A DNA stretch of 56,364 nucleotides, from positions 1-56,364 of the forward strand of contig CALUYU010000005.1 in the NCBI GenBank assembly GCA_944325075.1, written 5' to 3'. The notes below the pieces were generated by a model. The model did not search any database. It had not been told where the DNA came from and saw only the letters and a list, made by a program, of their open reading frames with translations. Both the position numbers and the translations under genes were made by a program. The stretch is from Candidatus Gastranaerophilales bacterium. GTDB taxonomy: Bacteria; Cyanobacteriota; Vampirovibrionia; Gastranaerophilales; Gastranaerophilaceae. Below are positions 1 to 56,364 of the stretch, in pieces. Each line of letters starts with the position of its first letter. Position 1 is the first letter of the stretch.

Positions 1-107
1 ATTTGGAGAAAAATTTGAAGAAAGGTATTTTTGACAAAAACCCTTGTCTCCCTTGAGGTTCGTTACCCCCCCCCCCCCGTATCACCTACTATTATTGACT
101 TTTCCAT
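1..107 (-). CDS. 5' end of a prepilin-type gene, running off the left edge (partial)
   Basis: Only the first codons are in the window. ATG at 107-105 follows Shine-Dalgarno AGGAGG (120-115). The encoded start is MEKSIIVGDT, then four glycines from the G tract, then TAA at 65-63 because the tract has 13 G. With 12 or 15 G the frame continues as GNEPQGRQGFLSKIPFF, the same leader that precedes FTLAEV pilins at the four complete loci near 31, 34.8, 43 and 56.3 kb. The pilin body lies outside the window, so the call rests on cassette identity. Confidence 0.6.
66..78 (-). repeat. G13 homopolymer inside the start of a prepilin reading frame (cassette A)
   Basis: Thirteen consecutive G on the minus strand begin at the third base of codon 10 of the frame opened by ATG 107. 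With 13 G the frame ends at TAA immediately after the tract; with 12 or 15 it stays open. Confidence 0.8.
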
Positions 108-114
108 ATATCTA

Positions 115-157
115 CCTCCTTTTTCTTTTATTATACATTATTTCTCTAATTTTTCAA
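115..157 (-). promoter_or_regulatory. Promoter and SD of prepilin switch cassette A
   Basis: On the minus strand the -35 TTGAAA (157-152) and -10 TATAAT (135-130) are separated by 16 bp, followed by AGGAGG (120-115), seven bases before the ATG. The same layout recurs at the cassettes near 31.5, 34.9, 43.1 and 56.3 kb. Confidence 0.75.
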
Positions 158-175
158 GTCTTGATTTTGAATTTT

Positions 176-420
176 AAATCACACGACACATAGTGCTTTC
201 TTTTTTCTTTCTGCTAAAGAAAAAAAGTAAGTTCAGGATGACATGAAAAATTATTTATTGACCTTTTCACTATGCGCTCCACACAGCGGAGCGTTATAGG
301 GATGTCCCTCAGGGACAAACCCCAACATACTTTGGTTTTAGTACTATTTCTATGCGTCTAAGAAAGAGCAGCGTTATTATGAAATGTCTTTGGCACTGCA
401 ATATGACACTGTCCAAAACG
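176..420. repeat. Gene-free stretch of dispersed repeat fragments
   Basis: Contains pieces also found beside the other prepilin loci: the upstream cassette tail (ACACGACACATAGTGCTTTC), an imperfect hairpin of the CTTCCTTTTTCTTT family (about 200-227), the fragment GTTCAGGATGACATGAAAAA, and a GCGCTCC/GGAGCG inverted repeat (about 276-295). No convincing gene is present. Confidence 0.6.
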
Positions 421-471
421 CAAAGGCAATAGTTTATGTTGTTGTGTTATTATATACAATATTGCAGATTT

Positions 472-2565
472 TTACAACTTCAGCCACATTGCGCCGTACG
501 GATTAAGTCTTACAGTCAGCTGTTTATTTTGAACTTTTGCTCTGACCATTTTATCAGTCAAAAGATCTTTCAGGTATATATCCTTACTTTTTTTACCAAA
601 ATCATCATTCACAAAATTAACAGTTGCTCTGACTTTATCATCCGACAAGTTATTTATAACAACAATACGTTCACCCGGAATTTCTCTTACATATGCAAAA
701 ATTTTCTCTGACTCAGTCTTTAGCTCAACAAAAGTACCTCTCGACATAACCGGATTTTGCTTTCTAACGGCAATAAGTTTTCTGACACGCTCATAAACTC
801 TGTTTCCATAATCACCTTTATTAGACATTGCATTATAAAAAATCTTATCCGGAATTGGGCCGCGATTTATATCCCGGCTGTCAAAATATGAAAGCATTTC
901 AACCTTTTTATTCGGATTTTTTTCTGACTTTTGTTTATTTTCTCTTATTTTGGCACTCTTATTTGCATTAATATAATTATTCCGACATCCAATTTCATCG
1001 CCATAATATATGATTGGCACTCCCGGCATAGACATAAGAATAGAAAAAGCCATACCGATTCTATCAGGATTACTATCCAAAAAACTTGCAAGACGGCCGC
1101 TTACCCCATACCCCTTTCTAAAAGAAGCCCCCTTAGGTACAAGCCCTTCATATACCAGTTCTCTTGTTTTTTCATTAACCATCTCAAGCGTAAGTTCATC
1201 ATGAACTCTTAGGAAAATTCCCCAAGATGCTGTTTCTGGTATTTGCGGGGTTTGTTTATACGCTTGCCAAAAGTAGCTGTTATCCGCAGAAATAAGTGAG
1301 GCCCATATTGCAGGCATATACGGGAAGTGATATGCAATCTGGACTTCATCTGTTCTTGTAAGTTCCTTTTCTTCACCGTTTATTTCGGTTTTTATTTTTC
1401 TTTCAGTCCCGAAATAAGGCAAAATTTTATTAGGATGCTGACATGCCTCAGCCTGAATAACAGATCTCGGAGACACTGCCTGAACAAAATTACTCAATAA
1501 TTTTATTATTCTGTGTGTTTTAGGCAGGTTTTCAGCATCTGTACCAGCTTCTTTTATCAAATAAGGAATAGCGTCCATTCTGAAAATATCTATACCCTGA
1601 CTAGCCCAAAAGGCAATTGTTTCTAAACAATAATAAAGTACCTCGGGATTTTCCCAATTTATATCAAGTTGGAACGGATAAAAAGTATGGTAAAAATAAT
1701 AATCCTTTCCTTTTATTGTAACTTTTCTATAATGATTGTCAGTAATTTCCGGGAATATAAGCCGCCTTTTGGAAATTTTACCGTCAGCCTCCTTATACTC
1801 AACAACCATACCGACTTTTTCATCTTTATAAGTTGTATAATCAGGCATTGATTCTCTAACAACAAAATAATTTAATTTTGATAAATCCCCCTTCATAATG
1901 TCCTGAAACCACTGATGCTGATCGGAAAAATGGTTTAACACTAAATCAGCTTTTAATTTAAACCCTTTTTGTCTGGCCGCAGCTGCAAATTCCTGAAACT
2001 CGGTCATACCGCCAAGATCTGCCCGTACGTTGCGAGGGTTGCGGACATCAAACCCGGAATCGCCCATCGGAGAATCCGCAAAAGGCAGAATATACAATGT
2101 AGTTACTCCAAGATCCTTTAGGTAATCCAGCATTTTTATATCATCTTTAAAGGTATTCGCTTTCCCTGATTGAACAACACCAAACTGATCAGGATAAAAC
2201 ATATAAATTACTTCATCCTTATACCAGTCGGAGGTTCTGTCCAGATCCTCTTTTTTTAGCTCAGCAGAACGATTTTTTTTAGCATTCGTTGCAATTTGAA
2301 GAATTCTGGTATAAATTTCATCTATTCTTTCAGGCCCATAAATCTTTGATATATTAGCCTTCATTTCCTTTTCAAGTTTCAAAGGAATAACAGGACTTTG
2401 AGCATTTTCCTGCTCCTGCTGGCCTTGAGAAGAATTTTTTAGTTTGGTAATGGTATTTTTTATACGAGTTTCTTTTGCTGTAACAGTCGATGCCCAGGCC
2501 ATAGGAATTGACAGGTTTAATATTAATGTACCTGCTAAAATCGATGATACAAACTTTTTGGACAT
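472..2565 (-). CDS. treS: Exported trehalose synthase-like GH13 glycosidase (maltose alpha-glucosyltransferase type)
   Basis: A 697-residue GH13 family protein. TreS enzymes interconvert maltose and trehalose, normally in the cytoplasm. GH13 catalytic motifs are visible: the nucleophile Asp in IFRMDAIPYL, the acid/base Glu in QAEACQ, and the third Asp in RVHDELTLEM. The last motif, together with KTHRIIKLL and PGVPIIYYGDEIG, is typical of the TreS branch rather than plain alpha-amylase. The N-terminus is a signal peptide (hydrophobic stretch, AWA then S near residue 25), so this copy is probably periplasmic, which is unusual for TreS. Residues 30-110 are a charged linker unlike standard TreS. 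SD GGAGG lies seven bases before ATG. It could instead be a related exported amylase or glucosyltransferase; specificity cannot be fixed from sequence. Confidence 0.75.
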   Translation of the reverse strand: MSKKFVSSILAGTLILNLSIPMAWASTVTAKETRIKNTITKLKNSSQGQQEQENAQSPVIPLKLEKEMKANISKIYGPERIDEIYTRILQIATNAKKNRSAELKKEDLDRTSDWYKDEVIYMFYPDQFGVVQSGKANTFKDDIKMLDYLKDLGVTTLYILPFADSPMGDSGFDVRNPRNVRADLGGMTEFQEFAAAARQKGFKLKADLVLNHFSDQHQWFQDIMKGDLSKLNYFVVRESMPDYTTYKDEKVGMVVEYKEADGKISKRRLIFPEITDNHYRKVTIKGKDYYFYHTFYPFQLDINWENPEVLYYCLETIAFWASQGIDIFRMDAIPYLIKEAGTDAENLPKTHRIIKLLSNFVQAVSPRSVIQAEACQHPNKILPYFGTERKIKTEINGEEKELTRTDEVQIAYHFPYMPAIWASLISADNSYFWQAYKQTPQIPETASWGIFLRVHDELTLEMVNEKTRELVYEGLVPKGASFRKGYGVSGRLASFLDSNPDRIGMAFSILMSMPGVPIIYYGDEIGCRNNYINANKSAKIRENKQKSEKNPNKKVEMLSYFDSRDINRGPIPDKIFYNAMSNKGDYGNRVYERVRKLIAVRKQNPVMSRGTFVELKTESEKIFAYVREIPGERIVVINNLSDDKVRATVNFVNDDFGKKSKDIYLKDLLTDKMVRAKVQNKQLTVRLNPYGAMWLKL

Positions 2566-2690
2566 AAAAATACCTCCCTTGGTTAGTAATTATTATATTA
2601 TAAAAATATAAAAATGGAAGATTGTTAAGAAGTACTATCTTTATGTTAAATATAGCCCAAGCGACTCAATATAATAATTAAAAAAAAAAC

Positions 2691-2707
2691 GTCCCGCAAT
2701 GCGGGAC
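2691..2707 (-). terminator. Rho-independent terminator of the YtxH/DUF948 operon
   Basis: GTCCCGC / GCGGGAC hairpin with a 3-nt loop, just after the 2715 stop on the minus strand and followed there by a long T run. Confidence 0.9.
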
Positions 2708-2714
2708 ATTCTTT

Positions 2715-2990
2715 TTAGTTTTGAGCTGCAGGTTCTTCAGTCTTTTTATCAAGAAGATTTTGAAGCTTTTCACGAATTTCGTCGCCTTTTTTCTGCATAT
2801 CCGCTACAACATCATCCGCCTTAGATTGGATTTCTTTTACGGTTTCATCGGCACGACGTGCAACATCCTTAGCAGAATTTGCAAGTAAAGCTCTTGTTTC
2901 CTCACCTGACTTTGGAGCCAAAAGTATTCCGGCAATAGCACCGATAGCTCCACCTACTATAAAACCTGCGAAAAATTTTGCTGCTGACAT
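2715..2990 (-). CDS. YtxH domain small membrane protein
   Basis: A 91-residue protein with one N-terminal glycine-rich membrane helix (FFAGFIVGGAIGAIAGILLA) followed directly by the APKSGEETR motif of YtxH (general-stress Gsp) proteins, then a charged helical tail with many Lys and Glu, likely coiled coil. Function in the family is poorly defined; envelope stress or polar organisation has been proposed. ATG 2990 is preferred over the upstream GTG at 2999 because AAAGGAG sits eight bases upstream of it. It is the last of four minus-strand envelope genes and ends at a strong terminator. Confidence 0.85.
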   Translation of the reverse strand: MSAAKFFAGFIVGGAIGAIAGILLAPKSGEETRALLANSAKDVARRADETVKEIQSKADDVVADMQKKGDEIREKLQNLLDKKTEEPAAQN

Positions 2991-3060
2991 AATATTCACT
3001 CCTTTTCTTTTCAGTAATGATAACAGTTATTTAGGAAATATTAATTCCCGATTTTGGCTA

Positions 3061-3420
3061 TTACTTTTTGGTAAACATTCTCCAGGCGGTACTAAATCCG
3101 CTTACCAAACCTGAAAATAATGTTCCGGTAATAGCCTTTGTTTTTCCGAATGTACGCTCAACGGCCGATTTAATACTATCCATATTATTATCTGTATTTT
3201 TGATGATAGTATTTACTGACCGTAATGTCTCATTGAGTTCATTCAAAGTAGGTTTTAACTCTGTATTCAGCATAATTGACGTCTCATTTACATTTTTAGC
3301 CAAAGTTGAAAGGTCAATAAGCAATTTTATAAGAAAAACTGCTACTACAAGTAAAATTACACCTGTAGCCCAAGCTAGAAAAGTTAAACCCTGATTTAAT
3401 GCAACTTGTGAAAAATCCAT
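3061..3420 (-). CDS. DUF948 family membrane-anchored protein
   Basis: A 119-residue protein with an N-terminal transmembrane segment (about residues 12-35) followed by a heptad-rich helical region (LNELNETLRSVNTIIKNT) and a short amphipathic C-terminus. This is the DUF948 pattern, commonly encoded next to YtxH proteins, as here on both sides. SD AAAGGAA precedes the ATG by seven bases. The function is unknown. The neighbourhood suggests a membrane-associated stress or organisation module. Confidence 0.8.
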   Translation of the reverse strand: MDFSQVALNQGLTFLAWATGVILLVVAVFLIKLLIDLSTLAKNVNETSIMLNTELKPTLNELNETLRSVNTIIKNTDNNMDSIKSAVERTFGKTKAITGTLFSGLVSGFSTAWRMFTKK

Positions 3421-3442
3421 ATATATATTCCTTTGCAGTTAA

Positions 3443-3754
3443 TTAGTATTCAAAATCGTCGTCTGCGACTTCAAGCTGTTTAGCTTTCTGCAGTTTCTTA
3501 GATTTTATCATATTATTAAATTTTCTAAATTGCCTTTCCAGCTTATATTTAGCCAAATCAACAGATTCAAGCGCCTGTTTTTTTGCTTCAAGTATTGCCG
3601 GGGAATTTTTCTCATATAATTCACAAGCGGCCTCTTTTAACTGACGTCTTGATTCTTCACCCGGCTTAGGGGCATAAAGAACACCTGCGATAATTCCGCC
3701 GACCACTCCGGCAAGAAGTCCAAGGCTGAACGCCAATGATTTATTTTTGCACAT
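3443..3754 (-). CDS. YtxH domain protein (second copy)
   Basis: A 103-residue protein with a glycine-rich membrane helix (LGLLAGVVGGIIAGVLYA) immediately followed by PKPGEESRRQL, matching the YtxH signature, then a basic/acidic tail (KSKKLQKAKQLEVADDDFEY). ATG 3754 is chosen because GAGG lies five bases upstream; the longer frame from 3784 has no comparable SD. It is paralogous to the YtxH gene at 2715-2990, and the two flank a DUF948 gene. Confidence 0.8.
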   Translation of the reverse strand: MCKNKSLAFSLGLLAGVVGGIIAGVLYAPKPGEESRRQLKEAACELYEKNSPAILEAKKQALESVDLAKYKLERQFRKFNNMIKSKKLQKAKQLEVADDDFEY

Positions 3755-3818
3755 AGTAACCTCGCCTTTCATTTTATAAATCATATTATAACATATTTTT
3801 TATTTTTTACAAGTATTT

Positions 3819-4178
3819 TCAGACCGGAATGCTATCCCAGCACTCTTTCATAAAAACAAGATACTGAAGCAAAGTTGCTGCTTTTTTAAAGCGTATTTTC
3901 AGAATAAATAATATTATATATATTACAATTAAATTTACCAACCGGCGCCATAATTCTGCTCTTTTACGTGCGACACAAGCTTTTGTACCGGAAATAACAG
4001 TCTGCACAGAACGGACACCCTCACGAAAAGCTGTTACACCATTTGATATTACCGGCTTATTCAGTAAAACTTTTTCATTATAAGCAGCGGCAATTTTATC
4101 AGCACGACAGATTAACGAAATTACGTAACCAGCAATTATCAACTCTGCTATAAAAATTATTGCAATAAATATATACAT
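3819..4178 (-). CDS. Small membrane protein of unknown function
   Basis: 119 residues with a hydrophobic N-terminal helix (IFIAIIFIAELIIAGYVISLI) and a second hydrophobic segment near residue 85 (LIVIYIILFILKIRF), linked by a basic cytoplasmic-type stretch. I recognise no family. It is the first gene of the YtxH-DUF948-YtxH run, separated from the next by about 65 bases, so it probably shares their role. Confidence 0.7.
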   Translation of the reverse strand: MYIFIAIIFIAELIIAGYVISLICRADKIAAAYNEKVLLNKPVISNGVTAFREGVRSVQTVISGTKACVARKRAELWRRLVNLIVIYIILFILKIRFKKAATLLQYLVFMKECWDSIPV

Positions 4179-4258
4179 TTTCTTTTCTCTAATTTTGTAA
4201 TATAATCTATATTATAAAAAATCTACCATGATAATAAAATACGTCTAAAGGACTATTT

Positions 4259-5593
4259 ATGTATAAGCAAATAAAATTTTACCTTTCTTTAATTATAGCA
4301 AAAACAGCCTACTGTGCAATAAAACTGTTTTCTAACACCTCAGGAACCTCATTTGCGGGGAAAACAGTATTGGAATTTTATCCGGAATTTTTGAGCCATT
4401 GCCGCGAATACATTAAAAACAAAAGCATAACAGTAACAGGTACTAACGGAAAAACAACAACATCAGGTCTTGTTTCAAATATGCTTGAAACTAACGGGAA
4501 TTCTGTTATCCATAATGTTAAAGGGGCAAACATGCTGAGTGGGGTTGCAAATGTTTTTGCACTGGAGTTACGGCCGTTTCGAAGGTTTGATTATTCTGTA
4601 ATTGAATCGGATGAGGCTTATCTTAATAAACTCTATGATTATATGCCCTCAGATTTTCTTATTGTGACAAATCTCTTCAGGGATCAGCTTGATCGGTACG
4701 GAGAACTTGCAACAACCGCTGCTTTAATCCAAAAAGCCATTGATAAAAATCCCGAGCTAACGCTTATACTCAATGCAGATGATCCATTGGTCACAAACTT
4801 TGGCCAGGGAAGAAAACGCGTTATTTATTACGGGTTTGAAAATGTTGAATTTGAGCATTCAGTCGAGAAATCAAACGCACCTACAGAAGTTTTCAACTGC
4901 ATATGCGGAAAACCTTTAAAATATTCTAAACAATTTTTTGCCCAGCAGGGGCACTATAGCTGCACGTGCGGTTATAAACGGCCACAGTGCAATTACAGTG
5001 CAAACGTGAAAATAGGATTAGAATATTCTACTCTTCAGGTAAAAAATCAGGATAAAGTATATGAATTTACAACACACCTCATAGGGCTTTACAATGCATA
5101 CAATGTTTTGGCTGCAATTGCGTTTGCACTTGAAAATCATATAGATGCAGAAGTAATTCAAAAATCTCTTGACTCATACAAATCAATTTTTGGAAGAACT
5201 GAAAAAAGAATTATAAATGGCCATCAGGTATTAATTCAGCTAATCAAAAATCCGACCGGAGCCAGTGAAGTTTTAAAAACTGTTGACCTTGATTCAAATA
5301 TTGTGATAGCCATCAATGACAATTATGCAGACGGTCGTGATATTTCCTGGCTGTGGGACAGCGATTTTGAACAGTTGAAAAATGCAGGACAACTTGTTAT
5401 AACATCAGGTACAAGAGCAAATGATATGGCTGCAAGGCTAAAATATGCAGGAATACCCCAAGAAAAAATTATAATAGAACCATCTATCAGGAAAGCAATT
5501 GAACTTGCGGCCTCTGACCGGGATAAAAACAGACATATAACAATTTTACCGTCATATACAGCGCTTTTAAAGATAAATAAGGAGAAATATTAA
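4259..5593 (+). CDS. murT: Mur ligase family protein MurT (lipid II isoglutaminyl synthase, ligase subunit)
   Basis: A 444-residue Mur-ligase with a short N-terminus, the P-loop TVTGTNGKTTTSG (about residues 58-70), the Mur central domain, and a four-cysteine zinc insertion (CICG...CTCGYKRPQC, about residues 218-248) diagnostic of MurT. The C-terminal DUF1727 region contains NDNYADGRDISWLWD. MurT works with the glutamine amidotransferase GatD to amidate D-Glu of lipid II. GatD is normally the adjacent gene, but here pdxJ follows after one base and no GatD is in the window, so the partner must be encoded elsewhere. SD AAAGGA precedes ATG. Confidence 0.85.
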   Translation: MYKQIKFYLSLIIAKTAYCAIKLFSNTSGTSFAGKTVLEFYPEFLSHCREYIKNKSITVTGTNGKTTTSGLVSNMLETNGNSVIHNVKGANMLSGVANVFALELRPFRRFDYSVIESDEAYLNKLYDYMPSDFLIVTNLFRDQLDRYGELATTAALIQKAIDKNPELTLILNADDPLVTNFGQGRKRVIYYGFENVEFEHSVEKSNAPTEVFNCICGKPLKYSKQFFAQQGHYSCTCGYKRPQCNYSANVKIGLEYSTLQVKNQDKVYEFTTHLIGLYNAYNVLAAIAFALENHIDAEVIQKSLDSYKSIFGRTEKRIINGHQVLIQLIKNPTGASEVLKTVDLDSNIVIAINDNYADGRDISWLWDSDFEQLKNAGQLVITSGTRANDMAARLKYAGIPQEKIIIEPSIRKAIELAASDRDKNRHITILPSYTALLKINKEKY

Positions 5594-5594
5594 G

Positions 5595-6305
5595 ATGTTA
5601 TTAGGTGTAAATATAGATCATGTAGCGACTTTAAGAAATGCAAGGGGCGGAGTTGAGCCTGATGTAATAAAAGCAGCAGAAATTTGCGAGGAAAACGGCG
5701 GAACTTCTATTACAACACATCTTAGGGAAGATCGCAGACACATAAAAGATCAGGATGTCAGAACATTAATTAAAACAATAAAAACAAAACTTAACCTTGA
5801 AATGGCAATGGCCCGGGACATTCAAAATATTGCACTGGAAATAAAACCACACTCTATTTGCCTTGTACCTGAAAAAAGGCAGGAAATTACAACTGAAGGC
5901 GGGCTAGATGTTGCCGGACAGACTGAGAGGGTCAGTGCATTTATAAAACCAATTCTTGATGCCGGGATTATTGTAAGCTTGTTTATAGATCCGGATGAAG
6001 ACCAGGTTCAAGCGTCAGCAAAAACCGGAGCTCAATTTATTGAAATGCATACAGGAACTTATTCTGAAGCTTTCGGGACAGATAGGGAAGAAGAAGAGTT
6101 TCTAAAACTTAAAAATGCCGCCGGGCTTGCACAAAGTTTAGGTCTAAAAGTAAATGCAGGACACGGGCTAAATTATGAAAATGTTCTCAGAATGCATGAA
6201 ATACCGGGGTTATATGAATTAAATATAGGACATAGTATTATATCAAGAGCGGTATTCACCGGTTTGGCCGGGGCTGTAAGAGAAATGGCCAGGTTAATTA
6301 AGTAA
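5595..6305 (+). CDS. pdxJ: Pyridoxine 5'-phosphate synthase
   Basis: 236 residues, the usual PdxJ length. It condenses 1-deoxyxylulose 5-phosphate with 3-amino-2-oxopropyl phosphate in the DXP-dependent vitamin B6 pathway. Family motifs include NIDHVATLRNARGG at the N-terminus, THLREDRRHI, KVNAGHGLNY and NIGHSIISRAV near the C-terminus. SD AAGGAGA overlaps the end of murT, so the two genes are co-transcribed and probably translationally linked. Confidence 0.95.
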   Translation: MLLGVNIDHVATLRNARGGVEPDVIKAAEICEENGGTSITTHLREDRRHIKDQDVRTLIKTIKTKLNLEMAMARDIQNIALEIKPHSICLVPEKRQEITTEGGLDVAGQTERVSAFIKPILDAGIIVSLFIDPDEDQVQASAKTGAQFIEMHTGTYSEAFGTDREEEEFLKLKNAAGLAQSLGLKVNAGHGLNYENVLRMHEIPGLYELNIGHSIISRAVFTGLAGAVREMARLIK

Positions 6306-6315
6306 GGATTTTATT

Positions 6316-6630
6316 ATGAAAACAAATAAAGAAATTGTTGAAGAAATGCAAAAAGTTGTTGAACAAATGAGGATTGACGATATAGAGGATAACCCTGATT
6401 CGGAATTTGAAACATTTGAATGTGACTGCTGCGGCAAGGAACAAGCGCTTGCCGGATCCATAGAATACAGCGGTTACAGATTATGCAACGAATGCGTACT
6501 ACTGGCGGAAACAGGTTTTGCACTTGGAAAAATTCAACAGATAGAAGAACTCATTGATGCAATGGAATACAAACGTCTTGAAGGACTTTGTGACATAATT
6601 AAGCAGGAAGAGCAAAAAAATAACAATTAA
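6316..6630 (+). CDS. Small zinc-ribbon-like protein, unknown function
   Basis: 104 acidic residues with two Cys pairs, CDCCGKEQ and CNEC, about 25 residues apart, which probably bind one zinc. Helical acidic segments flank the ribbon (KEIVEEMQKVVEQM and KIQQIEELIDAM). It lies 10 bases after pdxJ with SD AGGA, so it is the third gene of the murT-pdxJ operon. I do not recognise the family. Confidence 0.7.
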   Translation: MKTNKEIVEEMQKVVEQMRIDDIEDNPDSEFETFECDCCGKEQALAGSIEYSGYRLCNECVLLAETGFALGKIQQIEELIDAMEYKRLEGLCDIIKQEEQKNNN

Positions 6631-6777
6631 AACCACTTGAACAAGACATTGTTTTGAACCTTAACTTCTTTTATTAGAAAATAGGGAATAGTCGATGATT
6701 AAATCTTCCTGTTAATTGGCTCATAGGAACGCCGGGTATGATATTTTAAAATTCAGTCCTCCGTCAGATAAAAGAAA

Positions 6778-8145
6778 TTAATACTTTGACATAAAATTTT
6801 GTATACCGTCGGCTATAGCTTTAGCAGTCTTTTTTTGAAAATTTTTGTCAATCATCCTTGCGTTGTCTTCCGGATTAATTAAATACCCGACTTCTATCAG
6901 AACACTTAAGGCATTTGTATTTCTTACGACCGCAAAACTTTGCTGCCTTACGCAGCGGTTCTTCATTCCAAGCTGAAGAACCATGGAATTCATAATCCAA
7001 TCAGCAAGAGGCTTAGACTGATTATAATAGTAATAAATTTCAGTACCGCTGTTTTTGAGCGGGTCAAGCGAATCAGGAATAGAATTTCCGTGAATGCTAA
7101 TAAAGAAAACAGCATTTTCGTCATTTGCAAGCTCAACTCTTTTGGCCAAATCAACAAAAGAATCATTGTCTCGTATCATAATAACTTCAGCACCTCTTGA
7201 TTTTAGCTCCGACTCAAGATATTTTGCAAAGTTGAGATTAATATCTTTTTCTAGATCTCCAAGACACCCGATTGTACCGTTTTCTTTCCCGCCATGGCCA
7301 GCGTCAATAGCAATTTTTAAATTTTGCAAAGGCCTTTTGTTTTTAACCAAAACTGGCTTTCTTATTTTTACAATAAAATCAGAACCGGAAAACCTTGCAC
7401 TATACCCCATAAGCTTTTTGCCTCCGGCTGCCTGATGTAGAGGAAAATCCATTACATAAGTGTTATCAGGCTGGTCTTCTATGTTATAAAGTTTTATTAA
7501 AAAAGGCTCCCCCTCAACAAGTTCCCAGGTTGTTGGTTTTGAGAGATGAAAAACAAATACAAAAAATTCATCAGTATCAATATAATCATACCCCTTAAGT
7601 TGTACAAGAGAGGTACCAGAGTTTGTTATATCAACATCCTCAACAGAAATCCAGCCATCCTTATTCGTACCCAAAACAACTCTGTAAAACCCGTTTTTTT
7701 CTGCATCAATTACAACGGGAATACCTTTTTGTAAATGACTAATCCTGTTTATACCGGAATTTATCGGAGTAGATCTTAAAGGAGAATTTTCACGGCAAAC
7801 CTTTCCATATTTCATACCATCATACTCTATAAGCGGCCGGGGATAAGACTGCAAGTTTTTGGGTTCCGGCCTGGTAATTTTATAGATAAGGGTATCCTCT
7901 CCTGATTTTAGTATAAATGTATTTTCCCCGACATTAAGCGGAACACTTAAAGCAAAACCTCCGGAAGAATGGACATTCACGGGTTTCCCATTAATAGTAA
8001 GCTTCTTTTTTGCATCAGCAGAACCGGCAAAAAATGTTGAAGATGAATTTATTTGGACCTCAGCATTTCTCGGGTATACAACATTCAGCGCATAAGCACA
8101 CTGGCTCATAAATATTATCGTAAATAATAATAAAAATTTTTTCAT
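6778..8145 (-). CDS. N-acetylmuramoyl-L-alanine amidase, exported, with SH3b domain
   Basis: A 455-residue exported protein with a signal peptide ending near residue 19 (CAYA). A bacterial Ig-like domain (about 22-95) is followed by an SH3b region (YGKVCRENSPLRSTP...DGWISVEDVD, about 112-175), a linker, and a C-terminal Amidase_3 domain (about 275-452). Zinc ligands and catalytic residues are visible as His in IAIDAGHGG, Glu in LEKDINLNFA, His in FISIHGNS and Glu in VLIEVGYL. It cleaves the amide between MurNAc and the stem peptide, probably during septum splitting. A TATAAT lies eight bases before the ATG with no SD. It is divergent from the PBP gene. Confidence 0.9.
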   Translation of the reverse strand: MKKFLLLFTIIFMSQCAYALNVVYPRNAEVQINSSSTFFAGSADAKKKLTINGKPVNVHSSGGFALSVPLNVGENTFILKSGEDTLIYKITRPEPKNLQSYPRPLIEYDGMKYGKVCRENSPLRSTPINSGINRISHLQKGIPVVIDAEKNGFYRVVLGTNKDGWISVEDVDITNSGTSLVQLKGYDYIDTDEFFVFVFHLSKPTTWELVEGEPFLIKLYNIEDQPDNTYVMDFPLHQAAGGKKLMGYSARFSGSDFIVKIRKPVLVKNKRPLQNLKIAIDAGHGGKENGTIGCLGDLEKDINLNFAKYLESELKSRGAEVIMIRDNDSFVDLAKRVELANDENAVFFISIHGNSIPDSLDPLKNSGTEIYYYYNQSKPLADWIMNSMVLQLGMKNRCVRQQSFAVVRNTNALSVLIEVGYLINPEDNARMIDKNFQKKTAKAIADGIQNFMSKY

Positions 8146-8263
8146 GATAAATAATTATATAATCTTTATTCGTAAAAAAAAAATCGTAAACATTCGTTAA
8201 TATTTTAATCTTGGGTAACCGGATTATGCTAAAATAAAAATCAGACAACGGGAGATTATTAAG

Positions 8264-10036
8264 GTGGAAGAAAGAAGAGCTAAACGCTCAAGAGCCGAGA
8301 ATAAAAGGACTAAAAGGTTTGACAATATAGTAAGCTGGCTTTATTTCATGTTTATATTATTTGCAGCTGCGCTTATTATCCACTTGTTTTTCATCCAGGT
8401 AATTGATATAAAAAAATACAAAGTCAGGGCCCAAAAACAACGTGCAAGCCAAAATTTTGCTGTTCGCGGTGATATATATGACCGTAACGGAATAAAATTG
8501 GCTACAGATGACGTATTTTATAATATTTTTGCAAGGCGTGTAGATTATGATAATGACGAGTCTTCTCCTGAAGTTATAGCAAAAAAACTTGCCCCGATAT
8601 TAAAAATGTCAAAAGAAGAATTGTTGAAGAAATTAAATTCGCAAGACCAGATAATAGCAGTAAAAAAGGATGTTGACAGAAATACGGCAAAACAAGTAGC
8701 AAAACTCCATCTGCGCGCAATAAGCCTTGATAAAAAGAATACCAGAGTATACCCACAGGGCACAATGGCCGCGCATGTTCTCGGTTATTACAACTTTGAC
8801 GCGGATATTGCAAACGGCATTGAATACGCTGCAAAAGATAAACTTGAACACGTGGAAAATACCGTTCAATATCAGAAAACCCAAAAAGGGAAAATAATAT
8901 ATGACTTTTCAACCGACCCGGTGGCAACTGCCCAAAATCCTAAAGGCCAGGATGTTACTCTGACAATAGATGCGGCAATTCAGCACGTATGCGAAAAAGA
9001 ATTAGCCAAAATGGTCGAGGAGAAAAAAGCACTGAGAGGAACAGTAATAGTTATGAACCCAAGAAACGGGGAAATTCTTGCCTATGCTGTTTATCCTAAC
9101 TATGACCCAAATAATTACAAAAACGCAACTCCTGAGCAAATTAAAAACTGGACATTAACTGATGTATTTCCGCCCGGTTCAACATTCAAAACAATTACAG
9201 TCGCAAGTGCAATGGAGCTTGGAAAAATTAATGAAGATTCAACGGTACTTGATACCGGGAAAACAACTATCGGCAACTGGGAAATTAAAAATTACGATTA
9301 TGATATAAGACCATACCCGGGGCATATTTCTCTTGAGTATTTGTTTGAGCACTCAAGTAACATAGGTTCTATAAATGTAGCAAAAACAATGACTCCTCAG
9401 GAATTTTATGAGTCATTGAAGAAATTTGGATTTGGGGCAAAAACCGGAATTGATCTTCCGGGAGAATCTTCCGGACTTCTTCCTTATTGGAATATCTGGG
9501 ATCAGGGAATTCAGGCAACGATGTCATACGGATACGGAACATCTGTTACCGCAATGCAAATGATATCAGCAGTTTCAGCTCTTGCAAATGACGGAGTTAA
9601 AGTTACCCCGCATGTTATAAAATATTCTCCGGAAGAAGAAGCTTTAAAAGTTAAACGTGTCCAGGTTGTTTCACCTCAAACAGCCCATTCAATTACGCGG
9701 CTTCTGGCCCAAAGTATTAATCACGGACGTTCTGTTATAAAAATGGATAAATATAATGTTGCGGCAAAAACCGGAACTTCCAGAAAACCAAAAGAAAATG
9801 CAGCAGGTTATACCCCGTATAATTACACCTCTACTATCGGCTACCTACCGGCCAGCAACCCGCAAATTCTTGTATATGTTATGATTGACAGTGCAAAGGT
9901 CGGAGCCATATGGGGTAATACCGTGGCAGGCCCGGTTTTCCATGAAGTTACCACCCAGGTTGCAAGAATACTTAATCTTAAACCTGATAAAAATACAAAT
10001 ATTCCGGTAAAAAATCTCAGCAAAAATACTCAGTAA
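8264..10036 (+). CDS. Class B penicillin-binding protein (FtsI/PBP2-type transpeptidase)
   Basis: 590 residues: a short basic cytoplasmic N-terminus, one transmembrane helix (about 24-45), the class B dimerisation domain (RGDIYDRNG motif near residue 69) and a transpeptidase domain. The active-site motifs are Ser306-Thr-Phe-Lys309, SSN (about residue 365) and Lys502-Thr-Gly. It cross-links peptidoglycan. murE begins 33 bases downstream, the order seen in dcw clusters, which favours FtsI (septal PBP3) over elongation PBP2. The start is GTG with GGGAG upstream. Confidence 0.88.
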   Translation: MEERRAKRSRAENKRTKRFDNIVSWLYFMFILFAAALIIHLFFIQVIDIKKYKVRAQKQRASQNFAVRGDIYDRNGIKLATDDVFYNIFARRVDYDNDESSPEVIAKKLAPILKMSKEELLKKLNSQDQIIAVKKDVDRNTAKQVAKLHLRAISLDKKNTRVYPQGTMAAHVLGYYNFDADIANGIEYAAKDKLEHVENTVQYQKTQKGKIIYDFSTDPVATAQNPKGQDVTLTIDAAIQHVCEKELAKMVEEKKALRGTVIVMNPRNGEILAYAVYPNYDPNNYKNATPEQIKNWTLTDVFPPGSTFKTITVASAMELGKINEDSTVLDTGKTTIGNWEIKNYDYDIRPYPGHISLEYLFEHSSNIGSINVAKTMTPQEFYESLKKFGFGAKTGIDLPGESSGLLPYWNIWDQGIQATMSYGYGTSVTAMQMISAVSALANDGVKVTPHVIKYSPEEEALKVKRVQVVSPQTAHSITRLLAQSINHGRSVIKMDKYNVAAKTGTSRKPKENAAGYTPYNYTSTIGYLPASNPQILVYVMIDSAKVGAIWGNTVAGPVFHEVTTQVARILNLKPDKNTNIPVKNLSKNTQ

Positions 10037-10068
10037 AAACGCTATTATAAAATATAAAAGGAGCAATA

Positions 10069-11547
10069 ATGAAACTAGATGAACTAATTGAACATTTGGA
10101 CTATAAAGACCTTGTCAACTTTAAAAATGTTGAAATTTCGGGAATTTCTTATAACTCAAAGACCACGAAGAAGGGCGATATATTTGTATGTCTTACCGGG
10201 GAATATACTGACGGACATAAATATGCCCAAGATGCTATTAACAACGGAGCAGCAGCTTTATTAACCGAACACAAAGTCGATACTGATAAGAAAATTCCCC
10301 AGGTAATAGTAAATTCAACGAGACATAAAATTGCGGATATTGCAGATAGATTTTACTCAAGCCCGTCAAGAGGTTTAAATCTTATCGGCATAACCGGAAC
10401 AAACGGAAAAACAACTGTAACACATCTTATCCAGAAAATCTTTGAGCAAAACGATCAAAAATGTGCACTCATTGGAACTTTAGGTTATAAATTATCATCA
10501 AACGGGGAATACCGTGATGCCAAGCACACAACGCCACAGGCTCCGGAATTGCAGGCTACTTTAAGGATGATTAAGGATGTTGAAAAAATTGATAATGTTG
10601 TAATGGAAGTTAGTTCGCACGCCCTGGAACAAAACCGTGTAGGCGGATGTTGTTTTGACGGGGCAGTATTCACAAACTTAACTCAGGATCACCTTGATTA
10701 CCACATTACAATGGAAAATTATTTTGAGGCTAAAGCTCTTTTATTCAAACGACTTCAAGAAGGCGCATACGCAGTTATAAACATGGATGATGAGTATGCT
10801 GAAAAATTTCTGTCAATTGTACCGGAAGGTGTTAGAAAATACACTTACGGGGTAAAAAAGACTTCAGATGTTATGGCAAAAGACATTCAGTTTTCGTTAA
10901 ACGGTGCAGAGTTCAAGCTTGTAACAAAATACGGAGAATATCCGGTAAACCTCCATATGAACGGGATGTTCAGCGTTTATAATGTTCTTGCAGCTATTGC
11001 TGCTGCTATTGCATCAGGTATTGATTTGAAAGTTGCACTTAAAGCATTGGAAAATGTAAAAGGTGTTGCCGGAAGATTTGAGGTTGTTGCAAAGAAACCA
11101 CTTGTAATAGTCGATTATGCCCATACTCCGGACGGGCTTGAAAATGTCTTAAAATCTGCAAGAGAAATAACACCTAAAGACGGCAAGCTGATATGTCTGT
11201 TCGGCTGCGGCGGAGACCGAGACGCAACTAAACGGCCTAAAATGGGGGCTATTGCAGAAAAAATTGCAGATAAAATTGTAATTACAAGCGATAATCCGCG
11301 GAGTGAAGATCCGCAACAAATTATAACGGATATTATTGCCGGATTAAAGTCTGTTAACCCTGAAAAAGTAACAGTTGAACCGGATCGAGGACATGCAATT
11401 GCTCTATTAAAAAATATTGCAGAAAATAACGATGTAGTGGTTATTGCAGGGAAAGGCCACGAAGACTATCAAATACTTAAAGACAGGACTATTCACTTTG
11501 ATGACAGGGAAGAAGCCAGAAAAGTTTTTGAGGCAAGTGTAATTTAA
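10069..11547 (+). CDS. murE: UDP-MurNAc-tripeptide synthetase MurE, meso-DAP type
   Basis: A 492-residue Mur ligase with P-loop GITGTNGKTTVTH (about residues 107-119) and the MurE substrate motif DNPRSEDP (408-415). The Asn-Pro-Arg form of that motif is associated with meso-diaminopimelate rather than lysine. It adds the third residue to UDP-MurNAc-L-Ala-D-Glu. SD AGGAG precedes ATG. It follows the PBP gene closely and is followed after about 30 bases by a nagA-like gene. Confidence 0.95.
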   Translation: MKLDELIEHLDYKDLVNFKNVEISGISYNSKTTKKGDIFVCLTGEYTDGHKYAQDAINNGAAALLTEHKVDTDKKIPQVIVNSTRHKIADIADRFYSSPSRGLNLIGITGTNGKTTVTHLIQKIFEQNDQKCALIGTLGYKLSSNGEYRDAKHTTPQAPELQATLRMIKDVEKIDNVVMEVSSHALEQNRVGGCCFDGAVFTNLTQDHLDYHITMENYFEAKALLFKRLQEGAYAVINMDDEYAEKFLSIVPEGVRKYTYGVKKTSDVMAKDIQFSLNGAEFKLVTKYGEYPVNLHMNGMFSVYNVLAAIAAAIASGIDLKVALKALENVKGVAGRFEVVAKKPLVIVDYAHTPDGLENVLKSAREITPKDGKLICLFGCGGDRDATKRPKMGAIAEKIADKIVITSDNPRSEDPQQIITDIIAGLKSVNPEKVTVEPDRGHAIALLKNIAENNDVVVIAGKGHEDYQILKDRTIHFDDREEARKVFEASVI

Positions 11548-11578
11548 AACAATAACTAACCAAAGGAACAATTAATAA

Positions 11579-12565
11579 GTGAAAACAAAACTCTTAATAG
11601 AACAGCACTTTCACGGGGCATTTGGAATTGACTTCAATAAAGCCTCAATTGATGATATATTGCTATTATCAAAACAAATATACCAATACGGAATTGGCGG
11701 AATTTTTCCGACAATAGTTACCGATAGTATCAATAATACAAAACACGCAATTTGGGCCATAAAAGAAGCTGCTAAACTCCAGACTCCGGGGATGGCAAAA
11801 ATATTAGGAGTACACATCGAAGGAATTTTCTTAAATCCCGCGAAAAAAGGGATACATAATCCCAAATATTTTATGCCCCCGACAATTGATAACTACCGTT
11901 TAATAGAAGATGACTTTATTAAAATTGTCACACTTGCACCCGAGCTAATTCCATCACGAAATGATGAAAAATTGCAAGACAGCAGTCGTCAAGAAACAGT
12001 AGATAATTTAAACAACCCGGCACAACAAGATAACCAGAAGGATTTAATCGGCTACCTTCACAGCCGTGGTGTAAAAGTTCAGGCAGGGCACTGTACCGGA
12101 GGAGATTTAACCGGATGTGACGCCGTTACACATACATTTAATGCAATGGGCGGGATAAGCCATAGAGGAACATCTACAGCTCTTTCTGCATTAATAAATG
12201 ATAACATTTATACCGAAATCATTGCAGACGGTATACACGTTTCAGATGATGCGTTACGGTTATTATTTAAGGCAAAACCGGCAGATAAAATTATACTTGT
12301 AAGTGACAGTTTGCCTTGTACACACAGCAATTTAAAGGAATTTATTTTTGCCGATGAAACCGTCTACTATAACGGAATAAAAGCAACATCAAAAGAGGGC
12401 ACCATAGCAGGAAGTACAAACCTTTTACCTGAAATTATAAAACGTTTGGCCGCACATGGCTTATTTAACCCGCAGTTTATTGAAAACCCATATAATTATC
12501 ACAATCTGGATTTATCAGGAGAAATCGAATGGGATGAAAAATTCAATATAATAAAGATTGGATAA
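11579..12565 (+). CDS. nagA: N-acetylglucosamine-6-phosphate deacetylase-like amidohydrolase
   Basis: 328 residues, shorter than the roughly 380 usual for NagA. Catalytic-core motifs are present: EQHFHGAFG (the HxH metal site), GVHIEGIFLNP, AGHCTGGD, THTFNAMGG, ADGIHVSDD and the catalytic Asp in LVSDSLPC. The protein starts directly at the HxH strand, so the small N-terminal beta-domain half found in most NagA is missing. It converts GlcNAc-6-P to GlcN-6-P in amino-sugar recycling, which fits its place after cell-wall genes. The start is GTG with AAAGGAAC upstream. Confidence 0.8.
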   Translation: MKTKLLIEQHFHGAFGIDFNKASIDDILLLSKQIYQYGIGGIFPTIVTDSINNTKHAIWAIKEAAKLQTPGMAKILGVHIEGIFLNPAKKGIHNPKYFMPPTIDNYRLIEDDFIKIVTLAPELIPSRNDEKLQDSSRQETVDNLNNPAQQDNQKDLIGYLHSRGVKVQAGHCTGGDLTGCDAVTHTFNAMGGISHRGTSTALSALINDNIYTEIIADGIHVSDDALRLLFKAKPADKIILVSDSLPCTHSNLKEFIFADETVYYNGIKATSKEGTIAGSTNLLPEIIKRLAAHGLFNPQFIENPYNYHNLDLSGEIEWDEKFNIIKIG

Positions 12566-12591
12566 CTCCCGAGACAAAGTGTTTAAATACA

Positions 12592-12629
12592 ACAAAGTTA
12601 AACAACAAATTTTTATTGCTTAACTTTGT
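12592..12629. terminator. Likely bidirectional terminator between nagA and the holin-like gene
   Basis: ACAAAGTTAA / TTAACTTTGT inverted repeat with an AT-rich loop, between convergent genes. Confidence 0.6.
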
Positions 12630-12683
12630 AAAAAGATACAATTTAATTTTTTGTACACAATGGAAAAATCCGAGGAGAAACTT

Positions 12684-13016
12684 TTAAATCCAGGCAACGC
12701 CCACAGATAATATTGATAATATAATAGAACCAAGCAACGCACTTAAAAAACCGTCTATTTCTATGCCCGGAACAACATAACCTACAAACATAAACAACAA
12801 GGCATTTATTACCAAAGTAAACAACCCGAGAGTAAGAATATTTATCGGAAGAGTAAGTAACTTAAGAACCGGCTTAATAAACGCGTTAATAAAAACAATT
12901 ACAACTGTTGCAATCATTGCAGTTAAAAAGTTAGCGACAGTAATACCCGGAACGACATAACCCACAAACATTACAACAAGCGCAAACGCAATCCATTTAA
13001 TTAAAATTTTAAGCAT
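12684..13016 (-). CDS. Phage-holin-family (4-TMS superfamily IV) membrane protein
   Basis: 110 residues, almost entirely hydrophobic, with four transmembrane segments and the repeated phrase FVGYVVPGI at about residues 20 and 78, typical of the DUF360/holin IV family. Despite the name these are widespread chromosomal membrane proteins of unknown function. ATG 13016 is preferred because GGAGAAAGAC lies just upstream; an in-frame extension to 13073 lacks an SD. Confidence 0.75.
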   Translation of the reverse strand: MLKILIKWIAFALVVMFVGYVVPGITVANFLTAMIATVVIVFINAFIKPVLKLLTLPINILTLGLFTLVINALLFMFVGYVVPGIEIDGFLSALLGSIILSILSVGVAWI

Positions 13017-13222
13017 GTCTTTCTCCTTAAAATATATCCACTGTAATTTTAACACTACATGAAAAATATTCAATTCCCCGAAAGAGTAACAATTATATTT
13101 TACGAATTTTATAAAATTTTAAACAGAAAAGCCTCATTTACCTGAATTACTAAGCAGTAAGAAAAATTAATAACTCTACACCGGTATGCTCATTGCCCCT
13201 TGTAATTAAAGTTTGTTTTAAA

Positions 13223-13234
13223 TATAATTAACGT
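13223..13234 (+). promoter_or_regulatory. Leaderless-type -10 box of kdsA
   Basis: TATAAT (13223-13228) lies exactly six bases before the ATG at 13235, with no SD, so transcription should start at or next to the start codon. Confidence 0.6.
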
Positions 13235-14056
13235 ATGGATATGAAGAGAATAAAGTTAAAAAATTTTGAAATCGGCGGAGATAAATTAACAATATTGGCC
13301 GGTCCTTGCGCTATTGAAAGCCAGGAAATTATAGAAAAAACAGCAGAAAGATTACAACAAATTACGGAAAAGCTGGGAATTAATTACGTATTTAAGTCGT
13401 CTTTCGATAAGGCAAACAGATCATCCATAAACTCATTTAGAGGCCCGGGGATGGAAAAAGGTCTTGAGATGCTTGATAAGGTAAAACAGAAATTCGATGT
13501 GCCTATAGTAACCGATATTCATACACCTGATCAGGCGGCACCGGTTGCAGAAGTGGCTGATATGTTGCAAATTCCTGCATTTCTCTGTAGACAAACAGAT
13601 TTGCTTGTAGCTGCCGCAAAAACAGACAAAATAGTAAATATTAAAAAAGGTCAGTTTTTAGCCCCTGAACAGATGGGAACACTTGTCAAAAAAGTTGAAG
13701 ACAGCGGTAATGAAAAAATATTATTAACAGACCGGGGAACATCATTTGGATATAATAATCTGGTTGTGGATTTCCGCGGAATACCGATAATGCAAACATT
13801 CGGTTACCCGATTGTGTTTGATGCAACCCATAGTGTTCAATTGCCTGGCGCAAACGGGGTTTGTTCGGGCGGGGATCGTAGATTTGTACCGGTTCTTGCA
13901 AAAGCGGCAATGGCGGCCGGAGCTAATGCGTTATTTTTTGAAGTTCACCCGGATCCGGATAAAGCTCTTTGCGACGGACCAAATATGATTGCTCTTGACA
14001 ATGCGGAAGAATTATTTACTATTTGCCGTGATATTTTTGAACTTGTGAGAAATTAG
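13235..14056 (+). CDS. kdsA: 3-deoxy-8-phosphooctulonate (KDO-8-P) synthase
   Basis: 273 residues. It joins arabinose-5-phosphate and phosphoenolpyruvate to make KDO-8-P for the LPS inner core, which implies an outer membrane. Motifs include [11 protein letters not shown] near the N-terminus, [19 protein letters not shown] and [11 protein letters not shown], all typical of KdsA. An in-frame second ATG follows two codons later. It begins a kdsA-MBL-pheS run with 3-base and 7-base gaps. Confidence 0.95.
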
Positions 14057-14059
14057 ACT

Positions 14060-14680
14060 ATGAAAATGAAAACCTATGTAGCAGGTCCGATTGATGCAAA
14101 TAATTATCTTCTTTGGGACGAGAACTCTAAAGAAGCAGTTTTTATTGACTGCTCCGACTACAAAGAAGAAATTATTGATGAAGTCAAGGCAAATAACCTA
14201 AATGTAAAATATATTTTATTAACGCACGGACATTTTGACCATGTTCTTGGTGTAAACCTTATGGCAGAAAAATTGGGGGCAAAAGTTGGGATACATAAAT
14301 CTGATGTGGTTATGCTTGATAATATAAATGAATTTGCAAGACTGGTTGGATTCCCGAATATTGAACCTCCAAAATATGATTTCAATGTTGAGGATAATGA
14401 TATTCTGGAATTTGGAAGTATCCAAATAAAAGTTCTCCACACTCCCGGGCATACTGAAGGCGGAGTTTGCTACCTTATAGGTGATAAACTATTTTCAGGA
14501 GATACGCTGTTTAAAGATTACTATGGACGGACAGATTTATTTGGAGGCGATTTTGCTAAAATTAAAGACAGCATAAAAAATATTTTATTTAAACTTGATG
14601 ATAATATCAGAGTGTTTCCGGGCCACGATCAATGCACGTCAATCGGATACGAAAAACTTCATAATGAAATAAACAGATAA
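14060..14680 (+). CDS. MBL-fold metallo-hydrolase (glyoxalase II-like)
   Basis: 206 residues with the metallo-beta-lactamase metal motif LTHGHFDHVLG (HxHxDH, about residues 54-61), His in TPGHTEGG, Asp in FSGDTLF and His in FPGHD. The length and motif spacing match the small hydroxyacylglutathione hydrolase-like group, which hydrolyses thioesters. The natural substrate is not predictable. It sits three bases after kdsA and seven before pheS, so it is co-transcribed with them. Confidence 0.85.
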   Translation: MKMKTYVAGPIDANNYLLWDENSKEAVFIDCSDYKEEIIDEVKANNLNVKYILLTHGHFDHVLGVNLMAEKLGAKVGIHKSDVVMLDNINEFARLVGFPNIEPPKYDFNVEDNDILEFGSIQIKVLHTPGHTEGGVCYLIGDKLFSGDTLFKDYYGRTDLFGGDFAKIKDSIKNILFKLDDNIRVFPGHDQCTSIGYEKLHNEINR

Positions 14681-14687
14681 GAGGTAT

Positions 14688-15728
14688 ATGGGAATGAAAG
14701 AACAACTGGAAAAAATCTATTCAAATGCAGCTAATGATATTTCGAAAGCAGCATCCATAAACGATTTGGAACAAATTAAAGCAAAATACTTAAGCCGGAA
14801 AGGTGAATTTAACGAAATAAAGAAGAATCTTAAAAACTTATCTAATGAAGACAAGCGTATTATTGGCTCTTTGGCAAACGAAATTACCGAAAAACTTGAG
14901 GCCTCAATTAAAGAAAAACATGATGTATTTTATCAGGCAGAATTAAATAAAAAACTTCAACAGGAGCGCATAGATGTGACACTTCCCGGTAAATTTATAC
15001 CGCGTGGAAAAGTTCATCCTATAACCTCTACAACAAATGAAATAGTTGCAATATTCCAAAGCCTCGGATTTTCTGTTGTTGAAAGTGATAAATCACCTGA
15101 AGTTGAGACCGAATATTTCAATTTTGATATGCTGAATATTCCTAAAGACCATCCGGCAAGAGATGTTCAAGATACATTCTACACAACTATTGCGCAGAAT
15201 GTTGTATTAAGAAGTCAGACTTCAGGCGCACAGATACATGTTATGGAAGAACAAAAACCGCCTATTAGAGTAATTTCTCCGGGAAGGGTTTATAGAAATG
15301 AAAATATTAATGCCCGTAAAAATAATTTCTTCCATCAGATTGAAGGGCTTTATGTTGACAAAAATATTACCTTTGGAGACTTGAAGGGGGTATTAAATGA
15401 ATTTATAAGAATTTATTTTGGCAGCAGCCGCCCAACACGCTTCCGCAGCAGCTTTTTCCCGTTCACTGAACCATCTGCAGAGGTTGATGTACAGTGTATT
15501 ATGTGCGGCGGCAAAGGATGTAAAACATGCTCCGGAACCGGATGGCTTGAAATTCTCGGAGCCGGGATGGTTGATCCAAATGTTTTAAATGGTGTAGGGA
15601 TTGATCCGGAAGTTTATTCCGGTTTTGCATTTGGTATGGGCATAGAAAGACTTGCAATGCTTAAGTATGCCATAGATGATATCCGTCTATTCTTTAATGA
15701 CGATTTACGGTTCTTAAAGCAATTTTAA
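14688..15728 (+). CDS. pheS: Phenylalanyl-tRNA synthetase alpha subunit
   Basis: 346 residues. It has the N-terminal coiled-coil arm (about 1-90) and the class II catalytic core with motif GRVYRNENIN...FFHQIEGLYVD and motif 3 GFAFGMGIERLAMLKY. A CxxC...CxxC cluster (CIMCGGKGCKTCSG) occurs in some PheS. The beta subunit pheT, often the next gene, is absent; a prepilin pseudogene and a terminator follow instead. Start choice between ATG 14688 and the in-frame ATG two codons later is uncertain. Confidence 0.95.
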   Translation: MGMKEQLEKIYSNAANDISKAASINDLEQIKAKYLSRKGEFNEIKKNLKNLSNEDKRIIGSLANEITEKLEASIKEKHDVFYQAELNKKLQQERIDVTLPGKFIPRGKVHPITSTTNEIVAIFQSLGFSVVESDKSPEVETEYFNFDMLNIPKDHPARDVQDTFYTTIAQNVVLRSQTSGAQIHVMEEQKPPIRVISPGRVYRNENINARKNNFFHQIEGLYVDKNITFGDLKGVLNEFIRIYFGSSRPTRFRSSFFPFTEPSAEVDVQCIMCGGKGCKTCSGTGWLEILGAGMVDPNVLNGVGIDPEVYSGFAFGMGIERLAMLKYAIDDIRLFFNDDLRFLKQF

Positions 15729-15760
15729 AATAATTGATAATTAAAATTCAATAAAATAGG

Positions 15761-15786
15761 AGACGGGCACTAATAATAGCCCGTCT
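15761..15786. terminator. Terminator downstream of pheS
   Basis: AGACGGGC / GCCCGTCT 8-bp stem followed by TCCATTTTAATT on the plus strand. It may also serve the convergent prepilin remnant. Confidence 0.8.
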
Positions 15787-15796
15787 TCCATTTTAA

Positions 15797-16400
15797 TTAT
15801 TTACATTTATGTTTTCCGGTAAAAGATAAGCCGCTGCAACGTAAATATTCCATATTTCCGACCTCCAGTATCCAACCCCCATACAAGCCGCACCGTTTTC
15901 AAAATTCCCGCCGTATCAGGGGTTCCGTCATTCATCAATGCCAAGTTATATGCATTTAGAAGAACCGAATAGGACTTCTTAACTTTTGTCACAGTAACTT
16001 TTTCCTGATACTTTGCAATAAGAGTCGGCAAAGTCATTGCTGCAACAACTCCGATTATGCCAAGAGTGATTACAACCTCAGCCAGGGTAAACGCGGGGAC
16101 TAAGGCCCCTCCTACATGACGCGTCGCTGTTCAAGACGCAGAAGAAATAGCCTTTTGTAGGTTGGGGTTTCTACCCCAACAATATTCAAATGTTGGGCTG
16201 AAAGCACAACCTACTTTGGTTTTTGTATTATTTCTAGTGCAAATGGCCGAATATTTTTGTCGGTGACTAGATCCTGAAATACTCTGCGAGCACCCTCCCT
16301 TGTAAGCCTCCTTTTCGTCGGCAACAAGAGGAGCTGCAAGTTCTGGATGACATAAAAAATTATTTATAGACCGTTTCCCAATGCGTCCAACACAGTTCAA
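15797..16400 (-). pseudogene. Decayed prepilin-type gene
   Basis: The minus strand encodes a repeat-derived leader (MNCVGRIGKRSINNF... QKAISSAS), then an in-frame TGA (about 16133-16131), then in the same frame TATRHVGGALVPAFTLAEV and the helix ITLGIIGVVAAMTLPTLIAKY. After about 50 more residues the frame breaks. The conserved C-terminus can still be read in another frame, ending near GKHKCK with TAA at 15799-15797. About 140 residues of pilin body are missing compared with the 33.7 kb homologue. The locus has no G-tract cassette upstream. Stop codon, deletion and frameshift together point to a dead gene. Confidence 0.85.
16237..16352 (-). repeat. Composite palindromic repeat with 57-bp insert (pseudogene copy)
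   Basis: Contains ATCCTGAAA...CAAGTT(C)TGGAT arms flanking a 57-bp segment (16280-16336). On the minus strand it reads in frame as CHPELAAPLVADEKEAY and onward. The same element occurs at 31130, 34557, 42704 and 56006. Confidence 0.8.
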
Positions 16401-16409
16401 TGTATGTTG

Positions 16410-16460
16410 GGGTTTCTACCCCAACATAATTTCATTGTTGGGCTGAAAGCCCAACCTACA
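16410..16460. repeat. Pair of small hairpin repeats
   Basis: Two neighbouring 8-bp stems: GTTGGGGT...ACCCCAAC and GTTGGGCT...AGCCCAAC. Both families recur throughout the prepilin leaders in either orientation. Confidence 0.75.
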
Positions 16461-16565
16461 TCAACTTTGTTCACCCTTCCGAAAATCCGCTTTCCGCTAA
16501 AGAAAATTCATTTTAAGTCCCTAAAGGGTAAATCAAATCTCTCGACTCATACCGCTTTCTTTTTG

Positions 16566-16598
16566 CTTCCTTTTTCTTTCGGCTAAAGAAAAAGGAAG
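16566..16598. repeat. Perfect 14-bp stem hairpin repeat
   Basis: CTTCCTTTTTCTTT (16566-16579), 5-nt loop, AAAGAAAAAGGAAG (16585-16598). An identical stem occurs at 31544-31576 and a diverged one at about 200-227. Confidence 0.8.
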
Positions 16599-16645
16599 TT
16601 CAGGATGACAGTTGGTTGTTTTTTGAATTTCATTATTTTTGTTGG

Positions 16646-16655
16646 CCCCCCCCCC
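16646..16655. repeat. C10 tract inside a hairpin-repeat remnant
   Basis: Ten C replace the arms of a GTTGGGGTAGAAACCCCAAC-type hairpin (flanks GTTGG and CAACC remain). It is not preceded by the cassette promoter or SD. Confidence 0.7.
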
Positions 16656-16724
16656 AACCTACATTGTTTTTTGTATTATTCTATGCGTCTCAGAAAGAGA
16701 ATTGTTTATGCTGTTGGTAACAAA

Positions 16725-17357
16725 CTATTTATAGATATCCTGAATATACTGTATTCCGTCTTTTTGAACCGGAAGACAATATGTTATGTTGGAATGAAAA
16801 TAATATGCGCCATTTGCATTTCTAATAATGACCATACTAAATAGGTCATCACCAGCTTTATTAGGTTTGGACAACCCGTTTGAATCCACCGCAAACATTG
16901 GAATTCTGTTTCCGTCTTTTGAATGCGGCAAAATTATATTACTCCCATTTTCCATTACAAACGCATCATCAATATTATTTATCATATATTTGGAAAAACC
17001 GATACATGAGGCTTTTTGAGAATATTTTTCATATTCCGGGACACATCCGTTTTGTAAAGCTTTGGTCTGACAGTATTTCTTTACATTTAAATTCTTTAAA
17101 AATATTTTGTAAAATTCACTACAATTCGAAAAATTAGGAGCCATCGCTGTAGAAAAATAACAACCTGTTTCACCATCCATTTCAACCGCTGTAGTGATTA
17201 GAGCATTGGAATACCTAGAATATAAGCTACTAAAATTTCTCTTAACAGACTTTTGTTTTAGGTTATCAACAGCATTAACAGTTGCAGTCGCAACAACTAT
17301 CACAAAAATAAAAATAAGAATTACTATATTAAAACTATAAGCTTTATGTCTCAACAT
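16725..17357 (-). CDS. Pilin-like single-pass protein
   Basis: 210 residues. A basic N-terminus (MLRHKAYSF) and one long hydrophobic helix (NIVILIFIFVIVVATATV) lead into VDNLKQKSVKRNFSSLYSRYSNAL, which resembles the start of the globular domain in the neighbouring prepilins (VNRLKVNFNILSNAV). FTLAEV and a prepilin peptidase site are absent. Late residues (FSMVIIRNANGAYYF) also echo pilin C-terminal strands. Its ATG overlaps the ilvB stop as TAATG, so it should be translated with that gene. I infer a diverged pseudopilin; a membrane-anchored protein of other function is possible. Confidence 0.55.
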   Translation of the reverse strand: MLRHKAYSFNIVILIFIFVIVVATATVNAVDNLKQKSVKRNFSSLYSRYSNALITTAVEMDGETGCYFSTAMAPNFSNCSEFYKIFLKNLNVKKYCQTKALQNGCVPEYEKYSQKASCIGFSKYMINNIDDAFVMENGSNIILPHSKDGNRIPMFAVDSNGLSKPNKAGDDLFSMVIIRNANGAYYFHSNITYCLPVQKDGIQYIQDIYK

Positions 17358-19003
17358 TACACAACTTCCATCGGTTCAATAACAAAATCAATAATAAAAG
17401 GCTTATCAACTCCAAATGCACAATCCAACGCTTCTTTAATATCATCAGATTTCTCAACTCTTAATGCCGGAATATTATAAGCCTCTGCAAGCTTCAGAAA
17501 ATCAGGATTGGATATTTTTGTTTCAGAGTAGCGTCCGTCGAAAGACGTTTGTTGAAGCTGGCGAACCATCCCTAAATAACCGTTATTAAGGATAAAAATC
17601 TTTACCGGGAAATTATAATCAACACAAGTTGCAAGTTCCTGTTCATTCATTTGAAAAGAGCCGTCGCCTGAGATACAAATTACCGTTCTATCAGGATTTG
17701 CAGCGCACGCCCCAATTGCTGCCGGAAGTCCAAACCCCATTGTTCCGGAGCCGCCCGATGTTATGAATTGCCGCGGCATATTAAATTGAAAGTTCTGAGC
17801 AGCCCAAAGTTGATGCTGCCCCACTTCTGTCGTAACAATCGGATTTAAATTCTTTGTATAATCATATATTGCTTGGATTACTTCAAACGAATGGAGTTTA
17901 TTCGAGATTTTTTTAGGCGAACTATTTAATCTTTTCAATAAGCAAGCCTTTTTAAGCCAGTCTCGATGTTTTGGCGAATAATCCGCGTAATTCAATTCAT
18001 AATTCATCTGCTCCAGCACTTTTTTGGCATCGCCGACAATAAACTTATAGGCATTGACGTTTTGAGAAATTTCCAGAGGATTTATATCAACTTGAATAAA
18101 TTTTCTATCCAACTCCCCATTTGAAAAACAACATGTAATCCGGTCGTTAAGCCTTGCACCGAAAGACAGAATTAAATCAGAATCCCGCAATACCTGATTA
18201 GCGCTTGGAGCCCCGAAAATTCCAATCATTCCCAAACAATTTTCATCATCCAGAGGATATGTACCAAGCCCCATCATTGTATTAACAACCGGAACATCTA
18301 AAAGTTTTATAAACTTTCTTAATTCTGATGACGCATCGGCAGTAACAATACCTCCGCCGGCAACTATTACAGGGGATTTAGCTGAAACAACCTCTTTCAA
18401 TACATCCCGTATTATATCCCGAGAAATTTGTGACGATTCAGTTTTTGGTGTTTCATAGTCCAAAAATTCACATTGTTCTGCAAAGATATTCTTTGCCATA
18501 TCAACAACAACCGGACCGGGCTTACCAGACATAGCACAGTTATATGCATCTATAAGCGTCTTTTCAAGATCTTTAACATCTGTAACCTGAAATCCGGCTT
18601 TAGTACAAGATTTTGTAATATCTATTATATTAACTTCCTGAAACGCATTTTTGCCGATTAAAGAAGCAAAAACCTGCCCCGTTAGTATTAGAAGAGGATA
18701 ACCATCCAGATAAGCATTTGCAATTCCTGAAACTGTATTACTTGCCCCTGGGCCGGAAGTTACAAGTACTACACCACACTTGCCGGAAACACGTGAATAC
18801 CCCTCAGCTGCATGAACCGCAGCCTGCTCATGACGAACAAGGTAATGCTTGATATCACTTTGTTTGTACAGTTCATCATAAATTCCAAGCACGATTCCGC
18901 CAGGATAGCCAAAAATACATTCTACTCCTAATTCTCTAAGAACTTTAATGATAATTTCAGCCCCGGTTAAGGTTTTCTGTTTTTTCGCATTTAATAACGA
19001 CAT
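17357..19003 (-). CDS. ilvB: Acetolactate synthase large subunit-like TPP enzyme
   Basis: 548 residues. N-terminal pyrimidine-binding domain with FGYPGG and catalytic Glu59 in RHEQAAVHAAEGYSR, a central domain, and the C-terminal pyrophosphate-binding domain with GDGSFQMNEQELAT plus NNGYLGMVRQ. The protein matches acetohydroxyacid synthase, which makes acetolactate from two pyruvates for valine/leucine or 2-aceto-2-hydroxybutyrate for isoleucine. No ilvN regulatory subunit or ilvC follows; a pilin-like gene does. SD GGAG precedes ATG. A catabolic acetolactate synthase cannot be excluded. Confidence 0.85.
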   Translation of the reverse strand: MSLLNAKKQKTLTGAEIIIKVLRELGVECIFGYPGGIVLGIYDELYKQSDIKHYLVRHEQAAVHAAEGYSRVSGKCGVVLVTSGPGASNTVSGIANAYLDGYPLLILTGQVFASLIGKNAFQEVNIIDITKSCTKAGFQVTDVKDLEKTLIDAYNCAMSGKPGPVVVDMAKNIFAEQCEFLDYETPKTESSQISRDIIRDVLKEVVSAKSPVIVAGGGIVTADASSELRKFIKLLDVPVVNTMMGLGTYPLDDENCLGMIGIFGAPSANQVLRDSDLILSFGARLNDRITCCFSNGELDRKFIQVDINPLEISQNVNAYKFIVGDAKKVLEQMNYELNYADYSPKHRDWLKKACLLKRLNSSPKKISNKLHSFEVIQAIYDYTKNLNPIVTTEVGQHQLWAAQNFQFNMPRQFITSGGSGTMGFGLPAAIGACAANPDRTVICISGDGSFQMNEQELATCVDYNFPVKIFILNNGYLGMVRQLQQTSFDGRYSETKISNPDFLKLAEAYNIPALRVEKSDDIKEALDCAFGVDKPFIIDFVIEPMEVV

Positions 19004-19020
19004 ATAACACTCCAGAATTT

Positions 19021-20358
19021 TTAATTGTCAGAAGACTCAGGAACAAGAATTGATAATACAGAATTGTTTATATTTAAATATTTTTTTACAGCCGCATTTA
19101 AATCTTCAACAGAAATCGCCTGAAGATCCTTTAAATAGTCCTCAATGAGTTTCAAGTCTTCACAAACAGTCATATAATACCCGATTGTTTCACCTATTTC
19201 TGAAACAGTTTCAGCAGAATATGCAAAACGGGATTTAATCTTTTTCTTAGCCTTTTGAATCTCCTCAAGAGTTATTGTTTTTTCAATAAGGCCTTTCAGT
19301 TCACGTTCAACAAGTTCTATAGCATAATCCAGTTTTTCAGGTTTGCAGTTTGCCTGAATAAAAAAGTTATTACCGTCTTTAAATTGGTAATGCTCAGAAC
19401 TAACCATATTAAACACGGGTTCATCAAGTTTTTCAATTAAATTTTGATAAAGCCTTGAGCTTGTACCGTCTCCCAATATAATACTAATCATATCAAGACA
19501 AATTGTATCCTTAAGGTTATTTGCTTTAGGGCCAAGCCAGCCGTACATAAAATATGAAGTATTGACATGTCCTGAAGTTTTGACAACTTTTTTCTCACTA
19601 ACCGGCAAATCAATATCGTTAACACGTTTAGGCGCATTTTTACGGCCCTTAAAATCGAATTCTTTTATAATTTTTTTAAGAATTTCTTCTTTATCAAAAT
19701 CGCCGACAACAATTGTAGTCATATTTTCAGGTGTATAAAATGTTTGATAATAATTCATTATATCATCGCGGGTAACCCGTGAAATAATTTCCGGAGTACC
19801 GATAACATCCCTTTTATACGGATGTTTGGTGTACATATTGAAGTTGCAGGCATTGTAAATCTTAGTCCAGTTTTGATCCTTTCTCATACGGATTTCTTCA
19901 ATAACAACGTGGCGTTCCCTCTTGTCCGTAACATTTTTATCATTCAAATCAAAAGGCGCCCCTATTTCATCTTCCGGCAAAACAGGATCCAGCATCATAT
20001 CTGCGTGAAGCTCTATTGCCAAGTTAAGATCTTTATTTTCAGGGCCTTTCGGAAGGGTAACATAATAAAATGTATAGTCTTTCCAAGTAGCAGCATTAAC
20101 AACGGCCCCCTTTGCCTCTAATGTTCTGTCAAAGTATCCGGCCGGATGTTTATGTGTTCCTTTAAACATAAGGTGTTCCAAAAAGTGTGAAATCCCGTTA
20201 TTATAATCGTCTTCATTTATTGAACCCGTTTTTACCCAGGTACTTACATTGGCCATTTCACCCTCTTTTTTGGCAAGAACAATCTTATGACCGTTTTCTT
20301 GTTCATAAACCTCAACGTCCTCTGTTAAAAACGGATAATTCACTAAACTTTTCTTCAT
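19021..20358 (-). CDS. M16 family zinc peptidase
   Basis: 445 residues with the inverted zinc motif His58-Phe-Leu-Glu61-His62 and the downstream Glu ligand in VVIEEIRM (about residue 154), so an active M16 (processing-peptidase-like) subunit. The second, inactive domain follows (SYFMYGWLGPKANN, GDGTSSRLYQ, RFAYSAETVSEIGE). There is no signal peptide, suggesting a cytoplasmic enzyme. It lies 17 bases upstream of ilvB on the same strand. SD AGAGG precedes ATG. Confidence 0.9.
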   Translation of the reverse strand: MKKSLVNYPFLTEDVEVYEQENGHKIVLAKKEGEMANVSTWVKTGSINEDDYNNGISHFLEHLMFKGTHKHPAGYFDRTLEAKGAVVNAATWKDYTFYYVTLPKGPENKDLNLAIELHADMMLDPVLPEDEIGAPFDLNDKNVTDKRERHVVIEEIRMRKDQNWTKIYNACNFNMYTKHPYKRDVIGTPEIISRVTRDDIMNYYQTFYTPENMTTIVVGDFDKEEILKKIIKEFDFKGRKNAPKRVNDIDLPVSEKKVVKTSGHVNTSYFMYGWLGPKANNLKDTICLDMISIILGDGTSSRLYQNLIEKLDEPVFNMVSSEHYQFKDGNNFFIQANCKPEKLDYAIELVERELKGLIEKTITLEEIQKAKKKIKSRFAYSAETVSEIGETIGYYMTVCEDLKLIEDYLKDLQAISVEDLNAAVKKYLNINNSVLSILVPESSDN

Positions 20359-20437
20359 ATATAAAACCTCTTTTTAAAGTATAATTTAACACATACGATG
20401 TTAATTTTCATTATTATTATACACCAAAATATTTTTT

Positions 20438-20454
20438 TATAATATAATAAAACC
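20438..20454 (+). promoter_or_regulatory. Leaderless-type -10 box of nanE
   Basis: Two overlapping TATAAT hexamers (20438-20443, 20443-20448); the second ends six bases before ATG 20455, with no SD. Confidence 0.55.
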
Positions 20455-21144
20455 ATGGATATAATTAACCGTTTGGAACATAAAGTAGTGGTTTCTGTAC
20501 AGGCAATGCCAAGCGAGCCTTTGTATTTGGAAAAATGCATGGTCGCAATGATGAAATCTGTTGTAAAAGGCGGAGCCGGAGGCTTGCGTGTTGCTGGAGC
20601 CAGAGATGTCACAAATGCAAAACGTCTCTTTGATGTTCCGGTAATCGGTTTAACAAAGCCGGATCTCATTCCTAAAAACTGGCAGGAAATAGTTTATATT
20701 ACTCCAACACTTAAAGAAGTCATTTCCTTAGTTGAAGCAGGGGCTGATGTAGTTGCATTTGACGGAACAATGAGACCTCGTGAAGGCGGCTGTAAACTTG
20801 AAGAAATTATAAAATATATCAAGATTAATAAAAGGATTTCAATGGCGGATATTTCAACGGTTGAAGAAGGAATTAATGCCGCAAAACTTGGTGCAAATAT
20901 TTTATCAACTACCTTATCAGGTTATACGATGGAGTCTATTAATGTTTCACAAAATGAACCTGATTTTAAATTATTAGAAACACTTATTAAAGAAACCGAT
21001 AAACCGGTTGTTTTAGAGGGCCGGATTTGGGAGCCGTGGCAGGTTGAAAAAGCATTTGATCTTGGCGCCCACTGTGTTGTAATCGGTTCTGCCATTACTC
21101 GTCCTCAATTGATTACAAAACGATTTGTTACTCGAAATAAATAG
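20455..21144 (+). CDS. nanE: N-acylglucosamine-6-phosphate 2-epimerase (ManNAc-6-P epimerase)
   Basis: 229 residues, a TIM-barrel epimerase of the NanE family. Motifs are VSVQAMPSEPL at the N-terminus, GGAGGLRVAGARDV, PVIGLTKPD, DVVAFDGTMRPR, DISTVEEG and VVIGSAITRPQLIT. It converts ManNAc-6-P to GlcNAc-6-P. The ROK kinase 17 bases downstream would supply the phosphorylated sugar, and the NagA-like enzyme at 11.6 kb would take the product. No sialic-acid lyase is seen. Confidence 0.93.
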   Translation: MDIINRLEHKVVVSVQAMPSEPLYLEKCMVAMMKSVVKGGAGGLRVAGARDVTNAKRLFDVPVIGLTKPDLIPKNWQEIVYITPTLKEVISLVEAGADVVAFDGTMRPREGGCKLEEIIKYIKINKRISMADISTVEEGINAAKLGANILSTTLSGYTMESINVSQNEPDFKLLETLIKETDKPVVLEGRIWEPWQVEKAFDLGAHCVVIGSAITRPQLITKRFVTRNK

Positions 21145-21161
21145 AAGAAAGAAAGGTTATA

Positions 21162-22037
21162 ATGAAAAAAGCACTCGCAATCGATGTTGGCGGGACAAAA
21201 ATTTATAATACCATAGTTGATGAACGTGGTGAAATTATCAGCGAAATAGAAAAATACCCAACCCCAAAAACTTATGTGGAAATAATCAGCATATTTAAAG
21301 AAATTATCTCAAAATATGAAAAAGAGGTTGATGTTATAGCCTTTTCTACCTGCGGTTCAGTCAGTAACACTAACGATAAAATTCTCGGGTCAACAGGAAA
21401 CATTGCCTCAGAGTACCCCCAAACAGACTTTAAATCACTTAGTACAAAACCGGTATTTGTTGAAAATGATGCCAATTGCGCAGCATGGGCTGAGCATATT
21501 ATAGGCGCCTCCAAAGGAATGCCGTATTCTGTTATGCTTACTCTTGGTACCGGTGTAGGCGGAGGAATTATTCTTGATAATAAGTTATATAAAGGGAAAA
21601 GCGGGGCCGCCGGGGAAATGCACTTCAAAATGTCAAGAGACAAGCATAGAAAATGCACTTGCGGAAGCTGGGACTGTTTTGAGGCTTATGCATCAGGAAC
21701 CGGCCTTAAAAAAACAGCCGAAGAAATTTCCGGCAACCTGGAAATAACCACTTATGACGTAATAGACGGTATAAAAAATAACAACAAACAAATGATAGAA
21801 ATTTTTAACCGCTGGCAGGAAGATTTACTAAATGGCATAATCGGGCTTGCTGATATTTTTGATCCAGATGTAGTGGTTCTTTCGGGTTCTATGGCACAAT
21901 TTGTTGATACAGATTACTTAACAGAAAAAGTCAATGAAGAAATTGTTACCCAACCTACCAAAGTTGTAAAAGCATCTGCCGGAAATTATTCGGGAATGAT
22001 TGGAGCTGCTCTTTTGGCGCTAGGAGTCGGGGTGTAG
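21162..22037 (+). CDS. ROK family sugar kinase (probable N-acetylmannosamine or glucose kinase)
   Basis: 291 residues. The ATP phosphate-binding motif AIDVGGTKI is at residues 5-13, the catalytic region VENDANCAAWAEH in the middle, TLGTGVGGGII, and the ROK zinc motif CTCGSWDCFEAYASG. The adjacent nanE suggests ManNAc kinase (NanK); glucokinase is the alternative. SD AAAGG precedes ATG. Confidence 0.85.
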   Translation: MKKALAIDVGGTKIYNTIVDERGEIISEIEKYPTPKTYVEIISIFKEIISKYEKEVDVIAFSTCGSVSNTNDKILGSTGNIASEYPQTDFKSLSTKPVFVENDANCAAWAEHIIGASKGMPYSVMLTLGTGVGGGIILDNKLYKGKSGAAGEMHFKMSRDKHRKCTCGSWDCFEAYASGTGLKKTAEEISGNLEITTYDVIDGIKNNNKQMIEIFNRWQEDLLNGIIGLADIFDPDVVVLSGSMAQFVDTDYLTEKVNEEIVTQPTKVVKASAGNYSGMIGAALLALGVGV

Positions 22038-22041
22038 TATT

Positions 22042-22266
22042 ATGGGAAAAGCAAAAAAAAGAAGCTTACATCTTGGAATAAATGACCGCGTTACAAATCT
22101 TTCAAGAGAAGAGGCTGTTTTGGAAGTAATAGAAAATTTGCGGCATAAAAACGGTCAACATAATGCATACAGTTTAATTACTTTATTTGGGTTATCAGCG
22201 GAAGAACTTTTGGAAGCCGGGGCAAGTTACGAAACCGTAATGAGTCTTCAAGGTCTTTTACAATAA
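22042..22266 (+). CDS. Small helical protein, unknown
   Basis: 74 residues: a basic N-terminus (MGKAKKRSLHLGIND), then predicted helices with LSREEAVLEVIENLRH, FGLSAEELLEAG and YETVMSLQGLLQ. I do not recognise a family. It starts four bases after the ROK kinase, so it is the last gene of that operon. Confidence 0.65.
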   Translation: MGKAKKRSLHLGINDRVTNLSREEAVLEVIENLRHKNGQHNAYSLITLFGLSAEELLEAGASYETVMSLQGLLQ

Positions 22267-22276
22267 ATCTCAAGAC

Positions 22277-22305
22277 TTGAAATTTGTTCAATAAAACGTT
22301 ATAAT
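22277..22305 (+). promoter_or_regulatory. Promoter of first G10 prepilin leader
   Basis: -35 TTGAAA (22277-22282), 17-bp spacer, -10 TATAAT (22300-22305), then SD AAGGAG (22321-22326) and ATG 22335. The sequence CAAGACTTGAAA at the -35 is shared with minus-strand cassette A. Confidence 0.8.
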
Positions 22306-22334
22306 GTAAATAAAGATAAAAAGGAGAATAAATA

Positions 22335-22560
22335 ATGCTAAAACTCAATCATAGAGCCGATTCCCACGATAGGGGGGGGGGCTAGACCAGGCCTAAAACC
22401 ATTGTCCCATGGCCATTACGGCAAATTATTTGTGTCGGGACAACGGTATAGACACGTTTTTAAGCATTTTGAAGTAATAAATAGTATGGATCAGGATGAC
22501 CACAAAAACAAAACAGCTTTGTGGTTTGCCATACATAAACCTACAATAAATATAATATGA
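22335..22560 (+). CDS. Putative phase-variable leader ORF with G10 tract
   Basis: ATG 22335 with a good SD encodes MLKLNHRADSHDR, then a G10 tract (22372-22381), then TAG within two codons. With 9 or 12 G the frame stays open to TGA at 22558-22560, about 75 residues, containing ARPGLKPLSHGHYGKLF and ending HKPTINII. The assembled length is therefore OFF. The DNA after the tract resembles the leader at 23610 (GATAG10C, then AGAC, then CTAAA-CC). A TTGTCCC/GGGACAA inverted repeat suggests RNA structure as well, so a non-coding leader role is a live alternative. Confidence 0.45.
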
Positions 22561-22569
22561 TGATAGTTC

Positions 22570-22596
22570 TTTGTTAATAAAATTTTTATTAACAAA
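22570..22596. promoter_or_regulatory. Perfect 27-nt palindrome upstream of a prepilin gene
   Basis: Thirteen-base arms TTTGTTAATAAAA / TTTTATTAACAAA around a single central T, followed by TTTTAAT. It could be an operator or a weak terminator for the G10 leader transcript. Confidence 0.5.
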
Positions 22597-22637
22597 TTTT
22601 AATAGTGAGACATAGTGAATAAAGGCTTTTAATATGG

Positions 22638-22658
22638 TATAATAAAATTGATTGGAGG
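22638..22658 (+). promoter_or_regulatory. -10 box and SD of prepilin gene at 22663
   Basis: TATAAT (22638-22643), then GGAGG (22654-22658) four bases before ATG 22663. No good -35 is visible, so this gene may also be read from the 22277 promoter. Confidence 0.5.
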
Positions 22659-22662
22659 ATAT

Positions 22663-23523
22663 ATGAAACATAACGGGAATAAAATTTTAGATAGCCTAGT
22701 ATTGTGTGAACACTCCCAGCAAGATATATACATCTCAGAAACGCACCATGCAGGAGGGCACTTTTCCCACGCATTTACCCTGGCTGAAGTTTTAATTACT
22801 CTAGGAGTTATAGGAGTTGTAGCCGCTCTAACCTTGCCAGCGCTTATCCAAAATTATCAAAAACACGTTACGGTTAATAGATTAAAAGTTAATTTTAATA
22901 TTTTGAGTAATGCTGTTAGGTTGGCCGAGGCAAATTTTGGAGAGATTACAACTTGGGATGAAGTAATTAACTCATATAATAATAAAGATTACACAAGTGA
23001 CAACAAAGCTGAAGCTAAAACCCAAGCCGGAGCAATTGTAAAGAAATATCTCATGCCATATCTTAGCGGAGCTCAGCTTACTGAAACTAAATCTTTAGCT
23101 GAACTAGGTTATAAATCACCTATTCTCCACTCACACGGGGGGATATATGCCCCATTAAATGCAGTCGCTACTTTTATAACACTTAAGAATGGAACCGTTA
23201 TACTTATTGGTGTAGATGACTCAGATCCTGATGCAGAAGGGAAAGAAGTATTACTGGGTATGAACTTTACTATAGATATTGACGGGCCAAATGGCCCTAA
23301 TACTAAAGGGAAAGATGTTTTCTTTGCAGCACTGCCTTATGCAAAAAATACAAGATTTATGCTTATGCAAGGTTATGGGATATACCCTGGTTCACAAAGA
23401 TTAGACATCACAGGTATTACCAGAGAGGAGTTGAAAAGAGTTTGTAAAGAATACGGAGATTATTGTGGAGCACTTATTCAAATGGATGGCTGGCAGATCA
23501 AAGATGATTATCCTATGTTCTAG
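22663..23523 (+). CDS. Prepilin-type N-terminal methylation domain protein
   Basis: 286 residues. A 37-residue leader ends at SHA, followed by FTLAEVLITLGVIGVVAALT, the class III signal and helix of type IV pilins and type II secretion pseudopilins with Glu at +5. Helical VNRLKVNFNILSNAV leads into a globular domain ending in CGALIQMDGWQIKDDYPMF. That C-terminal type (W-I-x-D-x-YP) is shared with the 41.9 kb prepilin. A prepilin peptidase would cut before Phe. The protein is probably a surface or periplasmic minor pilin; its function is unknown. Confidence 0.85.
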   Translation: MKHNGNKILDSLVLCEHSQQDIYISETHHAGGHFSHAFTLAEVLITLGVIGVVAALTLPALIQNYQKHVTVNRLKVNFNILSNAVRLAEANFGEITTWDEVINSYNNKDYTSDNKAEAKTQAGAIVKKYLMPYLSGAQLTETKSLAELGYKSPILHSHGGIYAPLNAVATFITLKNGTVILIGVDDSDPDAEGKEVLLGMNFTIDIDGPNGPNTKGKDVFFAALPYAKNTRFMLMQGYGIYPGSQRLDITGITREELKRVCKEYGDYCGALIQMDGWQIKDDYPMF

Positions 23524-23574
23524 CAAAATATATAACTAATTATAGCGGCGGATTTCTAAGCTATGGTCATATTA

Positions 23575-23603
23575 TTGAAAAATCCATAAATACATGTTAT
23601 AAT
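23575..23603 (+). promoter_or_regulatory. Promoter of second G10 prepilin leader
   Basis: -35 TTGAAA (23575-23580), 17-bp spacer, -10 TATAAT (23598-23603), then exactly six bases to ATG 23610 and no SD: a leaderless-type start. Confidence 0.8.
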
Positions 23604-23609
23604 GTTAAT

Positions 23610-23874
23610 ATGAAGATGAAAATAGCCCAAAACCCAATTATAACAAGATTTTCCCTGATAGGGGGGGGGGCAGACTAAAGGTCTAAACCCTTATGGGATA
23701 AGGGTTTTGCATGTTTGTATCAGACGTATTATTGCGGATAATATACTTGAACTAAAGATTGAAGGAGATTTTCAAAATTCAATCTTGGATTTGAGGGATA
23801 TTTTTAGGCGAAATTCTTCTGTTTCGCCGTTTTGTGCTGCAAATTTTTCAATAATAAAAGGAGGTATTTTATGA
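23610..23874 (+). CDS. Putative phase-variable leader ORF with G10 tract, overlapping the next pilin
   Basis: ATG 23610 encodes MKMKIAQNPIITRFSLI, then G10 (23661-23670), and as assembled stops at TAA within three codons. With 9 or 12 G the frame continues for roughly 65 more codons (QTKGLNPYGIRVLHV...) and ends at TGA 23872-23874, overlapping the prepilin ATG as ATGA. That overlap is the normal geometry of translational coupling and argues the frame is real. Three hairpins lie in the same stretch: AAACCCTTAT/ATAAGGGTTT, AAGATTGAA/TTCAATCTT and GGCGAAA/TTTCGCC, so it may also act as a structured leader RNA. Confidence 0.5.
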
Positions 23875-24731
23875 ATAAACTGTTAAACATGTTTAATTTA
23901 GTGAATATATTCAAAAAGAGAATGGAGTTTAATTTTGTAGAATTCGTTTCGGTGAACTCTAGATCCTCTATTCGATTGGGATTTACTCTTGCTGAAGTTC
24001 TTATAACCCTGGGCATTATAGGAGTTGTTGCAGCAATGACTTTGCCAACATTAATTCAAAGTAACCAGGACAAGGTTACAGTTAATAAATTAAAAAAAGT
24101 TTATTCATATTTATCTCAGGCATACATGATGATTTATAAAGATAACGGTGATCCGACTAACTGGGGCATGAGCCTGGCTGAAAAGGATGATGATGGAAAT
24201 ATTTTAGGAGCTGAGGGATCCAAAAATATGGGGGACCTTTTTTCAAAATATTTAAATGTTACAAAAAACTGTGGTCTTGACGAAGGCTGCTGGTACAACG
24301 GTGAAACATATAAACTTAATGGCACACCATACGAGCAGGCAGGCGGTGGAATAGAAAAAAGAAGTGATCTTTATAAAATTCGCTTATCAGATGGAACTTT
24401 AATGGCATTTGGAGGTCTAAGCGGTGATTGCAGCCTTAAACGAGGAAACACAAAGCAGTTATCCAATATTTGCAGCTGGGTTATTGTAGACATTAATGGG
24501 GAAAATAGACCAAATACTTATGGTATAGACCTTTTTGAATTTAATGTTACAAAATATGGAATACTTCCATATGGAACACCGGATGATACGATGTTTGGAT
24601 TTGAAACAAACTGCAAAAAGTCAGCCGCCACAAGCGGAAACGGTTGTACTGCGTGGGTTTTATATAAGGAAAACCTTGACTACACCAGATGTAACGACCT
24701 TTCATGGAATGGTAAACACAAATGTAAATAA
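23871..24731 (+). CDS. Prepilin-type N-terminal methylation domain protein
   Basis: 286 residues from ATG 23871, which has SD GGAGG six bases upstream; longer in-frame starts lack one. A 37-residue leader ends SIRLG, then FTLAEVLITLGIIGVV, so the canonical Gly precedes the cut. The C-terminal block has Cys-rich CSLKRGNTKQLSNICSW and ends CTAWVLYKENLDY...LSWNGKHKCK, the same type as the 33.7 kb prepilin and the pseudogene at 15.8 kb. It is likely a minor pilin or pseudopilin with disulfides in the globular domain. It is preceded by the G10 leader ORF and followed by a terminator. Confidence 0.87.
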   Translation: MNKLLNMFNLVNIFKKRMEFNFVEFVSVNSRSSIRLGFTLAEVLITLGIIGVVAAMTLPTLIQSNQDKVTVNKLKKVYSYLSQAYMMIYKDNGDPTNWGMSLAEKDDDGNILGAEGSKNMGDLFSKYLNVTKNCGLDEGCWYNGETYKLNGTPYEQAGGGIEKRSDLYKIRLSDGTLMAFGGLSGDCSLKRGNTKQLSNICSWVIVDINGENRPNTYGIDLFEFNVTKYGILPYGTPDDTMFGFETNCKKSAATSGNGCTAWVLYKENLDYTRCNDLSWNGKHKCK

Positions 24732-24735
24732 TATT

Positions 24736-24758
24736 TTGGCGGGTTTATCCCCCGCCAA
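24736..24758. terminator. Terminator between prepilin gene and proS
   Basis: TTGGCGGG / CCCGCCAA stem followed by TTTTC on the plus strand; the two flanking genes are convergent. Confidence 0.8.
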
Positions 24759-24768
24759 TTTTCATAAA

Positions 24769-26502
24769 CTATTTATTTAAAATTTTGTTGATAAGGTCTT
24801 GAACCGCTTCATCAGGTTTAAGAGTTGCCATATCTCCGGATTCACGGACTTTATATTCAACAAGTCCATCGTTAATTGTTTTCCCGACCGTAACCCTGAA
24901 TGGAAAACCGATTAAATCAGCATCTTTAAACTTGACACCGGCACGCTCGTCACGATCATCAAGAACAACTTCAACTCCAGCCGCCAGAAGTTTTTCATAC
25001 ATTTCATCTGCAACTTTCATTTGAAGTTCATCTTTAATATTGACCGGAACAATCACAACATGATAAGGCGCAATTGCAAGCGGCCATTTAATCCCGTGCT
25101 CATCGTTGTGTGCCTCAACAGCAGCAGCGGCAGTTCTTGATATTCCGATACCGTAACAGCCCATAATATAAGGATGTGTTTTTCCGTTTTCATCAAGATA
25201 AACAGCTTTCATCGGAGCAGAATATTTAGTGCCAAGCTGGAAAATATTACCTACTTCTATTCCCTGGGTAACCTTAAGCGGTTTTCCGCATTGAGGACAC
25301 AAATCTCCGGCTTCAACAAGTCTTATATCTTTAAACTCTGAAATATGCGGAATATCCTTTTCCAAATTAGCACCGACAAGGTGTTTATCAGTTTTATTAA
25401 TTCCGACCACGAAATTCTTCATATTGCGTACGGTTTCATCCGCAACAATTGTAATCCCGTCCATTCCGGCAGGCCCGATAAATCCCGGAACAGCATCAAA
25501 TCCTTTTTCAGCCATAAGTTCAGCAATTTCCGCAGAAGTTGCAATTCTTATATCAAGCCCCCCGACAACATTCATCAACTTAGTTTCCTCAACCGTTCTA
25601 TCACCTCTTATTAAGGCCAAAACAGGTTTTTTATCAACAATATAGACAAGGGTCTTTAAAATAAGTGTAGGCGGAATATTTAAAAATTCGGCCAACTCTT
25701 CTATCGAATGGGTATTTGGTGTGTCAAGAATTTCTGTTTTAGAAAAATACTTTTCACCATTAACCTCAGCCGGCAAAAGATTTGAAACAGCATGATTTGA
25801 ATTTGCAGCATAATCACAGTCATCACAATAGAAAACATCATTTTCTCCGGCATCAGTATCCGTGATAACCATAAATTCATGACTGACACTTCCGCCGATG
25901 GCACCTGAATCTGATTGAACCATTTTAGTTTCAAGCCCGCAGCGGTCAAAGATTTTTTTGTACGCTTCAGCCATATTTTTGTATTCTTTATCCAAACCTT
26001 CCTGAGATGTATCAAAACTGTATGCATCTTTCATAATGAATTCCCGTCCTCTTAAAAGACCATATCTCGGACGGACTTCATCTCTGAATTTAGATTGAAT
26101 TTGATACAAATTTACCGGTAATTGTTTATATGATTTCAACACATCACGGCCAAGGGCTGTAATAATTTCTTCATGAGTAGGCCCAAGACACATAATTCGG
26201 TCATGACGGTCTTTTAATCTCATCAATTCTTTACCGTAAGCATCCCATCTTCCGGATTCTTCCCAGAGTTCTTTAGGCTGGACAAAAGGCATTAAAAGTT
26301 CCTGGGCGCCTGCTTTATCCATTTCTTCACGAACAATTGTTTCAATTTTTTTCAAAACTCTCCACATAAGCGGCATATAGTTATAAACCCCGCTTGTAAG
26401 TTTTTTTATATAACCAGCACGTGCAAGCATTTTATGAGAAATTACTTCAGCATCAGAAGGAAACTCGCGTAAAGTTTGCACAAACATTTTTGACATTTTC
26501 AT
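24769..26502 (-). CDS. proS: Prolyl-tRNA synthetase
   Basis: 577 residues from ATG 26502, which has AAAGGAAG seven bases upstream. Bacterial-type ProRS with class II motifs (LRGREFIMKDAYSFD, LGPTHEEIIT, YGIGISRTAAAAVEAH), an inserted YbaK-like editing domain between motifs 2 and 3 (about residues 230-395), and the C-terminal anticodon-binding domain. It charges tRNA-Pro. Confidence 0.95.
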   Translation of the reverse strand: MKMSKMFVQTLREFPSDAEVISHKMLARAGYIKKLTSGVYNYMPLMWRVLKKIETIVREEMDKAGAQELLMPFVQPKELWEESGRWDAYGKELMRLKDRHDRIMCLGPTHEEIITALGRDVLKSYKQLPVNLYQIQSKFRDEVRPRYGLLRGREFIMKDAYSFDTSQEGLDKEYKNMAEAYKKIFDRCGLETKMVQSDSGAIGGSVSHEFMVITDTDAGENDVFYCDDCDYAANSNHAVSNLLPAEVNGEKYFSKTEILDTPNTHSIEELAEFLNIPPTLILKTLVYIVDKKPVLALIRGDRTVEETKLMNVVGGLDIRIATSAEIAELMAEKGFDAVPGFIGPAGMDGITIVADETVRNMKNFVVGINKTDKHLVGANLEKDIPHISEFKDIRLVEAGDLCPQCGKPLKVTQGIEVGNIFQLGTKYSAPMKAVYLDENGKTHPYIMGCYGIGISRTAAAAVEAHNDEHGIKWPLAIAPYHVVIVPVNIKDELQMKVADEMYEKLLAAGVEVVLDDRDERAGVKFKDADLIGFPFRVTVGKTINDGLVEYKVRESGDMATLKPDEAVQDLINKILNK

Positions 26503-26578
26503 AGTAAAACTTCCTTTTCTATTTCTCTGCTGGTTAAATTTTACCATGCTCAAAAAAATATTAAAAGCGCTGATAACA

Positions 26579-26610
26579 AGAAAGCGGCATTTAAATAAAT
26601 ACCGCTTTCT
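26579..26610. terminator. Terminator upstream of proS, after the serpin-like gene
   Basis: AGAAAGCGG / CCGCTTTCT 9-bp stem with a 14-nt AT-rich loop, located between two minus-strand genes. Confidence 0.7.
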
Positions 26611-26632
26611 GCTGAATTATTAAATTAACTGA

Positions 26633-27664
26633 TTATTTTTGCAATTTTGCAGCGTCATTAACTTTCATTGCAAAATAAGGTTTTCCTTTTTCTTTCAAGA
26701 AAATAGCATAGCTGTCATTAAAATAAAATTTTCTTGTTTCAGAAGGAGGTTCAATCATTGCCTTCATCGTTGCAATTCCGGCTTCTGATTTTAGTTTAAC
26801 CCCCTTTTCATCCATTTTAAATTCAACAGTTTCAATAGCTTTGTCTATAATAAGGTCAGATTTTTTAATTCTTTTATGGCTAAGCTCATCAAATGAACGT
26901 TCAGCTTTAAAATCAATAACCGGAGCTTTAAACTCATCCTGGCTTGTAAAACGCGGATTAGAAGTAGATATTCTGTATTTTTTCATCATATCAGTGTAAA
27001 GATTATCAAGCGTTTTTTCATCATCTGTTCTGTACAAGTATACAAAATCATTTTGCCGGGTAGGAATTTCAATAGCAAAATCATCATCACTATTATAGAA
27101 AAGTACATGGACAGTATTTCTAACACTCTCAGGGGCATTTTTTTCAAGTCCGAAATACTGAACTTTTCCTTTACTGCCCTTGAATTTAGCATCTTTCAAC
27201 TTGTTAAAAGGCTGCATATATTCAAAATCCTTTTTCAGCATTGCATAAAGAATATATTTGCCCTCTCCCGGAGTCCAGTCAAAACCGTCAAGAATTGCGC
27301 TTGTTTCATTGAATTTATCCTTAATACCCTGTTCAATTTCGGCTTTAAGTTCCGGAGATGTTGCTCCCCATTTTTTATAATAAGCACTGTCAGAAAGATC
27401 TTCTACTGTAAATGATTGCTTATTCAGCTCCTCTGCCATAACAGACTTATAACCTTTAAATTCAATAGGATTTTTAACCAGTTCATTTACAAGATCATTC
27501 CACACAAGCTGGAATGTACCAACCCAAACCTGATTAACCGCATCTGATTTTGATTCCATAGTTGGAAGAATTTCTAACTCGGCTTTCTTCTTGCCAAACG
27601 CATAGGCAGAAAGCCCAAACATAACAAGTACACCAGCTAAAAGCAGTGTAAGTATTTTTTTCAT
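26633..27664 (-). CDS. Secreted protein, possible divergent serpin
   Basis: 343 residues with a signal peptide (MKKILTLLLAGVLVMFGLSAYA). The C-terminal third looks serpin-like: KAIETVEFKMDEKGVKLKSEAG would correspond to the strand and hinge before a reactive loop, and KFYFNDSYAIFLKEKGKPYFAM to the conserved C-terminal strands. The N-terminal segment SFTVEDLSDSAYYKKWGAT does not match serpins obviously. The hinge lacks the small-residue run needed for inhibitory insertion, so inhibition is doubtful. Family assignment is tentative. It is 15 bases downstream of the DUF167 gene. Confidence 0.5.
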   Translation of the reverse strand: MKKILTLLLAGVLVMFGLSAYAFGKKKAELEILPTMESKSDAVNQVWVGTFQLVWNDLVNELVKNPIEFKGYKSVMAEELNKQSFTVEDLSDSAYYKKWGATSPELKAEIEQGIKDKFNETSAILDGFDWTPGEGKYILYAMLKKDFEYMQPFNKLKDAKFKGSKGKVQYFGLEKNAPESVRNTVHVLFYNSDDDFAIEIPTRQNDFVYLYRTDDEKTLDNLYTDMMKKYRISTSNPRFTSQDEFKAPVIDFKAERSFDELSHKRIKKSDLIIDKAIETVEFKMDEKGVKLKSEAGIATMKAMIEPPSETRKFYFNDSYAIFLKEKGKPYFAMKVNDAAKLQK

Positions 27665-27679
27665 ATTCGACTCCTTTCT

Positions 27680-27964
27680 TCAGTCCAAAATTTCATGTAT
27701 GAAAGATATTTTATCATCGTCAAAAATTTTAATCAATAACGTTTTTTCTTTTGAAGTTTCGCCTTTAACAATTTCAATAGATGATTTAGGAATTTTGAGC
27801 TGTTTTGCCAAAAATTCAATAACAGCTTTATTTGCTTTATTCTCAATAGGTTGTGCAGTAACCTTAATTTTCACTCCGCATTCATCCTTTAAAATAACAT
27901 TTTTACTTGAATTTGGCGAAATTTTAATCTGCACAAGCAGTCCTTCTTTTGTTTTTCTTATCAT
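27680..27964 (-). CDS. DUF167 (YggU) family protein
   Basis: 94 residues with the YggU/DUF167 hallmarks KISPNSSKNVILK, VKIKVTAQPIENKANKAVIEFLAKQLKI and SIEIVKGETSKEKTLLI. The family is a small, widely conserved fold of unknown biochemical role. SD AAGGAT is upstream of ATG. It is divergent from rel. Confidence 0.9.
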   Translation of the reverse strand: MIRKTKEGLLVQIKISPNSSKNVILKDECGVKIKVTAQPIENKANKAVIEFLAKQLKIPKSSIEIVKGETSKEKTLLIKIFDDDKISFIHEILD

Positions 27965-28028
27965 AATTTGTAATCCTTATGTATGAAATTTGATGTTTTA
28001 GCTTGAAAATCAGACATAAAATTATTAT

Positions 28029-28040
28029 TATAATTATATC
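28029..28040 (+). promoter_or_regulatory. Leaderless-type -10 box of rel
   Basis: TATAAT (28029-28034) ends six bases before ATG 28041; no SD. A TTGAAA at 28003-28008 would give a 20-bp spacer, longer than optimal. Confidence 0.5.
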
Positions 28041-30281
28041 ATGACTGAAAAATCGCTTTTTGAAGAAATTAAACAGACCCTTATTGCGCAGCACCGTGAT
28101 AAAGAAGAAATAGATCAAATAGAAGAGTCTTTTGAATTTGCTGCACGGCTTCACAAAGGACAATACCGTATTTCCGAAGAACCGTATATTATACATCCGG
28201 TTGAAGTTGCGAAAATTCTGGTTGATTTAAAAGCGGATTCTCACACGCTTATGGCTGCTTTTTTACATGATATTCTGGAAGATACGGACACACAGCCTGA
28301 AGAAATAGAAAAACGGTTTGGAAAAGATGTTCTAACCCTTGTTCAGGGAGTAACAAAACTAGGGAAATTACAATTTAAATCAAATGAAGAGCGCCAGGCA
28401 GAAAATTTCCGGCGGCTGTTTATAGCAATGGCAAATGATATCCGTATTATTTTCCTTAAACTTGCTGACCGCCTGCATAACATGCGAACCCTCAACTTTA
28501 TGGCCGCAAATAAACAGCAGAAAATTGCAAGAGAAACTCTTGATATTTTTGCCCCGCTTGCCAACCGGCTCGGGATCGGAAAAATTAAGGCTGAACTTGA
28601 AGATTTGTCGCTAAGGTATCTTGAACCTGATAAATATTTTGAAATTGCACAGCTAGTTTCCCAAACAAAAGCCGAACGTGAAATGACTGTTCAGCTTTTG
28701 ATTGATCAAATTTCAAAAGACGTAAAGAAAAACGGAATTAACGCGCAAATTACCGGAAGAGCAAAGCACTACTACAGTATTTATTCAAAAATGAAACGCC
28801 TTAATATCGCATTTCACGAACTTTACGATATTACAGCCGTCCGTGTTATAGTAGACACAGAAAAGGAGTGCTATGAAGTATTAGGACTTATACACTCACA
28901 ATTCAAACCTATTCCGGGCCGTTTTAAGGATTACATTGCAATGCCTAAAGGCAACATGTATCAATCACTGCACACCTCAGTAATAGGCCCGCGCTCAAAA
29001 CCTCTTGAAGTTCAAATAAGAACCTGGGAAATGCATGAAGTTGCGGAATACGGTGTCGCTGCGCACTGGAGATATAAAGAAAAGGGTTCTCAAAAAGCAA
29101 ACAATCCTGCTGATATGAAGTTTTCATGGATGAGAAAACTTGTTGAGTATGATAAGGACAAGACATCAGCAGAAGATTATGTTAACACTGTTAAACTTGA
29201 TTTATTCTCAGATCAGGTTTTTGCGTTTACTCCTAACGGAGATGTACTTGATCTTCCGATAGGCGCAACTCCTGTTGATTTTGCATACAGAATACATTCG
29301 GATGTGGGACATAAAACAGTAGGAGCGCTGATTAACGGAAGAATTGCCCAGCTTGATACAAAACTTAAAAACGGAGACATTGTAGAAATTTTAACCTCCA
29401 AAACACCTGCTCCGCGGCTTGACTGGCTTAACTTTGTTGTAACCAAACAAGCTTCATCAAAAATTAAGCAGTGGTTCAAGAAGAATAACCGCGAAAGCCA
29501 CATTGAAGCCGGTCGTACAAATCTTGAACATGAATTAACTAAAGCTGTTTTTGATGATTATGTGAAGCAGGGTGAGTTTGAAAAAGTTGCCAAACAGATG
29601 AACTACTTAAGCGCGGAAGATTTATTTGCAGCCCTTGGTTACGGAGAAACTACCATAAATAAAATTCTGAATAAGCTTAAAAAACCACAGCAAAAAAATC
29701 CGGAAACAGCATTTCATTCTTCAAACAGAAAAAAATCAGAAAAAGATATTATCGGACTTGAAGGTCTCCTGTATTCTTTTGCAAAATGCTGTTCCCCGAT
29801 CCCCGGAGAACCTATTGTGGGATTAGTTACACGTTCTAAAGGAGTGACTGTCCACCGAATTGATTGCAAAACTCTTGAAAATGTTCCGCCGGAAAGGTTA
29901 ATGAATATCCACTGGTCCGGTGACAACACCAACAAAACTTATACAACTACTATACGTATTGAAACAGGTGAAAAATTGGGACTTCTTAAAGATATTATCG
30001 CGGCTGTTTCCGATAACAACACCAACATTACCTATGCAAATGTTAAGTCTAAAAATAACAAAATCGGGATTATTGAACTTGGTATGGAACTTGATAACAT
30101 AGATACACTGAAAAAAGTTATTAACTGCATTCAGGCAATTCCTGACGTATACAGCGTTAAACGTATTCAAACATCATACTCGAGCTCACACCACAACAAT
30201 AACCCGAGAAACAATAACAAATCAGGTAAAAACAGTAAACAAAACCGAAACTCAAAAAATTCCGATAAGAAAAATGGTTAA
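28041..30281 (+). CDS. rel: Bifunctional (p)ppGpp synthetase/hydrolase (Rel/SpoT family)
   Basis: 746 residues. The HD hydrolase domain has His52 and the HDILED motif (His76-Asp77, Glu80-Asp81). The synthetase domain carries Arg294-Phe-Lys-Asp297, the basic RxKD form found in bifunctional enzymes rather than the ExDD of monofunctional RelA. A TGS domain (VFAFTPNGDVLDLP), the zinc-finger-like CCSPIPGEPIVG and a C-terminal ACT domain follow. The final 40 residues are an Asn/Ser/Lys-rich tail not typical of the family. It makes and degrades the stringent-response alarmone. Confidence 0.95.
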   Translation: MTEKSLFEEIKQTLIAQHRDKEEIDQIEESFEFAARLHKGQYRISEEPYIIHPVEVAKILVDLKADSHTLMAAFLHDILEDTDTQPEEIEKRFGKDVLTLVQGVTKLGKLQFKSNEERQAENFRRLFIAMANDIRIIFLKLADRLHNMRTLNFMAANKQQKIARETLDIFAPLANRLGIGKIKAELEDLSLRYLEPDKYFEIAQLVSQTKAEREMTVQLLIDQISKDVKKNGINAQITGRAKHYYSIYSKMKRLNIAFHELYDITAVRVIVDTEKECYEVLGLIHSQFKPIPGRFKDYIAMPKGNMYQSLHTSVIGPRSKPLEVQIRTWEMHEVAEYGVAAHWRYKEKGSQKANNPADMKFSWMRKLVEYDKDKTSAEDYVNTVKLDLFSDQVFAFTPNGDVLDLPIGATPVDFAYRIHSDVGHKTVGALINGRIAQLDTKLKNGDIVEILTSKTPAPRLDWLNFVVTKQASSKIKQWFKKNNRESHIEAGRTNLEHELTKAVFDDYVKQGEFEKVAKQMNYLSAEDLFAALGYGETTINKILNKLKKPQQKNPETAFHSSNRKKSEKDIIGLEGLLYSFAKCCSPIPGEPIVGLVTRSKGVTVHRIDCKTLENVPPERLMNIHWSGDNTNKTYTTTIRIETGEKLGLLKDIIAAVSDNNTNITYANVKSKNNKIGIIELGMELDNIDTLKKVINCIQAIPDVYSVKRIQTSYSSSHHNNNPRNNNKSGKNSKQNRNSKNSDKKNG

Positions 30282-30291
30282 ATTTTAATTT

Positions 30292-30360
30292 CCCGAGGGT
30301 TTTATAATTTTTTTATTATAGATGTTTGTGTTTTTAAGCCCGAAATTAAAAATTATTTAT
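30292..30360. terminator. AT-rich inverted repeat downstream of rel
   Basis: Long arms AATTTTAATTTC / GAAATTAAAAATT enclosing a T-rich segment, between convergent rel and a prepilin gene. Confidence 0.45.
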
Positions 30361-30384
30361 ATCCGTCAGCAAAAAACACGAATA

Positions 30385-31377
30385 TTAATAATTTATGAAG
30401 TCATTCCAGTAATCTTTAGTATTATCATCCGGATTTACATCAATACTTGCCCAATATGCGCACCCCATACCATTAATACTAGTTGTTATTTCCTTTGAGC
30501 AATCCGTAAAATCCTTGCTGCCATTTGCAGAATCATTTGCATTATTTGGGTTTCCAAGCGGAATTATCCTGCCGTCTTTTGTTGGTCGAAACGAAAACAT
30601 ATCAATACCAAGCTGGTTAGGCTTTTCATGATAGCCATTTATATCTACAGTAATAACCAAACAAGTATTGTATTCTGAGGCACCATATTCTGTGTAAAAA
30701 GTTTTTCTTAAAAAGTTCCACATATTTCCATCATCAAATTTATAAATATCAGCCTTCCCACCAGTTAAAGTTTTTACATCATTATTATATCGATTGTTGA
30801 GTGATTCTCCTTTCCCTTTATAATAGCTTACTACTTTTTCAGTTGTAGCTACTGCTGCCATCATCTGCGGCTCCCCATTGTCAACAAGAATCCAATCGTA
30901 TTCACAAATATTAGACCCAGTATCTTTAATAAAACTTAGATTAATTTGCTGAAGCTCATTATAAGTTTTTTTAAATTCTGCTTTTAAAACCTCTCTTCTA
31001 TACTTTGCAATAAGTGTTGGCAAAGTCATAGCTGCAACAACTCCGATTATGCCAAGTGTTATTAGGACTTCCGCCAATGTAAAGGCAGTAGATGTAGGTT
31101 GGGCTTTCAGCCCAACATTAAATTTTTGAGTGCAAATGTCCGCACATTTTTGCCGGTGGCTAGATCCTGAAATACTCTGCGAGCACCCTCCCTTGTAAGC
31201 CTTCTTTTCGTCGGCAACTAGAGGAGATGCAAGTTCTGGATGACAGCTGTTTGATTTTTGAGTTTCATTATTTTTGTTGGGGTAGAAACCACAACCTACT
31301 TTATTTTTAAAATTATTTTTATCTGATACAGAAAACTTTGAGTTGGAGAAAATTTTGAAGAAAGGTGTTTTTGACAA
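30385..31377 (-). CDS. Prepilin-type protein B with phase-switch leader
   Basis: As drawn it begins at an in-frame TTG (31377) without a convincing SD. The probable start is ATG 31447 of the switch cassette, joined in frame only if the G13 tract is 12 or 15 long. That gives a 121-residue leader before FTLAEVLITLGIIGVV. The leader contains VGCGFYPNKN and NVGLKAQPT (hairpin repeats) and the palindromic repeat segment SCHPELASPLVADEKKAY. The pilin body ends CAYWASIDVNPDDNTKDYWNDFINY, the same C-terminal type as the 55.1 kb prepilin. Probable pilus or pseudopilus subunit after cleavage before Phe; such long leaders are far outside the usual 5-30 residues. Confidence 0.75.
   Translation of the reverse strand: MSKTPFFKIFSNSKFSVSDKNNFKNKVGCGFYPNKNNETQKSNSCHPELASPLVADEKKAYKGGCSQSISGSSHRQKCADICTQKFNVGLKAQPTSTAFTLAEVLITLGIIGVVAAMTLPTLIAKYRREVLKAEFKKTYNELQQINLSFIKDTGSNICEYDWILVDNGEPQMMAAVATTEKVVSYYKGKGESLNNRYNNDVKTLTGGKADIYKFDDGNMWNFLRKTFYTEYGASEYNTCLVITVDINGYHEKPNQLGIDMFSFRPTKDGRIIPLGNPNNANDSANGSKDFTDCSKEITTSINGMGCAYWASIDVNPDDNTKDYWNDFINY
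31130..31244 (-). repeat. Composite palindromic repeat with 57-bp insert (locus B)
   Basis: The 57-bp insert spans 31173-31229 between ATCCTGAAA and CAAGTTCTGGAT. It is translated in frame within the leader of prepilin B. Confidence 0.8.
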
Positions 31378-31405
31378 AAACCCTTGTCTCCCTTGAGGTT
31401 CGTTA

Positions 31406-31418
31406 CCCCCCCCCCCCC
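31406..31418 (-). repeat. G13 tract in the switch cassette of prepilin B
   Basis: The frame from ATG 31447 reads MGKSSIAGHT plus four Gly and then TAA (31405-31403). One G fewer joins it to the pilin frame. Confidence 0.85.
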
Positions 31419-31454
31419 GTATGCCCTGCTATACTTGACTTTCCCATGTGTTTA

Positions 31455-31497
31455 CCTCCTTTTTCTTTTATTATACATTATTTTTCGCATTTTGCAA
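31455..31497 (-). promoter_or_regulatory. Promoter and SD of prepilin cassette B
   Basis: -35 TTGCAA (31497-31492), 16-bp spacer, -10 TATAAT (31475-31470), SD AGGAGG, ATG 31447. Confidence 0.78.
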
Positions 31498-31499
31498 GT

Positions 31500-32040
31500 C
31501 TTAGGTTTGAAATAGTCACACGACACATAGTGCTTTCTTTTTGCTTCCTTTTTCTTTGTGCTAAAGAAAAAGGAAGTTTTCAAGTCCCATTCTAAAATTT
31601 AAGTTCTACGACTAATATCGCTTTCTTTTTGTGCCTGAGGCACTGCACTACAATGCTCCGCCGGCGGGATAATATTGGAATCAAAGTAGGTTTGGCTTTC
31701 GGTCCAACATTAGATTTTTGTGTACAGATGGGCGATCATTTTTGACGGTGGATAGATCCTGAAACAAGTTCAGGATGACAGTTGGTTAATTCTTGAAATT
31801 CATTATTTTTTTTTGTTGGGGTAGAAACCCCAACCTACTTTGAACTGGATGTTTCCTGACACCTCACGGGGGCACTTTGTTCACCATTCCGAAAATCCGC
31901 TTTTGGCTAAAGTGCCTGAGGTACGACATTATTACGCTCCGCTGTCCGGAGCGCAAGGGGAATAACAAGAGAAAACAACTTCCACAACTAGTAACATAAT
32001 AAGCGAGAAACATATTTTTATGATAGGATACTGATAAAGG
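31500..32040. repeat. Gene-free repeat zone upstream of radA
   Basis: Holds a 14-bp-stem hairpin (31544-31576), the hairpin-repeat pair around 31690-31710 and 31811-31835, the uninterrupted palindrome at 31720-31780, and degenerate stretches with GCTCCG inverted repeats (about 31653 and 31935-31951). I see no gene. Confidence 0.6.
31720..31780. repeat. Uninterrupted copy of the palindromic repeat
   Basis: ATCCTGAA-ACAAG-TTCAGGAT (8-bp arms, 5-nt loop) in the same flanks as the composite copies but without the 57-bp insert. It reveals the empty form of the element. Confidence 0.8.
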
Positions 32041-32046
32041 AATCAA

Positions 32047-32158
32047 GCTTAGCGTGTGAGACAATTAGAATAAAAAATAAAATACACGCAAGCGGGGGAC
32101 CACTCATAGAACCTACATAAAGGATTTGAATTGGCAAAGGGGAAAAAGAATTCAGATC
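32047..32158 (+). ncRNA. Structured 5' leader of radA, partly c-di-AMP-riboswitch-like
   Basis: GCTT-A-GCGTGT (32047-32057) pairs with ACACGC-AAGC (32084-32093), immediately followed by GGGGGACC. The combination AGCGGGGGACC after such a stem resembles the ydaO (c-di-AMP) riboswitch 5' half as I remember it. A second hairpin pairs GATTTGAATT (32123-32132) with AATTCAGATC (32149-32158). The conserved 3' half of ydaO (CAGCTAACC) is not clearly present, so the class is uncertain. Confidence 0.3.
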
Positions 32159-32210
32159 AGCCAGGCTTCTAAAAAATGGAATAATTTAACAGATATTTAC
32201 GAGGGGAATT

Positions 32211-33590
32211 ATGGCTAAAGTTAAGTCAAAATGGATATGTCAGCAATGCGGTTACGAAACAGCAGGTTATCTTGGAAAGTGTCCTGAATGCGGGAGTTGG
32301 GGTTCACTTGTTGAAGAAGTTCAGTTTGATCAAAAAATGCCAAATGCTGCTGCTAATGAATTTATTAACACGGAAAAACCGGTTCTGCTAAAGGATATTC
32401 ATATAGGAGAAGAAGTTCGCATAAGTACAAATATCTCTGAATTTGACAGAATACTTGGCGGAGGATTTGTGCAGGGCTCATTAATCCTTCTTGCAGGCGA
32501 TCCGGGGATTGGGAAGTCAACAATTACCCTTCAAACCTGCGGACAACTTTGCCGTGCCGGGAAAAAGGTTCTTTATGTCTCGGCAGAAGAAAGTGCAAGC
32601 CAGCTTAAATTAAGAGCAGAACGATTAGGGATAAATTCAGAAAATTTGTACATTTATCCGCAAACCAATATGGAAAATATAAAAAAACAGATAGAAGAGA
32701 TTTCTCCTGATTTCGTAATCATTGATAGTATTCAGGCAATCTACTCAAATAATGTCGCAAGTTCTGCAGGCAGCGTTTCTCAAATCAGGGAATGCACAAA
32801 TATTTTAATGCACATTGCAAAAAGCAAAAACATAACAACAATAGTAATCGGCCATGTTACAAAAGACGGGAATATTGCCGGGCCTAAGGTTCTGGAACAC
32901 ATGGTTGACACAGTAATTTATTTTGAAGGCGACAAGTACAAAACCTACAGAATGCTCCGCTCTATGAAAAACCGGTTTGGAAATACTTCTGAAGTAGGAA
33001 TTTTCGACATGCAGACAGACGGACTTCATGAAATTACAAACCCTAATGAATTATTCTTGAATGAGCGTTCTCAGGTTGCAGCCCCGGGAAGCGCAATAAT
33101 TGTAACCAATGAAGGAACCAGACCCTTAATGGTTGAAATTCAGGCATTAGTAGGAACAACATCCTACCCAAGTCCAAGAAGAGTTACAAATGGTGTTGAT
33201 ATAAGCAGACTTCATCAAATTCTGGCCGTTCTTGAAAAGCGTGTGGGGCTTAATTTTTCTAAACAAGATGTTTATATTAACGTAATGGGCGGAATTGACG
33301 TCAATGAACCAAGTGCAGACTTAGGAATTGCGCTTGCAATTGCAACTTGCGCAAGGGATGTTGTTGTTGACCCGCAAACAGTTATCATAGGAGAAATAGG
33401 ACTGTCCGGAGAGGTTCATCCGGTAAATAATATTGAAAAAAGATTAAATGAGGCGGCCGCCTCAGGTTTTAAAAAGGCGATAATACCTTTTGCCAACAAA
33501 ATCCCGGCCGATTTTAACAAAATAAACATTGTAAAAGTCAAAAGGCTTTCAGATGCAATAGTTGCCTGCATAACCTCACTTGAAAGTTAG
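32211..33590 (+). CDS. radA: DNA repair protein RadA
   Basis: 459 residues. N-terminal zinc finger (Cys10, Cys13, Cys24, Cys27), RecA-like ATPase with Walker A GDPGIGKST (96-104), the RadA signature KNRFG in MKNRFGNTSEVGIF, and a C-terminal Lon-like domain (PSADLGIALAIAT). It promotes branch migration in recombinational repair. SD GAGGGG precedes ATG. A structured leader lies upstream and a strong terminator downstream, so it is a single-gene unit. Confidence 0.95.
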   Translation: MAKVKSKWICQQCGYETAGYLGKCPECGSWGSLVEEVQFDQKMPNAAANEFINTEKPVLLKDIHIGEEVRISTNISEFDRILGGGFVQGSLILLAGDPGIGKSTITLQTCGQLCRAGKKVLYVSAEESASQLKLRAERLGINSENLYIYPQTNMENIKKQIEEISPDFVIIDSIQAIYSNNVASSAGSVSQIRECTNILMHIAKSKNITTIVIGHVTKDGNIAGPKVLEHMVDTVIYFEGDKYKTYRMLRSMKNRFGNTSEVGIFDMQTDGLHEITNPNELFLNERSQVAAPGSAIIVTNEGTRPLMVEIQALVGTTSYPSPRRVTNGVDISRLHQILAVLEKRVGLNFSKQDVYINVMGGIDVNEPSADLGIALAIATCARDVVVDPQTVIIGEIGLSGEVHPVNNIEKRLNEAAASGFKKAIIPFANKIPADFNKINIVKVKRLSDAIVACITSLES

Positions 33591-33628
33591 TGTAACCTTT
33601 GGCCTGGCTAAATATGACAATAAAAATA

Positions 33629-33659
33629 TACCGGAGATTAGTTTTGAAAACCTCCGGTA
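33629..33659. terminator. Terminator after radA
   Basis: TACCGGAG / CTCCGGTA stem followed by CAGTAATTTTTTT; also serves the convergent prepilin gene. Confidence 0.85.
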
Positions 33660-33670
33660 CAGTAATTTTT

Positions 33671-34786
33671 TTATTTACATTTATGCTTACCGCTCCAACT
33701 TAGGTCATCGCAGTGAAGATAATCCATATTCTCATTAAAAATTACCCACGCCGTACAAGCTCGTCCGTTATATTGGTTAGTTGACTTTCTATTACAAGCC
33801 TGTTCAAAAGGAGTAGAAATGTTTGTTGGTAAAGACAATGAACCTGTAGGTACAAAGCCTTTGTCATAAAGTAATTTAAAGTAGAAGATATCAACTCCCA
33901 TTTTACAACCTCTTTTTATGCACTCAGGAAATATAATTACAAAATCAGTATTGTCAATATATCCATCACCATCACTATTTACGTATCCGACCGCTAATAT
34001 TGTATTATCATTGAGATATACATATTTTTCAGGAGGTTGTGTTTGCCCGGAAACATTTAACCGTCCATCAAGAAAATAACTATTATATTTTAACTCTGTC
34101 TTAGGTTTTTGGGAATTAAGACTTTCAGCGATATAGCCCAAAACTTTCTCAGCTCCTGAGTAATCAAGAATTTGATCGCCATTTTCATCATCTTCTCCGG
34201 TCTGTGTAACAGTAAGATCCCAGTATTGAGCCTCTCCATGCTTTTCAACAGCTCTTAGATATGCCTGCTGGAGTATTGAATAACTTTTTTTCAATTGGGT
34301 AACTCTTTGTTTTTCCTTATAATTTGCAACCAATGTAGGCAAGGTCATAGCAGCAACAACGCCGATTATGCCAAGAGTTATTAGAACCTCTGCCAGAGTA
34401 AACGCGACCTTGCGAGGCGAGTAGTAGTATGGTGAAAAGACCTCTGCCAGGGTAAACGCGGGGACTAAGTCCCCTCTTACATGACGCTGCACTTTCCGAG
34501 ATGCATAAGAAATAGCTTTTGTAGGTTGGGCTTTCAGCCCAACCTTAGATTTTTGAGTGCAAATGACCGAACATTTTTGTCGGTGGCTAGATCCTGAAAT
34601 ACTCTGCGAGCCCCCTCCCTTGTAAGCCTCCTTTTCGTCGGCAAAAAAAGGAGCTGCAAGTTCAGGATGACAGCCGTTTGATTTTTGAAATTCATTATTT
34701 TTGTTGGGGTGGAAACCCCAACCTACATTATTTGATACAGAAAACTTTGAGTTGGAGAAAATTTTGAAGAAAGGTGTTTTTGACAA
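33671..34786 (-). CDS. Prepilin-type protein C with duplicated FTLAEV site
   Basis: As drawn it starts at TTG 34786; the cassette ATG is 34856, in frame only with 12 or 15 G. The leader holds hairpin-repeat peptides (VGWGFHPNKN, KVGLKAQPT) and the palindromic segment GCHPELAAPFFADEKEAY. Uniquely, AFTLAEV occurs twice, 18 residues apart: LVPAFTLAEVFSPYYY, then PRKVAFTLAEVLITLG. Only the second continues into the pilin helix, so leaders of 133 or 151 residues are possible. The body ends CTAWVIFNENMDYLHC...LSWSGKHKCK, matching the 23.9 kb prepilin. Probable minor pilin. Confidence 0.75.
   Translation of the reverse strand: MSKTPFFKIFSNSKFSVSNNVGWGFHPNKNNEFQKSNGCHPELAAPFFADEKEAYKGGGSQSISGSSHRQKCSVICTQKSKVGLKAQPTKAISYASRKVQRHVRGDLVPAFTLAEVFSPYYYSPRKVAFTLAEVLITLGIIGVVAAMTLPTLVANYKEKQRVTQLKKSYSILQQAYLRAVEKHGEAQYWDLTVTQTGEDDENGDQILDYSGAEKVLGYIAESLNSQKPKTELKYNSYFLDGRLNVSGQTQPPEKYVYLNDNTILAVGYVNSDGDGYIDNTDFVIIFPECIKRGCKMGVDIFYFKLLYDKGFVPTGSLSLPTNISTPFEQACNRKSTNQYNGRACTAWVIFNENMDYLHCDDLSWSGKHKCK
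34557..34672 (-). repeat. Composite palindromic repeat with 57-bp insert (locus C)
   Basis: Insert at 34600-34656 between ATCCTGAAA and CAAGTTCAGGAT; read in frame in the leader of prepilin C. Confidence 0.8.
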
Positions 34787-34814
34787 AAACCCTTGTCTCC
34801 CTTGAGATTCGTTA

Positions 34815-34827
34815 CCCCCCCCCCCCC
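34815..34827 (-). repeat. G13 tract in the switch cassette of prepilin C
   Basis: ATG 34856 reads MGKSSIARHT plus Gly4 then TAA (34814-34812). One G fewer restores the pilin frame. Confidence 0.85.
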
Positions 34828-34863
34828 GTATGCCGTGCTATACTTGACTTTCCCATGTGTTTA

Positions 34864-34906
34864 CCTCCTTTTTCTTTTATTATATACTATTTTTTTATTT
34901 TTTCAA
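34864..34906 (-). promoter_or_regulatory. Promoter and SD of prepilin cassette C
   Basis: -35 TTGAAA (34906-34901), 16-bp spacer, -10 TATAAT (34884-34879), SD AGGAGG, ATG 34856. Confidence 0.78.
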
Positions 34907-35081
34907 GTATCTGTTTTTAATTTACGTCTCTCGACTCATAGCGCTTTCTTTTTGTGCCTGAGGCACGACATTATGACGCGTCGCTGTCTGGGACGCAATG
35001 GGAATATTTTTATCGCCTTTTTCCACGAGGCATTCCGCACAACAACGCGTCTTGGAATTACAAACGGCATCCCATAAAAAT
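34907..35081. repeat. Repeat remnants between prepilin C and the next gene
   Basis: Contains the shared cassette tail (CTCATAGCGCTTTCTTTTTG) and TGCCTGAGGCAC-type inverted repeat. No gene is seen. Confidence 0.5.
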
Positions 35082-35114
35082 AAGTCCGGAACCTATTTTC
35101 TAAGTTCCGGACTT
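35082..35114 (-). terminator. Terminator of the 738-residue protein gene
   Basis: AAGTCCGGAAC / GTTCCGGACTT 11-bp stem after the 35133 stop on the minus strand. Confidence 0.9.
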
Positions 35115-35132
35115 TATTCTTTTATAAATTTA

Positions 35133-37349
35133 TCACTCTTGAGGCGCTTCTTCTTCAGCCGCCTGCTCAAGAACTGACGCAAATATCATTTTAACCAGTT
35201 CTACTAGTTTATTTTGATCATATCTGGTTGTAGCCAGTACTTGACCGGCGACCCTAACTCCCGAGCCCAAATACTCTACATCAGGATCAGGATCAGCCCC
35301 GATTCTGCCGGGATCTTTATCAATTTTAATTGATATTATGTCGCCATCATCGTTTAATTCAATAACGACTCTACGTCCCTCAGGCAGCAATACCGCAGTA
35401 TGAGTCTTTCCATCCTCAGATGTGACTATAATTGGTTTAGGATCTGCATAAGCAAAATCGGCTAAAGTTTTGTTAGCAGCATCAAGGATTGGTTTTGCAT
35501 CTTTCTTAAACTTATCTAAAAATACTTTTTCATCTTCGACTTCTTGTATATTCTTTTCTAATTTTTCTCTTGTTTCTTCATTTGCCTCCCGGATAGAGCC
35601 TGCAGCCTGCTCTATCCATGCAGGCAAATCTGTATTTTCTGATACCGGAGCGTATTCTATACCGAGTTCATCCATTTTTGCTATTAAAGGCTTAACGATG
35701 TATTCTTTGACATGACTAAGGTCTAAGCCCCATTCTTCATCAACATCCTTGGCTAAGCTTGGATAAAATCTAATGACATAGGCAACATTATCAGGATTAA
35801 TTTGCTTCAACAATGCAATTGTATCACTATTCCAGGTTGGCCCAGAAATTGTGTTTTTTAATTGGTTCCCTAGATGGAATCCTTGGCTTTCATAGCCATC
35901 TATAGCCGTGACGCGAGCTTGTAATTCTTTATCTATTTTCTTTTGTGGAGTCAAATCCGGTTCTAAATCGGCAACAGCCGTATTTATTTTTTCTGTACGC
36001 TGTTCCGGAGTCAAACCATCACCGACCACATTTTCCGGGTTCTCTACTCCTTCCGGGTTCTCTACTCCTTCCGGGTTCTCTACTCCTTCCGGGTTCTCTA
36101 CTCCCTCTGGATTCTCTACTTCTTCTGGGTTCTCCACTCCTTCTGGGTTCTCCACTCCTTCTGGATTTTCAACCCCTTCTGAATCTGCAACCTCTGATTT
36201 CTTTGGAACTGTTATTTCCGCACCTTTTACCGGCTCTTTACCAGGGTTCATTTTCATTAATTCATTCATACGTTCTGCTATTTGAGCATTAGAAGGTTTT
36301 TCAATTCCTTCCGATTTAAGCTGTTCTTTTGCTAAATTCCACCAGCTGGTGCTTTTTTCCATTGTTTTAGTCTCGGTCTTGCCTTCATATTTTGATATAT
36401 CAGCATTTTCAACCGCATTTTTGTTATATTTTTCAATTTCTCCGTTCCTATCAACGTTAAGGCCTTCTTTATTAACTTTATCTTCAAGCTCTTCAGGGAT
36501 AATAACTTCCCCTCCAACAATAAAGTAACCCTTCTTAGCTGCATTACTATTAGCTTTTACAAATGCATCATATTCAGGAGTTCCCGGTTCAAAACCTAAT
36601 CTTCTGGCAGTAGCCCTGAATGATTCGCCATTTTTTGCATAAGAAATCATCTGGCCTTGAGCATTTCTTTGAGGCTCAAATTCAGCATCATTGGCTTCTT
36701 CTTCCTGGTGTGTAACCGGCTCAGTGCCTTGTTCTGCAACTTCAGCTGTTTCAGTCGGATTTGTGGATAATCCGCCAGGATTGAACGTTGTCTTCGTTTC
36801 AGACGGAGTAGTAGAATCACCCTCATAGGTATATTCAACAACTTCTTTCCCGCCAGAGCCACGGTCTGTAGTTTTCTTAATAACACGTCCTTGGGAATCA
36901 TATACAGTAGTAACAGCACCTCTAATCTCAGTTGAAGTTCCGTCCTCATTATATTTAATAGTTCTCTCAACGCCATCCTGAATTAATTTTGTTTCTGTTC
37001 TTCTTTTGGTTTCCATATCATAAGTATCAACCTGAACATTTCCTTCAGAATCTTTGTATGTTACAATTGCTTTTGACTTATCTTCTCCGAGTAAAATAAC
37101 AGTATCAGGAATATCTTCAGGAGAAAATCCCATTTCGTTTACAAAATTATCAAAATCTTCACCGGTTAATTCCACACTCTTATTATGTTTTTCAGCCTCA
37201 TTTGCCTGAAGAGTTCCGTCCTTATTCTCATCAAATTTCTCTAAAAGTGCCTTTTGAATTTCATCCTGCAAATCAGACTTCTTTACTCCCGGCTGAAGAG
37301 GCTTAAAATAATTCCCTTCAAGTCTTCTCCCGTTTACACCATCAACCAT
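35133..37349 (-). CDS. Large modular protein with EF-hand, LysM-like modules and a VENPE repeat
   Basis: 738 acidic residues, no signal peptide visible. In order: an EF-hand loop DENKDGTLQANE (about 39-50); a strand-rich stretch with YD-type phrases (TVYDSQGRVIKKT); an acidic linker; a LysM-like module (NGESFRATARRLGF...VGGEVIIP, about 240-285); a second one (SWWNLAKEQL...VKGAEITVP, about 335-385); nine VENPE units (about 392-445); and a helical C-terminal half with IQEVEDEKVFLDKFK and a last beta-rich region. The LysM-like modules suggest peptidoglycan contact, but without an export signal location is unclear. I do not recognise the whole protein. Confidence 0.7.
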   Translation of the reverse strand: MVDGVNGRRLEGNYFKPLQPGVKKSDLQDEIQKALLEKFDENKDGTLQANEAEKHNKSVELTGEDFDNFVNEMGFSPEDIPDTVILLGEDKSKAIVTYKDSEGNVQVDTYDMETKRRTETKLIQDGVERTIKYNEDGTSTEIRGAVTTVYDSQGRVIKKTTDRGSGGKEVVEYTYEGDSTTPSETKTTFNPGGLSTNPTETAEVAEQGTEPVTHQEEEANDAEFEPQRNAQGQMISYAKNGESFRATARRLGFEPGTPEYDAFVKANSNAAKKGYFIVGGEVIIPEELEDKVNKEGLNVDRNGEIEKYNKNAVENADISKYEGKTETKTMEKSTSWWNLAKEQLKSEGIEKPSNAQIAERMNELMKMNPGKEPVKGAEITVPKKSEVADSEGVENPEGVENPEGVENPEEVENPEGVENPEGVENPEGVENPEGVENPENVVGDGLTPEQRTEKINTAVADLEPDLTPQKKIDKELQARVTAIDGYESQGFHLGNQLKNTISGPTWNSDTIALLKQINPDNVAYVIRFYPSLAKDVDEEWGLDLSHVKEYIVKPLIAKMDELGIEYAPVSENTDLPAWIEQAAGSIREANEETREKLEKNIQEVEDEKVFLDKFKKDAKPILDAANKTLADFAYADPKPIIVTSEDGKTHTAVLLPEGRRVVIELNDDGDIISIKIDKDPGRIGADPDPDVEYLGSGVRVAGQVLATTRYDQNKLVELVKMIFASVLEQAAEEEAPQE
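36033..36176 (-). repeat. 18-bp tandem repeat inside the 738-residue protein gene
   Basis: Eight full units plus a partial one; the four at 36033-36104 are identical (TTCCGGGTTCTCTACTCC on plus), the rest diverged. It encodes (G/E)VENPE repeats; whole-unit gain or loss keeps frame. Confidence 0.9.
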
Positions 37350-37652
37350 GTTCTGCTCCTTTCGCTAATTTAGTACACACAAATTCCTTATCGTAAAGAA
37401 TATTCTAAAACTTTAATATCCCGGATACTATTGTTACATTAATTTACAAATAATCTTGGCTTAAAATCAATAAAAAAAATTTAGCAGAATATCACCCGGC
37501 AGCATTTAGAACAAAATCAATAAAACTGGACACAGTATTTGGTTTGTGATAAGCTGAAATGGAAGATAAGCTTTATTTGGAATATAATCATACGCTTATA
37601 CTCGATTATGATTAGAAGTGATATTTTGTCTTTAAAATAACAAGGAGAAGTT
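37350..37652. other. Divergent intergenic region upstream of gatB
   Basis: About 300 AT-rich bases. A TATAAT at 37583-37588 is a candidate gatB -10, but the matching -35 is poor. GGAG lies just before gatB ATG. I see no RNA gene or repeat of the prepilin families. Confidence 0.4.
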
Positions 37653-39098
37653 ATGGAAAACAGTTTAAGAGATAAATATGAAGTTGTCATAGGGCTGGAA
37701 GTCCATGCACAGCTAAAAACTAAGTCAAAGATATTTGCCCCGGACGGAACTGAATTCGGGAAAGAACCAAATTCGGAAACAAGTCCTATTACTCTTGGGA
37801 TGCCGGGAGTTCTGCCGGTACTGAATAAAGAAGCAGTAAATATGGGGATTTTAACCGGCCTTGCTCTTAACTGTACAATTCCATCAAGATGTAAGTTTGA
37901 CAGAAAACAATATTTCTATCCGGACTTGCCTAAAGGGTATCAGATTTCTCAATATGATGAACCGATTTGTGTAAATGGCTACCTTGAAATTAACGGAAAA
38001 AGAATAGGGATTACCCGTGCTCATTTGGAAGAAGATGCCGGAAAACTTGTTCATGCCGGAGCAGACGGACTTGCTGGCTCAAGTTATTCTCTGGTTGACC
38101 TTAACAGAGCAGGAACACCTCTTCTTGAAATCGTTTCTGAACCTGATATGAGAAGTTCCGACGAGGCAAGAGCTTATATGGAAGAACTTAGAAATATTGT
38201 CCGCTATATAGGAGTATGCGACGGAAACCTGGAAGAAGGCTCAATGCGCTGTGATGCGAATATCTCCATTATGCCTAAGGGCTCAAAAGAATTTGGAACA
38301 CGTGCCGAAATTAAAAACGTAAACAGCTTCTCTGCACTACAAAGAGCTATTGAATATGAAATTGACCGTCAGATAGAAATAGTTGAAGAAGGCGGTAAAG
38401 TAGTTCAGGAAACAAGATTGTGGGATGATAACAGCCGCGAAACAAAATCCATGAGAGGCAAAGAAGATGCTCATGATTACAGATATTTCCCTGAACCTGA
38501 CCTTATGCCGCTTGAAATATCAAGAGAATGGGTTGAAGAAATAAGAGCTAAAATGCCGGAACTTCCGTCTCAAAAACGTGAAAGATATAAAGGTTTAGGA
38601 CTAAGCGACTATGACGCAGGCGTAATTGTAGAACAGATGAGCCTGGCTCTATTCTTTGATGAAGTTCTCAAACTCGGAGCCTCCCCGAAAATGGCTGTTA
38701 ACTTTATTATGGGAGAAATTGCAGCTTACCTTAAAGAAGAAAAATTAGATATCAATGAAACAAAATTGACTCCTCAAAATTTAGCAGAACTTATTTCTCT
38801 CATTGAAAAGAAAACCATCTCTAACAATATTGGGAAACAAATTATTGTTGATATGATGAAAGATGGAACTTCTGCAAAAGAAATCGTTGAAAAACGAGGT
38901 CTTAGCCAAATTACAGATACATCAGCAATAAAAGAAATATGCTTGAAAGTAGTTGAGGCTAACCCTGCTCAGGTTACAGCATACAAAGGTGGGAAAGTTC
39001 AACTATTCGGATTCTTTGTTGGCCAGGTTATGAAAGAAACAAAAGGCCGCGCTAACCCACAGGTTGTTAATGAATTATTAAAAGAAATTTTAGGCTAA
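37653..39098 (+). CDS. gatB: Aspartyl/glutamyl-tRNA amidotransferase subunit B
   Basis: 481 residues. Motifs EVVIGLEVHAQLKTKSKIF at the N-terminus, DLPKGYQISQYDEPI, HLEEDAGKL, VDLNRAGTPLLEIVSEPD and RCDANIS are all GatB. The C-terminal YqeY-like tail is complete (QLFGFFVGQVMKETKGRANPQ). It transamidates Glu-tRNA(Gln)/Asp-tRNA(Asn) with GatA and GatC, neither of which is adjacent. Confidence 0.97.
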   Translation: MENSLRDKYEVVIGLEVHAQLKTKSKIFAPDGTEFGKEPNSETSPITLGMPGVLPVLNKEAVNMGILTGLALNCTIPSRCKFDRKQYFYPDLPKGYQISQYDEPICVNGYLEINGKRIGITRAHLEEDAGKLVHAGADGLAGSSYSLVDLNRAGTPLLEIVSEPDMRSSDEARAYMEELRNIVRYIGVCDGNLEEGSMRCDANISIMPKGSKEFGTRAEIKNVNSFSALQRAIEYEIDRQIEIVEEGGKVVQETRLWDDNSRETKSMRGKEDAHDYRYFPEPDLMPLEISREWVEEIRAKMPELPSQKRERYKGLGLSDYDAGVIVEQMSLALFFDEVLKLGASPKMAVNFIMGEIAAYLKEEKLDINETKLTPQNLAELISLIEKKTISNNIGKQIIVDMMKDGTSAKEIVEKRGLSQITDTSAIKEICLKVVEANPAQVTAYKGGKVQLFGFFVGQVMKETKGRANPQVVNELLKEILG

Positions 39099-39108
39099 AG
39101 TAAAAGCA

Positions 39109-39143
39109 AAAAAGCGGGTTTTGTATGACTAAACCCGCTTTTT
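39109..39143 (+). terminator. Terminator of gatB
   Basis: AAAAAGCGGGTTT / AAACCCGCTTTTT, 13-bp stem with a 9-nt loop, followed by T residues. Confidence 0.93.
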
Positions 39144-39164
39144 GTTTTCAGGGGGAAAGTAAAA

Positions 39165-40220
39165 GTGTTTATAAACAACGAAAAATCCAGTATGGAACTA
39201 GAAATTTTTGAGCAGCCGGAAATATTGGAAAATCTGTTCAGAACACACGTTAACGATAACAATTATATTCTTTTCGATATTCCTACAGATATTGAAAAAA
39301 TTATATTTGTGGCCAGCGGGTCTTCATATCATTGTGCACGATATGGCGCTGACTTATTTGGGAATGTTGCCGGTATTGAAGCAAGTGCAATTTATTCAAG
39401 TGAATTTCTCCTTAAAGCAGCAGTACCTCATGAGAACACTATTTTATATGTATTCATAACCCAGTCGGGCGAGACTTCTGATACAAATGAGGCTTTAAAA
39501 AAAGCTAAACAGCTTGACATGAGAACACTTGCAATTACCAATAAAAAAGGATCAACAATCTGGAATGCAGCAGACTTTAAAATTGACTGCTGTGCCGGAG
39601 AAGAAAAGAGTATTGCCGCAACAAAATCACTTACAACTCAAATGCTATGCGTAACTCTGCTTGTGCTTAAATACGCAGCGCATAAGGGTATAGATATTGC
39701 GGACTATATAAATGAGCTCAAAGAACTACCGGATGTTGTGAAAAAATCCTTAGCACTGCATGACAAGATTAAAATTGTAGCAAAGCCGCTTTCTAAATAT
39801 AAAATAATTGTAGTAACAGCAGACGGAATATCATATGCTATTGCAAAAGAGGCATCTCTAAAAATTAAAGAAACCTCCTACATATGTACTTTATCAAGTA
39901 TTTTAGGAGAATTTATGCATGGGCACGTGGCAGTATTTAACAATAAGTCCGCCCAAATTCATATTGCAGTTGATGAGTTAAGCCAAACTGCAATAAAAAA
40001 TCTTGAAAAGATACGGAAAGAATACAAAGTACCGCTATGTCTCATAGGCAAACAATGTGAAAATGTAAAAACCGATTACAGCATAAATACAGAATGCAGC
40101 GGAGCTGTAAATAAATCGTTTGCACTCGTTGTAATCTGCCAGCTTTTGGCTCTGGAAATAGCAAAAAACCTAGGCAGAAATGTTGACAAGCCTCATGGAT
40201 TAAATAAAGTTGTTAAATAA
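39165..40220 (+). CDS. SIS-domain sugar-phosphate isomerase/deaminase (GlmS C-terminal-like)
   Basis: 351 residues with two SIS domains and no glutaminase domain. First SIS: VASGSSYHCARYGADL and FITQSGETSDT; second: VTADGISYAIAKEASLKIKET with GEFMHGHVAVF. The C-terminus NVDKPHGLNKVVK resembles the GlmS tail. Such proteins include GlcN-6-P deaminases of the NagB-II type and AgaS-like enzymes. With nanE, a ROK kinase and a NagA-like gene in the window and no classical NagB seen, a GlcN-6-P deaminase role is plausible (inference). The start is GTG preceded by GGGGG. Confidence 0.8.
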   Translation: MFINNEKSSMELEIFEQPEILENLFRTHVNDNNYILFDIPTDIEKIIFVASGSSYHCARYGADLFGNVAGIEASAIYSSEFLLKAAVPHENTILYVFITQSGETSDTNEALKKAKQLDMRTLAITNKKGSTIWNAADFKIDCCAGEEKSIAATKSLTTQMLCVTLLVLKYAAHKGIDIADYINELKELPDVVKKSLALHDKIKIVAKPLSKYKIIVVTADGISYAIAKEASLKIKETSYICTLSSILGEFMHGHVAVFNNKSAQIHIAVDELSQTAIKNLEKIRKEYKVPLCLIGKQCENVKTDYSINTECSGAVNKSFALVVICQLLALEIAKNLGRNVDKPHGLNKVVK

Positions 40221-40241
40221 ATCTTATTCAAGGAAGTTATA

Positions 40242-41825
40242 TTGGAGAGTTTAAAAAATTTCTTTAAAACCAAAAGAAATATTTTAATTATTACGGGGAT
40301 ATTTTTATTAGGACTTATCGCCAGAATAATTTGCATATACCTGAAACAGGATATTTTCCTGGATGAAGGATCTACAACTATTATATCGTCATACAAAGAT
40401 TACTGGTATCTGCCTGCTCCTGCCGGAGCATATTCCGGTTTTGAACTCAAACAGTTATTTTTGGGACTTAAACCCGCTTTTATCGACGCTTTAAAAGACA
40501 TAACCAATTTATATAAGTATAACAATGATCCTTCTCATACCAATTTATACTATACTCTTTACCGGCTATGGTTCATCGGAAAAGGCAACTTTCAACTGAA
40601 AGAATTTATTATTCATGGATGTATGTTAAATCTTTTCTTCTTTGCCGGAACATTTATTTATCTTTATAAAATTCTTTCGAAACTCTTTGACAAAAATAAT
40701 ATTCTCATTTCTTTCGGACTTTTTACGACCGTGATGAGCCTTGCTTGTATTTCTAATACCATTTTTATCAGAACATATGCTCTTCAGGAATTATTTTTTA
40801 CAATTTCAACATATTACCTCATAAAATATCTTGACTTTATTGACGAAAAAAATCATATTTATAAAATCAAAGATTTAATAGTTTTTTCACTTGTAATCTC
40901 ATTCACACTTTTAACCGGATTTTATGCTGCAATCTTACTTTTTCTTTATGCCGGCTGGCTCGTAATTAAAGCACTTCTAAGAAAAAATATTTCTGCAATA
41001 TACTTTATTATAACAGCGGGAATACTTTCACTATATCTGGTATTCTTGTTTTACCCCGGAATAATTTACGCCTTTGGAAGCTACCGGGCAATGGAATCAT
41101 ATTCGGCTTTTGCGGATACTGAAAATTTAAAATACCTTTTATTGCACTCTGTTTTAATTGTTTTGAAATACATCTACTGTATACCGGTTATCATACTTTT
41201 TGCATATTATTTAAAAAACATCGTCAAAAAACGACTGACCCCAGAGTACCCAAAATCTGATATTATAATGCCGATTTTAGTTATAAGTGCGGTTTGGACA
41301 TTGATTATTCTCTATATATGTCCGTATAAAACTTTGCGCTATATTATGCCAATTTGCCCGCTATTAACACTTATTTTCCCGTATATAGCAAATTTCAACT
41401 ATAAAAAACGTGCATTTATAATTTGGATCATAGCAATAATGTTCCTAAATTATTTTATAGGAATTTCTGAAGTATACGGATTTAAGTATAGAAAATACAT
41501 ATTTTTACCTTCCAAAATTGATTTTCTGAAAAACCAGCATTATGACCGATTTTTATTTCTACAAAATCCCGAACTGCCGGTTTACATAATCAGTGACGGA
41601 ATAGTTATGCCTCAAAATATACTTCCTTATCTGCCGGATGGACAAAAATACATAGTAACAACTACAACACCTCAAAACATCCCTTACAAACATTTTTATA
41701 CTATAAGAGTTATAAACAACTCACCTTTCAAGCCGGATGAACTCTCGCAGATAAAATATAAACTGGTTAACGAAAAATACGGATGTTCTAACGGTTTTGT
41801 ATGCGGGGAGTATATAAAAAATTAA
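40242..41825 (+). CDS. Multi-pass membrane glycosyltransferase-like protein (GT39/ArnT type)
   Basis: 527 residues with about ten hydrophobic helices. The first periplasmic loop contains FLDEGSTTIIS, the acidic Asp-Glu motif of GT-C glycosyltransferases that use polyprenyl-phosphate sugars, and a soluble-looking C-terminal segment (ISDGIVMPQNILPYLPDG). The acceptor is unknown: lipid A, glycan or protein. TTG start with SD AAGGAAG five bases upstream. It lies 21 bases after the SIS gene. Confidence 0.7.
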   Translation: MESLKNFFKTKRNILIITGIFLLGLIARIICIYLKQDIFLDEGSTTIISSYKDYWYLPAPAGAYSGFELKQLFLGLKPAFIDALKDITNLYKYNNDPSHTNLYYTLYRLWFIGKGNFQLKEFIIHGCMLNLFFFAGTFIYLYKILSKLFDKNNILISFGLFTTVMSLACISNTIFIRTYALQELFFTISTYYLIKYLDFIDEKNHIYKIKDLIVFSLVISFTLLTGFYAAILLFLYAGWLVIKALLRKNISAIYFIITAGILSLYLVFLFYPGIIYAFGSYRAMESYSAFADTENLKYLLLHSVLIVLKYIYCIPVIILFAYYLKNIVKKRLTPEYPKSDIIMPILVISAVWTLIILYICPYKTLRYIMPICPLLTLIFPYIANFNYKKRAFIIWIIAIMFLNYFIGISEVYGFKYRKYIFLPSKIDFLKNQHYDRFLFLQNPELPVYIISDGIVMPQNILPYLPDGQKYIVTTTTPQNIPYKHFYTIRVINNSPFKPDELSQIKYKLVNEKYGCSNGFVCGEYIKN

Positions 41826-41837
41826 GCCAACATAAAA

Positions 41838-41861
41838 CAGGACCGATAAAAATCAGCCCTG
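41838..41861. terminator. Hairpin between convergent GT39-like and prepilin D genes
   Basis: CAGGACCGAT / ATCAGCCCTG, 10 bp with two wobble pairs when read on the minus strand. Confidence 0.5.
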
Positions 41862-41883
41862 CCTCTAACTAAACAAAATAATT

Positions 41884-42903
41884 CTAAAATTTGAACGGAT
41901 AATTGTCCGGAATATTCCAGCCGTTCAACTGGATAAGTGCAGTACAATATGCTCTTTCATCTGAAACAGTCTCTTTGCAACCAAGTTCACTATCATTCAA
42001 AAGACTGGATTTATTCCCATCCCACTTATATTTGTATGGCTCAACTCCTTTCTTGTAATGAAATTTATTCGCTGCAACCGTTTTAGAAGGATTAAATAAA
42101 AAAGTAAAATATCTTATTCCGGAATCAGCAGGATCAACATCAACATATCCGTCAGTGTCAAGACTCTCTGTTATTTTATAGTATTTTGCTTCAGGATAAA
42201 ATATCCAGCTTGACTCACCGATAATTACAAGACTTCCATCAGGGAAAAATATGTTGACTTTTCCCTGACTGGTATTAATATCAACATTGGTATCAAGGGT
42301 TACAATGTAAGGTTTTATATATCTGTTAAACCAGCTAATCATTTTTGACTCTTGGGTTTTATCAACAGTTCCATCTTCTCCTATATCATAAGCCTTTGGC
42401 TGTGCATCCCAATATTCTTTGGGGCCATTATCCCTTTCAGACATCAAAATAACCTGATTCATTGTACTATAAAATTTTTTAAGTCTTGATTCAACAACCG
42501 ATTTTCTGTAATGTCCGGTCAAAACCGGCAGAGTCATTGCGGCAACTACTCCGATTATGCCAAGGGTTATAAGGACTTCCGCCAAAGTAAATGCAACTCG
42601 ACGAGGCGAGTAGTGCCTGAGGCCCTGTATTACAATGCTCCGCCGGCGGGGTAATACAGAAATCAATGTAGGTTGGGCTTTCAGCCCAACATTAAATTTT
42701 TGAGTGCAAATGGCCGAACATTTTTGCCGGTGGCTAGATCCTGAATTACTCTGCGAGCACCCTCCCTTGTAAGCCTCCTTTTCGTCGGCAACGAGAGGAG
42801 CTGCAAGTTCAGCATGACATGGGGAACTATTTATCGACTTTTTCCCGATGAGGTCATCGCTGTTTTTATGTATGTTTGGGTTTCTACCCCAACATACTTT
42901 CAT
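41884..42903 (-). CDS. Prepilin-type protein D with phase-switch leader
   Basis: As drawn it begins at an in-frame ATG (42903) lying within a hairpin repeat and lacking a clear SD. The cassette ATG is 43075; with 12 or 15 G it opens a stop-free leader of 161 residues up to FTLAEVLITLGIIGVV. The leader includes VGWAFSPTMK, PCHAELAAPLVADEKEAY, NVGLKAQPT and YSPRRVA. The globular domain ends CTALIQLNGWNIPDNYPFKF, the same C-terminal type as the 22.7 kb prepilin. The leader start differs from B and C (REGKTPKLVFFKFF instead of RQGFLSKTPFF), showing local divergence with the frame kept. Confidence 0.75.
   Translation of the reverse strand: MKVCWGRNPNIHKNSDDLIGKKSINSSPCHAELAAPLVADEKEAYKGGCSQSNSGSSHRQKCSAICTQKFNVGLKAQPTLISVLPRRRSIVIQGLRHYSPRRVAFTLAEVLITLGIIGVVAAMTLPVLTGHYRKSVVESRLKKFYSTMNQVILMSERDNGPKEYWDAQPKAYDIGEDGTVDKTQESKMISWFNRYIKPYIVTLDTNVDINTSQGKVNIFFPDGSLVIIGESSWIFYPEAKYYKITESLDTDGYVDVDPADSGIRYFTFLFNPSKTVAANKFHYKKGVEPYKYKWDGNKSSLLNDSELGCKETVSDERAYCTALIQLNGWNIPDNYPFKF
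42704..42819 (-). repeat. Composite palindromic repeat with 57-bp insert (locus D)
   Basis: Insert at 42747-42803; the outer arm reads CAAGTTCAGCAT here, so the palindrome is slightly degraded. It is in frame in the leader of prepilin D. Confidence 0.78.
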
Positions 42904-43033
42904 TGTTGGGCTGAAAGCCCAACCTACATTGCTTTTAAAATTATTTTTATCCGATACAGAAAACTTTAATTTGGAGAAAAATTTGAAGAAAACTAATTTC
43001 GGTGTTTTCCCTTCTCTCCCTTGAGGTTCGTTA

Positions 43034-43046
43034 CCCCCCCCCCCCC
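43034..43046 (-). repeat. G13 tract in the switch cassette of prepilin D
   Basis: ATG 43075 reads MGKSIIASNT plus Gly4 then TAA (43033-43031). One G fewer restores the pilin frame. Confidence 0.85.
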
Positions 43047-43082
43047 GTATTACTTGCTATTATTGACTTTCCCATGTGATTA

Positions 43083-43125
43083 CCTCCTTTTTCTTTTATT
43101 ATATACTATTTCTTATATTTTTCAA
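43083..43125 (-). promoter_or_regulatory. Promoter and SD of prepilin cassette D
   Basis: -35 TTGAAA (43125-43120), 16-bp spacer, -10 TATAAT (43103-43098), SD AGGAGG, ATG 43075. Confidence 0.78.
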
Positions 43126-43248
43126 GTCCTGATTTTAAATTTTAAATCACACGGCACATAGTGCTTTCTTTTTGTACCTGAAGCATACCAGCAGATATTA
43201 TGGCAAAAGCCCCCTGATTCAGTTTTATAATAAAGATTAACCAAATAC

Positions 43249-44304
43249 CTATTTTACTCTTGAAAAAACTTCTACATTAATATCATCAAAAGTATTAGTA
43301 TTAAAATACGCGCAAGAGGCAACCATAGCAGCATTATCCGTACAATACTTCATTGGAGGGGCAAAAACTTTATACCCTTCAGCGGAAAGATCAAACATTT
43401 TCTTCCTGATTTCCGAATTTGCCGCTACACCACCAGCAATAACCACCTGGTCATATCCCGACTTTTCAAGTGCTTTTTTTACCTTTTTAACCAGCGTTGA
43501 AGAAACGCATTCCTGAAAACTAGCACAAATATCCTTTATCGGAAGTTCCTTCCCGTCAAAGGATTTGACAAGCCTTAACACAGCCGTTTTTAGTCCGCTG
43601 AAACTAAAATCGAAATCATCCACTTTTGCCTCAGGAAGTTTAAATGCGAACGGATTTCCTTCCTGAGCCATTTTGTCCAACTTAGGACCGCCCGGGTAAG
43701 GAAGTCCAATAAGTCTTGCAACTTTATCATACGCTTCTCCGACAGCATCATCAATTGTTTCCCCGATAATAGTCTGCTCGGAATAAGATTTTACGTCAAT
43801 TATCTGGGTATGCCCGCCGCTTACCAATAAAGCAATAAAAGGAGGTTTTAACTCTGTATCAATATAATTTGCACACAAATGTGCATTTAAATGGTTCACA
43901 CCAATAAACGGTTTATCATAAACTAAAGCAAGAGTTTTAGCAGCATTCAAACCAACAAGCAGGCAGCCGACAAGCCCGGGACCAACAGTTCCGGCAAAAG
44001 CAGTTATATCTCCCGGAGATATCCCCTCAGCAGAATATGCCAATTTAAAGGCTTCTTCAACAACAATATTAATGGAATCCATATGTTCCCTGGCTGCTAT
44101 TTCAGGAATTACACCGCCAAACTGAGCGTGAGTTTTAATCTGTGAGGCAACAACATTGGCAATAACTTCTCGTCCGTTTTTAACCACAGCACAAGCCGTT
44201 TCGTCACAGCTTGATTCAATTGCCATTATATAATTATCATATCCGCTTTCAGGACCTATTTGAACAAGTTCGTCCGAAAATAATTTCTTTTTTGTCATTT
44301 TCAT
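43249..44304 (-). CDS. tsaD: tRNA N6-threonylcarbamoyladenosine synthase subunit TsaD
   Basis: 351 residues from ATG 44304. Motifs are IMAIESSCDETACAVV, the metal-binding HLNAH, LVSGGHTQII, GEAYDKVARLIGLPYPGG and GVAANSEIRKK. TsaD transfers threonylcarbamoyl to A37 of ANN-decoding tRNAs. The N-terminus is about 25 residues longer than typical before the MAIESS strand. The upstream TATAAT six bases before ATG 44304 supports this start; an internal ATG at MAIESS is the alternative. Confidence 0.93.
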   Translation of the reverse strand: MKMTKKKLFSDELVQIGPESGYDNYIMAIESSCDETACAVVKNGREVIANVVASQIKTHAQFGGVIPEIAAREHMDSINIVVEEAFKLAYSAEGISPGDITAFAGTVGPGLVGCLLVGLNAAKTLALVYDKPFIGVNHLNAHLCANYIDTELKPPFIALLVSGGHTQIIDVKSYSEQTIIGETIDDAVGEAYDKVARLIGLPYPGGPKLDKMAQEGNPFAFKLPEAKVDDFDFSFSGLKTAVLRLVKSFDGKELPIKDICASFQECVSSTLVKKVKKALEKSGYDQVVIAGGVAANSEIRKKMFDLSAEGYKVFAPPMKYCTDNAAMVASCAYFNTNTFDDINVEVFSRVK

Positions 44305-44316
44305 AGTAGAATTATA
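44305..44316 (-). promoter_or_regulatory. Leaderless-type -10 box of tsaD
   Basis: TATAAT (44316-44311) then six bases to ATG 44304, no SD. Confidence 0.55.
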
Positions 44317-44391
44317 ACACAAATATTAAATGACATACTAATCAAATATTAAGCAGACAGAAAATCGAAAATTATAAAAAAGGGATATAAA

Positions 44392-45675
44392 ATGCAATTT
44401 TTGGACAAGACAAAAATCAGAATAGTTTCAGGCCGCGGCGGAAACGGTATGGTTGCGTGGCGCCGTGAAAAATATGTGGATAAAGGAGGCCCTGCCGGGG
44501 GAGACGGAGGCAAAGGCGGGGATGTCTATCTTATTGCTGATGAAAATATGTCTACACTAATGGATTTTAAGTATAAGTCGGTTTTTAAAGCGGAGAATGG
44601 AGAAAACGGCGGTATAAAAAATTGCCACGGACGCGGAGCAAAAGATTTGTATATAAAAGTTCCGGTAGGGACTGTAGTTATTGATGTAAAAACCGGGAAT
44701 ACAATTGCAGACCTGGCAGAAAATGACCAAATGGTTATGGTTGCCAAAGGCGGAAGAGGAGGAAGAGGAAATGCACGATTTGCAACAGCACAAAAAAGAG
44801 CCCCTCAATTTTGCGAACCAGGTGAACCGCCAATTGAGAGAGAACTTATTCTTGAATTAAAGCTAATTGCGGACGTCGGACTTCTGGGAATGCCAAATGC
44901 AGGAAAATCAACATTAATAAGCAGAATTAGTTCTGCCAAACCTAAAATTGCGGATTATCCTTTTACAACCTTAATTCCCAATCTTGGTGTTGTCCGGAAA
45001 CCTTCCGGAGACGGATTTGTTGTTGCTGATATTCCGGGGTTGATTGAAGGGGCAAGCGATGGTGTCGGATTAGGACACGACTTCCTGAGACATGTTGAAA
45101 GATGCCGGTTCCTTGTTCATGTAATTGACACAACTGCTGACAATCCTATTGATAATTACGAAAAAATTAATATTGAACTTAAAATGCATTCCGAAAGGCT
45201 TGCGAAACTTTACCAAATTATCGCACTCAACAAGATTGATGCTATTTCAGAAGAACGTCGTGAAGAATTGTTTAATGAATTTAAAAAAAAGGCAGAGGAT
45301 GTTTTCTTAATATCAGCCGCAACCGGAGAAAATATTGATTCATTAAAATACTTTATGGGACAAAAGGTTGATGAAATTGAAAAACCAAAATCTGAAATAA
45401 TTGTAGAAGAAGATCTTGGGGCAACCGATAACGATGATAGTGCATATGAAATTAGCAAAGTTTCAAAAGATACATTTGTTATTGTAGGCGGGAAAATAGG
45501 CAGGCTTGCCCAAGTAACGGATGAACGAAATCCCGAACAGGTTATTCGGTTTCAAAATATTCTAACCGGCATGGGCGTTTTTGACAAGCTTAAATCAATG
45601 GGAGTTAAAGACGGAGATACAATTATTGTCGGGCACCTTGAATTTGCATATTATTCTGACGAATTTTACGGTTAA
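44392..45675 (+). CDS. obgE: GTPase ObgE/CgtA
   Basis: 427 residues: the glycine-rich Obg fold (about 1-158, with RGGNGMVAWRREKYVDKGGP and GGRGGRGN), a G domain with P-loop GMPNAGKST, the DIPGLIEGAS G3 motif and NKID G4, and a C-terminal OCT domain. It is an essential ribosome-assembly and stress-linked GTPase. SD AAAGGG precedes ATG. Nearby rel is a functional relative in alarmone control but is not linked by operon. Confidence 0.96.
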   Translation: MQFLDKTKIRIVSGRGGNGMVAWRREKYVDKGGPAGGDGGKGGDVYLIADENMSTLMDFKYKSVFKAENGENGGIKNCHGRGAKDLYIKVPVGTVVIDVKTGNTIADLAENDQMVMVAKGGRGGRGNARFATAQKRAPQFCEPGEPPIERELILELKLIADVGLLGMPNAGKSTLISRISSAKPKIADYPFTTLIPNLGVVRKPSGDGFVVADIPGLIEGASDGVGLGHDFLRHVERCRFLVHVIDTTADNPIDNYEKINIELKMHSERLAKLYQIIALNKIDAISEERREELFNEFKKKAEDVFLISAATGENIDSLKYFMGQKVDEIEKPKSEIIVEEDLGATDNDDSAYEISKVSKDTFVIVGGKIGRLAQVTDERNPEQVIRFQNILTGMGVFDKLKSMGVKDGDTIIVGHLEFAYYSDEFYG

Positions 45676-45706
45676 CACTATAAAAATTAAGATAAAGGAT
45701 GTTTAT

Positions 45707-46123
45707 ATGGGTATAATTAATGAAAAATTTGTTATACATACAAAAGGCAATACAGATATAATTGATATAACAAGACAGGTTCAAAACGCGGTATACAAAC
45801 ATTCACTACAAAGTGCTGTAGTACATGTTTACGCGGCAGGAAGCACTGTCGGTATTACAAATATTGAATTTGAACCGGGCCTGCTTGTAGATCTTCCGGA
45901 GGCATTGGAAAAAATCGCTCCCTCAGAATCGCTTTATCATCACGACGAAACCTGGCATGACGGAAACGGGTATGCACATGTAAGAGCCTCTATTGTGGGG
46001 AATAATACAATGGTACCGCTTGTTGACGGGGCATTACAGCTTGGACAGTGGCAGCAGATCGTATTAATTGATTTTGACAATAAAGCCAGAACCAGAAATA
46101 TTTGGGTTCAGATTGTAACTTAA
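45707..46123 (+). CDS. YjbQ family protein (secondary thiamine-phosphate synthase type)
   Basis: 138 residues from ATG 45707 with AAAGGA upstream; a longer in-frame extension overlaps obgE and is not supported. Typical YjbQ motifs are VHVYAAGSTVGITNIEFEPG, YHHDETWHDGNGYAHVRAS, LGQWQQIVLIDFD and RTRNIWVQIV. Some members have weak thiamine-phosphate synthase activity; the physiological role is not settled. Confidence 0.9.
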   Translation: MGIINEKFVIHTKGNTDIIDITRQVQNAVYKHSLQSAVVHVYAAGSTVGITNIEFEPGLLVDLPEALEKIAPSESLYHHDETWHDGNGYAHVRASIVGNNTMVPLVDGALQLGQWQQIVLIDFDNKARTRNIWVQIVT

Positions 46124-46186
46124 AATACCCGATCCGGCAGAAGATGTATAAAATTTTTGTGATAGTATTTTTGTGAAGAGGGATAT

Positions 46187-47323
46187 ATGAAAAAATTTAT
46201 TATATTATGCTTACTTATATTTGGTTTAATTTTTCCATGCAGAGCAGAATTAACCCATGATCTGGAACTACCGTCTGAGACCGGTATTGTAGAATCCGTT
46301 CAGTATGAAGACGCTCCAAGCCTTCAACAAGGTGATAATAATGTAAAACAAATTGCGGCCGTAAAAGTTACAAGCGGAAAGTTTAAAGGAACTGAAAGGA
46401 ATATAGATAATATGCTTACCGGAAACCCGGCGTATGATATTCCTTTAAAAAAGGGAGATAAGGTAATTCTTCACGTCGAAAGCAATTCCGGAGAAATAAT
46501 TTCTGCTGACGATGTAGACTTCTTTATAGCAGATATAAAACGGGATAATACATTGATCTGGACTGCTACTGTATTTTTTGCCTGCCTAATACTTGTTGGG
46601 AAGAAAAAAGGTGTATTCAGCCTTATTTCAATACTTGCAACAGTGGGATTAATTTTCTTTCTGCTTGTACCGCTGATTCTGCATGGATTTTGTCCGATTG
46701 CCTCAACTGTTGTAGTTTGTGTTTTATCATCAATAATTACGATATATTTGGTAGGAGGGTTTAATGCAAAAAGTTCTTCCGCAATTTTGGGGACTGTAAT
46801 AAGCCTTGTTATTGCCGGAATACTTTCAATGATTGTAATCTTTTTGGCAAGATTAACCGGTTTTGCCGGAGAAGAAAATATGTTTTTGTATTCGGCGCAT
46901 TCTAATCTTAATTTCAAAGGTATTCTGGCGTCCTCAATGATTATAGCGGCACTTGGCGCATTAATGGATACTGCTGTTTCTATAGCCAGCACTATTAATG
47001 AAATATATGAAACAAACAAAAAACTATCTATTCGTCAGCTTTTCACCTCAGGAATGAATGTCGGAAGAGATATTATCGGTACTATGTCTAATACCCTAAT
47101 CCTTGTTTATTTGGGAAGTTCTTTGCCACTGGTCTTGCTGTCAAATAATATAGATCTGCAAAAGTTTTTTAACTTAAATCAGGTTGCAACAGAAATTTCC
47201 TCAGCACTTGTCGGAAGCATTGCTATTCTTGCCTGCGTTCCGGTGACCGCAATAATTGCCGCTTATATGATAAAAAATCAAAAAGATAAGCTGGAATTTG
47301 ATTTTGATTATCAGGAAAAATAA
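46187..47323 (+). CDS. YibE/F family membrane protein
   Basis: 378 residues. It has a signal-like N-terminal helix, a periplasmic beta-rich region (about 22-115, with KVTSGKFKGTERNIDN and KKGDKVILHVES), then about seven transmembrane helices including ASSMIIAALGALMDTAVSIAS. The family is a presumed transporter or permease of unknown substrate. SD GAGGG is upstream. Confidence 0.88.
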   Translation: MKKFIILCLLIFGLIFPCRAELTHDLELPSETGIVESVQYEDAPSLQQGDNNVKQIAAVKVTSGKFKGTERNIDNMLTGNPAYDIPLKKGDKVILHVESNSGEIISADDVDFFIADIKRDNTLIWTATVFFACLILVGKKKGVFSLISILATVGLIFFLLVPLILHGFCPIASTVVVCVLSSIITIYLVGGFNAKSSSAILGTVISLVIAGILSMIVIFLARLTGFAGEENMFLYSAHSNLNFKGILASSMIIAALGALMDTAVSIASTINEIYETNKKLSIRQLFTSGMNVGRDIIGTMSNTLILVYLGSSLPLVLLSNNIDLQKFFNLNQVATEISSALVGSIAILACVPVTAIIAAYMIKNQKDKLEFDFDYQEK

Positions 47324-47411
47324 TGTTAAAAATTTATAATATACTTAAGTAAAAATAGCAAATTTTTATTTTTATAATTTTTATACCATTGTACTTAAAA
47401 AGGAAATATAA

Positions 47412-50261
47412 ATGAAAATTTCCCCGATAACATTCATCTCAAATAATATAAAGCCAAATTATAAACCCGAAAAGCCCCACAAAGAGGACCAATCGACTGA
47501 GACTACTTATCCAACCGTAAACTTTTTAGGATATAATATAGCGTTTTACGGCCGGGTTGATAAAGGCCTTGAGAGATTTTATGATGCAAATAAAGATAGA
47601 ATGCCCCAAACAGTAAAAGAATACATTGAAAATCTTGACGACAAGACTAAAACATCACCTATTGAGGCTCACACAAGAGCATTTGAACTTCTGGAAATCT
47701 CTAACACAATAGAAGATATAAAATCAGCTTACCCTAACGAACCGCTATTTGAAAATCTGATTAATCCAAAAGATTCTAAAGCTCCGCGTGGAATTTTAAA
47801 CTCCGTAAAAGAAAATGAAGAACTTCTTGCGTTGAGTAATCAAGGCATTTTAAAAGATAAAAGTAATCTTACTGTTTATCTGGTAAAAAAAATATTTTTG
47901 GAAAATAAAACTTTAGATGAAATAAATCAAGATTTAGAAAAAGATCTTGATGAAGACTTTAAGGCAGATTTTCGATTTAAAAATACCAAGTCACAATACA
48001 TTTACACAAGTACCTTAAATTCGCTCGGAATAAAGGCTCCCGAAGCAGAATATCGCGCCTCACTGCGTTATACCAAAGACGGTTACGCCGATGCAGTAGG
48101 AGAAAAAATTTCGCAAAGCCAGCGTGCATTTTGGGATTCAATGGCCCCTGAAGAAAGAACCGCACGAAATAAAAAATCAGTAGAAAAATTCGAAAAATGG
48201 TGGTATTCGCATACAAAAAATGAAATGCTTGACATGATTGCGGATCAAACAACCGCACTCGAAATGCTAAAAGAATTCAAAAAATCTCAATCCTCAAAAT
48301 CAACAAAAACTCATAATGAAAGTTCAAAACCAAGGACAGCAAACCCTCAAAAAACAGGATCAGAGAAATTAAGCCGGGATGAACTATTCATAAGATGGGC
48401 AACCAATAATCTTAAATTATATTTGGAAAATCTTTCTGAGGCAGAAAAAGATACTCTTCATATAAAAAGAATGCAGCGGCTTGCAGCTCGTTGGTCGCAA
48501 ATGAGTCCGGATGAAAAAACAGATTATATCTCTAAAATGAAATCCGGCTCTGAACCTCTCAGATATACAATGATAGATGCATGGAATCATAGTATCGACT
48601 TAATTAAGGATCTTTCTATGCACTTAAAACAAAATCAAATTTATAAACCTTCTGACCTTTTATACTCAACACAAGAATTTAGCGAATTTCAATCAAGAGT
48701 TATGAAGGAATTTTGGGAAAAATATCCTGAATATTCTTCCCAACTTGGAGAAAACATTGTTAAATCCCAGACAAAAGTACAGCAAGCAATATCTAACGGT
48801 ACATTTGAAGAACTAAAAAAACAAATTATGCGGGACAAAAATCAGCGATTAAAAGAATTAGATAAATTCAAGCAATCTGCTCACATAGCCTCCGGCTATA
48901 CTATTGAGCCAACCCCCGCCTACATCAGAGAGTTCAAGGATGTATACTGCAAAACTCTTGGCGGGCAGCTTAAGAATCTGCCTAAAGAATATATTAATGA
49001 CTATTTTAATGTAATTGAAAAAGGTTTTAGGAAAGAACAAATTGAAGCCTGGACGAGGAATCTTAAAGGAGAACCTCTTTCAGATAATGATTATGAAATT
49101 CTAAAAGAAATAAGTACAACAGAACCGGCAAATGGAGCCAGAATTAACCGGGCACTGGAAGGAGCACTTGCTGATACTCTTTACAAATGTACCGGCAACC
49201 CTGAAGTATATAAGCTTTCTCACTCTGATATGAAAGTTTCTTTAAACCAAATTTCTAGAGGAGAGGATCATATTGACATTATCTCACATAAGCTTAATAA
49301 GCATTTTTCATTTCCAATCAAAGAACGAAAAATTGACTCAAACCGTATTGCAATGCTTTATCATCAGTATAAAGAACCATTAAGTGATAATGAATTAAGT
49401 GATATTGCCTCTGAATACTTTGTCCCTGCATTTGATCATTATGAAGAATTAAAAGATTATTTATCAACATATGGAAGATCAATAAATATAATATTTTCGG
49501 ACAAATCTAAATATCCAAAAGCCATAAAACAGGCTATGTTTGATAGATTTATAGATAATATGCCAAAGGAATTAGAAGATTATCCATGCTTTCTTCTTGT
49601 AGGGGGAACCTCAGACCCATTTGGACGGGAAGAAAATATCAATAAACTAAAATTTTTATTAGCTAAGAGATTTAATTTTGTACCGTCTGTTTATATGGAT
49701 AATTATGCAAGGGAACTTGCAATATATCTGCGTTTCGATTATACACAATCAATGTATGACAAGTTTCTTGAGGCTTGTAACAAACGAGCAAAAGAAACAT
49801 CAAATGCCAAGTTAGCAATACTTCCAAAAGATACACTAAGAACATCCGATTCTCTAAGAACACTTGCAATGGAAGAGGCTCTTGCTGATGTATTGTATGA
49901 GGCAACCGGCTGTATTGATGTATATAAACTTCAGTTTGAAGAACTTTGTGATAACATTGAATTATTTAATAGTGTAAAAAAATTCCCGTCCCAAATAAGA
50001 TACTATACTTCCATATCCGGTGATAAAATGGAAATTTCTGCAAAGAAAAAGCCAAATACTATCGGGCTAAAACAAAAATATCTTGACTATATTAATGAAA
50101 TCGTTGATTGGGTAAATACAGATGTTAAAAATGGAAATCAATCATTTGAGGATCTTCTATTCATATTAAACCCGGATGAAGATATGCCGCAAAAAGATGA
50201 GGCTGTCAGCCAAAGGATAAAATTATACAATCTACACCTGATACCAGATTCAAAATCCTAA
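47412..50261 (+). CDS. 949-residue protein of unknown function with internal repeats
   Basis: A largely helical, Lys/Glu-rich protein without signal peptide or membrane helix. The N-terminus MKISPITFISNN is followed by a disordered-looking stretch. Two internal repeat types are visible. First, a short Trp-rich motif: FWDSMAPEERTARNKK (about 238) and RWSQMSPDEKTDYISK (about 363), plus a weaker FWEKYPEYSS. Second, EGALADTLYKCTGNPEVYKL (about 580) and EEALADVLYEATGCIDVYKL (about 820). I do not recognise a family. The soluble, repeat-built architecture could suit a scaffold or effector, but that is speculation. SD AAGGA precedes ATG. Confidence 0.65.
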   Translation: MKISPITFISNNIKPNYKPEKPHKEDQSTETTYPTVNFLGYNIAFYGRVDKGLERFYDANKDRMPQTVKEYIENLDDKTKTSPIEAHTRAFELLEISNTIEDIKSAYPNEPLFENLINPKDSKAPRGILNSVKENEELLALSNQGILKDKSNLTVYLVKKIFLENKTLDEINQDLEKDLDEDFKADFRFKNTKSQYIYTSTLNSLGIKAPEAEYRASLRYTKDGYADAVGEKISQSQRAFWDSMAPEERTARNKKSVEKFEKWWYSHTKNEMLDMIADQTTALEMLKEFKKSQSSKSTKTHNESSKPRTANPQKTGSEKLSRDELFIRWATNNLKLYLENLSEAEKDTLHIKRMQRLAARWSQMSPDEKTDYISKMKSGSEPLRYTMIDAWNHSIDLIKDLSMHLKQNQIYKPSDLLYSTQEFSEFQSRVMKEFWEKYPEYSSQLGENIVKSQTKVQQAISNGTFEELKKQIMRDKNQRLKELDKFKQSAHIASGYTIEPTPAYIREFKDVYCKTLGGQLKNLPKEYINDYFNVIEKGFRKEQIEAWTRNLKGEPLSDNDYEILKEISTTEPANGARINRALEGALADTLYKCTGNPEVYKLSHSDMKVSLNQISRGEDHIDIISHKLNKHFSFPIKERKIDSNRIAMLYHQYKEPLSDNELSDIASEYFVPAFDHYEELKDYLSTYGRSINIIFSDKSKYPKAIKQAMFDRFIDNMPKELEDYPCFLLVGGTSDPFGREENINKLKFLLAKRFNFVPSVYMDNYARELAIYLRFDYTQSMYDKFLEACNKRAKETSNAKLAILPKDTLRTSDSLRTLAMEEALADVLYEATGCIDVYKLQFEELCDNIELFNSVKKFPSQIRYYTSISGDKMEISAKKKPNTIGLKQKYLDYINEIVDWVNTDVKNGNQSFEDLLFILNPDEDMPQKDEAVSQRIKLYNLHLIPDSKS

Positions 50262-50393
50262 ATTAAGTTTCGGTTAAACAGCTTTAATATAGATCATTCA
50301 ATTAATTGTAATGAATATCAATGCAGCAGAATTTCATTGCATATTAAATTCCGGGCAAAATTTTAAATAAAATAAGCCAGGCAGGAAAGATAA

Positions 50394-51950
50394 TTATACT
50401 TTCGAACGAATTTTTCTTGGCTGTTTCTTTGTTTTTATTTGCTCTTCCAACCTTTTTTGGGCATAACCATAAATTGCGTAAATCATAAAACCTATTAATA
50501 ACCACAAAGGGAAATAGGTTGAAGATGTCCGCAAAGATTTCATTGAATAAACCATTAATCCGCCGCAGGTAACTATTCCTAAAATAGGAAATATTGGACA
50601 AAACGGAACTTTAAAAGGTCTTTCCCTGTTTGGATCTGTTTTTCTTAAAATTAAAACAGCTATACAGATAATTATAAATGAAGTAAATGTTCCAAAGTTA
50701 CATAATTCAGCAGAAATATTTAAATCCATAAATAAAGAACAGACAATAACAACAATTCCAGATATCCATGTTAAAACATGAGGAGTTCTGTATTTTTTAT
50801 GGATTAATCTCAAAGACTTAGGTAAAAATCTATCCCTGCTCATTGCATACAAAATTCTTGTAGTACCAAGCTGGTATATTAAAAGAACAGATGTTAAAGC
50901 GCATAAAGCTCCAATAGAAATTAAGCCCGCAAACCAATCCATTCCGATAACCCTCATAGCATGCGCAATCGGTGCCTGAATATCAATTTGGTTTAAAGGA
51001 ACAGTCCCGGTTAACACAAGAGCAACACAAACATACAACACCGTGCACAATACAAGCGTACCGAGAATTGCTATAGGCAAATCTCTTTGAGGATTTTCCG
51101 TTTCTTCTGCAGTAGTTGATATCGCATCAAATCCTATGTATGCAAAGAAAATTAAAAACGCCCCCATAAATATTCCCTCAAATCCATTTGGAGCAAAAGG
51201 CGTCCAATTTTCAGGCTTTACATAAAAAGCGCCAACACATATAAATGAAAGTATCATAAACATATTAACGCCAACCATAACACTAGCAACTCTTGTAGAT
51301 TCTTTCACGCCCTTAATAAGAAGCATTGTAAGTACAAGAACAATCAAAATTGCAGGTAAATTAACAGCAAACGGGATATGCCCGAATATAAAAGGCATTT
51401 TATCATGTACATCAAAACCGTATTTGTCACAATATGAATACATATATCTGTAGTCATTTCTCAACCACATAGGAAAATTCACAACAAATGACGGAAGTAT
51501 ATGCTTAAACCCTTTCAGGAACTGGGTTAAATATCCGGTCCAAGCGCTTGCGACAGTAATATTACCGATAGCATACTCAAGCATCAATATCCACCCGACC
51601 ATCCAGGCCATAAATTCACCCATAGTTGCATAAGTATAAGTATAAGCACTTCCAGCAACCGGTATCATTGCAGCTATTTCCGAATAACAGAGTGCAGAAA
51701 AAACACAAGCTACTGCCGCTAATACCATTGAAATTATTACTGCCGGGCCGGCTCCAACACCTTCCGGACCGCCTTGAATTGCAGTCCCTATGATTGTGAA
51801 AATCCCGGTACCAACAACTGCCCCTATACCGATTACGATAAGGTCAAACACATTTAACGTCTTTTTTAATTCTGTTTTTTTGCTGGTTGCAATAAGTTCA
51901 TCGGGGCTTTTTTTGGTTAAAGCATTTTTTATTACAGCTTTTATGTCCAT
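50394..51950 (-). CDS. APC family amino acid permease (second of a tandem pair)
   Basis: 518 residues, about 12-14 transmembrane helices. The start of the transport domain, GIGAVVGTGIFTIIGTAIQGG, carries the glycine-rich substrate-site motif of APC transporters in the cationic/YfnA-like branch. FFAYIGFDAISTTAEETENPQRDLP is another hallmark. Its ATG overlaps the stop of the upstream permease (TAATG), so the two are co-translated. Substrate unknown. Confidence 0.9.
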   Translation of the reverse strand: MDIKAVIKNALTKKSPDELIATSKKTELKKTLNVFDLIVIGIGAVVGTGIFTIIGTAIQGGPEGVGAGPAVIISMVLAAVACVFSALCYSEIAAMIPVAGSAYTYTYATMGEFMAWMVGWILMLEYAIGNITVASAWTGYLTQFLKGFKHILPSFVVNFPMWLRNDYRYMYSYCDKYGFDVHDKMPFIFGHIPFAVNLPAILIVLVLTMLLIKGVKESTRVASVMVGVNMFMILSFICVGAFYVKPENWTPFAPNGFEGIFMGAFLIFFAYIGFDAISTTAEETENPQRDLPIAILGTLVLCTVLYVCVALVLTGTVPLNQIDIQAPIAHAMRVIGMDWFAGLISIGALCALTSVLLIYQLGTTRILYAMSRDRFLPKSLRLIHKKYRTPHVLTWISGIVVIVCSLFMDLNISAELCNFGTFTSFIIICIAVLILRKTDPNRERPFKVPFCPIFPILGIVTCGGLMVYSMKSLRTSSTYFPLWLLIGFMIYAIYGYAQKRLEEQIKTKKQPRKIRSKV

Positions 51951-53548
51951 TATTTTAATAATTCCTGTTTTTTCTGTTCAACTTTTTCAAAGTGAACTTC
52001 GTTTTCATACTTTCTATTACTTCTAAAACCGTAATTAAAATAAATAATCCCACCTATTCCAAGCCAAACCGGAAATAACAATGCAGAGGTAGTCAGTGAC
52101 CTGAAAGAATAAATCATCAAACCGCCGCAGCATAATATGCCCATTGCCGGAAACCACGGAGAAAACGGAACTTTAAACGGTCTTTCTCTGTTTGGATCAG
52201 TATGCCGCAAAATTAATACCGCAACACAAACCACAATAAAAGATGTAAATGTTCCGAAATTACAAAGTTCTGTTGCAACATTTAAATCCAAAGTCATAAC
52301 ACCGACTATTGAAACAATTCCAACAAGCCAGGTTAAAATATGAGGAGTTTTATATTTAGGATGAAGAGCCTGCAGTCCTTTCGGAATAAAATTATCACGG
52401 CTCATTGCATACAAAATTCTAACAGCAGCAAGCTGCATTACAAGAAGGACAGAAGTCAGACCTGCCAAAGAGCCAACGGAAATTAATCCGGCAACCCAAT
52501 CCTGATGAGCGACTTCAGACATAACAAACGCCATAGGAGCTTTTAAAAATGCAGCAGGCACAGCACCGGATGTCGGATACATACCTGTCATAACCAACGC
52601 AACAAGAACATAAACAACAGTTGCGGCTATTAATGATCCGATAATACCTATAGGTAAATCTCTTTGAGGATTTTTACACTCCTCAGCAACAGTTGCAATT
52701 GCATCAAATCCTATGTATGCAAAGAATATCAAAAATGCCCCCATACAAATTCCTTCCATCCCGTTTGGAGCAAAAGGAACCCAGTTAGCAGGTTTAACAT
52801 AAAACATACCCACTAATACAAATAAAGCAATTACCGCAAGTTTAATAAAAACCATTACTCCGGCCATTTTCGCCGAATCCTTAGTACCTTTTATCAAAAC
52901 CCAGGTAGATAATATTATTATAGCAGCTGCCGGCAAATTGATACAAAATGGCACACCACATATTGTCGGAATAACTCCATGAGGATCAATTCCTGAAGCA
53001 GCCAAAGTTTTCGTTGCTGATCCAATATCACTTACAAGCCAGATAGGCGGATTAGCAATAAAATCAGGCAATACATTTGAGAACCCTCTTAAAAACTGCA
53101 TCAAGTGATTTGACCAGGAAGAGGCTACAACAATAAAACCAATTGCATACTCAAGCATTAACACCCACCCAACCATCCAGGCGGCGAACTCACCCAAAGT
53201 TGCAAATGTATAAGTATAAGCACCTCCGGCCACTGGAATCATCGCCGCAAATTCGCAATAACACAATGCTGAAAATACGCACGCAAATGCAGCAATAATC
53301 ATTGATATAGACAACGCCGGACCTGCTCCGACACTTTCCGGTCCGCCAGCAGCGGCAATACCTACAACAGCAAAAATTCCGGCACCAATAATTGCACCAA
53401 TTCCGAGAATTATTAAGTCCCAGATGCCAAGAGTTTTTTCTAAACCTTCTGTTTTAGCATCTTCAAGCATAGCATCAGGATTTTTTACCTGAGTAATTCT
53501 ACGCAAAAAATTTTTACTGAATGTAGGGTGATGAAATTTTTTAGCCAT
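51950..53548 (-). CDS. APC family amino acid permease (first of a tandem pair)
   Basis: 532 residues, clearly paralogous to its neighbour across its whole length: GIGAIIGAGIFAVVGIAAAGG, MVGWVLMLEYAIG and FFAYIGFDAIATVAEECKNPQRDLP all align. About 12-14 helices. It starts 12 bases after the glyQ stop, so it may belong to the same transcript. Two adjacent transporters of the same class suggest a local duplication with different substrate ranges. Confidence 0.9.
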   Translation of the reverse strand: MAKKFHHPTFSKNFLRRITQVKNPDAMLEDAKTEGLEKTLGIWDLIILGIGAIIGAGIFAVVGIAAAGGPESVGAGPALSISMIIAAFACVFSALCYCEFAAMIPVAGGAYTYTFATLGEFAAWMVGWVLMLEYAIGFIVVASSWSNHLMQFLRGFSNVLPDFIANPPIWLVSDIGSATKTLAASGIDPHGVIPTICGVPFCINLPAAAIIILSTWVLIKGTKDSAKMAGVMVFIKLAVIALFVLVGMFYVKPANWVPFAPNGMEGICMGAFLIFFAYIGFDAIATVAEECKNPQRDLPIGIIGSLIAATVVYVLVALVMTGMYPTSGAVPAAFLKAPMAFVMSEVAHQDWVAGLISVGSLAGLTSVLLVMQLAAVRILYAMSRDNFIPKGLQALHPKYKTPHILTWLVGIVSIVGVMTLDLNVATELCNFGTFTSFIVVCVAVLILRHTDPNRERPFKVPFSPWFPAMGILCCGGLMIYSFRSLTTSALLFPVWLGIGGIIYFNYGFRSNRKYENEVHFEKVEQKKQELLK

Positions 53549-53560
53549 TTATATTCCTTC

Positions 53561-54433
53561 TTACTTGCAAAGAGGAAATCCCATTTCCTCTCTTTGAGCC
53601 ACATACAATTTTGCAACTGCAGAAGCCATTGTTCTAACTCTATTTATAAAATTAATTCTTTCGTCTTTGCTGATAACACCTCTGGCATCAAGTAAATTAA
53701 ATGTATGTGAACATTTCAAAACATAATCATATGCCGGCAAAACCAATTTGGCATTAATACAATTATCAACTTCTTTTTGATATAAATCAAACATTGTAAA
53801 AAGGGATTTTGCATCTGATACTTCAAAATTATATTTAGACTGTTCAATTTCATTTTGAAGATATATATCACCATACTTCAAAGTATCATTCCACATAATA
53901 TCATATACGGACTCTTTATTTTGCAAATACATAGCAATACGCTCAAGCCCATATGTAAGTTCCAGAGCAACCGGCTTAATTTCCAATCCGCCAACCTGCT
54001 GGAAGTATGTAAATTGGGTTATTTCCATACCATCAAGCCAAACTTCCCATCCTACACCGGCTGCACCTAAAGTTGGAGATTCCCAATTGTCTTCTACAAA
54101 ACGGACGTCATGTTCTTTCAAGTCAATTCCCATAGCCTCCAAGCTTTTTAAATACAATTCCTGGGCATTATCAGGAGATGGTTTTAGTATAACCTGAAAC
54201 TGATAATAATGGCCTAACCGGTTAGGGTTTTCGCCATATCTTGCATCTGTTGGCCTTCTGCAAGGTTCTATCATTGCAGTATTCCAAGGTTCCGGACCCA
54301 ATGCTCGTAAAAAAGTTGCAGGATTCATTGTTGAGGCACCTTTTTCTATATCATATGGCTGCTGAATTATACAACCATAATCAGACCAGAATTTTTGCAA
54401 ATTAAAAACCAATTCTTGAAAATTTAACACCAT
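53561..54433 (-). CDS. glyQ: Glycyl-tRNA synthetase alpha subunit
   Basis: 290 residues from ATG 54433, which has GGAAAG just upstream; an in-frame ATG at 54457 would add eight residues. The family start [18 protein letters not shown] and [37 protein letters not shown] and [25 protein letters not shown] are diagnostic. The beta subunit glyS, usually next, is not in the window; APC permeases follow instead. Confidence 0.95.
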
Positions 54434-54604
54434 AACTCTTTCCAATATTGTACTCATTACACTTGTTCGCCAATCATAAAACCAAAGTAGCCAAAAATCA
54501 AGAAGTTTTGAATAAATCTTAACTTTACGAAATATACCGGAGCGAAAACTTGATTATTATTGAATTTCGATGTTTAATAATTTTATCATTATAAGGAGAA
54601 GGTT

Positions 54605-55120
54605 ATGGCTGATAAGATTATTATTTTCTCGGGAAAACAGTATTCCGGGAAAGATACAGCGGCAAAAATAATGTTGGAAAAAATGCCGTATTTCAGAAGA
54701 TGTGCTATAGGAGATATTATAAAATTAACTTATGGAAAAGAAAAAAACTTAACATATGACGAGATAGAGAAAAATAAGCCCTTATACAGACAGGATCTTA
54801 TAAACCTTGGAAATTGGGGACGAGCACAGGATCCTGATTACTGGTTAAAAAAAATTATTGAACAGAACGGAAATATTATTGTCACAGATGTTCGGGTTGA
54901 ACATGAATATGACGTTTTTAAAAATGCAGGGGCTATAGCAATCAGAGTTGAGGCGTCAAGAGAAACAAGAATGCAACGAGGACAACTGATTGGGGAAGAC
55001 GATGTCACTGAAACCGGACTTGACCACGTTAAGAGCTGGGATTATATAATAGATAACAATTCAGATTATGAAAACCTAACCTGGCAGGTTAATGATATTA
55101 TTGAGAAACTAAAGTTTTAA
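54605..55120 (+). CDS. P-loop nucleotide-kinase-like protein
   Basis: 171 residues. Walker A FSGKQYSGKDTAAK with the GKD variant seen in deoxynucleoside-monophosphate kinases and animal-type phosphomevalonate kinases; VTDVRVEHEYDVFKNAGAIAIRVEA resembles the Walker B strand and following helix of that group; SRETRMQRGQ may be the lid. The substrate is not determinable here. AAGGAG lies seven bases before ATG. Its 3' end overlaps the convergent prepilin E by 12 bases. Confidence 0.75.
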   Translation: MADKIIIFSGKQYSGKDTAAKIMLEKMPYFRRCAIGDIIKLTYGKEKNLTYDEIEKNKPLYRQDLINLGNWGRAQDPDYWLKKIIEQNGNIIVTDVRVEHEYDVFKNAGAIAIRVEASRETRMQRGQLIGEDDVTETGLDHVKSWDYIIDNNSDYENLTWQVNDIIEKLKF

Positions 55121-56185
55121 ACTTTGCCAATATTTTTTAGTACTATCGTCGGGATTTTTATCAACAAGTGCGAACTTATAACAAGCTCTTGAACTAAATC
55201 TTCCATGCAAATTTTTAGAACAATTTTGCTCCCAAGTACCGGTATTATAATAAAAAATATCATAGCCGTATCTATTCGGCCCTTTGAATGGCCCGTTTGT
55301 ATCAAAAGTAAAGCCAATGCCATCGGTTGCCCCATGGTACAAAAATGTAATACCGGATATTGCGCTGCCATCTTGCAAAATAAATAAACCATACGATGAC
55401 TCAGTATCATAAACATCGATACCATATAAACCGTTATAGGTAAGGCAAACATCTCCGGCGTAGTCTAATACATCAATCTTTTTTAACAAATTACGATCAA
55501 CAGATTTCGCAATATTCAGATGAGATAAAAAAGAGTTCATAATTTGGGGGATATAAAAAGATTTTGTAGAATCACGACAATTTAAATAAGATTGTGTCCG
55601 CGGATCATCCATATTTAAATTTCCCTGATCATCAGCATAAGCAGGATAGCCGCATAATTCTGTTAAGTCTTTAATACTGGTTAATCCCATATCATTAGCA
55701 GTAAGCATAAGTGCATTATCTATAGTACTCACACTTTTCTTAAAACCACTTTCCAAAACCTTAACTCTGTAATTAGAAATCAAAGCCGGTAAAGTCATAG
55801 CAGCAACAATACCGATTATGCCAAGAGTTATTAAAACTTCAGCCAGAGTAAACGCGGGGACTAAGTCACCTTTTACATGACGCGTCGCTTTCCGAGATAC
55901 ATAAGAAATAGCTTTTTGTAGGTTGGGGTTTCTACCCCAACAATATTTTAATGTTGGGCTGAAAGCCCAACCTACTTTATCTAATACTTCTTTCCCTGAT
56001 ACGGTACAGATGGTCACACATTTTTGACGATGGCAAGATCCTGAAATACTCTGCGAGCACCCTCCCTTGTAAGCCTCCTTTTCGTCGGCAACAAGAGGAG
56101 CTGCAAGTTCAGGATGACATGAAAAATTATTTATAGACCGTTTCTCTATACGGCCAACACAGCTCAATGTATGTTGGGGTTTCAC
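55109..56185 (-). CDS. Prepilin-type protein E with phase-switch leader
   Basis: As drawn it starts at GTG 56185 inside a hairpin repeat. The cassette ATG is 56333; with 12 or 15 G it opens a stop-free 160-residue leader to FTLAEVLITLGIIGIV. The leader contains VGVKPQHT, CHPELAAPLVADEKEAY, VGWAFSPTLKYCWGRNPN and ATRHVKGDLVPA. The body carries CGYPAY and CLTYNG cysteines and ends CYKFALVDKNPDDSTKKYWQSLKL, the same C-terminal type as prepilin B. Probable minor pilin or pseudopilin. Confidence 0.77.
   Translation of the reverse strand: MKPQHTLSCVGRIEKRSINNFSCHPELAAPLVADEKEAYKGGCSQSISGSCHRQKCVTICTVSGKEVLDKVGWAFSPTLKYCWGRNPNLQKAISYVSRKATRHVKGDLVPAFTLAEVLITLGIIGIVAAMTLPALISNYRVKVLESGFKKSVSTIDNALMLTANDMGLTSIKDLTELCGYPAYADDQGNLNMDDPRTQSYLNCRDSTKSFYIPQIMNSFLSHLNIAKSVDRNLLKKIDVLDYAGDVCLTYNGLYGIDVYDTESSYGLFILQDGSAISGITFLYHGATDGIGFTFDTNGPFKGPNRYGYDIFYYNTGTWEQNCSKNLHGRFSSRACYKFALVDKNPDDSTKKYWQSLKL
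56006..56119 (-). repeat. Composite palindromic repeat with 57-bp insert (locus E)
   Basis: Insert at 56047-56103 between ATCCTGAAA and CAAGTTCAGGAT; in frame in the leader of prepilin E. Confidence 0.8.
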
Positions 56186-56291
56186 CCCAACATAATATTT
56201 ATTTTCGTTAGATACAGAAAACTTTGATTTGGTGAAAAATTTGAAGAAAGGTATTTTTGATAAAAACCCTTGTCTCCCTTGAGGTTTGTTA

Positions 56292-56304
56292 CCCCCCCCC
56301 CCCC
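56292..56304 (-). repeat. G13 tract in the switch cassette of prepilin E
   Basis: ATG 56333 reads MEKSIIVRHT plus Gly4 then TAA (56291-56289). One G fewer restores the pilin frame. Confidence 0.85.
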
Positions 56305-56341
56305 GTATGCCGCACTATGATTGACTTTTCCATGTGTTTAC

Positions 56342-56364
56342 CCTCCTTTTTCTTTTATTATACA
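56342..56364 (-). promoter_or_regulatory. Partial promoter and SD of prepilin cassette E
   Basis: -10 TATAAT (56362-56357) and SD AGGAGGG before ATG 56333. The -35 lies beyond the right edge. Confidence 0.7.

Follow-up and report, generated by a model that had tools for sequence, protein, structure and literature searches.

Prepilin-like genes and palindromic modules in the window

The window analyzed here is a 56,364-nucleotide stretch, namely contig 5 of a 2.26-Mb draft genome (107 contigs) of an uncultured Gastranaerophilales bacterium. Its nearest named relatives in GTDB are MAGs of Candidatus Gastranaerophilales. Four genes on its (-) strand combine a mosaic leader with a prepilin-like body. 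The first (30385..31405; body AFTLAEVLITLGIIGVVAAMTLP...) is open from its G tract in one frame only, and the second (33671..34814) is likewise open from the G tract. The body of the third (41884..43033) matches DUF6613 (4e-22), and the fourth (55109..56291) has the same leader/body anatomy. The leaders (for example, CHPELAAPLVADEKEAYKGG...) are 60–200 residues long, which is far longer than usual for prepilins. The N-terminal methylation motif of these proteins is obvious by eye, and the prepilin profiles score 16–18 bits on the bodies for PF07963 (cut-off 21.2) and 16.2 bits for TIGR02532 (cut-off 16.3). A prepilin peptidase is encoded in the genome (PF01478 at C20:11276-11671, above the cut-off). 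The (-) strand of the window also carries an 18-bp tandem repeat (TTCCGGGTTCTCTACTCC) at 36015-36194 in the ORF 35133-37349, which gives six-residue protein repeats, and two adjoining paralogous genes at 50394-53548, the DNA of which is 72–77% alike in blocks.

A palindrome occurs in the window in two lengths. The first-pass annotation described a short copy and five others with 57 bp inserted in the loop, and in all five the segment between the shared arms indeed measures exactly 57 bp. Four of these modules lie in the prepilin leaders on the (-) strand: 31164..31241 (57-bp part 31173-31229, reading CHPELASPLVADEKKAYKGGCSQSISGS), 34591..34668 (34600-34656), 42738..42815 (42747-42803; left arm ATGCTGAA, with an imperfect match between the arms), and 56038..56115 (56047-56103). 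The fifth (16271..16348, (-); 57-bp part 16280-16336) belongs to a decayed gene with a broken body, in which a stop closes the leader frame ahead of FTLAEV. The additional segment lies between CTTG and TTTC, and right-arm matches in the window are far above chance (10 vs. 1.3 expected).

The short palindrome, ATCCTGAAACAAGTTCAGGAT, is present at 31756..31776 (-), about 36 bp from position 31720 where it had been placed. Rather than in an intact leader, it lies upstream of the gene at 30385-31405, in a fragment that resembles a leader but has no pilin. Its own frame is shut after 13 codons with no pilin downstream, so the comparison of empty and filled forms within the window sets a non-coding copy against coding ones. 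The insert is indeed a multiple of three and free of stops in the leader frame, but the short copy named for comparison is itself outside a prepilin leader. Short copies inside leaders (n = 23) are found elsewhere in the genome. As a whole, the original observation is confirmed and was right in substance.

Genome-wide, 62 filled cores and 64 short forms were found, and reversed-pattern controls gave none of either. Across 55 intact filled copies, no indels were seen in the insert, and a length of 57 bp was measured directly for 48 of them; the loci were taken from stretches totaling approximately 545 kb of the 2.26 Mb. Among 50 assessable filled copies, 46 are open and in frame to FTLAEV, and all 46 use one frame. 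Codon variants of the module comprise 11 synonymous and 24 non-synonymous changes, compared with 58 and 171 possible. This codon-level constraint is weak, and codon-level selection on the module was set aside as evidence.

Poly-G tracts and the reading frame of the leaders

Leaders with filled copies mostly begin with a Shine-Dalgarno sequence, an ATG, about nine codons, and a G tract of 8–15 nt. In the A type, the order on the module strand is TATAAT ... AAAAGGAGG ... ATGGGAAAGTCAAGTATAGCANGGNATAC, 8–15 G, and TAACGAACCTCAAGG. Tract lengths among paralogs span n = 8–15, apart from a tract of 20 G at the poor end of a contig, as read from a draft assembly in which homopolymer lengths may err. 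In the window, the tract of the first gene (31406..31418, (-), n = 13) begins 29 nt after the start of an ATG at 31445-31447, which is preceded by the Shine-Dalgarno sequence AAAAGGAGG and TATAAT, and it leads into GGG-TAA, the OFF register. The tracts of the other three genes, all (-) with n = 13 and in the OFF register, are at 34815..34827 (ATG ~34854-34856), 43034..43046 (ATG ~43073-43075), and 56292..56304 (ATG ~56331-56333). Another 13-G tract at 66..78 (-; ATG ~105-107) precedes a gene that runs past the contig end.

The frame downstream depends on tract length. At the usual distance of 29 nt between ATG and tract, the frame GGT-AAC-GAA-CCT with 12 G is open for 57–164 codons (45 in one locus) into FTLAEVLITLGIIG. 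Thirteen G, the commonest length, bring an immediate stop (GGG-TAA), and 11 or 14 G end the frame within about 35 codons. In cells, the outcome would be set by slippage of the tract, with read-through to the prepilin (ON) at 12 G, immediate termination at 13 G, and early termination at 11 or 14 G. All four scorable loci in the window are at 13 G and OFF; in the assembly, the scorable A-type loci are 24 OFF and 6 ON. For starts with the pilin motif in reach, the pilin frame is open in 36 of 39 A-type and 9 of 10 B-type cases, although these loci are not independent given that the leaders are paralogous. The other frames are closed by 35 codons, and a first-order Markov null predicts that only 0.6 of 47 leaders would be open. 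As in contingency genes, the length of a homopolymer in the coding region sets the frame, one register opening it while the others stop, and tract length varies among paralogs and between orthologs. Between near-identical orthologs, lengths of 10 vs. 11 (with 100% identical bodies) and 12 vs. 10 were observed.

Two other types of start were recognized. Of 10 loci with the B type, ATGCTAAAACTCAATCATAG...(G)n-CTAGACTA, 9 read through into prepilins. The C type, ATGCAAAACTCAATCATAG...(G)n-CAGACTAAGG, mostly has a 67-codon small ORF followed by a pilin leader with its own Shine-Dalgarno sequence and ATG. No read-through from the G tract was seen at the C-type loci, and the small ORF and the pilin are possibly linked by translational coupling. 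The window copies of the B and C types, at 22372-22381 (+) and 23661-23670 (+), are both decayed.

The pattern SD-ATG-(14–40 nt)-G9 was searched in 286 genomes of the order and in a phylum-wide sample. It is present in 75 of the 286 genomes and 15 of 50 genera, compared with eight matches in five genomes for the reversed pattern. Outside the family, it was found in two of approximately 170 genomes (G419 and G420; loci L309 and L310), which belong to one genus and have one site each. Based on this distribution, the pattern is essentially confined to Gastranaerophilaceae. Loci from other genera were inspected as well, and in about two-thirds of them the frame beyond the tract meets a prepilin motif within a few to 141 codons. 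One such short leader reads MFINAKTR-(G)n-KSEYKAFTLAEVLITL.

These short leaders bear on whether the long leaders are translated at all. The repeats may instead be 5'-untranslated RNA elements, acting as attenuators or stabilizers, with translation starting from near FTLAEV. Hairpins that fold better than shuffles and a second SD-ATG downstream at some loci (C type) are in line with this possibility, which nonetheless appears improbable in view of the single open frame across 47 leaders, the in-phase ATG-polyG with its Shine-Dalgarno sequence, and the short leaders of other genera that read straight through. Given the latter examples, translation through the G tract is likely, and the long leaders of this species are seen to be an elaboration.

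In other genera, poly-G starts are also found before frames that by eye resemble acyltransferases or sugar epimerases (L194, L196, L207, and L217), suggesting that the switched gene set may extend beyond prepilins.

The hairpin unit and the short and filled forms

According to the first-pass annotation, the 57 bp look like one repeat inserted in another and then amplified with the prepilin leaders. The presence or absence of an in-frame 57-bp segment and its amplification with the leaders both stand. The part that does not stand is the separate inserted repeat. Free-standing copies of the core were sought in this genome, in the 286 genomes of the order, on GTDB contigs by exact matching, and on viral contigs, and none were found. 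All 62 copies in this genome are within arms, the GTDB scan gave 18 loci (each from Ca. Gastranaerophilales), and the sole viral match (L236) is an unrelated chance match. Target duplications are likewise not visible at the CTTG and TTTC junctions of the genome's own copies or at the flanks of the 84-bp copies in relatives. Neither mark of a nested mobile element, that is, occurrence of the segment without its host repeat or a target duplication with defined ends, was thus observed.

In other genera, the complete 84-bp hairpin unit occurs in unrelated flanks that are mostly non-coding. It is nearly always outside pilin frames, with the exception of one copy that is reversed inside a pilin frame (L228). 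In these genera, it is the whole 84-bp hairpin that moves from one unrelated setting to another. This unit is predicted to fold as one long hairpin, better than shuffles, and its arms show compensatory changes when genera are compared: C-G has become G-C in three sequences, and U-A has become C-G in one. Pairing is retained in the arm variants ATCC/GGAT, ATGC/GCAT, and ACCC/GGGT, and the inner stem is likewise compensated. Covariation involves five pairs and eight cells with double changes, and its score was reached in none of 500 shuffles, which ignore relatedness. Most genera have an inner part of 57 bp, and one has 55 bp. Because the 57-bp length is kept in genera where the unit is mostly non-coding, its divisibility by three predates coding and is a feature of the hairpin itself rather than an adaptation to coding.

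In another genus (G078), 13-G tracts are followed by a filled hairpin within about 60 bp at L180 and L186, and the hairpin at L186 is about 500 bp ahead of a pilin motif.

Two candidate explanations for the hairpin were rejected. The single Y1 (IS200/RAYT-type) transposase gene of this genome (PF01797, G000:C73:327-683) is not flanked by hairpins, neither form being found within 2.2 kb around it, and a RAYT/Y1 transposase was ruled out as the mobilizer. For known RNA families, the only match was a sub-threshold one to the Hatchet ribozyme at 33211-33333 (+), which scores 29.7 bits (gathering threshold 51), lies inside another gene with RecA/Lon domains, and is probably due to chance.

The two forms differ in distribution. 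The short form is found in 129 of the 286 genomes and 34 of the 50 genera, many of which have no filled copy. Filled copies are so far known from this order alone, in 15 of the 286 genomes searched, and within its own genus only from this species and the sister G287. Both of these have short and filled forms. Two congeners (G055 and G103) have the short form only, read in frame as CHPELVSGS within homologous prepilin leaders that also have poly-G tracts, so the filled form is the derived state in the leaders of this genus. The short form is old and widespread, and in the genus it predates the filled form. Such a spread excludes the short form as the deletion product of one lineage, which the first-pass annotation had named among the things that would refute its reading. 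A broader version, with precise deletion of the inner part of the hairpin in several lineages and paralogs, would fit the occurrence of both states among ortholog pairs. Hairpin deletion is easy in bacteria. This version is nevertheless very unlikely, because the sequence lacks flanking microhomology, many of the genera with the short form have no filled copy, and the present distribution already suggests the short form at the root.

The greater age of the short form in the genus is also compatible with a nested insertion, in which a distinct 57-bp mobile repeat entered the short palindrome in frame before being amplified with the leaders, as is the finding that certain leaders with similar flanks on both sides differ in length by 57 bp. 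However, the core is never free-standing, no target duplication was seen, the hairpin moves in other genera with its own covarying arms, and the insert length is unchanged where it is mostly non-coding; we consider this scenario unlikely. Left flanks, short or filled forms, and right flanks occur in every combination, and homology between short and filled leaders can start exactly at the right arm. Rather than one clean insertion event, these patterns favor the arrival of the long hairpin, which would then have spread through recombination at the arms that both forms share.

Probable exchange of leader cassettes and comparison with known systems

Alignment of 300-nt leaders in the genome gave 697 gene pairs, and in 269 of these the bodies have no detectable similarity. 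In one pair, the leaders are 99.3% identical and the bodies are unrelated. Conversely, a locus of the sister (L299 of G287) and C36:5211 of this genome have 98% identical bodies and differ in everything upstream, with the junction in the FTLAEV region. Leaders and pilin bodies are thus exchanged independently of each other.

The explanation that we consider quite likely is a domesticated hairpin repeat within poly-G phase-variable and cassette-shuffled prepilin leaders, with the switching itself inferred. The short and filled forms would be two length classes of one dispersed hairpin repeat with the arms ATCCTGAA...TTCAGGAT, and the "57-bp insert" would be the inner part of the long class, forming a single long hairpin together with the arms. 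The hairpins would have become fixed in the long mosaic leaders of this species and its sister, where they are read in frame as a coding spacer (CHPELVSGS or CHPELAAPLVADEKEAYKGGCSQSISGS). Each leader cassette consists of a promoter, a Shine-Dalgarno sequence, an ATG, about nine codons, a G tract, repeat modules, and the FTLAEV helix. The sequences themselves show this anatomy, the single open frame, the distribution across the family, the covariation of the hairpin, and the uncoupling of leaders from bodies; slippage in cells, translation and cleavage of the long leaders, and the lack of a peptide-level role are inferred. The long leaders would be translated and then cleaved. Because a leader upstream of the peptidase site need only stay open, in-frame repeats would be tolerated while stops and frameshifts would not. 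The hairpins would then be passengers turned coding spacer in a cytoplasmic leader with a nearly free sequence and presumably no role at the peptide level. Homologous recombination would swap leader cassettes between genes, with the palindromes and the FTLAEV region as junctions. Such exchange would disperse the filled and short variants, and the repeated modules would in turn supply homology for it.

A broader proposal, which we put forward tentatively as having slightly less than an even chance, is that Gastranaerophilaceae have a large two-layer system of surface variation. Dozens of prepilin-like genes per genome would each lie behind a poly-G switch, promoter-start-leader cassettes would be swapped between bodies at the hairpins and FTLAEV, and the short and filled palindromes would be the recombination junctions of this system. 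Gut Melainabacteria are known mostly from metagenomes. If true, a family-specific set of prepilins switched by G tracts would give a cyanobacterial lineage that is not photosynthetic a repertoire for surface variation. It would also illustrate how selfish or neutral hairpin repeats can turn into coding sequence where only an open frame is demanded.

Several parts of this arrangement have counterparts elsewhere. Rickettsia palindromic elements (RPEs) are found in frame in protein genes (cited in PMC3733652). As in RPEs, the palindromes studied here are dispersed, read in frame in many ORFs without breaking the frame, and tolerated. They differ in being concentrated in the leaders of one switchable class of prepilin genes and shuffled as cassettes. 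The short class also resembles the CGTC-tagged REPs of PMC3733652 in forming short dispersed stem-loops after (C/T)GTC (e.g., CGTCATGCTGAACTCGTTTCAGCATC in relatives), whereas the cyanobacterial REPs treated there are GTAG types, unlike the repeats here. In the passages of PMC3733652 that were consulted, no counterpart of the long 84-bp class was found.

Poly-G contingency loci have been described in Campylobacter, Neisseria, and Helicobacter (PMC6321876, PMC5320596, and PMC2823697). There, as would be the case here, a homopolymer decides the frame or expression of genes for surface structures. The present loci differ in belonging to an unrelated phylum and in having reusable leader cassettes before dozens of prepilin-like genes per genome. 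One paper mentions pilD and genes of the type IV pilus (PMC5877343), and nothing else pertinent to phase variation, prepilins, or these repeats in Gastranaerophilales was found in the literature searched. The proteins are similar to type IV prepilins and pseudopilins in the (A)FTLAEVLITLGIIGVVAA helix and in the prepilin peptidase of the genome, but differ in their very long mosaic leaders, unclassified bodies (except for the one with DUF6613), and scores below the family cut-offs. In-frame palindromes, short tagged palindromes, and poly-G phase variation in other phyla are thus already known.
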